A stretch of 64,000 bases of DNA from Pegoplata infirma (lineage: Eukaryota; Arthropoda; Insecta; Diptera; Anthomyiidae), in assembly GCA_963921195.1 (NCBI GenBank), contig OY992540.1:191441576-191505575 (forward strand). The letters are read 5' to 3'. The position numbers and the translations under genes are program-made. Positions 1-64,000 of the stretch are shown piece by piece (within the stretch, counting starts at the first letter, position 1; each line of letters begins with the position of its first letter). The notes beneath the pieces were generated by a model. It searched no databases. It was not told the DNA's origin and saw nothing but the letters and a program-made list of their open reading frames with translations.

Positions 1-1015
1 TTTGTAATTCAAAAAATCCATTTGTAATTCGAAAATTCCAATCGTAATTCAAACAAGTAAAAAAAAATATAGTGTTTTCCGGAAATTGGGAACCAAGTCC
101 AAAAGAAGCTTAATTTGCAGACAAATTTGTTATAAATTCCTACCTATCGTGAGCAAAATGTTTAAATAGACGGACGGAAGGCATCGCTAAGTAAACTCAA
201 AAAATGATTCTACGGTGATCGGTATACTGAAGGTGGGTCTAGGATCAATACTTCGGGTAGTAACAAACATAAGCACAAACTCATCAATTTGAAAAAGATC
301 AATTGTAATTCGAAAAATATTAATTGTTATTCGAAAAAGATTAATTGTAATTCGAAAAAGATTAATTTTAATTCGAAAAACATCAATTTGTAATTTGAAC
401 AAGATCAATTGTTATTCGAAAAAGATCAATTGTAATTCGATCATTCCAATTGTGATTTGAAAAAGATCAATGTAAAAAATATTAGATATTTTTTACATTT
501 GATATTTTTTCGAAAAAGATCAATTGTAATTCGATCATTCCAATTGTAATTCGAAAAAGATCAATGGAAATTTATTTGATATTTTTGACATTTTGACATT
601 TTGATCTTTTTCGAATTACAATTGATTTTTTCGAATTACAATGGATCTTTTTCAAATTACAACTGATCTTTTTCCAATTACAATAGATCATTTTCGAATA
701 ACAATTGATATTTTTTGAATAACAATTGGTCTTTTTAAAATAACAATTGGTCTTTTTGGAAACACAATTGATATATGTTGATTTAAATTAATCTTTTTCG
801 AATTACAATTGATCATTTCAAATTACAATTGATCTTTTTCGAACTGATATTTTTCGAATAAAAAATTATCTCTTTCGAATTACAATTGATCTTTTTCGAA
901 ATACAATTGATCTTTTTCGATTAACAATTGATATTTTTCGAATTACAATTGATTTTTTTCGAATTAAAATTGATCTATTTCGAAGTACAATTGATCTTTT
1001 TTCACGAAAAACGTT
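1..1015. repeat. Head-to-head arrays of a 21-bp AT-rich repeat
   Basis: From about 1 to 570 the unit reads roughly GATCAATTGTAATTCGAAAAA. From about 600 to 1000 the same unit runs in the opposite orientation (TTTTTCGAATTACAATTGAT). The block is therefore a tandem array folded on itself, with the axis near 585. Units are diverged and occasionally truncated. A degenerate relative with the same inverted layout lies at 16270-16790. No coding sense is visible. It could be a foldback transposon or a satellite duplicated in inverted form. Confidence 0.85.
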
Positions 1016-1504
1016 TTTTTTCGCGAAAAACACCAATTAAAAAGTTGTGTTTTTCCAAAATAGTCAAAGTCTTTAGTGAAATTTAAAGACTGTTCTTTTC
1101 GTAAACATATAAAACCTCTATCTCCTATTTTCAGGGGTAATTTTTGTCCTAATTTCCAATACTCTCATAAAAAACCATTAACTCGTGCATTTAAAGGGTT
1201 AAAATGTTGTAAAATGTTTGTCGACTTATTTTACACTTCCTTTGTGCAACACAATTTAACATCATATTTTGTTTGCATTTTTCGCGAAAAACGCAAAAAA
1301 CAAATTGATTTAAAAAGCCTGAGAGTAGGGCTGTCAATCCCGAAATCTCGGATCCCGGGATTTTTGTCATGAAATGAATCCCGAATCCCGGGATTTTTGA
1401 AAAATTAAAAATATTTGAGAATTTATTTTTAAAAATACAACTTTGTTCAATTATTGTTACATTTACATAAACAAATTAAAACTAAAACTTTGTTTTAATT
1501 TTCA

Positions 1505-1600
1505 ACGTAGCTGGGCACGAATTTGGCTGAGCTGAGAATTCTACCCAGGCTTGCTGAATAATAGTCCAACGCACTAACCATTAGGCCACAGTCACGGAGC
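1505..1600 (-). repeat. tRNA-like (SINE-head-like) sequence
   Basis: On the minus strand TGGCCTAATGG at 1578-1588 matches a polymerase III A box. A weaker B-box-like GGTAGAATTCT lies downstream. It starts GACTGTGG, like the second tRNA-like stretch near 2190. I see no clean acceptor stem, so this is a tRNA-derived repeat or pseudogene rather than a working tRNA gene. Confidence 0.45.
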
Positions 1601-1816
1601 CAAAGTTTGCAGGTTTTGGCAAAAATGTTCTAAAAAACGAAACTTTGATCGAAGGGCGCCGCGGGTAAATTTAGTCCGATTGGCCTCAAATTTGTACCAC
1701 ATAAGTTTTAGGCGTAGGAGAAAAACTTTCCCGGACGTTCAAAATTGCATGAAAAACTTTTTTTATACAAAAAAAATGCAAGTCTAATGTATTATATTAT
1801 TACTTTTCTCCTTTAA

Positions 1817-1943
1817 GGGCGGATTACTCAATGAAAATTTAGCTGCTAACTGCCGATTTAACGGAGCCTTATGTCAAAATTTGTATGAAAAAGTTAAATT
1901 TAACGGAGAGTTATTTTATAACGGAGCATTGAGTAATCCAGCC
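1817..1943. mobile_element. PIF/Harbinger-type MITE, 127 bp, TAA target duplication
   Basis: Terminal inverted repeats GGGCGGATTACTCAATG and CATTGAGTAATCCAGCC are flanked on both sides by TAA (1814-1816 and 1944-1946). The internal word TTAACGGAG recurs in both arms. A 3-bp TWA duplication with G-rich TIRs is the signature of PIF/Harbinger MITEs. No coding capacity. Confidence 0.75.
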
Positions 1944-2189
1944 TAAATGTATTTATTATTTTAAATTTTCTTTAAATTAGTTTTAAAATTATACAGTGCA
2001 ACAACCAAAATCGGAATGAGATGAAACCAAAAGCAAATAAAAGTTGTCATTTTCCATAACAAACCCTCAAGGCTTATTTTAGTTCATTGCAAAATATTTA
2101 ATAATACTAATTACTTGAAAACTGCATAAATGGCGTATACTTAATTTTTAATTGCCTTTAAATAACAATCAGAATAAGTATTTTTAATA

Positions 2190-2256
2190 TTTTCGTGGGA
2201 ATCAAACCCACTACTCCCTGCTTAATAGGCTAGCACGCTACCAACTAACCCACAGT
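2190..2256 (-). repeat. tRNA-like sequence interrupted by a hAT MITE
   Basis: Read on the minus strand it has an A-box-like TGGGTTAGTTGGTAG and a good B box GGTTTGATTCC, followed by CCCACG. The hAT MITE at 2257-2877 inserted at its 5' end, using CCCACAGT as target. Probably the head of a SINE or a tRNA pseudogene. Confidence 0.5.
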
Positions 2257-2877
2257 CAAAGGTTCGAAAGAATTAATTCTTTAATTCAATTTCCTAATTC
2301 GAATTAAAAAAATAGAATTTGGCATTCCCTAAAATCATTCAACTTTCATAATCATTGAATTAATTCTTTCAAGAATTCATTCCTTAAGAATGGTCATTCT
2401 TAATGAATGAACTATTTTTTTATCCCAATCAATCTACTACAAATTGAATGGTGAAATTTTCTTATCATTCAATTTAAAACAGTGAAGCGCAACACACATA
2501 CACACACATTTATGCTTGTGTGGGAAGCAGCAGACGAGACGTCAACAAAACAACAACCGATCGTTTACACACGAAGATGCTTAAAATGCACACAAGCAAC
2601 ACATTTTTGAAAATACAAAGGGAATGAAATAAAAAAATCATCATTCAATTTGTAATAGATTTGAATGATGAAAAATTTTGATCATTCAATCGAATGATTG
2701 CTTGCAAGGAATTAATTCTCTTGGGAATTAATTCAATTTGATTTAAGCTTTGAGAATTAAGCCTTTGAATTAATTCGTGTTGAATGCTGGTAAGGAATGA
2801 TAATTCAAAACTTATTAAAACAGAATTAAACTTTTGGTGAATTAATTCTCAATAGAATTAATTCGTTCGAAGCTCTG
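2257..2877. mobile_element. hAT-type MITE, 621 bp, perfect 8-bp target duplication
   Basis: The 8-bp duplication CCCACAGT lies at 2249-2256 and 2878-2885. Ends CAAAGGTTCGAA and TTCGAAGCTCTG are imperfect TIRs, consistent with hAT. The interior is rich in GAATTAATTC words arranged in inverted fashion, so it may fold into a long hairpin. No open frame is supported. Confidence 0.75.
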
Positions 2878-3109
2878 CCCACAGTAGCCCCCTTAATAAG
2901 CACAGTAAAATTGAAACATAAAGAGTCCACTATTTTTTTACTTTTAAAATCAAAGAAATTTAATCCCGGAATCCCGAAAAATCCCGGGATCCCGAAAAAT
3001 CTCGTAATCCTGAAAAAATCCCGGGATCCCGGGATTTCGATTTTCAAATCCCGAATCCCGGGATTTTAAAAAATCGATCCCGTTTGACAGCCCTAGTTGT
3101 CAAAGACCA

Positions 3110-3243
3110 ATAGTTCGTGCGATGCAAAATGCTTAAAAAAGAAAAATTTTAAAGTATTATATTTTATTGAATTGTGTTTCACTAAAGATACTTTATAATT
3201 TTACTTTTTTATGCATTTTGTATATGTCGCACGAACTTTTGGC
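3110..3243. mobile_element. Small inverted-repeat element (MITE-like)
   Basis: The arms AGTTCGTGCGATGCAAAATG and GCATTTTGTATATGTCGCAC face each other about 95 bp apart. The size and layout suit a MITE; no clear target duplication was found. Confidence 0.5.
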
Positions 3244-3429
3244 TTTTAAAAACCCATAGTGAAATTTGATGCAAAATATTTTTGTTAAACATTTTATCCC
3301 TTTAAACACAGTGGTGTTCAATGAGAATATTTGAAAAAAGGACTGAAACGACCACCTAAACTGGGAGATAGAGGGCTAATATGTTCTACGAAAAGAACCG
3401 CCTTGATATTCTAAAGAAGGAGCAAATTG

Positions 3430-4484
3430 TTCAAAGACATCACATGTAAAAAGTCCAAGCTATAATAATAATTGTTGCCAATTTGGATGATTTTAAAATT
3501 ATATTAAAAAAAAAAAAAACATTTTGTTTAAAAACAGAATTTTTTGTTGAAAAATTTTTATTGAAAGGATTTTTAGGATTTATTTTTTTTTTGTTTTAAA
3601 AGAAGCCTTGCAATTTTTTTTTTATTTTATAATTTTTTATATATATATATGATTAATTATAACAATTAAAAAAAAAACACAGAAAAAATACACATTTTTT
3701 TTTAAAAACAAAAAAACAATAGTTTAAACTAAAAAAAATTAATATTTAAAAAAAAAATTATTTGGGATTTTTTGTTTTGATTGTTTTTTTTAGATTTTTT
3801 AAAAAACTAAAAAAAAAAATATTTATAATTATAGTAATAATAATAATAAAAGCTTAAAAAATATAAGATTAAACTACAAAAAAGTCCATAATTTTGTATA
3901 GTGTTTCTTTATAAATTTTTTGACTTAAAATTAATAATTATACACGAAAAAAATACACACAATAATAATATTTATATAAAATTACTTAAATTTTAAATAA
4001 AAAAAAATTTGTTAATTTTTTTTTAAACTTATTATCTAAACAAAATACACTTTGTATAAAAAAAATTATGTTTTTTATAAGAAAAAACAAAAAAATTATT
4101 AAAAAATATATATAAGCAAACAAAGCATTAAAAAAGGTGGGGTAACAACAAGGGGATCAAAAGGGACTACATTATCTTAAGCTGTTTTAAAAGGTTAATT
4201 AAAGGGGAGGGAAGGTATGATATTTCTAAAAAATTAATAATAATAATAATATTTATAAACAAAGTTTTCAGTCCTCAGGTAACAATGTTTCAAAAACAAC
4301 AACAGTAACAGCAGTCATAGGTAAAGAATATGAGTAAGAGATAGTGGTGTTTGGGTAAGAAAATATATTTGGAAGTGGATTATATACTCAAAGTATAAGA
4401 CTTGGCCTTAATAGTTTTTTGGAAATTTTCTAAGAAACTTGTTTCATAATATTGCTAGCAACATTTGGTAGCTTAACAAGAATT
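3430..4484. other. Hr4: AT-rich sequence downstream of Hr4, possible 3' UTR
   Basis: No gene seen. Long A and T runs plus short (TA)n and TAA repeats. If the long Hr4 C-terminus is made, its 3' UTR would lie here. Many TTTATT words (AATAAA on the minus strand) are present, so no single poly(A) site can be chosen. Confidence 0.4.
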
Positions 4485-6278
4485 TTAATCATTAGTATTG
4501 ATATCTAAATTAGAATTTGTGAAATTATTTGAAATGTTGTCAGCAACATTTTGAGCAACATTGGAAACATGTTGACATAAACTAGTATTGTTGCTAGAAT
4601 TTATCAACATGTTGCTAGCATTATTATTTGTTGCTAAAACTGAATGTTTTAAAGTTTTCAAAGGATATTGTGTGGTGTTTGTTAATGAAAGTGGTGCAGA
4701 AGATGATGATGATGCAGATGTTAATGTTTGTGTTAATATTGATGATGTTGATGAAGATGCAGTTTGTGTCAACATTTTTGTATTTGTTGACACGGCAGTC
4801 CTTAACAGCTCCGTATTAGCCGTTTGTAATGAAGATGCAGTTACTGATGTTGATGATGACGTAGATGTTGCAAAACATATCGATGAAATGGCCTTAGATG
4901 TTGCTACACTTTCTATACATCCCCCCACCGTTAATTTTGGTAAATCTTTAGCCAAATTATCTTCAGTTTGTGTTTGTGTTGTTACCAAATGTGGCTTAAC
5001 ACTGGGAATTTTTATAGTCTGTGTGGCTTGTTGTATGGCTTGCGTTTTAAAAAGAGGACTACTTAAATTACTGTTGTTGCTACTTGCTAGGGTTACATTG
5101 CTGACATTATTAGAATTTCTTAATGTTTCTGTTTCTGTTGTTGTTTTGATTATAGAAGCCGCCTGATTATTACTAGTATTACTACTACATAAAATAGTGG
5201 ATTTTATATTAGAACCTAAATAATTATTTGTTATGGTAGTGGCTGTATTTGAAGTGGCAGTATTTGCAGAGGCAGTGTTGTTTGGTGATGAAGTAACATT
5301 GGCAAAATTTAATTTTTTAAATGGTAAAGTACACATTTTTCTAGGTGGTTGGGGAACCACTAAAATATGTTGTTGTTGCTGCTGTTGTTGCAACTGTTGT
5401 TGCTGCTGTTGTTCTTGTTGAGCCGCTATTTCACTTAATGATGCCAAAGTAACTGCAGTCTTTAAAACTTGATCTGGTGTACGTACATGTAAGGATTTTG
5501 TTGATGTTGTAGCTAACAAAGGTGATGCACATGATGATGAAGATGTTGAAAATGTTGGTGCAACATTTAATGTTGCTGGACGTTTAGACATCAATGCTGT
5601 TTGTAATATTGATGTATATGTAGTAGTAGCTGATGTTGCTACCGATGTTGCTGATGATGTAGATGTTGCTATACATATATAAGGATCTCTGTGTTGTTGC
5701 TGTTGTTGCAGCGATTCCTCTTTTAATTCCTCCTCATTAGTTTGTCTATCATCTGTATATAAAAGTCTTTTGTTTTCTTCTTTAAAATATGCTAAATTTT
5801 TGGGTACTGATGCATTATAATTAACTAAGGGAGCCGAGCTACGTGCTATTTGTTCTGCTGCCGCTGTTAAAGTGGCCAAGGTATTTGCTGCTCCTGTTAG
5901 CAAAGAAGTCTTTAATATTGATGTTGGTTCCAACAACTGAGGCACTGGTTTTATATTCATCTCATCTTGTTCCATATCCATAGCTTGTTCTTCATCCTGT
6001 TCTTGATTTTCCTCCATTTGCTGATGCGGCGGCTGCTCTTCCTCTATACCCTCCATATAATCATCAAAATCATTTTCAATTTTTATCTGTGGCATTTCTA
6101 TAATGGGTAAACATTGTATTCTCTCTTCTCGGGGAGTAGAATTATCAAATATTTCTTGTTTGTTGTTAATAAGCTCTTGTTCCATTGCTAAACTTGCTTC
6201 GTTTGCTGTTGTCCGTGCTGACGTTGTATTATAAGGCGGTTGTTCGGCAATAGTTAATAGACCACGTTGAAGCATTTG
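4485..6278 (-). CDS. Hr4: Hr4 in-frame C-terminal extension beyond the TAG stop
   Basis: A 598-codon open frame begins directly after the Hr4 TAG (6279-6281): CAA, then ATG at 6273-6275, ending TAA at 4485-4487. No frame change is needed. Such a length without a stop in AT-rich DNA, together with codon-like CAA/CAG polyglutamine and S/T/N-rich runs, argues that it is translated. An acidic, glutamine-rich part comes first (residues 65-105, with the SUMO-type IKIE). Polyglutamine follows at 284-302 and serine/threonine-rich sequence after that. A motif like ILKTAL occurs at residues 120, 223, 270 and 490, and also in the Hr4 hinge. It could be reached by stop readthrough (the TAG is followed by C) or by alternative splicing. 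A separate downstream gene starting at the ATG is less likely because the frame runs straight on. Confidence 0.6.
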   Translation of the reverse strand, partial: QMLQRGLLTIAEQPPYNTTSARTTANEASLAMEQELINNKQEIFDNSTPREERIQCLPIIEMPQIKIENDFDDYMEGIEEEQPPHQQMEENQEQDEEQAMDMEQDEMNIKPVPQLLEPTSILKTSLLTGAANTLATLTAAAEQIARSSAPLVNYNASVPKNLAYFKEENKRLLYTDDRQTNEEELKEESLQQQQQHRDPYICIATSTSSATSVATSATTTYTSILQTALMSKRPATLNVAPTFSTSSSSCASPLLATTSTKSLHVRTPDQVLKTAVTLASLSEIAAQQEQQQQQQLQQQQQQQHILVVPQPPRKMCTLPFKKLNFANVTSSPNNTASANTATSNTATTITNNYLGSNIKSTILCSSNTSNNQAASIIKTTTETETLRNSNNVSNVTLASSNNSNLSSPLFKTQAIQQATQTIKIPSVKPHLVTTQTQTEDNLAKDLPKLTVGGCIESVATSKAISSICFATSTSSSTSVTASSLQTANTELLRTAVSTNTKMLTQTASSSTSSILTQTLTSASSSSSAPLSLTNTTQYPLKTLKHSVLATNNNASNMLINSSNNTSLCQHVSNVAQNVADNISNNFTNSNLDINTND

Positions 6279-6359
6279 CTACCTTATGCTGGCGGAGTTC
6301 AAAACAAAGGGAACGTAGAACATTTTACTTTCCAATAAAAGACTAGCAGCAGCTTGGAT
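6279..6359 (-). CDS. Hr4: Hr4 exon F: end of ligand-binding domain and TAG stop
   Basis: The acceptor CTCATTTCTAG ends at 6360. The exon opens in phase 0 with [11 protein letters not shown] and encodes 26 residues ending VLNSASIR, then TAG at 6279-6281. The bases around the stop read ATAAGG TAG CAA ATG. The string AAG/GTAGCA across the stop could also act as a weak splice donor, which would remove the TAG. The frame stays open for 598 codons after it. Confidence 0.9.
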   Translation of the reverse strand: MQAAASLLLESKMFYVPFVLNSASIR

Positions 6360-9300
6360 CTAGAAATGAGAGAAAGAGAGAGAGGAAGAAAAAATTATTT
6401 TTAAAGTCTGTGAAAAGTAAAAAAAAATATACTCGTAGCCACTGCTGCCAACTTGAAGATTTTCCCGCTAAATCTAGCGCTTTTTGTTTGGCATTAGCGG
6501 GAAAAAATTGGTTTTAGCGGGAAAAAATTGTTTTTAGCGGGAACGATGTTTTAGCGGGAAAATCTAGCGCTTTTTGTTTGGATTTAGCGGGGGAAAACGT
6601 ATTCCTAAAACACTTAAAATCGCTAACAATAAGTGTAAATTTCACAAACAGTAAATTTGCATGGAAAAAATAATTTGGAGGTTTTTTCTAATTTTTCTTT
6701 TTATTCCAATCAAAAACGCCAAGTTTGTCGATTTTTTCGTAATTTATTTATTTACAGTAGCAAATGTACATCAGCTTGGATATAAAATTTACAAAAGTAT
6801 TTACAAAAATATTACTTTTTATATTTTAGCGAGAGAATTTTAAATTTTCCCCGCTGATTTTTTTTGCGATTTCTAGAGGTTTTTTAGAGAAAAGTCAATT
6901 TGCGTGGAAAAAAATAAGTTTTCCCGCTAAATAATTTTTTGGCGGTTTCTAGCGCCTTTTTAGTGAAATTAAGAGCATATAGTATACATAAAGGCGAAGG
7001 TGAAAGAAAAAATACTATCACTATCTTTTTCTAATTTCTCACACGTACGTTGTCAATGTGAATTCAAAACACAACACATGTTTACAAGTCGTACTTTGTC
7101 AACAAATACATGTATACAAGTTGTACTTTGACAACTCAATTTTTGACGCCTTTGCCTATATGTATACTTTATGATTTAGAGGTTTTTGGTGAAAAATAAT
7201 TGGCAACAGTGCTTTTAGCTGTCTAAATACCACTTATCTCTTGCTGAGATACAATACAATTGTCCAAAAGAGTAGAAAAAAAATTTAGTAAAAAAATATT
7301 GAGTGAAAAAAAATTTTGAGTAAACAACTATTGAGAAAAACAAAATCATTCTATTTCGTTCCCTGTTCCATCCCATTTCGTTTCCTGGTCCATCCCATTT
7401 CGTTCCCCGTTCTTTTCTTTTGCATTCTCAATTATTTTTCATTTTGTTCCAAGTAGGTTTCATTCCTGCCCGTATAACGTTGAGAACAACAAATTGTAGA
7501 GTTTTTATCTGAATTGATATAAAAATTTTGAATTTCAAAATGTGTTTTTCTCTTACCGTTATACACCGATTTCTCTGAAACTTAAAATATATATGAGAGG
7601 TTCTTTGTCAACCGGGCCACCGCTATCTCCAAAATTGGAATGGGTTTAACATTTTTTTAAAAAAATTCGAAATTACTTACAAATATTTACTTTTCAATAT
7701 GGCGGATCCAATATGTGGCCCAATTTTTTAAAAGTATTTCAGATTCGCTTAAAACTCTTCTTACAAGGGTCGCTAAAGAAGAATCTGCATTTTGACTTCC
7801 AAAATTCAAAATGTCGGATCCAACATGGCGGATTTTTTTTTTTTAAATAACAGATTCACTTAAAACTCTTTACGCACAGGTTTGTTGGGTTGCTAAATTG
7901 GAATCTGCCATATGAAAATCTAACCTCAGATTCAGAAAAAGTTTTAACCAAATCGGTTTATAATTCTCAAATAATTTGGTCGCCATGTTGAATCCGCCAT
8001 TTTGAATTTAAAAATTCCAACTTCAGATTCTTCTTAAGTGACCACAAAAACCCGTGTATAACGAGTTTTAAGCGAATTCGTAATGTTTTTAAAAAATTGG
8101 GCGCCATATTGGATTCGCCATATTGAAATTCAAAAACCGCCACTCGGCATTGAAAAGAAAATATTTTTAAGCAATTTCGAATTATTTTAAAAACATTTAA
8201 ACCCATACCAATTTTGAAGAGAGCGGTGGCCTGGTTGACGAAGAACCCCTTACATAAAAGAGAAGATTTTAAGATTGAGGTGTGACGGCTTATCTGCCAC
8301 ATAAGTGTTTAAAAACTTCGTTGCCATCTTATGAAATAATATGGACCTTCGGAAAAGTTCCGAATGATTTGTCGGAATGATTTTTTTGCTGGAAGATTCT
8401 TCATTCCTCATTTAAAGTTTCTAGGACCATTATTTCAGGAGATAGAAAAAGTGCCAAAGCACAAATTTTTAACCTTTTTATCCCATTAAAATCAGAATTT
8501 CCAAAAGGTACTTTTTCCAGAATGGAAGATTCTACATTTAAAGTTGCTATGGTCATTATTTCAGAAAATAAAAAGCACCATAGATTATATCCCCTTTTTA
8601 ACTAAGAAAAGGAATTTTCAAAAAGTACTTTTTCCAATTTTTTTTTTCGCCGGTTGATCCTAGTAAAGTACCAAAGCACATTTTTTTACCCTCATAGAGT
8701 TGGAATTTCCAAAAACCCAGAATTAGTAGATCTATTTTCCGGAAGCTAAATCAACATTTAAAATTTCAAGTTTCTTATCATATATTGTAGCTCTTCTCTT
8801 TCATTTACTCACCTCTGGTATATGGGATAGTAATTCATTAAGGCGGGCTTGTGGATTTTGTGGTGATGAATGTTGTAAAAATGTACGCAATACTTGTATA
8901 TAACGTTCCTGTATGCTTTCCAATTCCACCTCTGCTAAATACAAAAAAAAAAAAATCGTTAATAACCAAAAACAATTCTCTCCCTCTCTCTTTCTAAAAC
9001 TTACCTTTATTCAACAATATATAGACTTTCAAACAAACATATTCTTCCATTTTTAATTTAATTCTTCTAAACATTATCGTTATCTGTGTCATTTTATCCA
9101 CCATATGACCCACATCCAATTTCAATTGTTCCATAGCTATGGGCTGGCCCATTAAAGTGGTCAGACACGTTTGCAGCGTGGTAAGATGAGCATTTACTTC
9201 GGCCACAAATTCTGGATCTTCTTTGTGTACTAAGGCAGGTTGTGTTGTTATATGAGGAGGTGATGTTGAAGAAGCATGATTATTGTTGCTATTGTGGTTG

Positions 9301-12300
9301 TGGCTGTGCTGCGTAGGAGATGAGGATGATGAAGATGCTGAAGAATTCGAAGATGTTGAACTACTGGCTGAAGTGGCAGAGTGGGAGGATGGTGTTGTAT
9401 GCCTTTTACCATGTAGAGCTTGATAAGCTGCTGTGGTTAGTATGAGAATTTCATGCCATTTATCGGTTAACAGTTTCGTATGAATTTCAACCGGTATTTC
9501 TAAGTAGAAGGGTAATTTCTTAGTCCACGACACCAATTTATGAACGATAGAGTCACCAATATTGCAAAGCTTTTCACTAATCTCGGATTTGTCTTCCAGA
9601 AATTCTGAGAAATGTGGCAATGTGGCTATATCTTCCATGGCATCACAGTCTATCAGTGTTTGTATCATGGATAGAGAATGCTCATAGGAGATCTGGCGAT
9701 CTTTTGAAGAACTAACCGCTGAATCGAGTCGGTGCCGTAGATGAACAATCTCGCTAGGATTTGTTAGAGCAGTCTTAAGAATGGTACCGTTTACCAAATG
9801 CGAGGGTATTTTCATGGCAGTCTCTTGGGGCGTCGTAGGTCTTTGTGAAGCTGCTGACTGTTGATGAGCCATATGTTGCTGAGGAGCCACTGAGGCAGCA
9901 TGATGATGTGATGTTTGCTGTTGAGGACCACCGCTAGCAACGGGACTGTGTAGAGGACCTCCAGGACCACATGCTGAGGCATGTAGAGGATGATGTGGTG
10001 ATGATAAATGCGGAGGGGGATGCTGTAGTTGTTGTTGCTGCTGTTGTTGAGGCGGCCCCAGTAGTTGTTGCGGTTGCGACGTTTGGTGATGTGGTAAATT
10101 CATTGATTGTTGTTGTTCTTTACTCAAAAACATCGGTTTCATTTCACCTAATAATTTGGTTTGTTGCTGATGTGCTGCCGCTGCCACAGCTGCAGCAAAT
10201 TGTTGCTGTTGCAATTGTTGTTGTTGCTGTTGTGGCATAAACAGATGAGCCGGATGATGATGCGGAGATAGTTGTGTCTGATGATGGCCTTGATTGTGTT
10301 GTTGTTGATGCATTGGTGAATGTTGTTGAGGCTGTTGCTGCTGCTGTTGTTGTTGTTGCTGCTGTTGTTGAGTTTGCTTACTCTTCTTGTGTTTCTTATA
10401 CTTGACCTTGTAAAGATTATAAACAGCTCCACTGTTACGACCACCGGGCATGCGATCTTCTCGAACGGCTGATAAAATAATAAGAATAAGAGAATTAAGG
10501 ATAAGTTTTAAAGATTGTATTTGTAATTCGAACATTTTAAAGACTTATAGTTTCGTATGTCGATTCGAAAGGTTTTTGGAATCAAATCGACTTACGAAAT
10601 TTTCCCCCCAGAAAAAATTGCTTACCTTGTAATACCATTCCCTGTTCAATACACTTTTTAAAACGACAATACTGACAACGGTTACGTTGAGCTTTGGTAA
10701 TCTCACAGGTGCCATCTGCCACACATGTATACACCCGTCTATTTTGCACGGTACGTTTAAAGAAACCTTTGCATCTAATCAAAAAAAAAAATCAAATATA
10801 AAATAAAACTTTTCGAAATTGATTTCCTCAAACTCCAAAAAACTTACCCTTCACAGGTTATAATACCATAATGTAAGCCAGTGGCCTTATCCTCACATAT
10901 CATACACACCAGAGGTTGATCATCCTCATCGGTAGGCTCATGAGGATTATCAAGACCTCGTCCTAAGCCTGTGGTATTAGATGATCCTCCACCACCCCAA
11001 GGTTGTTGGGCAGCACTTAAGTTGAGGGCATGTAGTTGGCCAGGCGGTAACTGAGAATAATCGCCAGCCCAGAGACGTTCCATATTCAAAGCATGAGGCG
11101 TACGAAAGGCATGTGGCGGTCTTGGCCTGTTGTCTTGTATCCGTGTTTGACCCAGTGACAATAACAATTGAGCGGCTTCTTCGTTATTTTGCGGAGAAGG
11201 CCCAGGCGTATGTGTTGGAGTCAGAGATCCGGCTGAAGGTGACGAAGAGGATGTGTTTAACGATGACTGTGACGAGTGATGCGGTTGGGATTGCAGTGAC
11301 GAAGGCGGCGCTCCTCCACCCATTTGTTGATGTGATAGATGATGTTGTTGATGGTGATGTGAATTTGGCGACTGACTGGCTGATCCCGCCGATGAAGGTG
11401 GTGCCGCCGGTTCATAACCCCAAACCATAGTACGGACACCACAACTTTCGCCCATTATCACGGTAGGAGTACCCCTAGGTGGTGTTTGCGAGGGTGTTTG
11501 TGGAGAAAGCTGTGACGTTGAGGAGGCTGATGACGAGGAGTGGTGTGGAGAGGGCGATTGTCCGGGACCACCCGGTCGTATGCTACCCATGGGTCCACCT
11601 ATAACTTCAGGTTTAACACCATTGATTCGTGCATTCGATACCCATACCATACGTTGAGCCGCCGCAGCGGCTACTGCAGCTGCTCCTGGTTGCATTAGTT
11701 GTGGCAAACCAGCAGCAGCTGCTGCTGCCGCCGCCACATGTTGCTGAACTTCATTTTTAACCCGAAACATTAAAGCCGCATCTCTATTGGGATGCCTTAA
11801 AGACTGCAAAGATGCCGGATGCATTAAAGCTTGAGCCATATTACCCAAAGCCTGGGGTGGCAATTGTGGTGGTGGTGGTCCTTGGGGAGATTGTTGTTGA
11901 TTTGGTGACTGTTGCTGCATAAAATGATGCGGAGAATGATGTCTTTGTTGAGCATTACCTCCATTACCAAAATTCGGATTATGATTTTGCATTGTAGGAG
12001 GTTCCTTTTTAATGCGTATATGTTGCCCGAGATTTTGTTGCGGTTGCATCATATGCTGTTGTGGTGATTTCGAGGCCGAATGTCTAGAACTGGGTGACAT
12101 TGAAGCACTCGGTGATAGTTCCCGCGTAGCTGGATTATTTTGCCTAGACATGGCAGCTGCTTGTTGTAGTAATTGTAGCTGTTGTTGCTGCGTTAAATGT
12201 TGCATTGACTGTGACAGTAAGTGATGATGTTGTGGTGGCAATTGCAGATCATGGGGAGGACTTTGTTTTCGTAGCTGAGGTTGTGTCAACTGCTGATGTA

Positions 12301-13612
12301 AGTGATGTGTTGTGACTATAGGTGGTCCTGGTGTAGGGTTTGAATGTTGCTGCTGAAGTTGCTGTTGTTGTTGCTGTTGATGATGCTGCTGTTGTAGCTG
12401 ATGATGATGTTGTTGTTGCTGCTGTTGTTGGGATGGTGTTGTATAATGTGTGTTAGTTAGTGAACTCTGTAATGGTGACGGCGATGAAGTTGCTATAGAA
12501 GCACTAACAGCTGTGGAATATGGCGAATGTGGTGGTTGGGGCGGTAATTGGGGTTCAGACTTAATACGAGATGGTGTTACCAAAACAGTAACATGTTGTT
12601 GAGACTGTGTGGGTGTTTTACAACCCTGTTGTTGTTGTTGTTGCTGATGTTGCAATTGTTGTTGATGCTGCTGCTGGTGGTGTTGCTGCTGCTGTTGTTG
12701 TTGTTGTTGATGATGATGATGGTAGGCCATCATACGTGTAGGAGAGCCTAATATACGTTCTTCTTTAACAGAACGTATAACACTCATATTGCTGGTTGAA
12801 TTATTATTACTATTACCACTTCCAGATCCCTGTCCTTGTCCACCCCCACCACTACTTCCACCATGAATACCATTCGCTGACATTATGGGTGAAGAAGTGG
12901 TAGTCGAGGGTTTATCATCCATTGAATCGGGTGATGCTCGACTACTACCTCCACCATTACTTGTACTACTACTGGCATTACCATTATTATGGGGCGGCGT
13001 AGGTGTAGCTCTATGACTTGAAGGTGTCCGTCGTTCATTACTATCTGCTGCCGCCATTTCAGTATTCATGGGTGGTGAAGTTCTTACTGGTGCAGGTGGT
13101 GTCATCATTGTTGAAGCGGCCGAAGAAGCTACAATACCACATGATGATGAATGGATTTCAGTCTGTTCTTGTTGTTGTTGATGATGTTGCTGCTGCATTT
13201 GTTGTTGCAATTGTTCATTTTTAACCGCAACTGCTGCTGCTACTGCTTTAGCTGTAGCAACTACTACTTCTGCAGCCACTTGATGTTGAGGTTTTTCATT
13301 CAACATCGATGTTGTTGAACATGTGGCAGGTGTTGTGGTTGTTGTTAAAGAAGTGGTAGCTGTTAGTGTTACCATTGCTGTGGAACTAGCAACATTTGTT
13401 CCTAGTACACCACCACCACCTCCCGCTCCTCCTCCCGTATCACACATTTTTGGTGACATCGGTGCTAAGAGGTCTGGTGATGAGGTTGAGGTATCTGCTA
13501 CAGATTCACCATCACTGCTGCATCTTGAATCGATTTTACGTCGTTTCAGTTTTAGATCCTGAAAAAGGCTCATTTTATCGAGCTCGCTGTAAGGGCCACG
13601 GCTCAGTGTCAT
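6279..13612 (-). CDS. Hr4: Hormone receptor 4 (DHR4, NR6A-type nuclear receptor), main form, 1526 aa
   Basis: Five joined exons (B-F) give 4578 coding bases. The DNA-binding domain has Cys 903, 906, 920 and 923 in finger one, with P-box CEGCKG. Finger two has Cys 939, 945, 955 and 958 and ends [11 protein letters not shown]. The extension [12 protein letters not shown] follows, the wording of insect Hr4. The N-terminal 900 residues are low-complexity with many Q, H, S and P runs and several psi-K-x-E sites (for example IKSE). The ligand-binding domain covers roughly residues 1215-1526. In Drosophila, Hr4 is a nuclear factor that shapes ecdysone pulses and the early metamorphic gene response. 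That role is known for the family and inferred here. The length matches my memory of about 1500 residues for the Drosophila protein. Confidence 0.95.
6440..7211. mobile_element. hAT-type non-autonomous element with CACTGyTGCCAA ends
   Basis: The left end CACTGCTGCCAA and right end TTGGCAACAGTG are inverted repeats. Flanks CTCGTAGC and CTTTTAGC match at 6 of 8 positions, consistent with an aged hAT duplication. Inside, TTAGCGGGAAAA is repeated several times near the left end, with TTTTCCCGCTAA in inverse near the right. A second element (6976-7173) is nested inside. The short frame at 6661-6843 is chance. Confidence 0.65.
6976..7173. mobile_element. Roughly 197-bp hAT-type MITE, copy 1
   Basis: Ends CATATAGTATACATAAAGG and the inverse of CATAAAGTATACATATAGG flank a core almost identical to the copy at 52541-52736 (AGGCGAAGGTGAAAG, TTTCTCACACGTACGTTG, TTTACAAGTCGTACTTTG). 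Flanks ATTAAGAG and ATTTAGAG match at 7 of 8 bases, fitting an 8-bp duplication. It is nested inside the 6440-7211 element. Confidence 0.8.
7540..8295. repeat. Foldback element in Hr4 intron E-F
   Basis: GTCAACCGGGCCACCGCT near 7607 is matched in reverse by AGCGGTGGCCTGGTTGAC near 8222. The pairing continues inward with ATATGGCGGATCCAATATG near 7699 and its counterpart near 8105. The axis is near 7920. The 111-residue minus-strand frame across it is just one arm and not a gene. Confidence 0.7.
8813..8934 (-). CDS. Hr4: Hr4 exon E (ligand-binding domain)
   Basis: It encodes [19 protein letters not shown], then LNELLSYIPE, a helix-forming part of the ligand-binding domain. The acceptor is TTTAGCAG, with two usable AGs three bases apart (after 8935 or after 8932). 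Both keep frame and differ only by one alanine. The donor GAG/GTGAGT ends the exon at 8813 in phase 0. Confidence 0.9.
9005..10468 (-). CDS. Hr4: Hr4 exon D: hinge and most of the ligand-binding domain
   Basis: The acceptor TTTTATCAG precedes 10468. The phase-1 join completes the alanine of [14 protein letters not shown], the extension of the DNA-binding domain, followed by a basic stretch ([11 protein letters not shown]). Polyglutamine and histidine-rich linker follow, then [19 protein letters not shown] (residue 1201 starts ILKTAL). The conserved ligand-domain block has [42 protein letters not shown] and [15 protein letters not shown] serine-rich insert (about 9250-9400) interrupts the domain before [15 protein letters not shown] and [15 protein letters not shown]. 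The donor AAAG/GTAAGT ends it at 9005 in phase 1. Confidence 0.95.
10626..10774 (-). CDS. Hr4: Hr4 exon C: second zinc finger
   Basis: The acceptor TTTTTTGATTAG ends at 10775. The join completes Gly 922 and gives [34 protein letters not shown] and [17 protein letters not shown]. All cysteines of the second C4 finger are present. The donor ACAAG/GTAAGC closes at 10626. The introns on both sides are short (73 and 157 bases), in contrast to the giant 5' intron. Confidence 0.95.
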
Positions 13613-13617
13613 AATTC
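10848..13617 (-). CDS. Hr4: Hr4 exon B: long N-terminal region and first zinc finger
   Basis: The acceptor TTTGTCTTTACAG ends at 13618. The exon begins GAATT then ATG at 13610-13612 ([20 protein letters not shown]), which is the usual Hr4 start. The 900-residue N-terminus is Q-, H-, S-, P- and A-rich with long polyglutamine runs from CAA/CAG codons. It includes conserved islands such as [34 protein letters not shown] and RTMVWGYEP. It ends in [17 protein letters not shown] and TCEG, then donor GG/GTAAGT in phase 2. An upstream coding exon can join in frame, because the five bases before the ATG contain no stop. Confidence 0.95.
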
Positions 13618-14179
13618 CTGTAAAGACAAATTAAAAAGATAGAAAGGTGTTAAATGAAGGAAAACTATAAAAAAAATATTTAAATAAATTTTGTTTTAAT
13701 AAAAATTTAAATGAGAAGAAGTTTTAACATTTAAAATTAAGGGAATTAATAAAGGACGTACATTTAAATAAATATTTTCCCCTAGGGACTTAGACTTCAG
13801 GTAAAAATATTTTTTAAAGAAGTACTAAAATTTTATAATTTCAATAATTCATAAATTACCGAAGATATATTTGCATAAAGGCTTAAATATTGTATACGGT
13901 GTGAAGTGAGGGTAAAGCATAAACAGGTAGGAATAGCTAATTAATTTAAATTATGCATAACTTGGCGCCATAAACAACTGTTATAGTTACAATGTTGAAA
14001 AAAATTATACAAAATATTATAAAAGATCATGTTACATTTACATCCTCTCACTTTCCCACTCAAAGTTGTATATCTGTTGCCAAAGACATGAAAAAACAGA
14101 CTGAAGTTTCTCTTACCAAAGAGAGGCTTATAAAAACTCGTTACATTTTTCAGATATTTTTTTGTTCTTACGGTTTTTT

Positions 14180-14860
14180 ATAAGAGTTGCCAACTTTATT
14201 GGAGTGTATCTTACACTGCTTTTAGTTGGCAATACCAGCATTCGACTAATGTGCTGTTTAAAGGTGCATAAGTTGTTCGTGTTCACGTGAAAAAATCTGT
14301 CTAACTCCATATTAAGAAATATTTTTGGCAACGCGGCTATATAGTAGGGAAATTGTTTAAACTGATTTTAAATATATAAAACAGCATATATTTTGCAATA
14401 AAATGGATATTTGAGATTTGCTATGATTGTTTCTTTCTTTTTATATTTAAAAGTTTTTGTTTTTAATAGTTTTTATTACGAACTTTAGGCATTTTAAAAA
14501 TTTTCACGTGAAAAACAACTTAGCTTTAAGCTAAGTACTCTGTTTCTTACGGTGAAAATTTCACTTAAACTTTAAACGCCTCAAATTGCAATAAAACATT
14601 TAAAAATCAAGAACTTTTGACAATGATAAGAAAGAAACGATCATAACAAAACTGAAATGTCACTTTTTCACGGCAATTTAAATTGTCTTGTATAATAAAA
14701 ATGAGTGAAAACTTTTTTAACAATTTCCCCTTAATTCCTCGCGTTGCCAATTTTTTTTTTTTTTATATGGAGTTTGACAGATTTTTTCCCGTGAAACCGA
14801 ACAGAGTACTTAGCTTAAAGTGTCATTTTACACGTCATTTTAGTTGGCAACTCATTTTCA
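14180..14860. repeat. Foldback element with GAGTTGCCAACT ends
   Basis: GAGTTGCCAACTTTA near 14186 and TTTAGTTGGCAACTC near 14840 are inverted ends. Further inverse pairs occur inside (CACGTGAAAAAATCTGTC and GACAGATTTTTTCCCGTG; GATTGTTTCTTTCTT and AAGAAAGAAACGATC). The centre has the palindrome TTAGCTTTAAGCTAA. The termini resemble hAT TIRs; the target duplication is not clear. Confidence 0.65.
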
Positions 14861-15175
14861 TAAATCATAGAATTTTAATGTTTAGAATTGCCAACCAAAT
14901 TTTACATCTTTATTAGTTCTCCATCTCAAAGATTATAAATTCTTTTCATTTGCTCTCAGGGAGAAGAAGTTTGGGATAACTTGCTCTTTTGCTCAAAAAT
15001 AATAAAGCATTTAAGAGATGTCAGCTGATTTCATGAAAGAGAAATATACAGAACTTGATCTTTTTTAGGGAATTAATTGCTCTGGTCGCATGATTTTTGC
15101 ATTTACCAGGTAGTTGAAATGACGCACCATTATGTGGGGTTTATTAATATTTCAAATTTAACAGAGTCCAATGAA

Positions 15176-15960
15176 TTTCAACAGACAGACGGACATTGCT
15201 GTCTTAGAATCGGTCACTGATCAACAAGGAGAGGACTTTCATGCAAATGTATGTTTTTCCAGTTAGTCTTAGAATAGCATAAAACTAATATCTTTGCTAA
15301 TCAAAGAATTTGCTTTAAAATGGCATCGATTCGTTAGTGCATATTTTTGCATATTTTTTGAAAATGCATATTTTTCATATTTTGCTAATATTTCGCTATA
15401 AATGCATATTTTTGGGTCATAAGATTCAGTCATATCTGTGTAATATTTAGCTGTAATAGCCATTTCAACAGACAGACGGACATCGCTATCTTAGAATCGA
15501 TCACTGATCAACAAGGAACAAATTAAAGAATTTGCTTTAAAATGGCATCGATTCGATAGTGCATATTTTGATGAAAATGCATATTTTTTATATTTTGCTA
15601 ATATTTTGCTATAAATGCATATTTTTGGGTCATAAGATTCAGTCATATCTGTGTAATATTTAGCTGTAAAGCCCTTTCAACAGACAGACGGACATTGCTG
15701 TCTTAGAATCGGTTACTGATCAACAAGGAGAGGAATTTCATGCAAATGCATGTTTTTCCAGTTAGTTTTAGAATAGCATAAAAAAAATATCTTTGCAAAT
15801 CAAAGAATTTGCTTTAAATTGTCATCGATTCGTTAGTGCCTATTTTTGCATATTTTGCTAAAAATGCATATTTTTGCATATTTTGCTATTATTTCGCTAC
15901 AAATGCATATTTTTGGGACATATTTTGTATAAAATTTTAGTTTTAACTTATTTTTAGATT
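15176..15960. repeat. Three tandem copies of a 210-290 bp repeat
   Basis: Each copy starts TTTCAACAGACAGACGGACA (15176, 15463, 15675), then TTAGAATCGGTCACTGATCA, and ends in runs of TGCATATTTTTGCATATTTT. The first and third contain a segment missing from the second. Diverged relatives with the TGCATATTTT words flank the hAT element (23590-23800 and 30240-30350). Confidence 0.8.
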
Positions 15961-16269
15961 TTTTATGAACTTTTTTTTTGGATATAGTAAACTTTTTTCA
16001 AGGTCAATTTTGGAACCGAAATACGATTTTTGAATGCACATTTTAGGAGCCTAAAACATAGCTTTTTATGCTAGAAATAGAATCGTAGTGTTGAAAACTA
16101 TAAATATTCACATATGTTTATAAAAAACAATTTCCATTAACAATTTCCGACATTTAAAATCCTACTGATGATAACACTAACTGGGGTGTTTGAAACCGGT
16201 ATGAAAATTCCAGAAATTTCTATAATTTTTAGAAATTCAATTTTGCTTCTGCATTTTTCCAACTTGAAC

Positions 16270-16790
16270 CCTTATATCAAAAAAAGATCACTTGAAATTT
16301 GATAACGATTTATTGAAATTAAAAAAAGATCAATAAAAATTCGAAAAATATCTATTGGAATTCATAAAAAGTCAATTGAAATTTAAAAAAACTAATTAAG
16401 ATTTAAAATGTATCAACTTTCCAAAAAGTTTATAAGAACTTGAAAAGGATTAATTTTTTTATGAACTTCTGTAATTAGAGCACTTAAAATATATTTTTTT
16501 AAATTTCAATTGGTATTTCGAATATCAGTTGTTCTTTTTCGAGTTTCATGATTGACATATTTTGAATTACAATTAATATTTTTTACGAATTTTATCTGAT
16601 CTTTTTCGAATTGACAATTATCACATGACAATTGGTCTTTTTCGGACTTAAATTATTTTGTTCAAATTTAAATTGTCCTTTTAAAAATAGAATTTTTGAT
16701 TTTCAAATCAAATTTTCGATTTTCAAATCAAATTTTGAATTTTTATTGAAGTCTTTAATTTCATATGAAATTTTTTGAATTCCAATGGTG
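16270..16790. repeat. Degenerate, inverted AAAGATCAATTG-type array
   Basis: Words such as AAAAAGATCAATAAAAATTCG on the left and CTTTTTCGAATTGACAATT on the right repeat the theme of the 1-1015 array, in the same head-to-head layout but far more eroded. Confidence 0.55.
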
Positions 16791-17829
16791 CGGATCTCTT
16801 AATTTGTTATAGCATGATTGACAACTCTATTCAAAATTCACTCAAAAATCTTGGTCAGTTGTTTTACATATTAAATATCTCTAATATTTTTCTAAAGGTC
16901 TTTGAACTTTTTTTTTTTAATTTTGATAAAAATCATGATTGAATGACAACTAAGAAAGTGTGTGTGTGCGTATACCAAAAAAGAGAAAGAAACAAAATTT
17001 AAATGACAAAAAAAAAAAAATTAAGTTTAATTTTAACTTAAAAAAAAAAGATCTTAATTGGGATTTCAAGAAGTGAAAGTATAATGGATTATTTAGAAAA
17101 AAAAAAATCTTGAACTATGTATGTACAAGAAAATATCTATTCATTTCACATAAAGTGTTATACTTGAAATCTATTCATGTTAAATTACAAAAAAAAAATT
17201 ATATATTTTCCAAATTAGTTTCTAAGCATTATCAGACAGTTAGTCAGACATTTTTATTGTTTTAAATATCTAGACAGAAAAATATTATTGCTATTTTAGT
17301 TTATTATAAAATATATATTTTTTTGCTCTCAACACATTTTTTTTATTTAATTTTTGCTACGTCTTAAATGTGTCTATATTTTATAGTTTTGTTTATTTAG
17401 AGGTCAACAGGAAAACAATATTAAATGCAAATTTTTATTATTATTTTTAAATAAATGTTTGTAGTTTGTTTTTCTATATTTTCTATAATTCTTAGTTTCA
17501 TTTTATAAAATTCTCTTAAGAATTTTGTGGCAATTTTTTTTTCGCGTTTCGATTTGTTTTTGTAGCTTTACGGAAATATTTTGTAAAATTTATGTGTTGA
17601 ACAAATTTCAACAAATGATTTTGTGTTTTAATAGGTTTATACAAATGCTTTTAGGGGGTATATGTATAACAGGTGCTCTTTAAGTGTTATATTTATAAAT
17701 ATATAAAGGTTAAATATATGGAATTAAAAAAGAAATAAAAAAAAAAAAATATAGAAATTAGCTTGAAAATGCAGGTACAAGAAGATAAGTTAAAATAAAC
17801 ATTGTAAATAAGACAGAATTGTTAAAAAT

Positions 17830-20530
17830 TGTTGAAGCGTGTTTTTTTGTAAGTATAACAGTTTTTATAACTGTTATACTTATATTATAACTGTTATACT
17901 AACATTTTTATAACTACCAGTTTTAATAAAAATTTGACGTTTTTTTGTTCAAACTAATTGCACTGTTTTAATTTTTTCCTTATATCATATTTTTTTTAAA
18001 ATATTTCACCATTTGTGTATCCTTTAAATGTTTAAAAAAATAATTGTTATAAAATTTTTACATTGTAAATAAGACAGAATTGTTAAAAATTGTTGAAGCG
18101 CGTTTTTTGGTAAGTATAACAGTTATATTAAACTGTTATACTTAAATTTTAACTGTTATACTAACATTTTTATACCTGTACTATCAGTTTTAATATAAAT
18201 TTGACGTTTTTTTGGTTTATTTTTGTTATTTTTTAAAATGTTTCACCATTTGTGTATCCTCAATTTTCCATTAAAATTTCAGAAAGTAATTTTAAATGTA
18301 AAAAATAGTTATAAAATTTTTACAACTAAAAAATTTATTATAACACATTAAAAATTAGTGGAATAATGTTAACTTGGTAAAAAACTATTAGCATTTAAAG
18401 AGCTATTTTAAAACTTTTGAAATAAACGAAGAGTTTTTTTTAAAAAATCCTTATATCTTTATTTACTAACTGTTATACAAGAACAAAATCAAATAATTAA
18501 TATAAACATTTAAAAGCAGTCAAATAACGTAAAAATTTATTTAAAAAATCTGTTTTACATAAGTATAACACTTACTTAACTGTTATAAAACTGTTATACT
18601 AACAATTGAACTTTTATATTACCAATTTTAAGCTGAAAATATTTTTTTTTGATTTTATTGGTTTAATATGGACTGATTCACAATGTATTCATTTCTTTCT
18701 AGACTGTTTAAAAACTGTTATAACTCAATTTTTAGCTGTTAGGCTAACATTTAAACAGTTATGCTACAATTTTTAAACAAAAAGTAGTATTTTTTGTTAA
18801 ATAACCTGCACTGTACTCATTTTATTCGAGTTTCTTTATTCACTTACTGTTATACAAGTTTTATATCAATAATCTACAATATAAAACAATCAATATTATT
18901 GGCCAAATAATGTTTAAAGTTATAAAAAAAATCTGATTTTAATAGTTTAACAATTTATTTAGCTGTTATAAAACTGTAATACTAACAATTTAACTGTTAT
19001 ATTATCAATTTTATACTTGGTTTATTTTTTGTTTTAATAAGTATAACATGAACAGATTTATTTAAAAACAATTTATAAATATTTTTTGTGAAATAACCTG
19101 CAGAGAATAATATTAATATTATTGCTATGTCTTTATTCATTAACTGTTATACATTTTCTATATCGTCAATGTTTAATATAAAAGATCAATATTAGTCAAA
19201 TAATGGTTAAAGTTATAAAAGAATCTGTTTTAACTGTTATACTAACAATTAAACTGTTATATTACCAATTCTAAACTAAAAAGTTGTTTGTGTTTATTGG
19301 TATAACATAAACAGATACGTTTAAAAACAATTTATTAATTTCTTAACTGTTACAAAACGGTTATAGCTTATTTTTTAACTGTTATACTAACAATTCAACA
19401 GTTGCACTATCATTTTTTTAAAAATTTTTTTTATTTTTTTGTAAAATAACCGCACTGAATTAATTTTATTCTTATTTCTTTATTTAGCAAATGTTAAACA
19501 AGTTTTATATCATTAATTTCCTATATAAACTAGTGATATTTAATGTTATAAAAACTCTGTTTTCAAAAACTATATAACACTTTTTTAACTGTTTCAAAAC
19601 TGTTATACTAACAGTTTAACTGTTATACTACAAATTTTAAATTAAATATATTTATTATTTGTATTGTTATGATGTGAACTGATTTATCTATTAATATTTT
19701 AACATAAATAATCTTTATAACAGTATGATAAATGCCTCAGAATCCGACAAAACTCCTTTCTACTAAAAAAATCTTAGCTTCAGCGGCACTTTAAGTCAGG
19801 ATCTGAGGCATTAGGTGTTTTATAATTTTCTTTTGGTTAAAACTTTAAATTGTTTATTCAATAACTGTTATACAAATGCTAGATCATCAATCTTTAATAT
19901 GAAACATATTTGTTAATATTTAAGTTAAAAGTTTTACAAAAAATCTGTTTCGTTAAGAAAAACAGTTTTATCAACTGTTATGAAACTGTTATACTAATAA
20001 TTTAGTTGTTATACTACGAATTTTAAACTAATACTACGAATTTTAAACTAATTTGATGGTTGTTATTTGAATATCGGTATTTTTTTATTAATTGCAGTTG
20101 TTGCATTCTTAACTGTTATACTTCGTTTCGTTAAGAAAAACAGTTTTATCAACTGTTATCAAACTGATATACTAATAATTTAGCTGTTATACTACGAATT
20201 TTAAACTATACTACGAATTTTAAACTAATTTGATGGTTGTTATTTGAATATCGGTATTTTTTTATTAATTGCAGTTGTTGCATTCTTAACTGTTATACTG
20301 TTTTAAATAAATTGATTTGAATGTTTTAAGTTAAAAGTTTTACAAAAAATCTGTTTCATTAAGTATAATAGTTTCATCAAATGTTATACTAATAATTTAG
20401 TTGTTATACTACGAATTTTAAACTAAACGTTTTGATTGTTGTGATTTGAATATCTGGACTTGTTTTATTAATTGCAGTTGTTGCATTCTTAACTGTTATA
20501 CTGTTTTAAATAAATTGATTTGAATGCTAT
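17830..20530. repeat. Field of dispersed AACTGTTATAC repeats
   Basis: The 10-11 bp word AACTGTTATA(C), or its reverse GTATAACAGTT, recurs dozens of times over 2.7 kb, often as ACTGTTATACTAACA. It alternates with AT-rich filler. Direct and inverted copies sit close together, for example around 17860-17895. The last part (about 19945-20530) is a clear threefold tandem repeat of about 180-220 bp, each with ACTACGAATTTTAAACTA and TTGCAGTTGTTGCATTC. Confidence 0.85.
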
Positions 20531-20559
20531 GCTTTCCTTTCTAAAAAATTCTTCATAAA

Positions 20560-22110
20560 TAATTATTTTCCGCAAGAAAAATTACTAATAATCTGCGAAA
20601 ATCCAACGATTCCGAAAAATTTTCCTGTTGCTACAAAAAATTTCGAGTTTTAAGACTTTATGTTGCTAGCCTTTGTATCAAAGTTATAACATATTTATTA
20701 ATATATGTAAAAGGCTTGTCATATACATATTAACATTTATATATTTAAATTTTTTTTTGCCATATGTTAAAAATATCATAATATTATGTCTTCAAACTTA
20801 AGCATCAGAAAACGATAATAATTTATAAAAAGCGCTAAAAAATGACGACTTAAGAAACCTTGACAATGAGAGAAATCTTTATTTTTGTTGGCATAATAAA
20901 TAAACTAAAAATACTATGTTTGCAAAAATAACAACTATTTTTTTTAATAAAATCGTAAACAGAAAACATAATAGGAAAAAAGAACAGTTTTTTGTTTTTA
21001 AAATTTTTATAGATTTTAAATAGTTTTTTTTTTTTTTGTAAATTTTTAGTTTTTAGCCAATAAGCACGTGATTTTATATAAAACCATTTAAATTTATTTA
21101 ATTATTTCTTCCGTCATTTTGTGATTTGAAATTCACTACAACGGGGCAGAAATTATGTGAGACCACAAAGATTAAGCTGATTTTCTATTTTTTTCTAAAC
21201 TTTGATATTCACAAACATAAAATTTGCTTGCTGCAACTGAATAATTCGATTGCCATCAGATGTGATTTTGGTGTATAACAATTTGTATAACAAATCTTGA
21301 TTTACAACCCTATCTTTTAGATTATGCACGAAATCGTGTCGGCAATCTTAATGCCTTATTAATGAAATGTTTATAAACATTTGTTTATAAACATTTATTT
21401 AATTATTTCATATGACTTTTGCTCAAGAGTAAAGTAAAGTTTAAAACCGGTGGGTGGTTTTTTTTCTATGTTGGTTGTTTGTTTTAATTTTTCTATCTGA
21501 AAGTCGTAGATTCAAGCGGAAATATTTGTTTATAGTTTGCAACAAAATAATAAAAAATTATATGATTTTATTAACAGTTAGTCATAGTTTATTTGCACTA
21601 TTATTTATTAACTTAATTCAAAACTTTAATAAAACAGGTTTAAACTTAAGCAAAATTTCTAACAAAATAATCATTAAAATATTTTCTTATAATACTTCCG
21701 CAAAATATATATGTCGATTTAGTTAAACAAAATATTTTGGAGGTGTGTAAATTTTTTTTATAACTATTATTATTTTTTTGGTAAACATATGGGCTGTCAA
21801 CATTGAAACAGAAAAAGAATTTGAAAAAAATGATTGAATTTAAGAAAAAAATTAAAAAATATTTCCAAAATTTTAAATAAATAAGATTGCAAAGATTTTA
21901 TTTTATAGCATGTTGTTCCCAAGGACTATCAAAGAGCTTCCAAGCTCCAAAGAGCTCATTCGTAATACTTAAGCTTACGGATCAAAACTTTCTTAGATTT
22001 TATTTAATTCTACGCAATTCTAAATTCTCTTAATGTTTACAACAAATGTTGCTAAGGGCTATAAACATGTTGCTGAATATGCTTACATAACTGTCAAACT
22101 GTTATATTAA
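20560..22110. other. AT-rich intronic sequence without a supported feature
   Basis: Nothing recognised. A 90-codon frame at 21454-21726 is hydrophobic and AT-driven, with no neighbours or motifs to support it. Confidence 0.5.
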
Positions 22111-22124
22111 AAAATGTTATAAAC

Positions 22125-22605
22125 CAACCCCAAAATAGTACAATAATTTAAAATCAGTTATCAACTTATTTTTCCAACTACCCAAACAAAAATCAGAATT
22201 TTTTAAATGCAGTAAAAAAATATGCATTTTTTTGACCTCCAATTCTTTTGACCACAAATTTTTTGAAAACAATGAAAATATTTTATTGTCTATTAATTTA
22301 AGTACATACACCTAAGTGTATCGTAATGAGATATGAAAATAATTAAAAATTTTCTTTGTTTACAAAAATTTGGTGATCAAAAGAATTGGAGGTAAAAAAA
22401 TTCATATTTTTTTTTACTGCGTTTAAAAAAGATATGAAAATAATTACAAATTTTCTTTGTTTACAAAAAATTGGTGATCAAAAGAATTGGAGGTCAAAAA
22501 AATGCATATTTTTTTTACTGAATTTAAAAAATTTTGATTTTTGTTTGGGTCGTTGGAAAAATAAGTTGATAGCTGAATTTAAATTATTGCTCTATTTTTA
22601 AAATT
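22125..22605. repeat. Foldback with partly duplicated right arm
   Basis: ATTTTTCCAACTACCCAAAC near 22169 pairs with GTTTGGGTCGTTGGAAAAAT near 22543. TTTTTTGACCTCCAATTC pairs with two copies of GAATTGGAGGT near 22383 and 22483, because the right arm contains a tandem duplication of about 100 bp. The two open frames on opposite strands here are the same arm read twice. Confidence 0.7.
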
Positions 22606-22909
22606 TTTAATGTTTGAACTTGAAAGAAATCAACTTAGAAATATTTTTTTAAAAATGTCTACAAATAATTTCATTTTCCAGCGCGACCCTCGTATCTCAT
22701 TTAATATTCACTCAATCTGGACGCTATCAAGCTTAAATTTAAGCTTGGGAAATTTCCTATATATAACATTTTTTAAATAATAGTCGATTTATAATTATAG
22801 GGGTTTTATTGTCAACTTCGTTAACGAATTACATCTACTTTAGACCTGTACACTTTCTATTGACGCTAACTGTATATCCAAAAAATATGTAAAACAGTCC
22901 ATTTTATAC

Positions 22910-23098
22910 CCCGTCTACATTAGCAATAACCATTACCATCAAACGTTAAAATCGATTTAAAATATTTGTGTATTGCAGGTGTAGACAATTTGTTTTAATT
23001 GAATTGTCTGCCATCAAATGTTAAGCATTTTACGATTTAATTGGAAAACGTCAACATTTAAAAGCCATCGTCATGGTAGTTGCTAATCTAGACAGGGT
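22910..23098. mobile_element. Roughly 190-bp inverted-repeat MITE
   Basis: The ends CCCCGTCTACATTAGCAA and TTGCTAATCTAGACAGGG are near-perfect inverted repeats. A second inverted pair inside is AACGTTAAAATCGATTTAA-like. The superfamily is not certain because the flanks do not show a clean duplication. Confidence 0.6.
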
Positions 23099-23891
23099 GT
23101 TGTGAAAAATATAACAGTTTGTCTTTTCAATTCACAAAATCGGCCTTGCTGTGACATAGAATTTATTTTTTGAAAACATTTCAGCCCTCTCCTCTAACTT
23201 GAAAGCTGCGCCCGCCCCAACTGTTAGCACTATTCAATTAAATAATTTTCTTGCAATTCATTTAAATTGCATTGTGTTTTTAAAATGATCGCGCAATAAC
23301 CAATTACTTGGTGTAGGTCGCTAGTTTTTTTTATATAGACGGGTAAATATTTATGTGTGTGTATTTTTTTATTTTGCACAGAGAGCAAACTGACAATATT
23401 TGCAAAACAAATGCAAAGAGAAGTATGAATGTATGTGCATAAGAAGGGTTGCCAACATATATAAAAAATATAATACACATGGATTGAAGAAAACTCCTTT
23501 GAATGTTTAAATAACCCAGCAAGAAAATGTTTCGTAAAATTTGTACTAACAAGCTTTCTTGCAACTTTAAAAGGTGATTTGTAGGGCACATACTTTGATG
23601 AAAATGCATGTTTTTACTCAGCATTGTAATCATGACATAAATTAAATATCTATCCGAATCAAAGAACTTGCAATAAAATGACATTGATTTGTAGTTGCAT
23701 ATTTTTGAATATTTTGGTATCAATGCATATTTTGATATAAATTAGACTATTTTTAAATTTCACCAATATTTTTTCAAAACTTCCTTAGGTAAATTTAAAC
23801 CCTATCCCAGGGATGGAAAATAGAAATTTTTAAATGGTACTGGAGTGCTACCAAAAAAGTACTTTTTGGTCCTCGACGGTACTAAAAAAAA

Positions 23892-24016
23892 ATGCCCAGT
23901 TTCTGTACGACGAACGTCATTCGTCTGCGACGAACTTACATGTAATTTATTACAATAACAAAATACATGGAAATTCGTCTCAAACGAATAACGTTCGTGG
24001 TACAGAAACTGGGCAT
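23892..24016. mobile_element. 125-bp palindromic MITE-like insert
   Basis: ATGCCCAGTTTCTGTAC and GTACAGAAACTGGGCAT are terminal inverted repeats. ACGAACGTCATTCGTCT faces ACGAATAACGTTCGT inside. It lies within the hAT element's left half. The family is not identified. Confidence 0.65.
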
Positions 24017-24098
24017 AATTCAATATAAAAGAACTAAATTGAAGACATCCTTATCCATTTATTTATTTTTTAGAGAAAACTCCATTTAAGATTGACTA

Positions 24099-24240
24099 AT
24101 CGTTCAACTGTTGACGAGTGTGGACGTGTTTTATTTTAACTCCGTGCTATAAATTGAATTACTAAAATTGTTCGTAATAGGTTTGTTCGTAATAGGTATT
24201 TTTGTGATATTTTCATTACCACATCAAGGAAAATGAAAAT
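24099..24240 (+). promoter_or_regulatory. Retrotransposon 5' UTR with possible internal promoter
   Basis: Fly non-LTR elements usually carry an internal promoter with a downstream element of the GGACGTG type. GGACGTG occurs at 24122-24128, about 24 bases into the element. A direct repeat GTTCGTAATAGG follows near 24170 and 24184. The assignment is by analogy only. Confidence 0.35.
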
Positions 24241-25644
24241 ATGGACACAAATGATACCGATTTAGTTCGAGGCTCTGCCTCACCGACTGGTGCTGGTCCT
24301 AGCACTGGTCTTAGGGTTGCGACCTTGAAGTCCGGCCTTGATTCTGGTAGGGGTGCTCAGCCTAATATTGGTGGTAAAAAGAAAAAGAAACTTAAGCCAT
24401 CAAAGGTCAGGCACAACCAGAGAAGGCTTTGTTTGAAAATAATTAACAGACTAAGCCAACTCGATGGAACGAAGCTCTCCGAACGTGAGAAGGCGTCGCT
24501 ATCATGGGCGAAAGGAGTCATTGAAGAACAGGACAAACTTTCGGCAATGCGCGCATCTGACAAACAGAGCGCTGTTTCGGCCTCGTCATCGAAGTCTGGT
24601 AAAAGGTTGCGCTCGCCCGACGAGAAACCTTTACCTAAAAGATCTAAGGTGACCGGCAACGTCTGGACTCAGTCTTTTAGTGAAGTGGTGAAAGGTAACT
24701 TCGTTAGGGCTGTGATAAACAGGCAAAATGGGGATTGTAGTATTCCAAGGGACAAGTGGAGTTTAGTTGAAACTAAACTAAATGAAATCTACTATAGGCT
24801 TCTTGAGAGTATGCCTGATTTTCTCCCTACTACTGTCAACGCAGGTTGGTATCAGGGGCGAGTAAAACTCGTTGCTTTTGGAAACGAAAGATCCGCAGCC
24901 GTGTTTAAGGTTGCCATTAGCCAAGTGGGAGAGTTATGGCCTGGAGCCAGACTGGACGTTGTGGAAAAACATGATATCCCCTCGCAACCCAGAGCTCATG
25001 CATGGATCCCAATGGCTACAAGTGACACTGCGGTGATTCTAAAGATGATAAAAGTCTGCAATCCTGACCTTCCAACTCAGAATTGGCAAATTGCCAGATT
25101 GGGTGAGATGGAGGGCGCTCGTCGTCAAGCAGTGGTCTTGGTTAATGAGGAATCGCTTCCGCTTTTAGCCAGGACTGACGGCATTATTAGATTTGGCTTT
25201 TTTCATATAAGAGTCAATGTCTACAAGGGCGACCAGAAGCCTATTTTGGAAGCAGACAAGCCAGTGGCAGAGTCGGCTGGGGAGGAGAATCTGGAAAAGG
25301 TTGATATTCAGCTGACCGATTCTAGGCTGATGGGAGATGCATCTGGCATTTTCGAAACCGAATCTGGCAACGAATGCGACCTCTGTGATGGCACGGAGGA
25401 TAAAGCTGATGCCACTATGGGTGACATTCAGGACGAGGCCCATGCAGTGAGGAATTCGGAGAGTTCTGTTGCCTCCGATTCAGAACAGATGGGACACATA
25501 TCTGGCTTATTCGAAACCGAATCTGGGGACGAATGCGACCTCTATGATAACACGGAGGATGAAGCCAATAACACGGTGGTGGAAAGGATGGTGGAAAAAA
25601 AGCAAGATGTTGCGGTTCCTACAAATAAACCTCCATCACTGTAA
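24241..25644 (+). CDS. Retrotransposon ORF1 protein (DUF4780-like), 467 aa
   Basis: This is the nucleic-acid-binding, chaperone-like first protein of a non-LTR element, expected to package the element RNA. The N-terminus is basic (KKKKKLKPSKVRHNQRR). The middle (about residues 130-330) with WYQGRVKLVAFGNERSA, LWPGARLDVVE and NWQIARLGEMEG fits, from memory, the DUF4780 domain seen in insect ORF1 proteins. I see no CCHC zinc knuckles. The acidic tail repeats SGIFETESGNECDLCDGTED, and again SGLFETESGDECDLYDNTED, an internal duplication of about 60 residues. The stop overlaps the start of ORF2. The ATG follows GAAAAT, an AT-rich context usual in flies. Confidence 0.88.
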   Translation: MDTNDTDLVRGSASPTGAGPSTGLRVATLKSGLDSGRGAQPNIGGKKKKKLKPSKVRHNQRRLCLKIINRLSQLDGTKLSEREKASLSWAKGVIEEQDKLSAMRASDKQSAVSASSSKSGKRLRSPDEKPLPKRSKVTGNVWTQSFSEVVKGNFVRAVINRQNGDCSIPRDKWSLVETKLNEIYYRLLESMPDFLPTTVNAGWYQGRVKLVAFGNERSAAVFKVAISQVGELWPGARLDVVEKHDIPSQPRAHAWIPMATSDTAVILKMIKVCNPDLPTQNWQIARLGEMEGARRQAVVLVNEESLPLLARTDGIIRFGFFHIRVNVYKGDQKPILEADKPVAESAGEENLEKVDIQLTDSRLMGDASGIFETESGNECDLCDGTEDKADATMGDIQDEAHAVRNSESSVASDSEQMGHISGLFETESGDECDLYDNTEDEANNTVVERMVEKKQDVAVPTNKPPSL

Positions 25645-28600
25645 GGCAGCCTCAGCTGCACTATTGCTGCGCCTGACGACAGGAGCAGTTGACTTGGTTT
25701 TTATCCAAGAGCCCTGGGTGCGGGGTGGCAGGGTTTGCGGATTGAAGACCCCTGGGTTTAAGTTGATGGTTGCCAAAGGTGAGGGCTCACCAAGAGCCTG
25801 CATCTTGGCGAAAAATGGCTTAAATATATTCTTTTTATCAACTTTTAGTGATATGGATGTTACAGCGGCTAGCTTAGAGCTTCATGGGAAATCTATTTGG
25901 CTCGCCTCTGCGTATTTTCCTAATCCGGGGCCAATACCCCCGGAGAAGGTTGGCGGTCTGATTCGGGAGTCTGAATCTAGGGGACACCAGTTACTAGTGT
26001 GCTGTGATGCTAATGCACATCATTCGATATGGGGTAGTACAGACACAAATGATAGAGGCGAATCACTTTTGGAGTTTTTGTTAAGCACTAACCTGTATAT
26101 TTGTAACAAGGGTAGTGAACCAACTTTCGTTACAAGTACGCGGCAAGAGGTTCTTGACGTAACACTTGTATCAGATACATTGTCTGATAGAATTGATGAC
26201 TGGAGAGTTTTGGAAGAGCATTCTTTCTCAGATCATCGGTACATTGAGTTTTTACTCAGGGAGCGTGCCCCGGTTGAGACAGTCTCTAGAAATCTGAGAA
26301 GAACAAACTGGGTGAAATATAGGGAGACTTTTTCTTTGCTTTTGGATGAAGTACCCCTATCTGAACCGCATAGTTTAGCGGAAATTGACTGTCTGGTTGA
26401 CCATATAACAAATGTTTGTAATAGGTGCCTGGATGCGTCTTTCCCTTCTGCAAAGCCTAGAGGGAAAAAAAAGCCACCTTGGTGGTCAAATGAGTTGCAG
26501 ACGAGCAGAGATTCCTGCAGAAAGCTCTTTAATAAGGCTAAATTTTCAAGAGCGGACGAGGACTGGTCTGCATACAGGCTGCAACTTAAGAGTTATAAAA
26601 AGATGATCAGAAATGCCAAATGTGATTCTTGGAAAAACTTCTGTGGAAACATAGAAGACGTTTCTGAGGCATCCAGGCTGCGCAAGGTTCTGGCTTCTTC
26701 TCCTTGCACCCTAGGATACCTGAAAGATCCTAATGGGGTGTGGTCTTCCTCCAGTGGAGAGTCGCTGGATCTCCTTTTAAACACGCATTTTCCGGGCAAT
26801 TCCATGACGCCGTTTCAAGCTTTGGAACGTTCTGACGCCCAAGCATCTGAAATTGCTTCGGAAATAATAAATATGCCAACATTAATCTGGGCGATAAAAA
26901 GCTTCAGGCCCTATAAATCTCCGGGACCTGATGGTATAATCCCGGCTGAGTTGCAGCAAGTGTTGGACTTTATAGCCCCGTTGCTGTATAATCTATACAC
27001 AGCATGCATCAACTGGTCGTATATTCCTTTAAAATGGAGGGATACCAGAGTCGTATTTATCCCGAAGGCTGGGAAAAGTTCCCACACAGCTCCGAAGGAT
27101 TTCAGACCAATTAGTCTGTCTTCTTTTTTGTTAAAGACAATGGAACGAATGATAGACTCATATTTGCGTAGAGTGATTGACCCGAGGTTGCTTTCGACAA
27201 AGCAACATGCATACAGCAAGGGACGATCAACGGAAACAGCTCTTCATGAGCTCGTTGGTACCATCGAGAGATCGCTTTCGGTAAAGGAGTACACTATGGT
27301 GGCCTTTCTTGATATTGAGGGGGCTTTTAATAATGTCATTCCAGAATCGATAATATTGGCATTGTCTGGTCTGGGAGTAAAGCGTGAAATCGTTTTAATG
27401 GTGGAAAACCTACTTGCCAATAGACGTATAACGTCTGAATTGGGAGCGTCCGTCATATCTCGATTTGTCAATAGGGGCACACCACAAGGAGGTGTTCTTT
27501 CGCCGCTTCTTTGGAACCTGGCACTGAATTCAATGCTACTATCTCTAGAAGCACGTGGTTGTCATGTTATCGCATATGCTGACGATGTCGCGATAGCGGT
27601 AAAGGGGAAGCATCTGCCAACATTGCGGGACATTCTTCAGGGTTCTCTGAAAGATCTGTCTAAATGGGCAAGAGACTGTGGCCTAGGAGTTAATCCTAGT
27701 AAAACAGAGCTTGTTTTGTTTACAAGGAAAAATAAGATTCCTGCTTTTGATCCTATTTCTCTGGACGGTACTGAAATCACCTTCTCAGATGGAGCCAAGT
27801 ATCTTGGAGTATTTCTAGATAGGAAGCTGAATTTCAGGCGTAATATTGAGGAACGGGTGAGAAAAGCAACGATTGCTTTGTATTCCTGTAAAAGGGCCAT
27901 TGGAAAACGATGGGGTTTTAGCCCTCAAGTCGTTCATTGGATCTATACAGCAGTGGTGCGTCCAATTTTGCTGTATGGAATCATTGTCTGGTGGCCTGCT
28001 TTGGAAACAAAAGCGAACTTTGTCTTTATCACGAAGGTACAGAGAATGGCGTCAATGTGCATCACTGGTGCTCTTCGTACTACACCTACGGCTGCATTAG
28101 AAATCCTCCTTCACCTGATACCCTTGGACATATTGGGTAGGCAGTATGCGGCTGCATCGGCAATTCGACTCAATAGCACGCTGCAATGGAGGAGCAGTGA
28201 TTGTGGCCATAGCGCAATCTTGAAAAAGATAACAATACCACAAAATGTGGACTGTGCTCCCTCTTTGAGCCTCTTTGAGTGCCACTTTACCACTATGATA
28301 CCATCCAGGGAGTCTTGGATGGGGGATACTCCGGGTAGTGGAGCTACCATAAATTTTTACACAGATGGATCGAGGCTGCACGAACAAGTGGGCTTTGGAG
28401 TCTATTCGGAAGAGCTTGGGTTGAGCCTGGCTCGTAGATTGCCAGATCATTGCAGTGTTTACCAGGCAGAGATGCTGGCAATAAAAGAAGTGGCTGACTG
28501 GTTGAGCTGCAATGTCTTGTCTACAACCGCAGTCAACATCTATACTGACAGTCAAGCCGCGGTCAAGTCCCTGGATTCAATGTTTCTGAAAACAAGATCT

Positions 28601-29200
28601 GCCCTTAACTGCCGCACGTCTTTAAATGAGATGGCCAAGCAGTTTAACATACGACTCATATGGGTCCCAGGGCACAGAGACATTCCAGGGAATTGCAAAG
28701 CCGATGAGCTTGCAAGACTAGGAACTACCTTACAGGTTCCAACAGAATTGGAATGTGTTGGTACGCCTCTAGAAACTTGCAAGCAAAACCTACGGCTTTG
28801 TTCTGCGACGGAGACTAATCAAAGATGGGCAAATGGATGGACGTGTGAGACAACACGACTGATTTGGCCTTCTCTTAATCAGGGGCGCACAAGTGAGCTG
28901 ATATCGCTTCCAAGAGGAGAGATTTCAACGGTGGTTTCTATAATTACCGGACACTGTCTTATAGGGAAGCACGCAGAGCGGTTAAATGTGCCGTCGAATG
29001 ACTTTTGCCGAAGTTGCATGGATGAAGAGGAGTTGGAAACTATCGAACACTTTATTTGCCATTGCCCGGCACTTTCTGGTCAGCGACTTGCTTCACTGGG
29101 ATCTAGGGAGCTGTACGATCTTTCAGATTTGTCGGATGTCAAAATTCAACATCTAAGGAGTTTCATAAGAAGCTCAAACTGGTTTAACGACAGGGACTAG
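25607..29200 (+). CDS. Retrotransposon ORF2: endonuclease, reverse transcriptase, RNase H (about 1197 aa)
   Basis: The start is placed at the ATG of MLRFLQINLHHCK, where the APE endonuclease begins. An in-frame ATG at 25469 would add 46 residues lying in ORF1 overlap. Endonuclease: FIQEPW, CCDANAHHSIWGS and SFSDHRYI. Reverse transcriptase: SFRPYKSPGPDGI, DFRPISLSSFLLK, STETALHELV, GTPQGGVLSPLLWN and the catalytic IAYADDVAI near 27575. RNase H: FYTDGSR, YQAEMLAI, IYTDSQAA and WVPGHRDIPGN, with its D/E/D residues. A C-terminal CRSCMDEEELETIEHFICHC Cys/His motif follows. It overlaps ORF1 by 38 bases in the +1 frame, so translation probably uses reinitiation or frameshifting. No stop or frameshift is visible, so it may be competent. 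Confidence 0.93.
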   Translation: MLRFLQINLHHCKAASAALLLRLTTGAVDLVFIQEPWVRGGRVCGLKTPGFKLMVAKGEGSPRACILAKNGLNIFFLSTFSDMDVTAASLELHGKSIWLASAYFPNPGPIPPEKVGGLIRESESRGHQLLVCCDANAHHSIWGSTDTNDRGESLLEFLLSTNLYICNKGSEPTFVTSTRQEVLDVTLVSDTLSDRIDDWRVLEEHSFSDHRYIEFLLRERAPVETVSRNLRRTNWVKYRETFSLLLDEVPLSEPHSLAEIDCLVDHITNVCNRCLDASFPSAKPRGKKKPPWWSNELQTSRDSCRKLFNKAKFSRADEDWSAYRLQLKSYKKMIRNAKCDSWKNFCGNIEDVSEASRLRKVLASSPCTLGYLKDPNGVWSSSSGESLDLLLNTHFPGNSMTPFQALERSDAQASEIASEIINMPTLIWAIKSFRPYKSPGPDGIIPAELQQVLDFIAPLLYNLYTACINWSYIPLKWRDTRVVFIPKAGKSSHTAPKDFRPISLSSFLLKTMERMIDSYLRRVIDPRLLSTKQHAYSKGRSTETALHELVGTIERSLSVKEYTMVAFLDIEGAFNNVIPESIILALSGLGVKREIVLMVENLLANRRITSELGASVISRFVNRGTPQGGVLSPLLWNLALNSMLLSLEARGCHVIAYADDVAIAVKGKHLPTLRDILQGSLKDLSKWARDCGLGVNPSKTELVLFTRKNKIPAFDPISLDGTEITFSDGAKYLGVFLDRKLNFRRNIEERVRKATIALYSCKRAIGKRWGFSPQVVHWIYTAVVRPILLYGIIVWWPALETKANFVFITKVQRMASMCITGALRTTPTAALEILLHLIPLDILGRQYAAASAIRLNSTLQWRSSDCGHSAILKKITIPQNVDCAPSLSLFECHFTTMIPSRESWMGDTPGSGATINFYTDGSRLHEQVGFGVYSEELGLSLARRLPDHCSVYQAEMLAIKEVADWLSCNVLSTTAVNIYTDSQAAVKSLDSMFLKTRSALNCRTSLNEMAKQFNIRLIWVPGHRDIPGNCKADELARLGTTLQVPTELECVGTPLETCKQNLRLCSATETNQRWANGWTCETTRLIWPSLNQGRTSELISLPRGEISTVVSIITGHCLIGKHAERLNVPSNDFCRSCMDEEELETIEHFICHCPALSGQRLASLGSRELYDLSDLSDVKIQHLRSFIRSSNWFNDRD

Positions 29201-29286
29201 TAGGGAAACCTATTACGATCCCGTGGTATCACAATGGACCTCAGAGTCTACGTGTGTTGACGTAAAACGTCAGCAGCCACTTACAA

Positions 29287-29311
29287 CCTAACCTAACCTA
29301 ACCTAACCTAA
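29287..29311 (+). repeat. (CCTAA)5 retrotransposon tail
   Basis: Five CCTAA units end the element just before the right target duplication. On the other strand this is TTAGG, the common insect telomere repeat, which flies have lost. The truncated sister at 48051-48128 has two units, so the tail is variable. Confidence 0.9.
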
Positions 29312-29525
29312 GATTGACTACAATAAAAAATTTAATTTATTTAAAGCTTTTGAAGCATTTTCCTAATAAAAATCGTAGATTTTCGAAAATTTTATTAGAT
29401 TTGGTTGAAATCGTCTGGTGAAGAAAAGGTACTACATCAGTCGCGGGGGTACTACGGTACCTTTGAGAGTGAAAAAGTACTGAAAAAAGTACTAAAGTAC
29501 TAGCTTTTCCATCCCTGCCCTATCC

Positions 29526-30425
29526 CCTATTTCTTATAGAAAAATGTATTTATTTATCGAAATCATATTCTAATGAATTTTTTAAAGAAAATGGATTCTG
29601 GAAGTATAATTTTTAGATTCTGAAAATGTTTTCCTATTCTGAGATATTTATGAATATATCTTCACTAATCGTTAAGAAAATAATGTTTTCGAATTTAAGA
29701 TTTTTTACAGGAAAATTGCATTTTTATTTTGATTAGAGCTAGGGTAGGGTCTTTTGCCTTTAAGTTAATTTTTTGACTTGAAAATCGGAAAATTCCGAAA
29801 AAAAGTAAAAAAAAGTATTTTAAAAATAAATATTTTTTTCCAGAATAAAGAACACAAAGTATTGAAAAATAACTTGTTTTAGAAAAATATTAGAGGTATT
29901 CAGAGTCTTGTTGCCACCCCTGGCAATGTAGCAAAAGAGTACTTCTTTCAAAAAATACATGTATTTTGAAAAGTAATTTTGAAAAGTGCTCTTTTACCAC
30001 CAGTGCCAGGGCTGGCAAGCAAGACTCTGAATACCTCTATTGTATTTTAATATTTTTTTTTTCTTTAAGAAACTTTTTTACTTCAGAAATATATAGTGAC
30101 TCATAGAAAAACTTCTCAAGTAAAAAAATATTTTACTAACTAAAAATTGTTTCCACTCAATAAAACATTTTTAAGAATTGTCGAGGGTCTTAAAATATTT
30201 GACAAAGCCTAATTTATGTTGACAAATTATTTTTTTTAGAAAAACAACAATTTTTAGATGCATATTTTTAAAGTTTTTAGTGCATATTTTGGATTTTTAG
30301 ACGCATATTATAGGCACATATTTTCGTTTTTTAGATGCATAAAAGTACTTGCCCTAGTGATTTGTCTCTTTTTTTCAATTTCGCTTAGCTTCGGGGTCGA
30401 AACAGTTTCTTTTTAGGGTCAATAT
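29526..30425. other. AT-rich remnant with GCATATTTT words
   Basis: Continuation of the repeat into which the hAT element jumped. TGCATATTTT-type words appear at 30255-30345, as in the 15.2 kb tandem repeat. A small MITE lies at 29891-30039. No gene seen. Confidence 0.5.
29891..30039. mobile_element. Roughly 147-bp MITE with TA duplication
   Basis: GAGGTATTCAGAGTCTTG and CAAGACTCTGAATACCTC are near-perfect terminal repeats flanked by TA on both sides, as in Tc1/mariner-type MITEs. The inner parts GCCACCCCTGGCA and TGCCAGGGCTGGCA extend the foldback. Confidence 0.75.
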
Positions 30426-30431
30426 TAACAC

Positions 30432-31232
30432 AAACAAGTGAAAGTGTTAAATTCGGCTGTGCCAAATCTTTTACAGCCTCTAACATGTTAAAAAAATTTT
30501 TGCAACTATTTTTTTTGGGGTGGAGGGGCCGATTTTTATTTTTTTATTGTTTTTTATACCCTCCAACCACAGTATGGGTCACTTTGTCATTCCGTTTGTA
30601 ACGCATCGACATATCGATCGGGAACCCGATAAAGTATATTTATTATTGATCTATGATCGATTCTAAGACTTTTCTAGAATGTCCGTATGTCTGTCCGTCC
30701 ATCTGTATAAGACACGATGCAGTCCAAAATAAAAGAGATAGACTCGTTAAGTTTGGCAGAAATATGTCTTTTGGTCTTAGGCAGTTTAAGTTCGTAAATA
30801 TGCAAAATCGGACCAGGGGGAAAAAAGTTCCCCTCTGAAGAACTTAACTAACCTCTGAAAAACGCCATATTTTCTCAGGTTTTTTTGTATTTTTGTTAAG
30901 CAAATGAAACAATTTGATGCCAGAAAAAGTTCAAGGTCCTGAACTTGGACTTGGGAAATAAAAAAATATTTTTTTTTTGCCCGCCCCCCTTTTGTGGGCG
31001 TGGATTTTAAAAATGTTTTTAAATAATGATAAAATTGTATTACTTAAGCTCAAAAAGCATAACAAATCAATTTTTAAACATTTATCGCATTGGTTTATGT
31101 GTCCCCTAATGACCCCTTCTGACCCACCCCCCCTCTCCGCAAAAAAAACGCTCCTGCAATTTTTATTTTTTTTTATCTGTTGGAGGGTATTATAGATTCG
31201 GCACAGCCGAATTTAACACACTCACTTGTTTC
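30432..31232 (+). mobile_element. mini-me/DINE-1-like (Helentron) element, copy a
   Basis: The body from TATACCCTCCAACCACAGTA (about 30555) carries GTCATTCCGTTTGTAACGCA, a GTCCGTATGTCTGTCCGTCC tract and the 3' end GTTGGAGGGTATT. The hairpin ATTCGGCACAGCCGAAT and CACTTGTTT complete it. These parts match mini-me/DINE-1 elements (sub-terminal inverted repeats, GTCY tract, 3' stem-loop). An inverted copy of the same 3' end (30432-30486) sits just upstream and may belong to a second, truncated copy. Confidence 0.7.
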
Positions 31233-31305
31233 ACTTTGTTTGGGGCTTTCTGATTTTCAATTCAAAAAAATAAATCTAAAGGCATTACCGTACAGGTCCA
31301 ATATT

Positions 31306-32045
31306 TTTATAACCTCCACTTTAGTCATAGAGGGTATATATAAGTTTGACATTCCATTTGTAACATATCGAAATATTGTTCTAGGACCCCATAAAGTATA
31401 TATATTTATGATCCTCGATCGATTTTAAGTCGATTTAGCGATGTTCGTCCGTCTGTCTGTTGACATCATGCTAACTTTCAAAAGACTTACCCTACTACTG
31501 GCTATTGTCGCTTGGTATATATATTTTAAATTTAACACGGCAGGTCGCTATTGCATTTTAGCAAAATCGGTCTTGTGGTTTATAAGTTAAGAGCAAACGA
31601 ATGAATTCTGAGGCTGCTAAAGATTGGCTTACATGTCTTTTCAGCAAAATCGGTTTAGTGGTTCAAAAATTATTAGGAAACCCGTTAATTTCAGATAGGT
31701 TTCAGCTTAAATTCACGTGTTAAAAAAACCGTTAAACACGTTTTAAAAACAATGGTAAGTCAAAAAAATTATTTACTACGTATTTTTGTCACTCAAAAAT
31801 ATTTTCACATTAAAAAAAAAAAATTACACTCCAAAAAATTTTTGCACTTAAAAACAATTTTACACTCCAAAAAAAATTTAGCCATTTTTTTTTTCAAAAA
31901 TTACTAAAAACGTTTTTTACTCAAAATAAAATGTTTCTAATCAAAATTGTTTTTTTTTACTTTAGAAAATTTATTATCACTTAGAAAGGGCAAAATGGAG
32001 GGTATTCATGGATTCGACCAAGTCAAATTTAACTTTTCTATTTGT
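31306..32045 (+). mobile_element. mini-me/DINE-1-like element, copy b (diverged)
   Basis: It starts TATAACCTCCACTTTAGTCA and has GAGGGTATATATAAG, then GGACCCCATAAAGTATATAT, then GTCCGTCTGTCTGTTG. It ends GGAGGGTATTCATGGATTCG and AAATTTAACTTTTCTATTTG. The 3' hairpin is eroded. The middle contains phrases like AGCAAAATCGGT typical of these elements. Confidence 0.65.
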
Positions 32046-33689
32046 TTTATGTGGTTTAGAAAAAAAAAATCTTTTACGTGATAAAAAAAATGCTTTTAGA
32101 AATTTAAAAAAACAAAGTTCCTTAGTTAAATGACATGTTTATGTATTAGTCTTTTAATTAAAGTTTTTTAATAAAACCTTTTTTATTAAAATCAAAAAAA
32201 TTAAAAAAAATTTCCTACTTTCCCGGGAAACGAAAAAGTGCGGGAAAAAACTCTAGTCACCACATTTTATCTTCATAATAAAATCCATGTTTTCATCCTA
32301 AAATAATACTGATGGCAACCCTTTTAAAAATAATGCAAGCAGTAAATATTTTTTGCAAACATACTTAATAACAGTTGAGTGCTAACTAAGCACGTGGTAA
32401 GATGAATTTTAAAGAGTTTATGTACGCATTAAAATTTATAAATATGAAAAAACTAATAAAAAGAAAAAATAAATTGGAATTAAGTAATTTATCAAAAAAA
32501 AAGTAAGTTTACAACTTCTTAAATTTTAATTATATACCAAAAAAAACACAAAAAAAGTTTCTTTATCATTATTAAAATAAAAGCTAAAATGTTTCATTTT
32601 TTCACATCCACTCATTTGTAAAGTTTATTAACCTTTTTTTTCTGAGAGAGTGTGAGTGAGTTTGTTTGGGGCTTAACTTTATTATACATTACATACTTAT
32701 CGGTCATACAAACATAACTGTTGTTTGCCTACTAACGAATCAACAAACGAAATGGAAATAATAAAAAAAAAAAAAATGATTATGTAAATAAAAGTCTCGT
32801 AACATAAAATGTAAAAACAACAGCCTTATCTACGAAAAAAAAAAACGCCTAAATTAGACACACACATTAAATATGAACGTGTATAAATTAATATTTACAA
32901 AAGAGGTGAAGAAAAGAAAACCAAAACCAAAAACTACATAATGTTATTTTAATAATTAATTTTGAAAAAAAAAAATAATAAAATGCATTATCACAAGTGT
33001 TTATCAGCAAATATAATTTGAAAAAAATTGATAAATTTATTATTTGAAAAGTAATTTCAAAATATTTTTTATTTTTAAAAGTTACAACATTTTATTTTGA
33101 GTAGGTTTATTCTATCATTTATTTTTTAAATATTTTTAGTTAAATTTGTTAAATTTATTTTACCAAAAATAAACTAAATATTTTTAGTTAATTTACCTAA
33201 AATTTAGCAGATTCATAAACACAAATGTTAATTTAACTAAGTTTCTTAGATAATTTTAAAAACTATTTTCTTAGTGTACTTAGTTAAAAAAAAATTAAAT
33301 AAATATTTCCCATTAACTTTATTTATTTTAATAAAAACATTCTTAATTTGTTTAGAATATTTAAATTTTTTCTTTATTAGAATACCATTTGTCAAACTAT
33401 TTTAAATAAATTGCCAGTCATTAAAACCAGAGAGATAGATAAAGTAAAAGAAACAAATTTAGAAATTGATTTGACACACTTTTGCCAATCTTTGACGTAG
33501 TATTATTTTTATGTACCCACATTATACATATATTTTTTTTAAAACAAGAATGTCAAAAATGACATTAAGTATAGAATAGGGAAGAATTTCACACCGAAAA
33601 TATCAGTGATGTCAAGAGCGCTATAAAGTTTATAAAAAAATTGAGCTAAATCTTATAAATAAATGGGTAGAAATTGCATTTACACTCCC
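32046..33689. other. AT-rich intronic sequence without a supported feature
   Basis: Poly-A and poly-T runs and TTTAGTTAAATTT-type words (33100-33300) that resemble decayed ends of the 1.08 kb MITE family. No gene or RNA gene recognised. Confidence 0.5.
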
Positions 33690-33935
33690 GCCAAAAATCT
33701 GATTAGATCTGGTCTGATCTGCTGAGATCTAATGATATCAATTGTATCTGATCAGATTTATTTAATCAGAGATTTGTACCCAATTTCGGGATCTCATTGG
33801 AAACAATTACAGATCAGATCTAAATAGATCTCGAAATTATTGACAAATCTCGGATCAAATAGATCTGATCAGATGCAATTATATACAATTACTACAGTAA
33901 GATCCAAACAGATAAGATCAGATCTAGTCGATTTT
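33690..33935. repeat. GATC-dense imperfect hairpin
   Basis: TCTGATCAGAT, AGATCT and AGATCAGATC words fill about 245 bp. The left half (AATTGTATCTGATCAGATTT, ATCAGAGATTTGT) pairs with the right half (ACAAATCTCGGATCAAATAG, ATCTGATCAGATGCAATT). The axis is near 33810. Function unknown; probably a foldback MITE. Confidence 0.6.
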
Positions 33936-34494
33936 TTCAAAAATTTCCTCCAAAATATTTTAAAATTTTCTTCATAATTAATTAAAAGTTTACTAAAAAT
34001 TGGAAAACTTTCTTTAATTAAGTGACAAAACTTAAGTCCATTTACTTAAAAAAAAACTTATACTGTTCTTAAAACAGAATTCCCACACTCAAAAAAAGAC
34101 TTAACTAAAACTTTGGAAAAATTTTCTTCAAAATAGTTTTCAAATTTTCCCACAATTTAGTTAAATTTAACTAAAAGTTGGGAAACTGTCAGAAAAAAAT
34201 GTAAGTTCATGTACTGTTAAATAGTTCAGTATTTTCCTTAAATGGAATTCCCTAATACATGGAAGAAATTCTAACCGCCCATGAAATAAATATATGAAAA
34301 AAATCTTTATTTTTATGACATATTCCTCTTCGTTAGTTTTAGAACGTAATTTTCTACCAATAAGTTCATCTTCTTAGATTTGAGAAAGTTTTTTCCACTA
34401 TTTTAGTAAAATTTTTATAACTCGGGGAATTTTTTTTTTTTCAAAAAACTTAAAATGGCGATATTTCGAAAACTAAGCCAGATACACTAAAAAA

Positions 34495-36104
34495 AAAAAA
34501 GTGAACTAAAATCTGGGAAAATTAACTAAATTTTGAGAAAAAGAGGGAATGATTTGGCTCCAAAGATTTTTATACCCTCCAACTACAGTATGGGGGTATA
34601 CTAACTTTGTCATTCCGTGTGTAACGCATCGAAATATCGGTCTAGGACCCCATAAAGTATATATATTATTGATCAGTGATCCATTCTAGCGATGTCCGTC
34701 TGTCCGTCCGTCTGTCCGTCTGTGGAAGACACGATACAGTCCAAAATAAAAAGGCTAGACTCCTGAAATTTGGCAAATATATGTCTAATGTTCATAGATG
34801 GGTTAAGTTCGAAGATGGGCAAAATCGGACCAGGGGGGAAAAATTCCCCCTTGACGAAGTAAACCCATCAATGAAAAAAGGTAACTTTTTATAGGTTTTT
34901 AAGTATTTTTATCAAACAAATGAAACATTTTTATGCTTGAGTCTTGGACTTGGGCCCAGGGGACTTGAAAATTACTTTTTTTGGTCCGCCCCCTTTTGTG
35001 GGCGAGGATATTAGCAAATAATTTATATAATGATGAAATTGTATATCTTTTGTACAAAAAGCATAGTAATTAAATTTGTAAACATTTTTGACCAGAGAGA
35101 AGGTGTCCCCAAGGACTCCCGGAAAGCACCCCCCCCCCCCAAAAAAAAGAAAACGCCCCTGCAATTTTTTTTAATTTTTTTAACGTTGGAGGGTATACAA
35201 GATTCGGCACAGCCGAATTTAACACTCACTTGTTTTTCTTGGTTTTAATTCATAATATTCCCAAAAATAAGGAAAACAAAGTTATTTAATTTTAAGCCAA
35301 TTTTAGCTAGAAAATGGGAAAAATTATATTACAGACGCTGGACCCATGGTTTCGGACCCCATGGGTCCAGCCCCTGTTAACTCGAGACCCCGTTGGGTCC
35401 TTTAAGGGTTCCCATAGATTTTGACCCAAAATTTGTGTCCGTTTCGCTCTACCTTGCTTAGTTTTTGAGATACGGTAATAAGGGGTCTGATAGGGTCTTG
35501 AGAATCTTAAAAACTGGATAACTCAAAAACTATTAATCGTAGGGCTTTCGAATTTAAGATTTAAAATTAGGGTCTTGAGGCCCCGACAGATATGCGAGCT
35601 AGGCTATTCCATATTTTTGTTTATAGTCTTTCTTTTGAAAATTTCATCCGTTTCGCTCTATCTCGCTTAGTTGTCGAGATATCACCATTTTGAATTTTTA
35701 ACTAAATTCTAAGAAGTTATTTACTAAATTCTCAAAAATTATTAACTAAACTCTAAGAAGTACACTTTCTCAATTCAAAGAAGAGAAAATCGATGATGTT
35801 TTTTTTAGTAAATTTTAACTAAACTTGAACAAAATTGTTTTTTAAGAAATATGTCTTAAAAATAAAGATACGTTTCTTAGAATTTTGGAAAATTTCTTTG
35901 GCAGTAAGAATTTTTTTCTTAATATTAAGAAATTCCATTTAAAGAAATCTATGAACTAATTATAAGTAAATGAACTAATTTTTTTTCCTCATAGTTAAGA
36001 AAATTTCTCATTTTTTAGTTAAATTTAACTAAATTTTAGGAAAATTCATGATAAAATTTCAAAGACATTTTTTCCTTAATTTTAGTTATGTCTTTTTTTC
36101 AGTG
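34495..36104 (+). mobile_element. 1.08 kb Tc1/mariner-like MITE, copy 1, split by a mini-me element
   Basis: Ends CACTAAAAAAAAAAAAGTG and CTTTTTTTCAGTG are flanked by TA (34493-34494 and 36105-36106). The interior matches copies 2 to 4 (ACCCATGGGTTCGGACCCC-type core, CGTTTCGCTCTA, GACCCCGACAGATATG). The mini-me element at 34571-35232 sits in its T-rich stretch. No transposase. An earlier MITE fragment in reverse lies at about 34380-34490. Confidence 0.8.
34571..35232 (+). mobile_element. mini-me/DINE-1-like element, copy c, with defined ends
   Basis: It begins TATACCCTCCAACTACAGTA and ends CACTCACTTG. It carries (TA)n, GTCTGTCCGTCCGTCTGTCC, the sub-terminal GTTGGAGGGTATA (inverse of the 5' end) and the 3' hairpin ATTCGGCACAGCCGAAT. 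The host MITE continues exactly on both sides, so both termini can be placed to within the T run. There is no target duplication beyond Ts, which fits rolling-circle (Helentron) insertion. Confidence 0.8.
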
Positions 36105-36204
36105 TAAGGACGAAAGTTTCACCGCCAAAGAAATTTTCCCCAAATCTAAGTCCATACTCTTTTTAATTTTTTTTCTCTTATGTATTTTAGATTTAGATAG
36201 AAAA

Positions 36205-36947
36205 GTCTCAGATTTAGAGACATTTTTCCTATAGAAAAAGTTGTAGATTCTGAGACTTTTTTCTTTGTATTTAGAATGTCTCAGATTCTGATACATTTTT
36301 CTTTTATATTTTTTGCACAAGTTTTTTTCCTTTAAAAGATGTCTCAGTTTCTAAGACAGTTTTTCTAAACAAAAACTCTCCGATTCTGAGACGTGTTTTC
36401 TATAGAAAGTCTCAGATTCTGAGACATTTTTCCTATAGAAAAAGTCTCGGATTTAGAGACATTTTTCCTATAGAAAAATTCTCAGATTCTGAGACATTTT
36501 TCTTAAAAAAGAAGTCTCAGATTCTGAGACATTTTTCTTAAATAAAAAGTTTCAGATTCTGAGATATTTTTCTTAAAGAAAAAGTCTCAGATTCTAAGAT
36601 ATTTTTCTTAAAGAAAAAGTCTCAGATTCTGAGACATTTTTCTTATAGAAAAAGTCTCAGATTCTGAGACATTTTTCTTATAGAAAAAGTCTCAGATTCT
36701 GAGACATTTTTCTTATAGAAAAAGTCTCAGATTCTGAAAGAAAAAAAATTATAGAAGAAGTTGCAGATTCTGAGACATTTTTCTTATAGAAAAAGTTTCA
36801 GATTCTGAGACATTTTTCTGATAAAAAAAAAGTCTCAGATTCTAAGACATTTTTCTTATAGAAAGTCTCAGATTCTAAGAAATTTTTCTTACAGAAAAAG
36901 TATCAGATTCTGAGACATTTTTCTTACAGAAAAAGTCTCAGATTCCG
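36205..36947. repeat. 35-bp satellite array 1
   Basis: About 21 units of 35 bp. Each unit holds the palindrome GTCTCAGATTCTGAGAC (two 8-base arms, one spacer base) followed by ATTTTTCTTATAGAAAAA, a second, T/A-rich inverted repeat. Unit spacing is exactly 35 at, for example, 36619 and 36654. Units vary by a few bases. It looks like a satellite, not coding. Confidence 0.92.
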
Positions 36948-38284
36948 TATAAAAAGGTCGTGTGTGAATCTTTATTATTTTTTTTTAAAACGTTACGACA
37001 TTACTTTCCTATTTGTAGGTTCTAATCGGAACTGGGAATGATGTCCTACGTTCGACTACAATTCTGATCATGTTCATCTCCAAAAATTTGCCTCCTGTTT
37101 AGTTTCAAAAGAATGCCTCATATGTATAGCTTTTTTGTTGATTTTTTTAATTATTTATTTTTGTTCAGTTCTTTTTTTTTACCCCTCTGTGTCTCTCTCT
37201 CTTCATATTATTCTTAGTCTACAAATTAGATGTTGATATGCGTGTGTGTTTATATGTGTAGATTTGAAAATATACAAAAAAAAAAAAAAAAATATTTGAC
37301 CCATTTTCATTATCAAGCATAAGATTAATTCTAAACAATATACAAACGTAACAGCAGCAATAACAACAACAAAAACAACAGCAGCAATATAACAACAATA
37401 TCAACAACAAAATATAATAAATAATTTTTATTGACTCACTTAGATACTGTGCTTTTATGAGACACATGTTTGGTATCTAAACAAAAAAATATAAAAAGTT
37501 TTTGTTGTTTTTCTTTTTGTTGCTATACATGTTTTAGTGTTGCTGTAAAATGCGTGAGTGACTTTATTATTTTATTTTAAATTTATTTTATTTGTTCAAA
37601 AAAATATAAAAAAAATGCATTTTATTTTTTCAGAAAAAATATGATAACATTAAAATGATTTATAAACTTTATGAGGGAGTAAAAGAAATGCTGTAATAAT
37701 TAGAAAGGGAAAGCACTAGTGCTTTTAATGTGCAGAAAAGTGATAGTGTTATAGATTTAGATCATAGAAAAAAGTTATAATATTTTTTTAAAAAATTTTC
37801 CATAACATTTGTTGTTTATGTATACACCAGAATATTATTGCACAATAATTGTTTTGATTTTGTAACTAAATGAGAATTAGTAAAGGGCTTTTTAAGTAAA
37901 CAAATATAAATAAAAAAGCTTTTAAAGCTTTAAAATGTTTGAAAAGAATAATTTTTAAGTGCAATGTTAAAGACTTTAGCAATTTTTATATGTACATATT
38001 TTGAAATACACAAAAGAATTTTGACGGAAAACACTCAAAACTGTCTTAGCTTTTACATACAGCTGTCAATTGTTCAGACTCCAGTATCGCTCCCAGGACA
38101 AGCAATAGTCATTGGTTACAATTTTGAAGTGGCACAGATTTCATATATTTTATTATCAGAACCGAATCGCAACGTGGAGTCAAAGAAACCACCGAAAGAT
38201 ATCAATTGAAATTCGAAAACGATCAAATAAAATTTGGAAACGATTTCCCCTCGCGACCCTTATTACTGATAAATTTCCATTTAT
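36948..38284. other. Spacer between the two 35-bp arrays
   Basis: Unique AT-rich sequence with a CAACAGCAGCAATA-type run near 37345-37400 and a long A run near 37277. A 15-base fragment of the ATCAATTGAAATTCG type appears at 38200. No gene recognised; the minus-strand frame 37219-37467 is a low-complexity artefact. Confidence 0.5.
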
Positions 38285-39030
38285 TAAAAGTCTCAGACTT
38301 TTTCTGACATGAGACATTTTTCTTATTGAAAGTCTCAAAATCTGAGAAATTTTTCCTATAGAAAAAGTCTCAGCTTCTGAGATATTTTTCCTATGGAAAA
38401 AGTCTCAGATTCTTAGACATTTTTCCTATAGCAAAAGTTCCAGATTCTGAGACATTTTTCCTATAAAAAAAGTCTCAGGTTCTGAGACATTTTCCTTATA
38501 GAAAAAGTCTCAGATTCTGAGACATTTTTCCTAAAGAAAAAGTCTCAGATTCTGAGACATTTTTCCTAAAGAAAAAGTGTCAGATTCTGAGACATTTTTT
38601 CCTATAGAAAAAGTCTCAGATTCTGAGACATTTTTTCTATAAAAAAGTATTTGATTTGGAGAGATTTTTCCTATAGAAAAAGCCTCAGATTCTGAGACAG
38701 TTTTCTTATAGAAAAAGTCTCAGATTCTGAGACATATTTCCTATAGAAAAAGTCTGGGATTCTGAGACATTTTTTCAATAGAAAAAGTCTCAAATTCGGA
38801 GACATTTTTCTTTAGAAAAAGTCTCAGATTCTGAGACCTGAGAAAAAGTCTCAAATTCGGAGACATTTTTTCTATAGAAAAAGTCTCAGATTCTGAGACA
38901 TTTTTTCTATAGAAAAAGACTCAGATTCTGAGACATTTTTCCTATAGAAAAAATCTCTGATCCTGAGCCATTTTTTTATACAAAAAGTCTCAGATTCTGA
39001 TACATTTGTCCTATAGGAAAAGCCTAAGTA
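38285..39030. repeat. 35-bp satellite array 2
   Basis: The same unit and orientation as array 1, about 21 units, with TTTTTCCTATAGAAAAAGTC more common than TTTTTCTTATAG. It has several single-unit variants (AAATTCGGAGAC, GGTTCTGAGAC). The two arrays are separated by 1.3 kb of unrelated sequence. Confidence 0.92.
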
Positions 39031-39684
39031 ATTTTTTTATACCAAAATTGTCACGTTCACAACAATTTTTCCTAAAGAAAATTTCTCTTCATAATAAGAA
39101 CTCCTAGATCGACAGATTTTTTTTTATTTTTTTTTCAGATTTAGTGACATTTTTTCCTTTAAAAATTTTCAGATATTCCCAATAAATTTTTTTTTAGATT
39201 TTTCCCTTAAAATGTTTAGATTTTTTTCTACGAAAAATTTTCGGATTTCAAAATTTTTTTTCTTTGGAAATTTTATAAAAAGTTTATTTTTTTCTTTTTC
39301 GTTTCTTTCTTTTTTTTCTTTTTCTTTTTTTATTAATTTTGTCTGGGGGGGGGGATTTCCCTTCCCCCTCCTTGTGCCAGCGCATACCTGTTATCACAGT
39401 CAAAATTATTGCAACCTTTTTTATTTTTGTATATTTTTCATTGCCAACTTTGAAAAAAGCACATTTTGTATAACAAAATGTTGCTTCGGTTTATTAACGT
39501 GTAATTCAATTAAAAAGTCAATGCTGAATAAAAACGACATGTCGCGACATTTAAAAAAAGAAAACCTGCTAACTACAAGTCACATTTTGTGTAGCAACAT
39601 TTTGTCTTGGTCTGTTATTCAAGCTAAACAGAAATATTAAAAAATAAAATCGTTTTACAATAAAAACTACTAAAAAAAAAAATC
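39031..39684. other. T-rich stretch with no supported feature
   Basis: Long T runs and a G9 run near 39345. The 142-codon frame 39212-39640 is dominated by F/S codons from poly-T and is not credible. Confidence 0.5.
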
Positions 39685-39685
39685 A

Positions 39686-42600
39686 GCAACATGTTGCTTG
39701 AGTTTATAGAAATGTTGCTTTGTAAAATATGCTACTGCGGAATTTTGCAAAATGTGCAATGAGAAATTTTAAGAAATTTTATGTAATCTCATGAAATTTA
39801 GAAAAAATATTTGTATAATTATTTTAGCAACATGTTGCTGAGTTATTAAAATACATTTTTTCATAAAAATCGTCGTTTAAATCACAGTTAAACAAAAAAA
39901 ATACCAATAGACTTTGTTCCGACACTTGCTGCTTGAGTATAAAAACATGTTGCTAAAAAAAATTGTTCAGCAACATGTTGCTTGAGTTTATAGAAATGTT
40001 GCTTTGTAAAATATGCTACTGCGGAAATTTAGCAAAATCTCGTAAAATTTAGAAAAAATATTTGACTAATTATTTTAGCAACATGTTGCTTTGCTATAAA
40101 AACACATTCTTTCAGACAAAAATCGTCGTTAAAATCACAGATAAACTAAAAAAATACCAATAGATTTTGTTCAGCAACATGTTGCTTGATTATATAAACA
40201 TGTTGCTCTAAGTCAAAGTTTGTGTAGAAATTCGGGAAACATGTCCTCAAACCAAGAAAAACTTCTAATTGAATTTGTTCAGTAACATGTTGCATTGGTT
40301 TATAAACATGTTGCTCTATTAAATGAGGTAATGCTGAATTTTCTTAAAATATTAAATCTAAAGAAATTTAAAGAAATTTCATTAAATTAAAAAAATAAAA
40401 ATGTGTATAATGATTTTAGCAACATTTTACTTTCATGTTGCTGCTCTGAAAAAGTTTTTCTAAACTTAAAAAAAAAAAAATCTTAAAAACTATAAAATTA
40501 TAATAATAAACACAATTTACCTATAGATGTCATAATTTTGATGTAAGTGTATAACGGTGTTGCTAATGTTGGGATAGTTGGTAAAAATAGAATTTTCAAA
40601 ATTTTGTAAATTGATATAAAAAAAATTCAAGACATCTAAACCAAAAATCATAATTTGAACAGGAAACCAGGTAAAAAGCCAATTATTTTAAAAGGAGTAG
40701 GATAAATCATGTTTTTGTCGGGGGAAGTACAGATGTTTTTTTTTTGTTTAAAGATGATTACTTGTTAAAGCCAATTTTGGATTATAAAACATTTTTGAAG
40801 AAGTTTTTGTTTAAGCCAATATTTGGAAGATTTTAATAATTTGGAAGATAATTTTTTTTAAAGTTTTTTGTATAATTTTGTATATTTTTTTAAAATAATT
40901 TTGGCACTTTGTTGTTTTATAATTTAGGTAAATTGCGTTTTTTTTGAGATCTAGAAATTTATAAGAAATATTAATTTTTTATTGAAATATAAATACTAAC
41001 GACATATTGATGGTTTTAAACGCGCTGCCTTTTTACGATAATAACAATTGTAATTGTTATAATGTATATTATTATTGTTATTGCATTTTGTACATTTTAT
41101 TGTTGCATTAGACAAAGTTGTTGTTGGCGCTGATGTTGTTGGTATGGGTATTTTTGTAAAATGATCAAAAACTTCACCAGATTCTGTAGAATCATTTTGA
41201 TTTTCCGTTTCATTTGAATCTTGACTATTCGAACAGCAACATATTGTTGCTGGCAAAGTATTTATATTACCATTACCATTTGGTGTACATTTCTTTAAAA
41301 GAGTTTTATTTAGGGGTGTCTTAATTATACAAGCTGTACTTAAGTTAATATCTTCTTCTTCGTCATCCTCATCCTCATTTAGGTCTTCAACGTTAGAAAT
41401 TTCTTTTTGTTCTTTTTTCTCTTCTTTATCGTTTTCATGTTTTTGCTGATGTTTTATATGACCTCCATTGGTTTCTTTAGGGTCTTTAGTATAATGTTGA
41501 CCATTTTGTTTTATTGCCGTTGTTGTGGCTGGTAAAGGCGAAGAAGGTGCTGGTAGAGGTGGTGTTGTTGGAGGAGGAGGGGAAGTAGGTGTTGATTTTT
41601 CCAATTGTTCTTTTTTGATTTTATTAAAAATATCATTATTATTTTTTAAATCACAAGAATTTTCAATTGTAGATTTTGTTGTTGATATATTATTAAGATT
41701 AAGGCTTGAAGTGTTGCTGTTGGTATTATTGGTATTGCTGGTGTTATTTGTTGATTTTGTTAATTCAATGGCCGTTAAGTGTTGTTGCTGTTCCACACTC
41801 ATTTGGAATTAGGGTGGTTATTTAAAGTTTTTTAAAAGTTTATTTTTTTATTTTTTTTCACCGCAACATGTTGCTAAAAATTATTAAGCAACATGTTGCT
41901 TAATGGTTAGATGGGTATATTTTTTAATGCTGAGTGACCTTTTTTTTAATTTTTTAAAGTTTTTTTTTTAAATTTTATTATATTTTTTTTATAGCAACAT
42001 GTTGCTAAACTTTGTTGGGCAACATGTTGCTTTACTGTTGGATGATTTTGTTTTAATTATTTTATAATGCTGTGTATGTTTTTATTTAATTTGTATATAG
42101 TGTTTGTTTAGCAACTTGTTGCTAGAAATTATTGCCTTTTATGGTCTATGAGAAATGTAACTTTTAATTTAAACACTTTTGCTGGTAGAGTAATCTTAAA
42201 AAAAAATAATTTTATTTTTTTTTTAAATATAAATTATAAATTTCTTATATTTGTTTAAAACAAGTTGCTGGCATTTGTTTTCTTTATGTATTTAAATGAA
42301 ACATGCTGTTTGAGTTTGAAATCGTTTTATTTTTATAATTGCTATTCATTATTTAATGTTTTTGTAATTTTAATAGATTTTGTTGTTATTTTTGAAAATT
42401 ATAGATTTTCATTATGTTGCTAGATTTTTTGTTATTGCAAGTAAATGTTGCTGGATAATGTTTTTTATAAACTTATCAATATTTTTGTTACTTTTGATTT
42501 ATTTTAGTTTTTGTAAATTATTTTTTAAACCGTTAAATTTTTATGATTGTTTTCAGCAACAAGTTGTCTGTGATATATTTTTGTGCTGGTTTGTATTAAT

Positions 42601-43578
42601 TATGTATTAAACAAGCAAACTGTTTTACTGGTAGTTAGTTTTTAAAATATTTTTTCTCAGCAACATGTTGCTAGTCTATTAATGTTCATTTAAAGATGTT
42701 GCTGTTCTTAAAAAAAATCCTTTTTAATGTTCATGTGATTGTTTTTAAAAAAACTTTTAAATTTTACATTTATAATGTGTTCAAATTTATATTTTATTTA
42801 AGAAAAGCTTTTCCACATGTTTAGATACAAACGCCTGCAATAACACAAATTAACTGTTTTAATATTAACAAATTGTTTTTCGATGTTGTTTCCTTTTAAT
42901 TCAATTTCATTTACTTGCTTTTGTTGATATCTGATTGTTTTATCAACATGTTTAGATACATACAAATTAATTGTTTTATCAACATATTTAGATACATACG
43001 AATTAATTATTTTTTCGTAATCGTTTCCAGATTTGTTTTTAAATAATGCACACTTTTATAGATTATTGCCACTTAATGTTTATCAATGTATTTGGTAAAG
43101 TATTTAAAGGGTTTTTAAGTAAACTTTGTCAACTTGTTTAGATACATTTGGGTCTATGTTTTATTTCTTGATTTATTAGTTTTTAAAGATTTATATATTG
43201 TTGAAATTATATATTTTTTTACACTATATTGATTTCTGTTCAATCAATGTCACATAAAATGTTTAGCAACATGTTTAGATACATTTAGATATTTATGGAG
43301 TTGTTTAAATAGATTTGAAGCTATTTTATTGTTTATTAAAACTCATTTTTTAAATACGTATCTTTTCTTGTTAAAAAAATATGTTTATATACATTTTTTT
43401 AATCGAATGCAAATGTTGTTTAATTTATTGTATACATGTTGCTGAACTATTATTTTCAATTTATTTTGATTTTAAAATATTTTTGTTTTAACACTTATTT
43501 TTGCGTTACACCAGTTTTAAATGCTGTTTGTTTTAGGGGATGTATTTGTTTATTTAGTTTTGTTTAGCAACATGTTGC
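39686..43578. repeat. Cluster of the palindrome GCAACATGTTGC flanking exon A
   Basis: Eleven exact copies of this perfect 12-bp palindrome were read at 39686, 39837, 39970, 40078, 40174, 41873, 41888, 41994, 42019, 42660 and 43567. Most are extended to AGCAACATGTTGCT. Several near copies also occur. The first five lie in a locally duplicated unit (AGCAACATGTTGCTTGAGTT, TTGCTTTGTAAAATATGCTA at 39685 and 39969). They lie on both sides of exon A and none lies within it. Further out, CAACATGTTTAGATACA-type words recur (42800-43300). Confidence 0.85.
41001..41802 (-). CDS. Hr4: Candidate upstream coding exon of Hr4 (exon A)
   Basis: Open from ATG at 41800-41802 (context CCAAATG) to a donor C/GTTAGT at 41000, just before the frame's own TAG at 40996-40998. 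The phase-1 end joins exon B's GAATT ATG to read R-I-M-T-L-S-R, in frame with the known Hr4 start. That would add 269 residues. The protein is N/T/S-rich, then proline-rich, then strongly acidic (VEDLNEDEDDEEEDINLS) with a short IIKTPLNKTLLKKC stretch. Codon patterns look coding. I do not recall this exon from other flies. Alternatively it is a separate small gene or a chance low-complexity frame. Confidence 0.5.
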
Positions 43579-45190
43579 TGTATGGTTTAATAAACATTTT
43601 TAAGTCATTTTGTTTTATTTTTTTTTATTAAAAAATATTTTTTGTTTTATTTCTTGTGGCAAAATACAAAAGCCCATACATTATTTTAAAAAATAGGGTT
43701 ATAAAATTTTTTTTAAGAGTTTCGGTTTTCAAAAATGTTTGTAAACATGTTTATATGTTTAAAATGTAGTTAATCGTTATTTTAATGGTATATTTTTAAA
43801 AGTTTTCTTTTCATATATTTTTTTAATTGGTTTATAAATTTCATTACAATTTTATATATTCTAAAAATTTTTCTCATTTTTTTTCAATGTATAATTTTAA
43901 GGCAGTTTAATATTGTTTTTTTTTTTTTGTATTATTTTTTTTTAAGTCTTTCAAGTATATTTTTATGTTTATAATGTAAATTTAAATTTTTTAATTTTAT
44001 GATTTATTTTTTTAAGTTTTTGTAAAAAAAATGGTTTATAAAAACATGTTTTCAAAATTGTTTTTATTTTGTTTCAAATACAATATAAATGCACTTGTGT
44101 TAAGTTTTTATATATATATTTTTTTTATAATTTTTTTATTTTAAATTATTTAAAATGTTTATAAAAATGCCTTTTTTTAATACTTCCAAATGAGTGTTTT
44201 GTTTAACTTTTTTGATGAAAATTATTTTTATTTTTATAAAATTTTTAGTCTTTTTTAAGATTTTCACTGCATAATTTATGTAAGGGACGGATTTTTTTAA
44301 TATGTACAGTTGGTTTTTTATTTTTTTTTTAAAGGTTTGATTTTTTTAATTTATACCAGCAATGGGCTATGAGAACTGTTAAGAAAAATTCACAATTTTA
44401 ATTAGTTTTATTGCTTAAAATAATTTAGAAAAAAAATTTAAATTTTTTCTAAATTATTTTTAATTCATTTATATTTTATCAAAATTCTTTGTAATGTTTT
44501 TTATCAAATTTATTTTTTTATTCGATTTTTATTCATTTTATTTTAATATATTATTTTAAATTCAATTTATAATTGTTTTACATTGTTTTTTTATATATTT
44601 TCAGTTGTTTATTATGAATATTATGATTTATTTGTAAAAAGCTTTATTTTTAAAATTATTGTAATGAAAAAATCAGCCTTTTTTTCGAAAAGAAAGTTAA
44701 ATCCGTTGCAACTTCATCTTTTTTTAATTCTTTTTTTTTTACTAAATCAAATTTCAATTAAAAATTTAATTGTTTCCATTAAAAATTTCATTGGTTCTGT
44801 TAAAAAATTAATTGATTTAATTAAAACATTAATTGAATTTTGTACAATTTTAATTGTGTCAATTTTTGTTATAATTGATTAATTAGAAGTCTTTATTAAC
44901 ACTTCTTATTTTTTTAATAAATTGTATAAAAAATCATGAAAAAATTTATAAATTAATTTTTTTAATAAAAATTTGATTTTTTTTGACTGAAAAAATATGG
45001 AAGCTTCTCTGATTTTTTATTTGGCGGAATAGCTTTGGCCAAACTCGTTAATTTCATAATATTTTTGACAATAATATTTTTAAGAATAATATTTTTAAGA
45101 ATAATCTACAAACTCTTTGCGTTTTTTTTTTTATTTAAAGGAAGATTTAGAAACAATTTGTTTGGCAAAATTTTTGTTTGGGCTCGATTT
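43579..45190. other. AT-rich region upstream of exon A, nothing supported
   Basis: Poly-T-rich sequence. The plus-strand frame at 44583-44882 is hydrophobic (I, L, F) only because of base composition. A phrase of the AATTAAAAATTTAATTG type repeats near 44755-44830. Confidence 0.5.
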
Positions 45191-45600
45191 CTTTACAAAA
45201 TTGCAGTTTATAAAAGCACAAATTTAAAAAAAGCTTTAAAAGCTTTTAATTTTGATTGTTTCTTTAGTAATAGTTTGTGCATTTTATAGAATCACCAGTT
45301 TAAAAAAGCTTTAAAAGCTTTTAATTTTGATTATTTCTTTAGTTATTTTAAGGCGATTTTTTTAATCCTTTGCAAAATTGCAGTTTATAGAAGCACAAAT
45401 TTTAAAAAAGCTTTAAAAGCTTTTAATTCTTTCTTTAGTAATTTTAAGGCGATTGTTTTTTTTATTTTATGAAAGATTTAAAAACATTTTTTTTTGTTTA
45501 GGCTCGTTTCCTTTACAAAAGTGCAGTTTAGAGAAGCACAAATTAAAAAAAAACTTTAAAAGCTTTCAACTTGGATTTTTTTTATTAATTTATTTTAAAA
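45190..45600. repeat. Tandem repeat of about 90-110 bp with palindromic core
   Basis: Four units share AAAGCTTTAAAAGCTTTTAA (palindromic) plus TTTCTTTAGTAATTTTAAGG and, in some, AAAATTGCAGTTTATAGAAG. Unit length varies. Confidence 0.75.
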
Positions 45601-47980
45601 CCCACTTAGTTTGTAACATCTCAAAATAACGTTCTAGATATATTCATGATCTTTAATCCATTTTAAGACGATCTATCGATGTTTGTCCGTCTGTCTGTTA
45701 AAAACACGCTAACTTGCAAAAGAGGCGGTTAAAGCTTGGCATATAAGTTATTTGTCGTTCTCCCGGTCTGTTTGGTATTAAATTTCAGCAAAATTGGTCA
45801 ACGGCTTCTAAAGTTATGAGTATAACAGAGAATTTTAAATGCATTTTTTTCGTAAATTCACGTGTATAAAAACTTAACACATTCAAAAAAAACCTTGTAA
45901 AATGACAGTAAAAGCTTGTTATTTTTATTTTTTTTACCTCCTATTTGACAAGAATTTTTAGTAATTTGACAATCTTTTTACCAAAAATTTTGTATTTTAC
46001 AAGCTTTTTACCAATTAAATTGTAAATTTACAATTTTTTTGACGCGATAAAACTTACAAGGAACTCTCGTGACTTTACTGGATTTGTTGCTCACTCCTAT
46101 TTTACGAGAATTCCTAGTAAAAATGACGACGTTTTTTGTAATTTTACCAGCTTTTTATCAAAGAACTTTTTTGGCGCAATAAAACTTACAAGGAATTCTC
46201 GTTTATTTACTAATTTTTTTTTTGTAAAATTACCTTGGAAATTTGTAAAATTACAAAAAAAAAATTGTAGAAGTACAAAAAAATTGTAAAATTAAATTTC
46301 CATCGAAAATTTTTTGTTAAAAACCCAGGAAAATTGTCAAATATTGGTAAAATGGGATTACAAGATTTTTTCTAGTAATTTGACAAGGCTTTTTTATACC
46401 CTCCACTTAGTGATAGACGGTATATATAAGTTTGTCATTCCGTTTGTAACTCATCGAAATATCGGTCTGGGACCCCATAAAGTATATATATTCATGATGC
46501 CCAATCGATTTTAAGACATTCTAGCGATGTCCGTCTGTCCGTCAGTGGAAAATGCTAACACGGACAAAATATTGCACAGAGATGACTGAAACTTAACATA
46601 TTTATTGGAAGTTCTCCCGAGAAGTTTGGTATTGCATTTGAGCGATATCGGTTCAGCGGTTCAAAAGTTATGAACGAAAATGTAAGGACACCTCAAAAAT
46701 TTTAGTACATTCAACATAACCTAAAAATACAAAATGCTTTAATTCGGATGCTGGTTGACATATGTGAACATAATTGAACACCAAATGGTATTTAAACAAG
46801 TACGAACATATTTTTTGACAAAAAAAGAAAAAAATCGCGGATTTTTTTTACCAAAATTTTTTTTTCGCGGAATTTTTTTTTTTTTTTTCAAAAGTAATTT
46901 TCTTTTAAATAAAGTTTTTTGCAATAATCTTTTTGAAATTGTGGAGGGTATCACTACATTCGGCAAGGCCAAATTTAACTTTTTTACTTGTTTTTAATTG
47001 TACGGTCGGGATGGCACTGAGTTTCAGAAAAATCGGTCCAGGGGTTTAATATTTATGAGCGAAACCGTGAACTTTGAATGCTATTAAAAATGTCGCTCAA
47101 AAAATAATTACAATTAAAAAACAAAATAACTCAAAAAAAGTGTTTTTTACAAAAATTACAAAAAAAAGTTTTTTTTTTACAAAAATTACAAAAAAATGTT
47201 TTTTTTTTACAAAAATTATTAAAAATTTTTTACATTAAAAAAAAAAACTCTAAACAAAATTTTTTTGTCACTCAAAAAAATTAAATTTAAAATAAATACA
47301 CTCAAAAAAGTTTTTTTTTTTTTTACAAAAATTAGTAAAAACTTTTTTCAACCACTAAAAAGAATACACTCAAAAATAAAAAAATCCAAAAAAAAAAAAA
47401 TTTTTTTGTCACTCAAAAAAAATTTTAAAAAATTTTTGTTTACAAATAAATGTTTTTTTTTCAAAAATTATTAAACATTTTTTACATTAAAAAAAAACTC
47501 TAAACAAAATTTTTTTGTCACTCAAAAAAATTAAATTTAAAAAAATACACTCAAAAAAGTTTTTTTTTTACAAAAATTAGTAAAAACATTTTTCAACCAC
47601 TAAAAAGAATACACTCAAAAATAAAAAAATCCAAAAAAAAAAATTTTTTTGTCATTAAAAAAAAAATTTAAAAATTTTTTTTACAAAATTTATTAAAAAA
47701 CCGGTTTTAACCAAAATCAAATTTTCTAAGCAAAATTTTCACAAAATTTGTTTAAGTGTTTTTGACACTGTAAAAAATGTTTACACTCAAAAAAAAAAAA
47801 AAGAAAAAGTAATTTTTACACTCAAAAACTTTTTTTCCAAAAATTATTAAAAAAAACCTTTTTATTTTTACAAAAAAATATTTTATACGTTAAAAACATT
47901 ACAATACAAAAAGTTAATCATATGTTTCAGGCATTGTAAAGGTTAATTATGAAATCAAACAAGTCGAATTCTACTTGTGA
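45600..47980 (+). mobile_element. Degenerate mini-me-like sequence with a younger copy inserted (45.6-48.0 kb)
   Basis: An old copy begins near 45605 (AGTTTGTAACATCTC, TTTGTCCGTCTGTCTG) and seems to resume near 47000 (TTTCAGAAAAATCGGTCCAG). The younger copy at 46395-46991 has TATACCCTCCACTTAGTGAT, GTCATTCCGTTTGTAAC, GTCCGTCTGTCCGTC, GGAGGGTATCACTACATTCG and the 3' hairpin-like ATTCGGCAAGGCCAAAT. A 250-bp tandem duplication of A/T runs follows (47216 to 47465, repeated from 47466). Confidence 0.6.
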
Positions 47981-48050
47981 AATAATTTTGAATAAATTTT
48001 TTGTAAAATTTGTAAAATTTGTATTTTTTTAAATTTTTTTATTTATTTAT

Positions 48051-48128
48051 TCCCGTGGTATCACAATGGACCTCAGAGTCTACGTGTGTTGACGTAAAAC
48101 GTCAGCAGCCACTTACAACCTAACCTAA
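48051..48128 (+). mobile_element. 5'-truncated copy of the 24.1 kb retrotransposon
   Basis: These 78 bases match 29219-29296, the 3' UTR and tail, with no difference I can see, and end with two CCTAA units. Only the last part was copied, the typical 5' truncation of target-primed reverse transcription. AAATTTTTTTAT occurs at 48031-48042 and 48127-48138 and may be the target duplication, with 8 extra bases at the 5' junction. Confidence 0.9.
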
Positions 48129-48299
48129 ATTTTTTTATGTAAAGTTTCTTTTTTAAAATTTTTTAATCAAATTAAAAAATTTGAAAAAGTTATAAAATTC
48201 TTTCAGCAAAGTAATTTTTGAATTTTTTAATTTTGAAAAAAAAAATTAAATTAAAAAGTCAAAATTTGTTCCTTAATCCATCAATTTGAACAAAGACTA

Positions 48300-49380
48300 T
48301 TTTTTGAAATTTCTAAAAAGTGTCTGCCTTAAACTGCACTTTAAAATATCCATTCTGTAGGCAAAAAACATATTTTAGAAGTGATTGTTTTAGAATCAAT
48401 TAAAAAAAATCCAAAATAATTTTTAATAATTTTAAAATGTGACTTTTTTTATAAAGATTTTTATATAAATAATAATTTTTTTTTGTCAACACACAAAAAT
48501 TTTTTTTTCCATGAACGATTTTCATAGTATTTATGAACAAATTCATACAATTTATTAACTTTTTCATAATGTTTATAAACATTTTCATAGTATTTATGAA
48601 TAAATCATAATATGCATGTGAAATTTAAGAATTTTTAACATTTTTCATAAATACTATGAAAAAGTTTATAAATATTATGAAAAAGTTAATAAATTGTATG
48701 AATTTGTTCATAAATACTATGAAAATCGTTCATGGAAAAAAAAAATTTTGTGTGAACAATTATAATTTTTAAATTTTTTTTTTTTTTTTTAGATTTTCAA
48801 AAGTTTTGAATGTCCTCCTGTGTCTTAAACTGCACTTTTGCCACTCAATTTTGATAACCCAAAAACTTATTCCAGAAGTGGTTGTTTTAGAATCGATTTT
48901 AAAAAAACAAAGTTATTTGTTATAATTTTAAATTTTGATTATTTTTTTGTTTTTTTTTGTTTAATTACAAAAAATTATCTCCCTTAAACTGTACTTTCGC
49001 CTTTTATTTTTGATTTAAAAAAAAAAACTATTCTAGAACCGGTTGTTTTAGACTCAATTTAAACAAAATGCAAAGTTATTTTTTATTTTTTTTTACGAAA
49101 TACTGCCCTTTTGCCACAAAAAATTGTCTCCCTTAAACTGCACTTTCGCCTTTTATTTTTGATTTAAAAAAAAAATATTCTAGAACCGGTTGTTTTAGAC
49201 TCAATTTAAACAAAATCCAAAGTTATTTGTAATAATTTTAAAATGTGATTATTTTTTTACGAAAAACTTCTCTTTTGCCACTTAAATTTTGATTACCAAA
49301 AAACCAATTCTAGAAGCGGTTGTTTTTGAATCGATTAAAAAAAATCCAAAGTTATTTGTAATAATTTTGAAATGTGATTA
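48300..49380. repeat. About five diverged 125-150 bp tandem units, one broken by a hairpin
   Basis: Each unit contains CCTTAAACTGCACTTT, then AGAAGTGGTTGTTTTAGAAT or AGAACCGGTTGTTTTAGACT, then CAAAGTTATTTGTAATAATT. Starts are near 48326, 48821, 48983, 49131 and 49262. The hairpin at 48484-48760 separates the first unit from the rest. Confidence 0.75.
48484..48760. repeat. Near-perfect hairpin with arms of about 115-120 bases
   Basis: The left arm includes TTCCATGAACGATTTTCATA, GAACAAATTCATACAATTTA and TTCATAGTATTTATGAATAA. The right arm carries the same order in reverse complement (TAAATTGTATGAATTTGTTC, TATGAAAATCGTTCATGGAA) with only a few mismatches. The loop is about 40-45 bases (near 48600-48645). 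It is probably a young foldback or MITE insertion; its RNA would be long double strand. Confidence 0.85.
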
Positions 49381-49613
49381 AGCTTTTATAGTATTATTTT
49401 TTTTATTTGTAGTATTATTTATTAGTTTTGTTATTTATGAGATCTGTTAAAACTTATAGTTTATTTAAATATTATATTTTTTTTATTTAAAATTAGGTTT
49501 TTTTTTTTGTTAAATAATTTATTTTTTTTTTGTATGAGTTATGTTTTTATTGTTTCTTCTATTTTTATATATTTTTTATTATTTTTTTTTATTTTTTTTT
49601 TTATTTTTTTTTT

Positions 49614-49648
<35 letters not shown>

Positions 49649-51990
49649 TTTTTTTTTTTATTTTTTTTTTTATTTTTTTAATAATTTATTTTCATCGGTG
49701 CCAACAACAACTTGATTTGATTTTTTTATCATAATAATTCCAATTTGTTTTTAATAATAATTTTTTTTAAAAAATATTTTTTTTTAATAATTTCAATAAA
49801 CACCTTAACACTTTGTTACAAAAAACACTAAAATTCCAAAAAAAAAATTTGAAATTTTTTTAACATTTTTTTATAAATTAATTTATTTATTTTTTATTTT
49901 CAATATTTCTTTATTAAGAAAAAAAGTCAATTATTTAAAAACGCGCGCGAATTATTTAATTATTTATAATATTAATTTTTTTAACAATTTAATTATTTTC
50001 TTTCTCATTAAACGTCATTCAAATGAAAGCAAAATTTTCAAAACCGCCGTTAATCAATTGGTATGATTTAAACACTAAACATTACACCGCCAGACGTTTT
50101 AAAGTAATAACACTATAAAAATGCTTTTTTAGACATCAAGCGCCATATAATATATCAACATATTGAATGTACGGGAGCCTCATAATAGGCAAAGAAAGCC
50201 CATATATCCAAAAAAAGCCAAACATTAAATGTTACCGTTAGAGTTTTTATATAGTTAATGGAAAATGTAATGTTAGAGTAAGAGTTTTTATGTAAAAAAA
50301 AAAAATTAGAAAAAATAATTTAAAAACACACACACACGAAAAAAGTTCTTTCTTTTCTGTTATATTTCTATTTTAACTATTTGTAGTTGTATTAGTTGTA
50401 GTTGTAAGTAACAAAAAAATAAATAGATAACCGCGTTAAACGTGCGTTTATGCGAACGGTTTAAAGTGAAATGAAAGGAGTCAACGAAAGAAAGCCACCA
50501 ACAAGCGCCAAAAACTATTTTATTTGAAAAAATCCAATCCAACAACACAAACAAAAAAAAAAATCAACCATAAACATATGAGTAGAGTAGTTTTAAAACA
50601 AAAAAAAAAAGAAACAAAAACCTACATAAAAAATTCAAAACTTTTATTATTTCTTCTTTTCTGTTTATAACACAAAAATGTTAGTTTGTTAAAAAAAACT
50701 ACAAAAAAGCATTAGTTTAAATAGTTTTTACAAGAGCATAGACAAATTATAACAAAAAAAAAGAGTTTCACCTACACTCCCGCTCATAGAAAAGAAAAAT
50801 AACTGTTAACAACTAAAAAAAAAGAGAAAGAGAAAAAAAGAAAGCTTTGCTTGTTTTAAAAAAGAAAAACTATTCAACATTAAAAAAAAACAACCATAAG
50901 CTTTAACAAAAAAATTTACAGTTAAAGAAAATTCACTTAAAAAAACATAACAAAAAAAAGCTTTAATTTCCCTAAACTAAAGAGTAAAGAGAAAATTAAA
51001 AATCTTACTCTTTCTCTAACCCAAAAATTTTCTCTGTGTTAAATAACATTAAACAAAAAGCTTTTATGGTTGTGTGCCACTAAAAATGAAGTTGCCGGTA
51101 TTTATTTATCTCTCTCTCTGTATTTAATAACATTGTTTACATTTTATTTTATCAGGTTTATAGAGGTTTATATACTAAAATAAAATTACCGGTTGTTTAG
51201 AGAAAAAAAAAGCTTTTATAGTTATATGTTTTACTGTTAATTTTATGTTTTCTTATAATTCTCTTTTGTTTTTTATTTCTCTCTCTCTCTCTCTTTCTCT
51301 TTATTTTATTGTCATATTAATATCACTCATACTTGATGCTTTTTTCAGTTACTTTTTTTATTAATATTAGAAAAGCTTTTCTTTACTTTTTTTTTTATTT
51401 TTATACTCCTATTTGAAATTTCTTTTCCTGTTTTAGTTTTTTTTTATATTTATGCATTTTATTGCATAAAAAAACTGCATAATACTTTTTTATATGTATT
51501 TTTTTTCTCTAGCTTTATAAGTTCCATATTACGTGTTTTTGTAATGTAATGTTTTCAAGTTTGTGTGTGTGTGTGTTTCTATGTCTGTCTGTCGTTTTTC
51601 TTCTTGTGTGCTTGTGCCCCAGTGTCGTTGCAAGTCATTTGTTGTTAATGTTACTTTGTTTCAGGTTTTGTGTAATTTTTTTTTTCATTTCGCTTTTCTT
51701 ATCTTGTCGTTTTTATTTTATTTTTCAAATTGTGGTATTAAATAACACAATTTGAAGTTGCTGGTTTTTACTTCCTGATATATTAAATTTTGCCGTTTTT
51801 ATTTCTGTCTTTCAAATCACTTTTATTTTTATTTCAATAATCATGATTTAAAAACTGAACTAAAAAATTGTTATAAAGTTTCTGGTTTCAATACGAATGA
51901 AGATATGTATGTATGTAGCTTCAAATATTTGCCAGATTGCCAGACTACAAAAACAAGTTAATTAGCTGCCATACTAGAGCGGTATTTTTT
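49381..51990. other. AT-rich region with poly-T and (CT)n/(GT)n tracts; possible 5' region of Hr4
   Basis: A run of T-only blocks covers about 49560-49680. A (CT)9 tract lies at 51279-51295 (GAGAGA on the Hr4 strand, the kind of site bound by GAGA factor). A (GT)n run starts near 51561. No gene is recognised. If exon A is used, a promoter and 5' UTR for it should lie upstream, and could be here, but nothing proves it. Confidence 0.4.
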
Positions 51991-52223
51991 TTAACTCTTG
52001 ATTTTTCCAACTGTCCGAACAAATTGTAATTCTCCTGGACCTAAAACTTATGTGATACACACTTTTTTAACCCATGGCACCCGGCTATCAAGGTTTTGGT
52101 TCAAAAAAAAAATTAAAAATATGTCCTCCGATACCTCAAAAAAAAAAAAAAAAAAAAAATTTATTGAACGGTTTTCAAGATATCGCTATTTGAAATTTGC
52201 AAAAAATGGCGATTTTTTTCCTA

Positions 52224-52930
52224 CACAGAAAAAAAACGAATTGTTATATTGACCCCCATTTTTGTGATTACAATTAACTTTTTCACTGAAAGTGCTCCTA
52301 TACGGAAATTTGTGATATCAACTAACGTTTGTAAATATTGATTGTTGAAAAAAATGTAAACAAATTGATAAACGAGTTTGTAATAGTTCTCTAAAATTGT
52401 TATTTGTATTGACAAACGTACAAAATCTTAAATTTTTTTTCAACAAAGAAATTCAACAAACACAAACATAATTTATTGATCTGACAAACGTAAAAAATCT
52501 TATTTTTTTTTCAACAAAGAAATTCAACAAACACAAAAACCATAGAGAAACATAGAGGCGAAGGTGAAAGAAAAAATAATATCACTATCTTTTTCTAATT
52601 TCTCACACGTACGTTGTCGATGTGAATTCACCACACAATACATGTTTACAAGTCGTACTTTGTCAACAAATACATGTATACAAGTTGTACTTTGACAACT
52701 CAATTTTTGACGCCTTCGCCTCTATGTTTCTCTATGACAAAAACTATTTGTTGACATGATAAAATAATTTTGAAATAAAATTACTTGACTAAGTTTGTTG
52801 AAAACAAAATCGAAATTTTGTATTATGGACTAACTGGCGGCCGTTTTTACTAAATGTTTGGTTGATATCATGTTTGGTTGATTTACAATTGATGTTTGTT
52901 GATTTAAATTTGACGATTTTATTTTCTGTG
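52224..52930. mobile_element. 707-bp Tc1/mariner-like MITE with TA duplication
   Basis: CACAGAAAAAAAACG and ATTTTATTTTCTGTG are terminal repeats flanked by TA (52222-52223 and 52931-52932). Inside, GACAAACGTA.AAAATCTTA and AACAAAGAAATTCAACAAAC are duplicated in tandem (52410-52540). A hAT-type MITE is nested at 52541-52736. Confidence 0.7.
52541..52736. mobile_element. 196-bp hAT-type MITE, copy 2, perfect 8-bp duplication
   Basis: The terminal repeats (24 bases, perfect) begin CATAGAGAAACATAGAGG. The 8-bp duplication ACAAAAAC is exact at 52533-52540 and 52737-52744. The interior matches copy 1 at 6976-7173, including TTTCTCACACGTACGTTG and ACATGTATACAAGTTGTAC. No coding capacity. Confidence 0.9.
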
Positions 52931-53645
52931 TACGTTCAAGAAATTTTTTAAAACAAATCTTAAATTTGTTTTCCTTGACGCTTTTATAAAGCTTGAGACG
53001 AACTTTCATTTAATCTTAATTTGAGTCAAATCCGATAACTTTTACTCGTGGCACCCTGCGAACAATATTTTGGATTTTTGGTAAAAATTTCGTAAAACTT
53101 TTGGAAAATTTGAAACCTTGATTGAAAGGCTGCAAGGCTTAAAATGATCCGATTTGGCTCAAATAGAGTTTAAATGAAAGTTTGTTTATAGCTTTATGAA
53201 AGGGTCAATGAAAAAAAAAGTTTGAGTTGAGATTATTTTAAAAAAAAAAATCTTGAACGTAGAAAAAATCGCCATTTTTGGAAATTTTTTCAAATTTTAA
53301 ATTAGGATTTCTCGAAAACCGGACAATCGGACGATTCTATTTTTTTTGATATTTCGCGACCTTGGGACAACAAGGTTCTATCTGTGCCTATTTCTTTAAG
53401 AACCTTGTTGTTCTAAGGTCTCGATTTGCAAGATATTTATTTTTAATTTTTCATAAATTCAAAATATTGTTAGAAAATTTCTAAAAATCCAAAAATCGGA
53501 AGATTCGGACGATTCTATTTTTTTGATATTTGCAAGATATTTATTTTTAATTTTTCATAAATTCAAAATTTTGTTGGAAATTTTCTAAAAATCCAAAATT
53601 TTGATTGAAGGGCGGACATGAGCGGATTAGTGCGTGATTCACGTA

Positions 53646-54727
53646 CACTCAAAAAAAAAGTGAACTAAAATCTGGGAAAATTAACTCAATTTTGAGAAAA
53701 AGAGGGAATGATTTGGCTGCAAATATTTTTTTTCTTGGTTTTAGTTCATAATGTTCCCAAAAATAAGGAAAACAAAGTTATTTCATTTTAAGCCAATTTT
53801 AACTAGAAAATGGGAAAAATTATACTTTACATTTTAGAAATAGATTGGGTCTAGACCCTGGACCCATGGGTTCGGACCCCATTTAACTCGAGACCCTGTT
53901 GGATCCTTTAAGGGTCCCCATAGATTTTGAAACAAAACTTGTGCCCGTTTCGCTCTAACTTGCTTAGTTTTTGATATACAGAAATAAGGGGCCTGATAGG
54001 GTCTTGAGAATCTTAAAAACCGGATAACTCAAAAACTAATAATCGGAGGGCTTTCGGGTATTTTGCGGAAGTGTTCTACGAGTCAAGAGCTACAAAAATG
54101 CCGTTGGACCTTTTCTCGTGTTGGCAGTATTTACCGAGATATGTGCATATATAAAATCTCGGGAATTTCAAATTTTAGATCTAAAATTAGGGTCTTGAGA
54201 CCCCGACAGATATGCAGAGCTAGGCTATTCCATATTTTTCTTTGTAGTCTTTCTTTTGAAAATTTCATCCGTTTCGCTCTATCTCGCTTAGTTTTCGAGA
54301 TATCGCCATTTTGAATTTTTAACTAAATTTTAAGAAGTTATTTACTAAATTCTCAGAAGTCATTAACTAAATTCTAAGAAGTACACTTCCTCAATTCAAA
54401 GAAGAGAAATACGATGATGTTTTTTTTAGTAAATTTTATCTAAACTTGAACTAAATTGTTTTTTAAGAAATATGTCTTAAAAATAAAGACACGATTGTTA
54501 GATTTGTGGAAAATTTCTTTGGCAGTAAGAATTTTTTTCCTAATATTAAAAAAATCCATTTAAAGAAAACTATGAACTAATTATAAGTAAATGAACTAAA
54601 AATTTTTCCTCATAGTTAAGAAAATTTCTCATTTTTAAGTTAAATTTAACTAAATTTTAGGAAAATTCATGATAAATTTTCAAAGACATTTTTTCCTTAA
54701 TTTTAGTTATGTCTTTTTTTTTCAGTG
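53646..54727 (+). mobile_element. 1.08 kb Tc1/mariner-like MITE, copy 2
   Basis: CACTCAAAAAAAAAGTG and CTTTTTTTTTCAGTG ends are flanked by TA (53644-53645 and 54728-54729). Internal phrases are ATTGGGTCTAGACCCTGGAC, CCATGGGTTCGGACCCC, TCCGTTTCGCTCTATCTCGC and AAGTACACTTCCTCAATTC. An 83-codon frame inside (54063-54314) recurs in copy 3 but is not supported as a gene. Confidence 0.85.
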
Positions 54728-54770
54728 TATGTATAATATGCGTGAGTGTAACGAAAACTCAATTTTACTC

Positions 54771-55849
54771 CACTCAAAAAAAAAGTGAACTAAAATCTGG
54801 GAAAATTAACTAAATTTTGAGAAAAAGAGGGAATGATTTGGCTCCAAAGATTTTTTTCTTAGTTTTAGTTCATAATTTTCCCAAAAATTTAATTTTTTTT
54901 TTATTTAATTTTAAGCCAATTTTAACTAGAAAATGGGAAAAATTATACTTCACATTTTAGAAATAGATTGGGTCTAGACCCTGGACCCACGGGTTCGGAC
55001 CCCATTTAACTCGAGACCCCGTTGGGTCCTTTAAGGGTCCCCATAGATTTTGAACCAAAATTTGTGTCCGTTTCGCTCTAACTTGCTTAGTTTTTGAGAT
55101 ACGGTAATAAGGGGCCTGATAGGGTCTTGAGAATCTTAAAAACCGGATAACTCAAAAACTATTGATCGGAGGGCTTTCGAGTATTTTGCGGAAGTGTTCT
55201 ATGAGTCAAGGGCTACAAAAATGCCGTTGGACCTTTTCTTGTGTTGGCAGTATTTACCGAGATATGTGCATATATAAAATCTCGGGAATTTCAAATTTTA
55301 GATCTAAAATTAGGGTCTTGAGACCCCGACAGATATGCAGAGCTAGGCTATTCCATACTTTTCTTTGTAGTCTTTCTTTTGAAAATTTCATCCGTTTCGC
55401 TCTATCTCGCTTAGTTTTCGAGATATCGCCATTTTGAATTTTTAACTAAATTCTAAGAAGTTATTTACTAAATTCTCAGAAGTCATTAACTAAATTCTAA
55501 GAAGTACACTTCCTCAATTCAAAGAAGAGAAATACGATGATGTTTTTTTTAGTAAATTTTAACTAAACTTGAACTAAATTGTTTTTTAAGAAATATGTCT
55601 TAAAAACAAAGATACGATTCTTAGATTTGTGGAAAATTTCTTTGGCAGTAAGAATTTTTTTCCTAATATTAAAAAAATCCATTTAAAGAAAACTATGAAC
55701 TAATTATAAGTAAATGAACTAAAATTTTTTCCTCATAGTTAAGAAAATTTCTCATTTTTTAGTTAAATTTTACTAAATTTTAGGAAATTTCATGATAAAT
55801 TTTTAAAGACATTTTTTCCTTAATTTTAGTTATGTCTTTTTTTTCAGTG
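54771..55849 (+). mobile_element. 1.08 kb Tc1/mariner-like MITE, copy 3
   Basis: Same orientation as copy 2, only 43 bases after it, and highly similar along the whole length. Ends CACTCAAAAAAAAAAGTG and TTTTTTTTCAGTG. The flanks here read TC on both sides rather than TA. Confidence 0.85.
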
Positions 55850-55988
55850 TCTTGTGATTTTAAGTGAAAAAAAAAATATTGTGTAAGTGAGTATTTTCTT
55901 TCGTTCCAAACAATATAAAAATTGAAATTTGGCTAAACTTAAAATTTTGCTTAATTTTTCTTAGACTTAAAAAATTTAGATTTTTTTT

Positions 55989-57245
55989 ATACCCTACACT
56001 CCAGTGATAGAGGGTATATATAAGTTTGTCATTCCGTTTGTAACACCTCGAAATATTGTAGCACCTCTAGGAACCCATAAAGTTATATGAGGCATTCCAC
56101 ACCAAATGTCCAGCGAAAAAAAAACATGTATACTGTATACTTCTGAATAGGTTGTAAGGATAGCCCTATATGGAACTTATAAAATTGCGTTTTTGGTTTT
56201 TCAATTTTTGCAAAACTGGGCTTAGGAGGCGTGGTCAAATATTGGAAAAATGGTAAAATTTGTGGCGAGTTGCCTTGATTAAATATTTATCACATTAAAA
56301 CGGAATGCACCACAATCTCAAAAATGTACATTCTTATATAGTTTTGTATGGTATATCGATTAAATTTTTTTTTTTTGGAAAATTTTCAGTGCCCGTTCTG
56401 AAATTTTCCATTTTTTAAAAAAGTCAATTTATCAAAAATCCGGCCACTTTTTTTTAAAAATTTTTTTTTTTATGTTTAGATGTTTGTCCATCAACACAAA
56501 GAAATTAAGATACACGTTCTTCCTTTTTTTTCGAGAAAATCGCATTTGAATTTTAAATTTCATAACAATTTTGTAATTTGCATGTATTTTCTTGTTTCAA
56601 CAGAGCGTATGAGTAATATTTATTTAATTAATAATACTCATTCGCAACGTTAAAACAAAGAAATACAAGCAAATTTCAAAATTGTTATGAAATTTAAATT
56701 TCAAATGCGATTTTCTCGAAAAAAAAAACAAAGAACGTGTTTCTGAATTTTTTAGTGTGGATGGACAAACATCTAAACTTTAAAAAAAAAAAATTAAAAA
56801 AGAAAAAAAAGTGGCATGTTTTTTAATAAATTTACTTTTTCAAAAAATTAAAAATTTCAGAACGGGTTCTGAAAATTTTCCAAAAAAAAAATTTTGATCG
56901 ATAGCCCATACATAAACTATATAAGAATGTAAATTTTTGAGATTATGGTGCATTCCGTTTTAATGTGATAAATATTTAATCAAGGCAACTCGCCACAAAT
57001 TTTACCATTTTTCCAATATTTGACCACGCCTCCTAAGCCCAGTTTTTCAAAAATTGAAAAACCAAAAACGCAATTTTCTAAGTTCCATATAGGGCTATCC
57101 AAACAACCAATTCAGAAATTTACGGGACATATGTTTTTCTGTAGCGGGACATTTGGTGTGGAATGCCTCATATATTCATGATCCTCGATCGATTTTAAGA
57201 CGATATAGCGATGTCCGCTCGTCTGTCTGTTTTAAACACGCACTC
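55989..57245 (+). mobile_element. mini-me-like element, copy f, split by a foldback
   Basis: It starts TATACCCTACACTCCAGTGA, has GTCATTCCGTTTGTAACACC and ACCCATAAAGT, and is interrupted at 56088. It resumes at 57171 with TATTCATGATCCTCGATCG and GATGTCCGCTCGTCTGTCTG. The 3' end is missing. Confidence 0.7.
56088..57170. mobile_element. 1083-bp foldback element with arms of about 540 bases
   Basis: The ends TGAGGCATTCCACACCAAAT and ATTTGGTGTGGAATGCCTCA are perfect inverse copies. Pairing continues almost to the centre (CTTAGGAGGCGTGGTCAAAT with ATTTGACCACGCCTCCTAAG; GTTTAGATGTTTGTCCATC with its inverse). The axis is near 56627 (ATGAGTAATATT and AATACTCAT). TATA flanks suggest a TA-type target. 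No frame. A solo end of the same family lies near 60298-60330. Confidence 0.88.
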
Positions 57246-60200
57246 AAAAAATTATGTCATTAACTGTTTGTAGTTTATTTAAAAAGTTTTAAGGTTTGTC
57301 GTTTTTAAAAGGAAAAAATTGTTCAATGTTCAGTTTTTTTAAATGACTATTTCTGTTCTTTGTTTCAAAAATAACAACATAAAAAATAAAGACTTTCATT
57401 AGCATTCAATTTTTAAAATAATTTATTTTTGTTCTGTAAGTAAAAATAAGTGATGCTTCTTTAATTTTTAATGATTTGTGAACGTTATTTTTTTTTTAAA
57501 TTGTTGGCCTTTTTTAAAGAGAAGTCATTAGTTTTTACCTACTTATGTTGGTTATTTTTTTGTAGACAAAAAAATTCAAAAAATTATTTATAGAAATATA
57601 AAAACATGTTTGTATCAATTGACTTTGGCAAGATAGGTAGAGTGTCTGTCTGGCCAGAATGTAGTTGATTGCTGGATCGATTCCCCAAAAATTCAGTTAT
57701 AAAATATACAATTCAACAATATATAAACACAATTACTACACAACTCATAAGGTACATTGCAATTTAGTAATATTTCTGGGAATTAGAAATATGAAACAAA
57801 AATTCAAACCTAACGGACATTTTTCAAGACTTTAAAAGTCCTACTAAGGGTTAACAATGGGAAAAATACAACTCTGTTAAAAGTTAAGATTGATTAAGTT
57901 TCTGCCAAATGAATACAACACGAATGATGGTGAATACGGGTTATTCAACACAAAGAGAAGTAATTCCGATATTTAATTTGTTCAAAAGTTTCATTTAAAT
58001 GGCTAATTTTAATCTGACACACATTAAGTGTGTGGCAATCGAAGGAGTGCTGATGATGGAAGGGTGGCATCTACCGAAAGCTGTCGACATCTCCACTTAG
58101 CCTGTGTTGTCACTTCATTTTTTTCAGATTTTCTCATTGTACAACAATTATTATTTCTCAGAAATAATTAATATGGACTCAAAGCCAACTAAATAAAAAT
58201 TCAGTTACATTTTTAAAAATAAAATTTAATAGAAAAATTGTTAAAATATCCAACGAAATCATTAATTTTTAAAGTTTTCGTAGGTATTTTTTTTTTTGAA
58301 TTTGTTGGTAAAAATAACGTAACAATCATTAACTTTTAATGTTTTGATGAAAATGAAAGTGACGTTACTTTTTAATGTTCAATGTTATTTATTTTAGAAA
58401 ATTTTATTAACAGTAAAAAATAAATGTTGATGTTTGTTAAAACAAATGAATAATTACTCCGCATAGGTTTTAGGCTTAGGAGAATTAAAATTTGTCCGGA
58501 CGTTTTAAATCGGAAGAAAACTGTTTTTGAAATACAAAAAAATTTACCGGTCTACTAACGTACTTGGGGATTAAACTTAAAAAACTATGAATGGCTACAG
58601 CCAAATGGGTCAAACATTTAAAATATTTCAGAGTTTGCTTGATTATTTTTTAAAAATTTTCTGAATTTTCAACATTTTTAAAATTTTTCTGAATTTTTCT
58701 GATTTTTTGTAAATTTTTCTAAATTTTTCTTATTTGCATCAAAAACAACTGAAATGTTTTTTTTTAAATATTTCAGAGTTTGCATGATTATTTTTAAAAA
58801 TTTTATGAATTTTTAACATTTTTCAAAATTTTCCTGAATTTTTCTAATTTTTTACAAATTTTTCTAGAATTTTTCTTATTTTCATCAAAATTTTTTTTTT
58901 TAATGTTTGCAAACATTAGCAAAAAATCCAGAATCTTTAGAAATTTCAAACGGATACTGAAAAAACATTTTTTTAAATAAAAAACAACTTTGTAAAAAAT
59001 TGTTGTTCAATTTAACAACCCAGAAATTGTTTTAAAATTTTATTTTTCTAAAATTTTATTGTAAAATTGAAAATTTGACTGGCCGGTGATTGATTAAAAA
59101 TTGTTAGTTGACTTAAAACTGTTTTAACACCATTTTTTTTATCAGATTAAAGACCCAATTAAAATTCTGTAATCGACTCAAAGCGAAATTATTTTTATTG
59201 TAAAGTTAAAAAAAAAATTGTTGGAATTTTAAATAAAACTATATGATTTACAAAATCTAATTATCAATTTTTTAAAAAGATCCATGATTTTGATAACATA
59301 TTTTTGATTTTGAACACAAAAAAATAAATTACCAAAAACATGTAACAATAGAGTGTATCGATAAACGTTTTTGTTTAATAAGAATAAGTTTTCAGGCTCG
59401 AAAATTGTAAAATATTTCGATAAAAATGTCAAAGATCTCTTTTTTATTCCATTTATCTGTTTTTTCGTTTGCTTTCAGGGAAATATTCGCTAAACATAGG
59501 CTAACATACTACGCTAACATAATAATAATATCAAGAGAAATATACCGAACGTATGATTAATAAATACATTTTAATTATCAATAAGTATACGTACAGATGA
59601 GGATATTGCCATACCAAAAGTTAAAAAGTAATCTTGAACGCGATTTCTTAAAAATATTTTTTTTTTTAAGAAAATCTAAAATTTTTTGTTTCTACTCAAA
59701 CATTTTTTTTTTGAAAAACTTTCGAGTTTTGTAACGCAAAACTTTCTTAAATATGTGCGTTGAAGAACAGAAAAATGTTGAATAAATTTCATTCATTTCG
59801 GTCATAATTGATTTGGAACTGTATGGAAAATTATATTCATAATAGGTCTGTTCGATTGCCTTACTACACTAAACTGTTACTGTTTTTACTATAGCTGGAA
59901 ATTTTCAATCCAAATGTAGTAAAAATGGTTCAAGATTTTGTAAATCGAACAGACATAAGTAATAAGATCAATGGAAGGTTAAAGTGAACAATTTTATTAT
60001 TTTAAAGAAGACAAACAGAAATTAAACACTTTGCAATTAACTTTTTTAAAGACTCATGCCTACTCCTTTTCAAGATCCTTGTAACAATTATTTCAATCCT
60101 GTGTAATACAAATAGATTTTTGAAAAAATTTTCATCCATCACCCTTTTTATTTATGCTGCCCACAACGAAACAAAAAAAAAACATTAAAAAAAAAAAACA

Positions 60201-60998
60201 AAAATAATAAACAGATCAGATAATACAAATATACATACATGTATGTATGAAAATACAACGTAATAAATACATATTTAAAATAATTACCTACATACATTTG
60301 AGGCATTCCACGCCAAATGTTTAGCAACAAAAAACTATTAATACAACAATACAATTTATCAGCCTTACCATAGAAAAATAAAATATATTTAAAACCAGCT
60401 TTTAATTTTTTTCCATACAAATTGTTTATGTTTTTAAAATCGACTTTTAAAAAATGTATTGAAAATTTGAAATTTAAAATAAAACTTTTGTTAAAATAGA
60501 CTTTTTATTTTCTTGTGGTAAGGGCCTATGTTTTTCAAAAAGATTTTCGTAATTTTCAGAAGAAGTTCTAAGTTTTTCAAATTAAAGCTTAAACTTTGTT
60601 TATCAAACATGTCACAGATAATTACTTGAAAACTGTATAAGTGGCGTATACTTATTTTTAAATTGCCTTTAAATATCAATCATACGCAACCGTGCACAGT
60701 GTTTTTTTTTTAATAATTTGCCTATTTAGTTAGTAGGTACTGGACCGATAGCAGCATGTGGACGCTGGATCCCACATGTTTAATAAGAGCACCACCAGTG
60801 GCCCTTAAATTAGCACATATTTAGTATACAAAAACTTTAAACGCTTTTAAAATCTAGCACTGAACTAAAAAAAGCCTTGAGGGGTTTTTTTATGTAAAAT
60901 GGCAACTTTCATTTGGTTTTGGTTTCATCCCATTCCGATTCGGAAAGTTCGATTTTCTATCACTGTGTAATAAATACAATTATAAAAAAGACTATATA
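57246..60998. other. AT-rich region with scattered repeat fragments
   Basis: No gene recognised. It shares fragments with 1.6-2.2 kb: TTTTAGGCTTAGGAGAA near 58470 (compare 1709), TTACTTGAAAACTGTATAAG near 60623 (compare 2112), and CCTTGAGGG with TTTGGTTTCATCCCATTCCG near 60880-60950 (inverse of 2015-2075). GAGGCATTCCACGCCAAATG near 60300 is a solo end of the 56.1 kb foldback family. Confidence 0.5.
57620..57690 (+). repeat. tRNA-like sequence (SINE-head-like)
   Basis: An A-box-like TGGCAAGATAGGTAG at 57626-57640 and a good B box GGATCGATTCC at 57673-57683 lie at a tRNA-like spacing, with TCTGTCTGGCCAGAAT between. No convincing acceptor stem, so a tRNA-derived repeat rather than a functional gene. 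Confidence 0.45.
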
Positions 60999-63900
60999 CA
61001 CTGAAAAAAAAGACATAACTAAATTTAAGGAAAAAATGTCTTTGAAAATTTATCATGAATTTTTCTAAAATTTAGTTAAATCTATATAAATAAAAATCAA
61101 TTGTCGTTCGTTGGTAACAGCATCAGTTGAGAACGGCTGGACCGATTTGCACAATTCTTTTTTTTAAATGTTCGTCATAGTCCAACTTAGGTTTTTACGT
61201 AAAGAAAAATTGACCACGCCCACTTTTACGCCCACTTTTTTCAATTTATCTAAAATCGGAAAACGGCTGCACCGATTTGGGTATTTTTGTATTAAAATGT
61301 TCGTAGCAATCCAATATAAGTTTTTAGTGAAAGAAAAATCAACCACGCCCACTTTTACGCCCACTTTTTCAATTTATCTAAAATCTGAAAACAGCTGGAC
61401 CGATTTGTCTAAATTTTTTTAAATGAATTTTTAATCATATTCAAACTTTGGTTTTTACGTAAAAAAGAACTTGACCACTTTGGCTAATTTTTGTTAAAAT
61501 TTTCATCATAATTCAACTAGAGTTTTAACGGATAGTAAAATTTTCCACGCCCACTTTTTTTATGTATCGAAAAAACTATAACGGTTATAGTCCGCAAAAG
61601 ATTCTTAAGGAAAGAAAAATTGTTCACGCCTACTTTTACGCTCACTTTTCCCAATATATAGATTTTAAATCATGGAATGGCTGAATCAATTTGTCTATTT
61701 TTGTTTTTAATGTGCGTCATATTCCAACTAAGGTTTTTTGGAAATAACAATTTTCCATTCTACGCCTAATTTTGAATGGAGGGACCGAGTTGGTTTAATT
61801 CAAATAAGGTTTTTACTTTAAGGAATGATGTTTTCGATGTATATAAAAACTGCTCTATAGAAAAATAAAATATAGAATAATAAAATATAAATAAAAATCA
61901 AATGTAGTTCGTTGGTAATCGGATCACTTGAGAACTGACCGATTTGGATAATATTTTTTTTTTTTTTAAATGTTCATCTTATTTTTTTAATGTTCGTCTT
62001 AGATTTTTTTGGAAAACAAATTAATCACTCCCACTTTTACATCTCCTTTTTTCGATATATCTAAAATCGGGTCGCCATAGTCCAACTTAGGTTTAAACGG
62101 AAATAAAAATTGTTCACGCCCATTTTTATTTCGATACATCTAAAACGGAAGAACGACAGGGCCGATTTGGCTATTTGTTGATATTCGTGATAGCACAACA
62201 AAGGTTTTTACGGAAAGAAAAATTGTCCGCTCCCACTTTTTTCAATAAATCTAAGATCGGAGAGCGAATGATCTCATTTGATAATTTTTTTCTTTAATGA
62301 TCATTATAGCCCAAGTAAGGATTTTACGGAAATAATTATTGTACTACCCCACTTCAAAGCCCACATTTTTCAATAACCTTAAAATTTACAACACTTGAGA
62401 ACGCCTGGACCGATTTGGCTATTTTTTTGTTTTAAATGTTCGTTATAGTCCATATAATTGGTCGGAAAGAAAAATTCTCCTCGCTAACTTATTTTTGATA
62501 TATCTAAAATTAATTTTTACTCCAACTCGATCTATTAAAAAAAATATTTCTTAATAGATTCCGCATAAACTTTGTACAAATCAAGTCTAACTTACCACAT
62601 AAATTTTAACGCCAACTTTTGTCTAAATAAGTCGACTACTAATGACCGGACCGATTTTTTTATGTTAATAATAGTTCTAATTAGGTTTTTAAGGAAATAT
62701 AAATGAGAAAAGTGTCCCGAAAAAATGGAAAATTCGGGAAAACTGTAAAGGGTTGTTTGAACTCAAGGCGATAGCTCACAGTAAGAACGAAGGATATGCG
62801 TAATTGATTGTTGTGTTGTTCATAATGATACTAAAGAAGTTTTAAATTTGTACAGGTCGCGAAGTCAAAGACATGGTTATTTTTTTTGTTCTTAAAATAT
62901 AATTTGAAGATGATTATCTGCCTAATCGGGTCCTTAAAAACTACTCCCACAAATCTTTGTAAGCCAAGAAATTCATTACATTTTTTGCAGGGCTATATAT
63001 TGGAAGCGAGATGAAATATAACACTTATCTTATATTTGGGCCAGCAACGCGGACCGGGCCAGCTAGTTTAACTTAAAAATGAGAAATTTTCTTAACTATG
63101 AGGAAAAAATTTTAATTTATTTACTTATAATTAGTTCATAGTTTTCTTAAAATGGATTTTTTAAATATTAGGAAAAAAATTCTTACTGCCAAAGAAATTT
63201 TTCACAAATCTAAGAATCGTATCTTTATTTTTTAGACATATTTCTTAAAAAACAATTTAGTTCAAGTTTAGTTAAAATTTACTAAAAAAAACATCATCGT
63301 ATTTCTCTTCTTTGAATTGAGGAAGTGTACTTCTTAGAATTTAGTTAATGACTTCTGAGAATTTAGTAAATAACTTCTTAGAATTTAGTTAAAAATTCAA
63401 AATGGCGATATCTCGAAAACTAAGCGAGATAGAGCGAAACGTATGAAATTTTCAAAAGAAAGACTACAAAGAAAAATATGGAATAGCCTAGCTCTGCATA
63501 TCTGTCGGGGTCTCAAGATCCTAATTTTAGATCTAAAATTTAAAATTCCCGAGATTTTATATATACACATATCTCGGTAAATACTGCCAATCCGAGAAAA
63601 CGTCCAACGACATTTTTGTAGCTCTTGACTCGTAGATTAATGGTTTTTGAGTTATCCGGTTTTTAAGATTCTCAAGACCCTATCAGGCCCCTTATTACCG
63701 TATCTCAAAAACTAAGCAAGTTAGAGCGAAACGGACACAAGTTTTGGTTCAAAATCTATGGGGACCCTTAAAGGACCCAACGGGATCTCGAGTTAAATGG
63801 GGTCCGAACCCATGGGTCCAGGGTCTAGACCCATTCTATTTCTAAAATGTGAAGTATAATTTTTCCCATTTTCTAGTTAAAATTGGCTTAAAATTAAATA

Positions 63901-64000
63901 ATTTTGTTTTCCTTATTTTTGGGAAAATTATGAACTAAAACCAAGAAAAAAAATCTTTGGAGCCAAATCATTCCCTCTTTTTCTCAAAATTGAGTTAATT
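60999..64000 (-). mobile_element. 1.08 kb MITE, copy 4 (reverse), split by a Helitron, runs off the window
   Basis: It begins CACTGAAAAAAAAGAC after TATA, the reverse of the right end of copies 1-3, and resumes after the Helitron with TTTAACTTAAAAATGAGAAA. The rest (TTTAGATCTAAAATT, GGTCCGAACCCATGGGTCCA) follows the family order to the window end at 64000, where it is cut. Confidence 0.88.
61081..63066 (+). mobile_element. Non-autonomous Helitron, 1986 bp
   Basis: The 5' end TCTATATAAATAAAAATCAA and the following GTTCGTTGG and GAGAACGGCTGGACCGATTTG are typical insect Helitron starts. The 3' end is GGGCCAGCAACGC then GGACCGGGCCAGCTAG. It lies between A (61080) and T (63067) with no duplication, and the empty site (GTTAAA/TTTAAC) can be read in MITE copies 2 and 3. 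The interior is tandem units of about 130 bp (ACCGATTTG at 61141, 61271 and 61399; CCACGCCCACTTTTACGCCC). The 5'-end phrase is repeated near 61884. No Rep or helicase frame. Confidence 0.88.

Follow-up and report, generated by a model that had tools for sequence, protein, structure and literature searches.

Readthrough of stop codons is annotated for 328 Drosophila genes in FlyBase, whose curators describe the long readthrough extensions as conserved islands amid low-complexity spacers (PMC4528330). In dfr/vvl, a regulator of ecdysone synthesis, a UAG followed by C is read as glutamine, with a readthrough rate reported to reach as much as 50 percent in some tissues and stages (PMC8417969). Here we describe the Hr4 locus of the fly Pegoplata infirma, in a stretch of 64,000 nucleotides (hereafter the window) where a long frame stays open behind the Hr4 stop codon.

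In the literature searched, we found no statement that Hr4 (DHR4, CG16902) is a readthrough gene. Hr4 is not mentioned in the main texts of PMC3840789, PMC4528330, PMC5100048, PMC4999894, and PMC8417969. No statement of Hr4 readthrough was found in PMC8863297, DHR4 occurs in PMC7244557 as a reference title, and the readthrough treated in PMC5788525 concerns another gene.

Results

Hr4 is followed by a long in-frame extension

The first open reading frame encodes an Hr4 / NR6A nuclear receptor, with Pfam matches to the C4 zinc finger (PF00105) and the ligand-binding domain (PF00104). Joining exons at GT-AG borders produced a gene model of 1526 codons ending in a TAG at 6281-6279; with the in-frame run to the following TAA, it comprises 2125 codons, both stops included.

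10848..13612 (-), Hr4 coding exon 1: ATG at 13612, N-terminal domain and start of the DNA-binding domain; zf-C4 match; donor GTAAGT
10626..10774 (-), Hr4 coding exon 2: remainder of the DNA-binding domain, from the spliced gene model
9005..10468 (-), Hr4 coding exon 3: hinge and first portion of the ligand-binding domain; Hormone_recep match
8813..8934 (-), Hr4 coding exon 4, from the spliced gene model
6279..6359 (-), canonical Hr4 end: 81 nt of exon 5, acceptor through TAG (6281-6279)
4485..6278 (-), in-frame extension: 597 sense codons to the TAA at 4487-4485, defined by the stop-to-stop frame and by homolog matches

The original prediction, made from the letters of the window, held that the Hr4 frame ends in TAG at 6279-6281 and then stays open to a TAA at 4485, and both the letters and the spliced model agree. 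The 598-codon frame that it reported is open and in frame, with the correction that 597 are sense codons and the count of 598 includes the TAA. The C that it placed directly after the stop is present (AGG TAG CAA ATG CTT), and the extension is acidic and rich in Q and S/T as described (S 12.7, T 13.6, and Q 8.9 percent; net charge -14). The flanking DNA closes frames fast, as it had also noted, with a longest run of 113 on both strands of intron 4 and the flank 4484-2600.

Across the extension DNA, each of the other five frames contains 14 to 70 stops. Codon usage in the extension is Hr4-like, scoring +0.38 bits per codon, whereas none of the other five frames exceeds 0.013; the 3' flank scores -0.85 to -0.98 bits per codon. 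At fourfold sites, GC content is 0.18 in the extension versus 0.306 in Hr4, and this lower value is in keeping with the coding signal of readthrough regions, which has been reported to be intermediate (PMC5100048). The extension has a single match in the 1.38 Gb assembly (813 contigs), at 100 percent over 597 residues, and its homolog from Calliphora vicina also matches the assembly only at this site.

An antisense frame of 196 aa (4576-5166, +) lies inside the extension and has no Pfam match; its openness probably follows from the codon composition of the sense frame. Elsewhere in the window, two overlapping frames at 24208-29200 (+) are both open, one of 478 aa with DUF4780 and one of 1249 aa with endonuclease, reverse transcriptase, and RNase H. 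This element is a non-LTR retrotransposon, presumably of the Jockey/I type. Open frames at 40999-41808 (-), 270 aa, and 39098-39637 (+), 180 aa, have no Pfam match at E 0.01.

Searching with the Hr4 ligand-binding region returned 106 related proteins, many carrying the name hormone receptor 4, from the 7,978 candidates with the most shared words, in a length range of about 839-2670 aa; the set takes in a few weak or differently named members and no Drosophila among the listed names. A KMFYVPF-type end is present in 97 of the 106, and 93 of these 97 terminate 6 to 10 residues further on. Four proteins extend past it by 16 (P0108), 17 (P0104), 20 (P0099), and 78 (P0112) residues of unrelated sequence, and in nine the KMFYVPF-type end is absent as listed. 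Searches with five tail-block patterns found the tail in none of these 106 proteins, among whose listed names there is no Drosophila.

The extension has homologs that share its frame

Searching 5.8 billion proteins with the extension, with the 7,984 candidates sharing the most words scored and proteins of limited length covered, identified four homologs. A second search with the conserved blocks only, also over proteins of limited length, returned the same four among 3,388 candidates.

P0001, 568 aa: Calliphora vicina, "mucin-5AC-like", the sole named homolog; 62 percent identical to the extension over aligned residues
P0002, 590 aa: nameless homolog of the extension
P0003, 582 aa: nameless homolog of the extension
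P0004, 826 aa: nameless homolog of the extension

Identity of the homologs to the extension reaches down to 35%, and pairwise identities in the alignment of the five tails range from 33 to 69 percent. This alignment has 400 gap-free columns, 111 of them invariant, with seven invariant runs of at least five residues: MLQRGLLT, PQLLE, SILKTSLLTGAA, TLATLTAAAEQIA, SILQTALMS, LKTAVTLA, and TLPFKKLNFAN. Two of these runs lie at the following positions.

6252..6275 (-), MLQRGLLT: invariant in 5/5, starting one codon past the stop (TAG CAA ATG)
5298..5330 (-), TLPFKKLNFAN: invariant in 5/5, a run without a hinge-like motif

Conservation sets in one codon after the TAG, and MLQRGLLT is the N-terminus of all four homologs as listed. 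When the four homologs were compared by tblastn with positions 6359-3600, all listed matches fell in the extension frame, except that the final 13 to 33 residues matched in a downstream frame that we call the tail frame. The original prediction had named missing frame conservation in relatives as one result that would refute it; conservation was found at the protein level, with four homologs in the extension frame. Among viral contigs, 165 pattern matches yielded no relative. The invariant islands lie amid low-complexity spacers and so match the FlyBase curators' picture of long readthrough extensions. We conclude that the sequence comparisons support the extension as a genuine conserved protein-coding sequence.

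The conserved C-terminus of the homologs lies outside the frame

All four homologs end in VTVVVFETL(L/I)P(E/D)(D/N). The corresponding peptide in Pegoplata infirma is found behind the end of the extension.

4268..4315 (-), TAVTVVVFETLLPED-TGA: C-terminus of the homologs (4/4), here past the TAA, in a different frame that opens only at 4387

This TAVTVVVFETLLPED peptide sits 170 nt behind the TAA, and all four relatives match there. Between the TAA and 4387 the tail frame holds two stops. We also looked for a donor that would connect the extension, by way of an intron, with the tail frame at 4386. Of the GT sites between 4900 and the TAA, those in the presumed phase (4876, 4582, and 4576) read GTT or GTC, and none is convincing. 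With its conserved C-terminus out of frame here, the gene would have either an unseen or unusual intron or an end lost by frameshift, in the lineage or in the assembly. The run to the TAA is in frame, but the extended product is not simply the receptor of about 2124 residues proposed in the original prediction, because the conserved C-terminal peptide of the homologs falls outside that frame.

The tail carries short peptides resembling the receptor hinge

A structure model of the tail has a mean pLDDT of 38, which we read as disorder. Three helices are modelled, at residues 120-146, 224-230, and 269-297, each starting at or at most 2 residues from ILKTSL, ILQTAL, or VLKTAV; given this mean pLDDT, they are only weak hints. 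These peptides resemble one in the hinge of Hr4 itself.

9765..9782 (-), Hr4 hinge peptide ILKTAL, residue 1201, in G-x-I-L-K-x-A-L-T
5901..5918 (-), hinge-like copy 1, ILKTSL, within SILKTSLLTGAA...TLATLTAAAEQIA; helix weakly predicted
5592..5609 (-), hinge-like copy 2, ILQTAL, within SILQTALMS; helix weakly predicted
5451..5468 (-), hinge-like copy 3, VLKTAV (ILKTAV in P0004), around the invariant LKTAVTLA; helix weakly predicted
4791..4808 (-), hinge-like copy 4, LLRTAV, in the window, P0001, and P0002, absent from P0003 and P0004
6075..6086 (-), IKIE, a SUMO-like psi-K-x-E motif, invariant in 5/5

In the Hr4 hinge, the columns G, I, L, A, L, and T are invariant in 35 of 35 chosen aligned Hr4-type proteins, from insects to chelicerates; we know of no role assigned to this peptide, G-x-ILK-x-ALT. 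The pattern [ILVM]-L-[KRQ]-T-[AS]-[LVIM] occurs in 4, 4, 4, 3, and 3 copies in the five tails versus 0.008-0.016 in shuffles (for the extension, 4 observed versus 0.01 expected over 5,000 shuffles, with a pattern picked post hoc). It occurs once in canonical Hr4, in the hinge, and is present in 77 of the 106 Hr4-type proteins; 14 of the other 29 have a close variant (e.g. ILKAALTNP), and 15 have no match to the helper pattern. A narrower, tail-derived pattern has one match in canonical Hr4 versus 0.0014 expected. Because these patterns were chosen after seeing the sequences, their enrichment figures are overstated.

Two further comparisons gave null results. The looser pattern L-[KRQ]-T-[AS] was not significant in canonical Hr4, with 0.19 of shuffles reaching the observed count. 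Comparing 10-mers of canonical Hr4 and the tail (BLOSUM62, low-complexity windows excluded, 100 shuffles) gave a best score of 29, which is not significant, since the shuffles averaged 29.1 and peaked at 40; hinge windows scored at most 23. This unbiased test being null, it is the motif that carries the hinge-tail link. On these sequence resemblances, we consider it quite probable that the hinge peptide and the tail copies are linked.

The meaning of IKIE as a SUMO-like site is our assumption from the motif. TQT clusters, which we take to be an LC8-like motif, were enriched relative to shuffles in the extension of the window (5, fraction 0.0015) and in P0003 (5, 0.008); they were not enriched in P0001, P0002, and P0004, and we leave them out of the argument.

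The tail contains conserved short peptides, three to four of them resembling the hinge peptide ILKTAL of the receptor, plus a SUMO-like site, and the tails of the relatives additionally end in the hydrophobic-acidic C-terminus. The tail starts roughly 13 residues after helix 11 ends, close to the position that helix 12 takes in other receptors. From this position the tail might alter the binding of co-regulators, or its copies might compete with the receptor's hinge peptide for the partner of the hinge.

Stop-codon readthrough and alternative routes to the tail

Several features used to recognize readthrough in insects are found at this stop: the leaky context TAG C, as with UAG-C in dfr; an in-frame open run directly behind the stop; and, at the protein level, coding constraint starting at the stop. 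That all four homologs as listed, which are known as protein only, begin at the post-stop Met fits a stop at that place. No stable RNA structure was found behind the stop (folding z +0.60; longer piece z +0.89).

3621..3626 (-), first AATAAA downstream of the Hr4 TAG, past the extension and the tail

Five ATTAAA hexamers lie between 5916 and 4489, within the extension. Judged by the first AATAAA, which comes only at 3626, Hr4 and the extension likely share one mRNA.

We lean toward readthrough of TAG-C as the best explanation for how the tail is reached; from the sequence we infer the shared mRNA, the use of readthrough, and the residue inserted. The Hr4 mRNA would bear a second coding block right after the TAG, and some ribosomes would decode the UAG (followed by CAA) as an amino acid, probably glutamine by analogy with dfr, and continue in frame. 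One product would be the usual receptor of 1526 residues, and the other would add to it some 600 residues of a mostly disordered, acidic tail rich in S, T, and Q. Programmed readthrough of the Hr4 stop, as originally predicted, is supported in part: a conserved coding frame runs from the stop at the protein level, but readthrough itself is what we infer, with a second cistron as its competitor.

Such a second cistron, which we regard as unlikely, would yield a separate protein from the AUG one codon past the Hr4 stop, by termination-reinitiation on the Hr4 mRNA or from a shorter transcript starting in intron 4. The post-stop Met is invariant, all four homologs as listed start exactly there, and the listing for Calliphora vicina presents its homolog as a separate protein, mucin-5AC-like; a gene finder, however, would presumably print a first-Met start for a readthrough region too. 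Reinitiation after a frame of 1526 codons is rare in animals, which speaks against that route. The AUG at 6275, with CAA before it, has C at -3, and another AUG at 6323, preceded by AAA, comes 48 nt upstream, so scanning to the AUG at 6275 is disfavored. A published rule that separates readthrough from a second cistron requires non-coding sequence between the stop and a conserved ATG (PMC5100048), and with a single codon between the two here, it cannot choose.

The remaining alternatives fare worse. Splicing and editing both look weak as routes to the tail. The AG of the TAG could serve as an alternative acceptor, so that exon 4 would run straight into CAAATG and the tail would take the place of the stop and the 26 residues before it; as exon 5 measures 81 nt from its acceptor (6359) through the TAG (last base 6279), such a junction would be in phase. 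Yet the upstream pyrimidine fraction is 0.53 versus 0.80-0.93 at the four Hr4 acceptors, two nearer AGs intervene versus none at the Hr4 acceptors, and the receptor would lose the conserved end of its ligand-binding domain, all of which makes this very unlikely. We think A-to-I editing of UAG to UGG highly improbable: UAG is a favorable neighborhood for ADAR, but no stable duplex was found near the stop in two local stretches folded, and the C after the stop would be left without a role. A coding ancestry conserved in relatives could also be decaying in Pegoplata infirma, its end lost by frameshift; the C-terminal peptide is out of frame behind the TAA, two more stops precede the opening at 4387, and there is no good intron donor. 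Against such decay, which we judge only slightly less improbable than the alternative splicing, the 597 codons are stop-free with their conserved blocks intact, the stranded C-terminal peptide is itself unchanged, and an intron in Pegoplata infirma would explain the displaced end equally. Finally, CAA/ACA-rich low-complexity DNA has few stops, and the antisense frame of 196 aa is open as well, as a chance open frame would allow. In 1,000 dinucleotide shuffles, however, taking the best of three frames each time, maximal open runs had a mean of 84 codons and never passed 205, far below 597, and conservation in four relatives refutes a chance frame, leaving it a vanishingly small probability.

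Discussion

If readthrough of the Hr4 stop yields a longer receptor, studies of the short form may capture only part of Hr4 biology. We take the gene models CG16902 and CG42527 to have been merged as Hr4. The name 'Hr4/CG42527 (FBgn0264562)' is printed in PMC5550008, and it is our guess that CG42527 corresponds to the Hr4 tail; Drosophila Hr4 may already be annotated as extended. Were CG42527 the tail, an extended annotation would exist in Drosophila, and what is new here would be that the tail is conserved in calyptrates, that it carries hinge-like copies, and that its C-terminus is displaced. The published Hr4 transgene consists of a full-length synthetic cDNA of 6.3 kb (PMC3181225).

Readthrough of Hr4, if true, would bring dfr and Hr4, both regulators of ecdysone synthesis, under the same kind of translational control. 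One could further imagine that UAG readthrough in ecdysone-making cells, as for dfr, fixes how much long Hr4 is made relative to short, and that this balance acts as a translational switch in steroid timing; the tail, at the place of helix 12 and with its hinge copies competing within or between molecules for the partner of the hinge, would weaken the repressor or change its co-regulator. We offer this as speculation and hold it to be quite unlikely. The hinge-like repeats offer a sharp means of testing a motif that hardly varies among arthropod Hr4 proteins.

Compared with known systems, Hr4 resembles the NR6A / GCNF receptors in its DNA-binding domain, where the solved NR6A1 (5krb) matches the Hr4 alignment; we know of no comparable tail in NR6A1. 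The readthrough form of the human vitamin D receptor, VDRx, is like Hr4 in being a nuclear receptor with a largely disordered extension right behind the ligand-binding domain, but it has UGA-CUAG, 67 residues, and weak conservation, whereas Hr4 has UAG-CAA, 597 codons, and blocks kept across flies (PMC5868278). The likeness to Drosophila dfr/vvl extends to the stop, a UAG followed by C, and to the kind of gene, a transcription factor in ecdysone control (in the prothoracic gland); the dfr extension of 286 aa is also long, with amino-acid repeats and predicted disorder except at its C-terminal end (PMC8417969). In contrast to Hr4, dfr is an intronless POU factor, a predicted stem-loop is mentioned for it where we found none behind the Hr4 stop, and its readthrough was shown by peptides, antibodies, and tagged constructs (PMC8417969). 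Readthrough extensions in FlyBase range from 4 to >1000 aa, and the longer ones, of low complexity with conserved islands, resemble the Hr4 tail (PMC4528330). A further likeness is to Caps/Trn (PMC4528330), where a readthrough tail resembles sequence known from the unextended part of a related protein; in Hr4, three to four copies of the tail peptide instead echo a motif in the hinge of the receptor itself.
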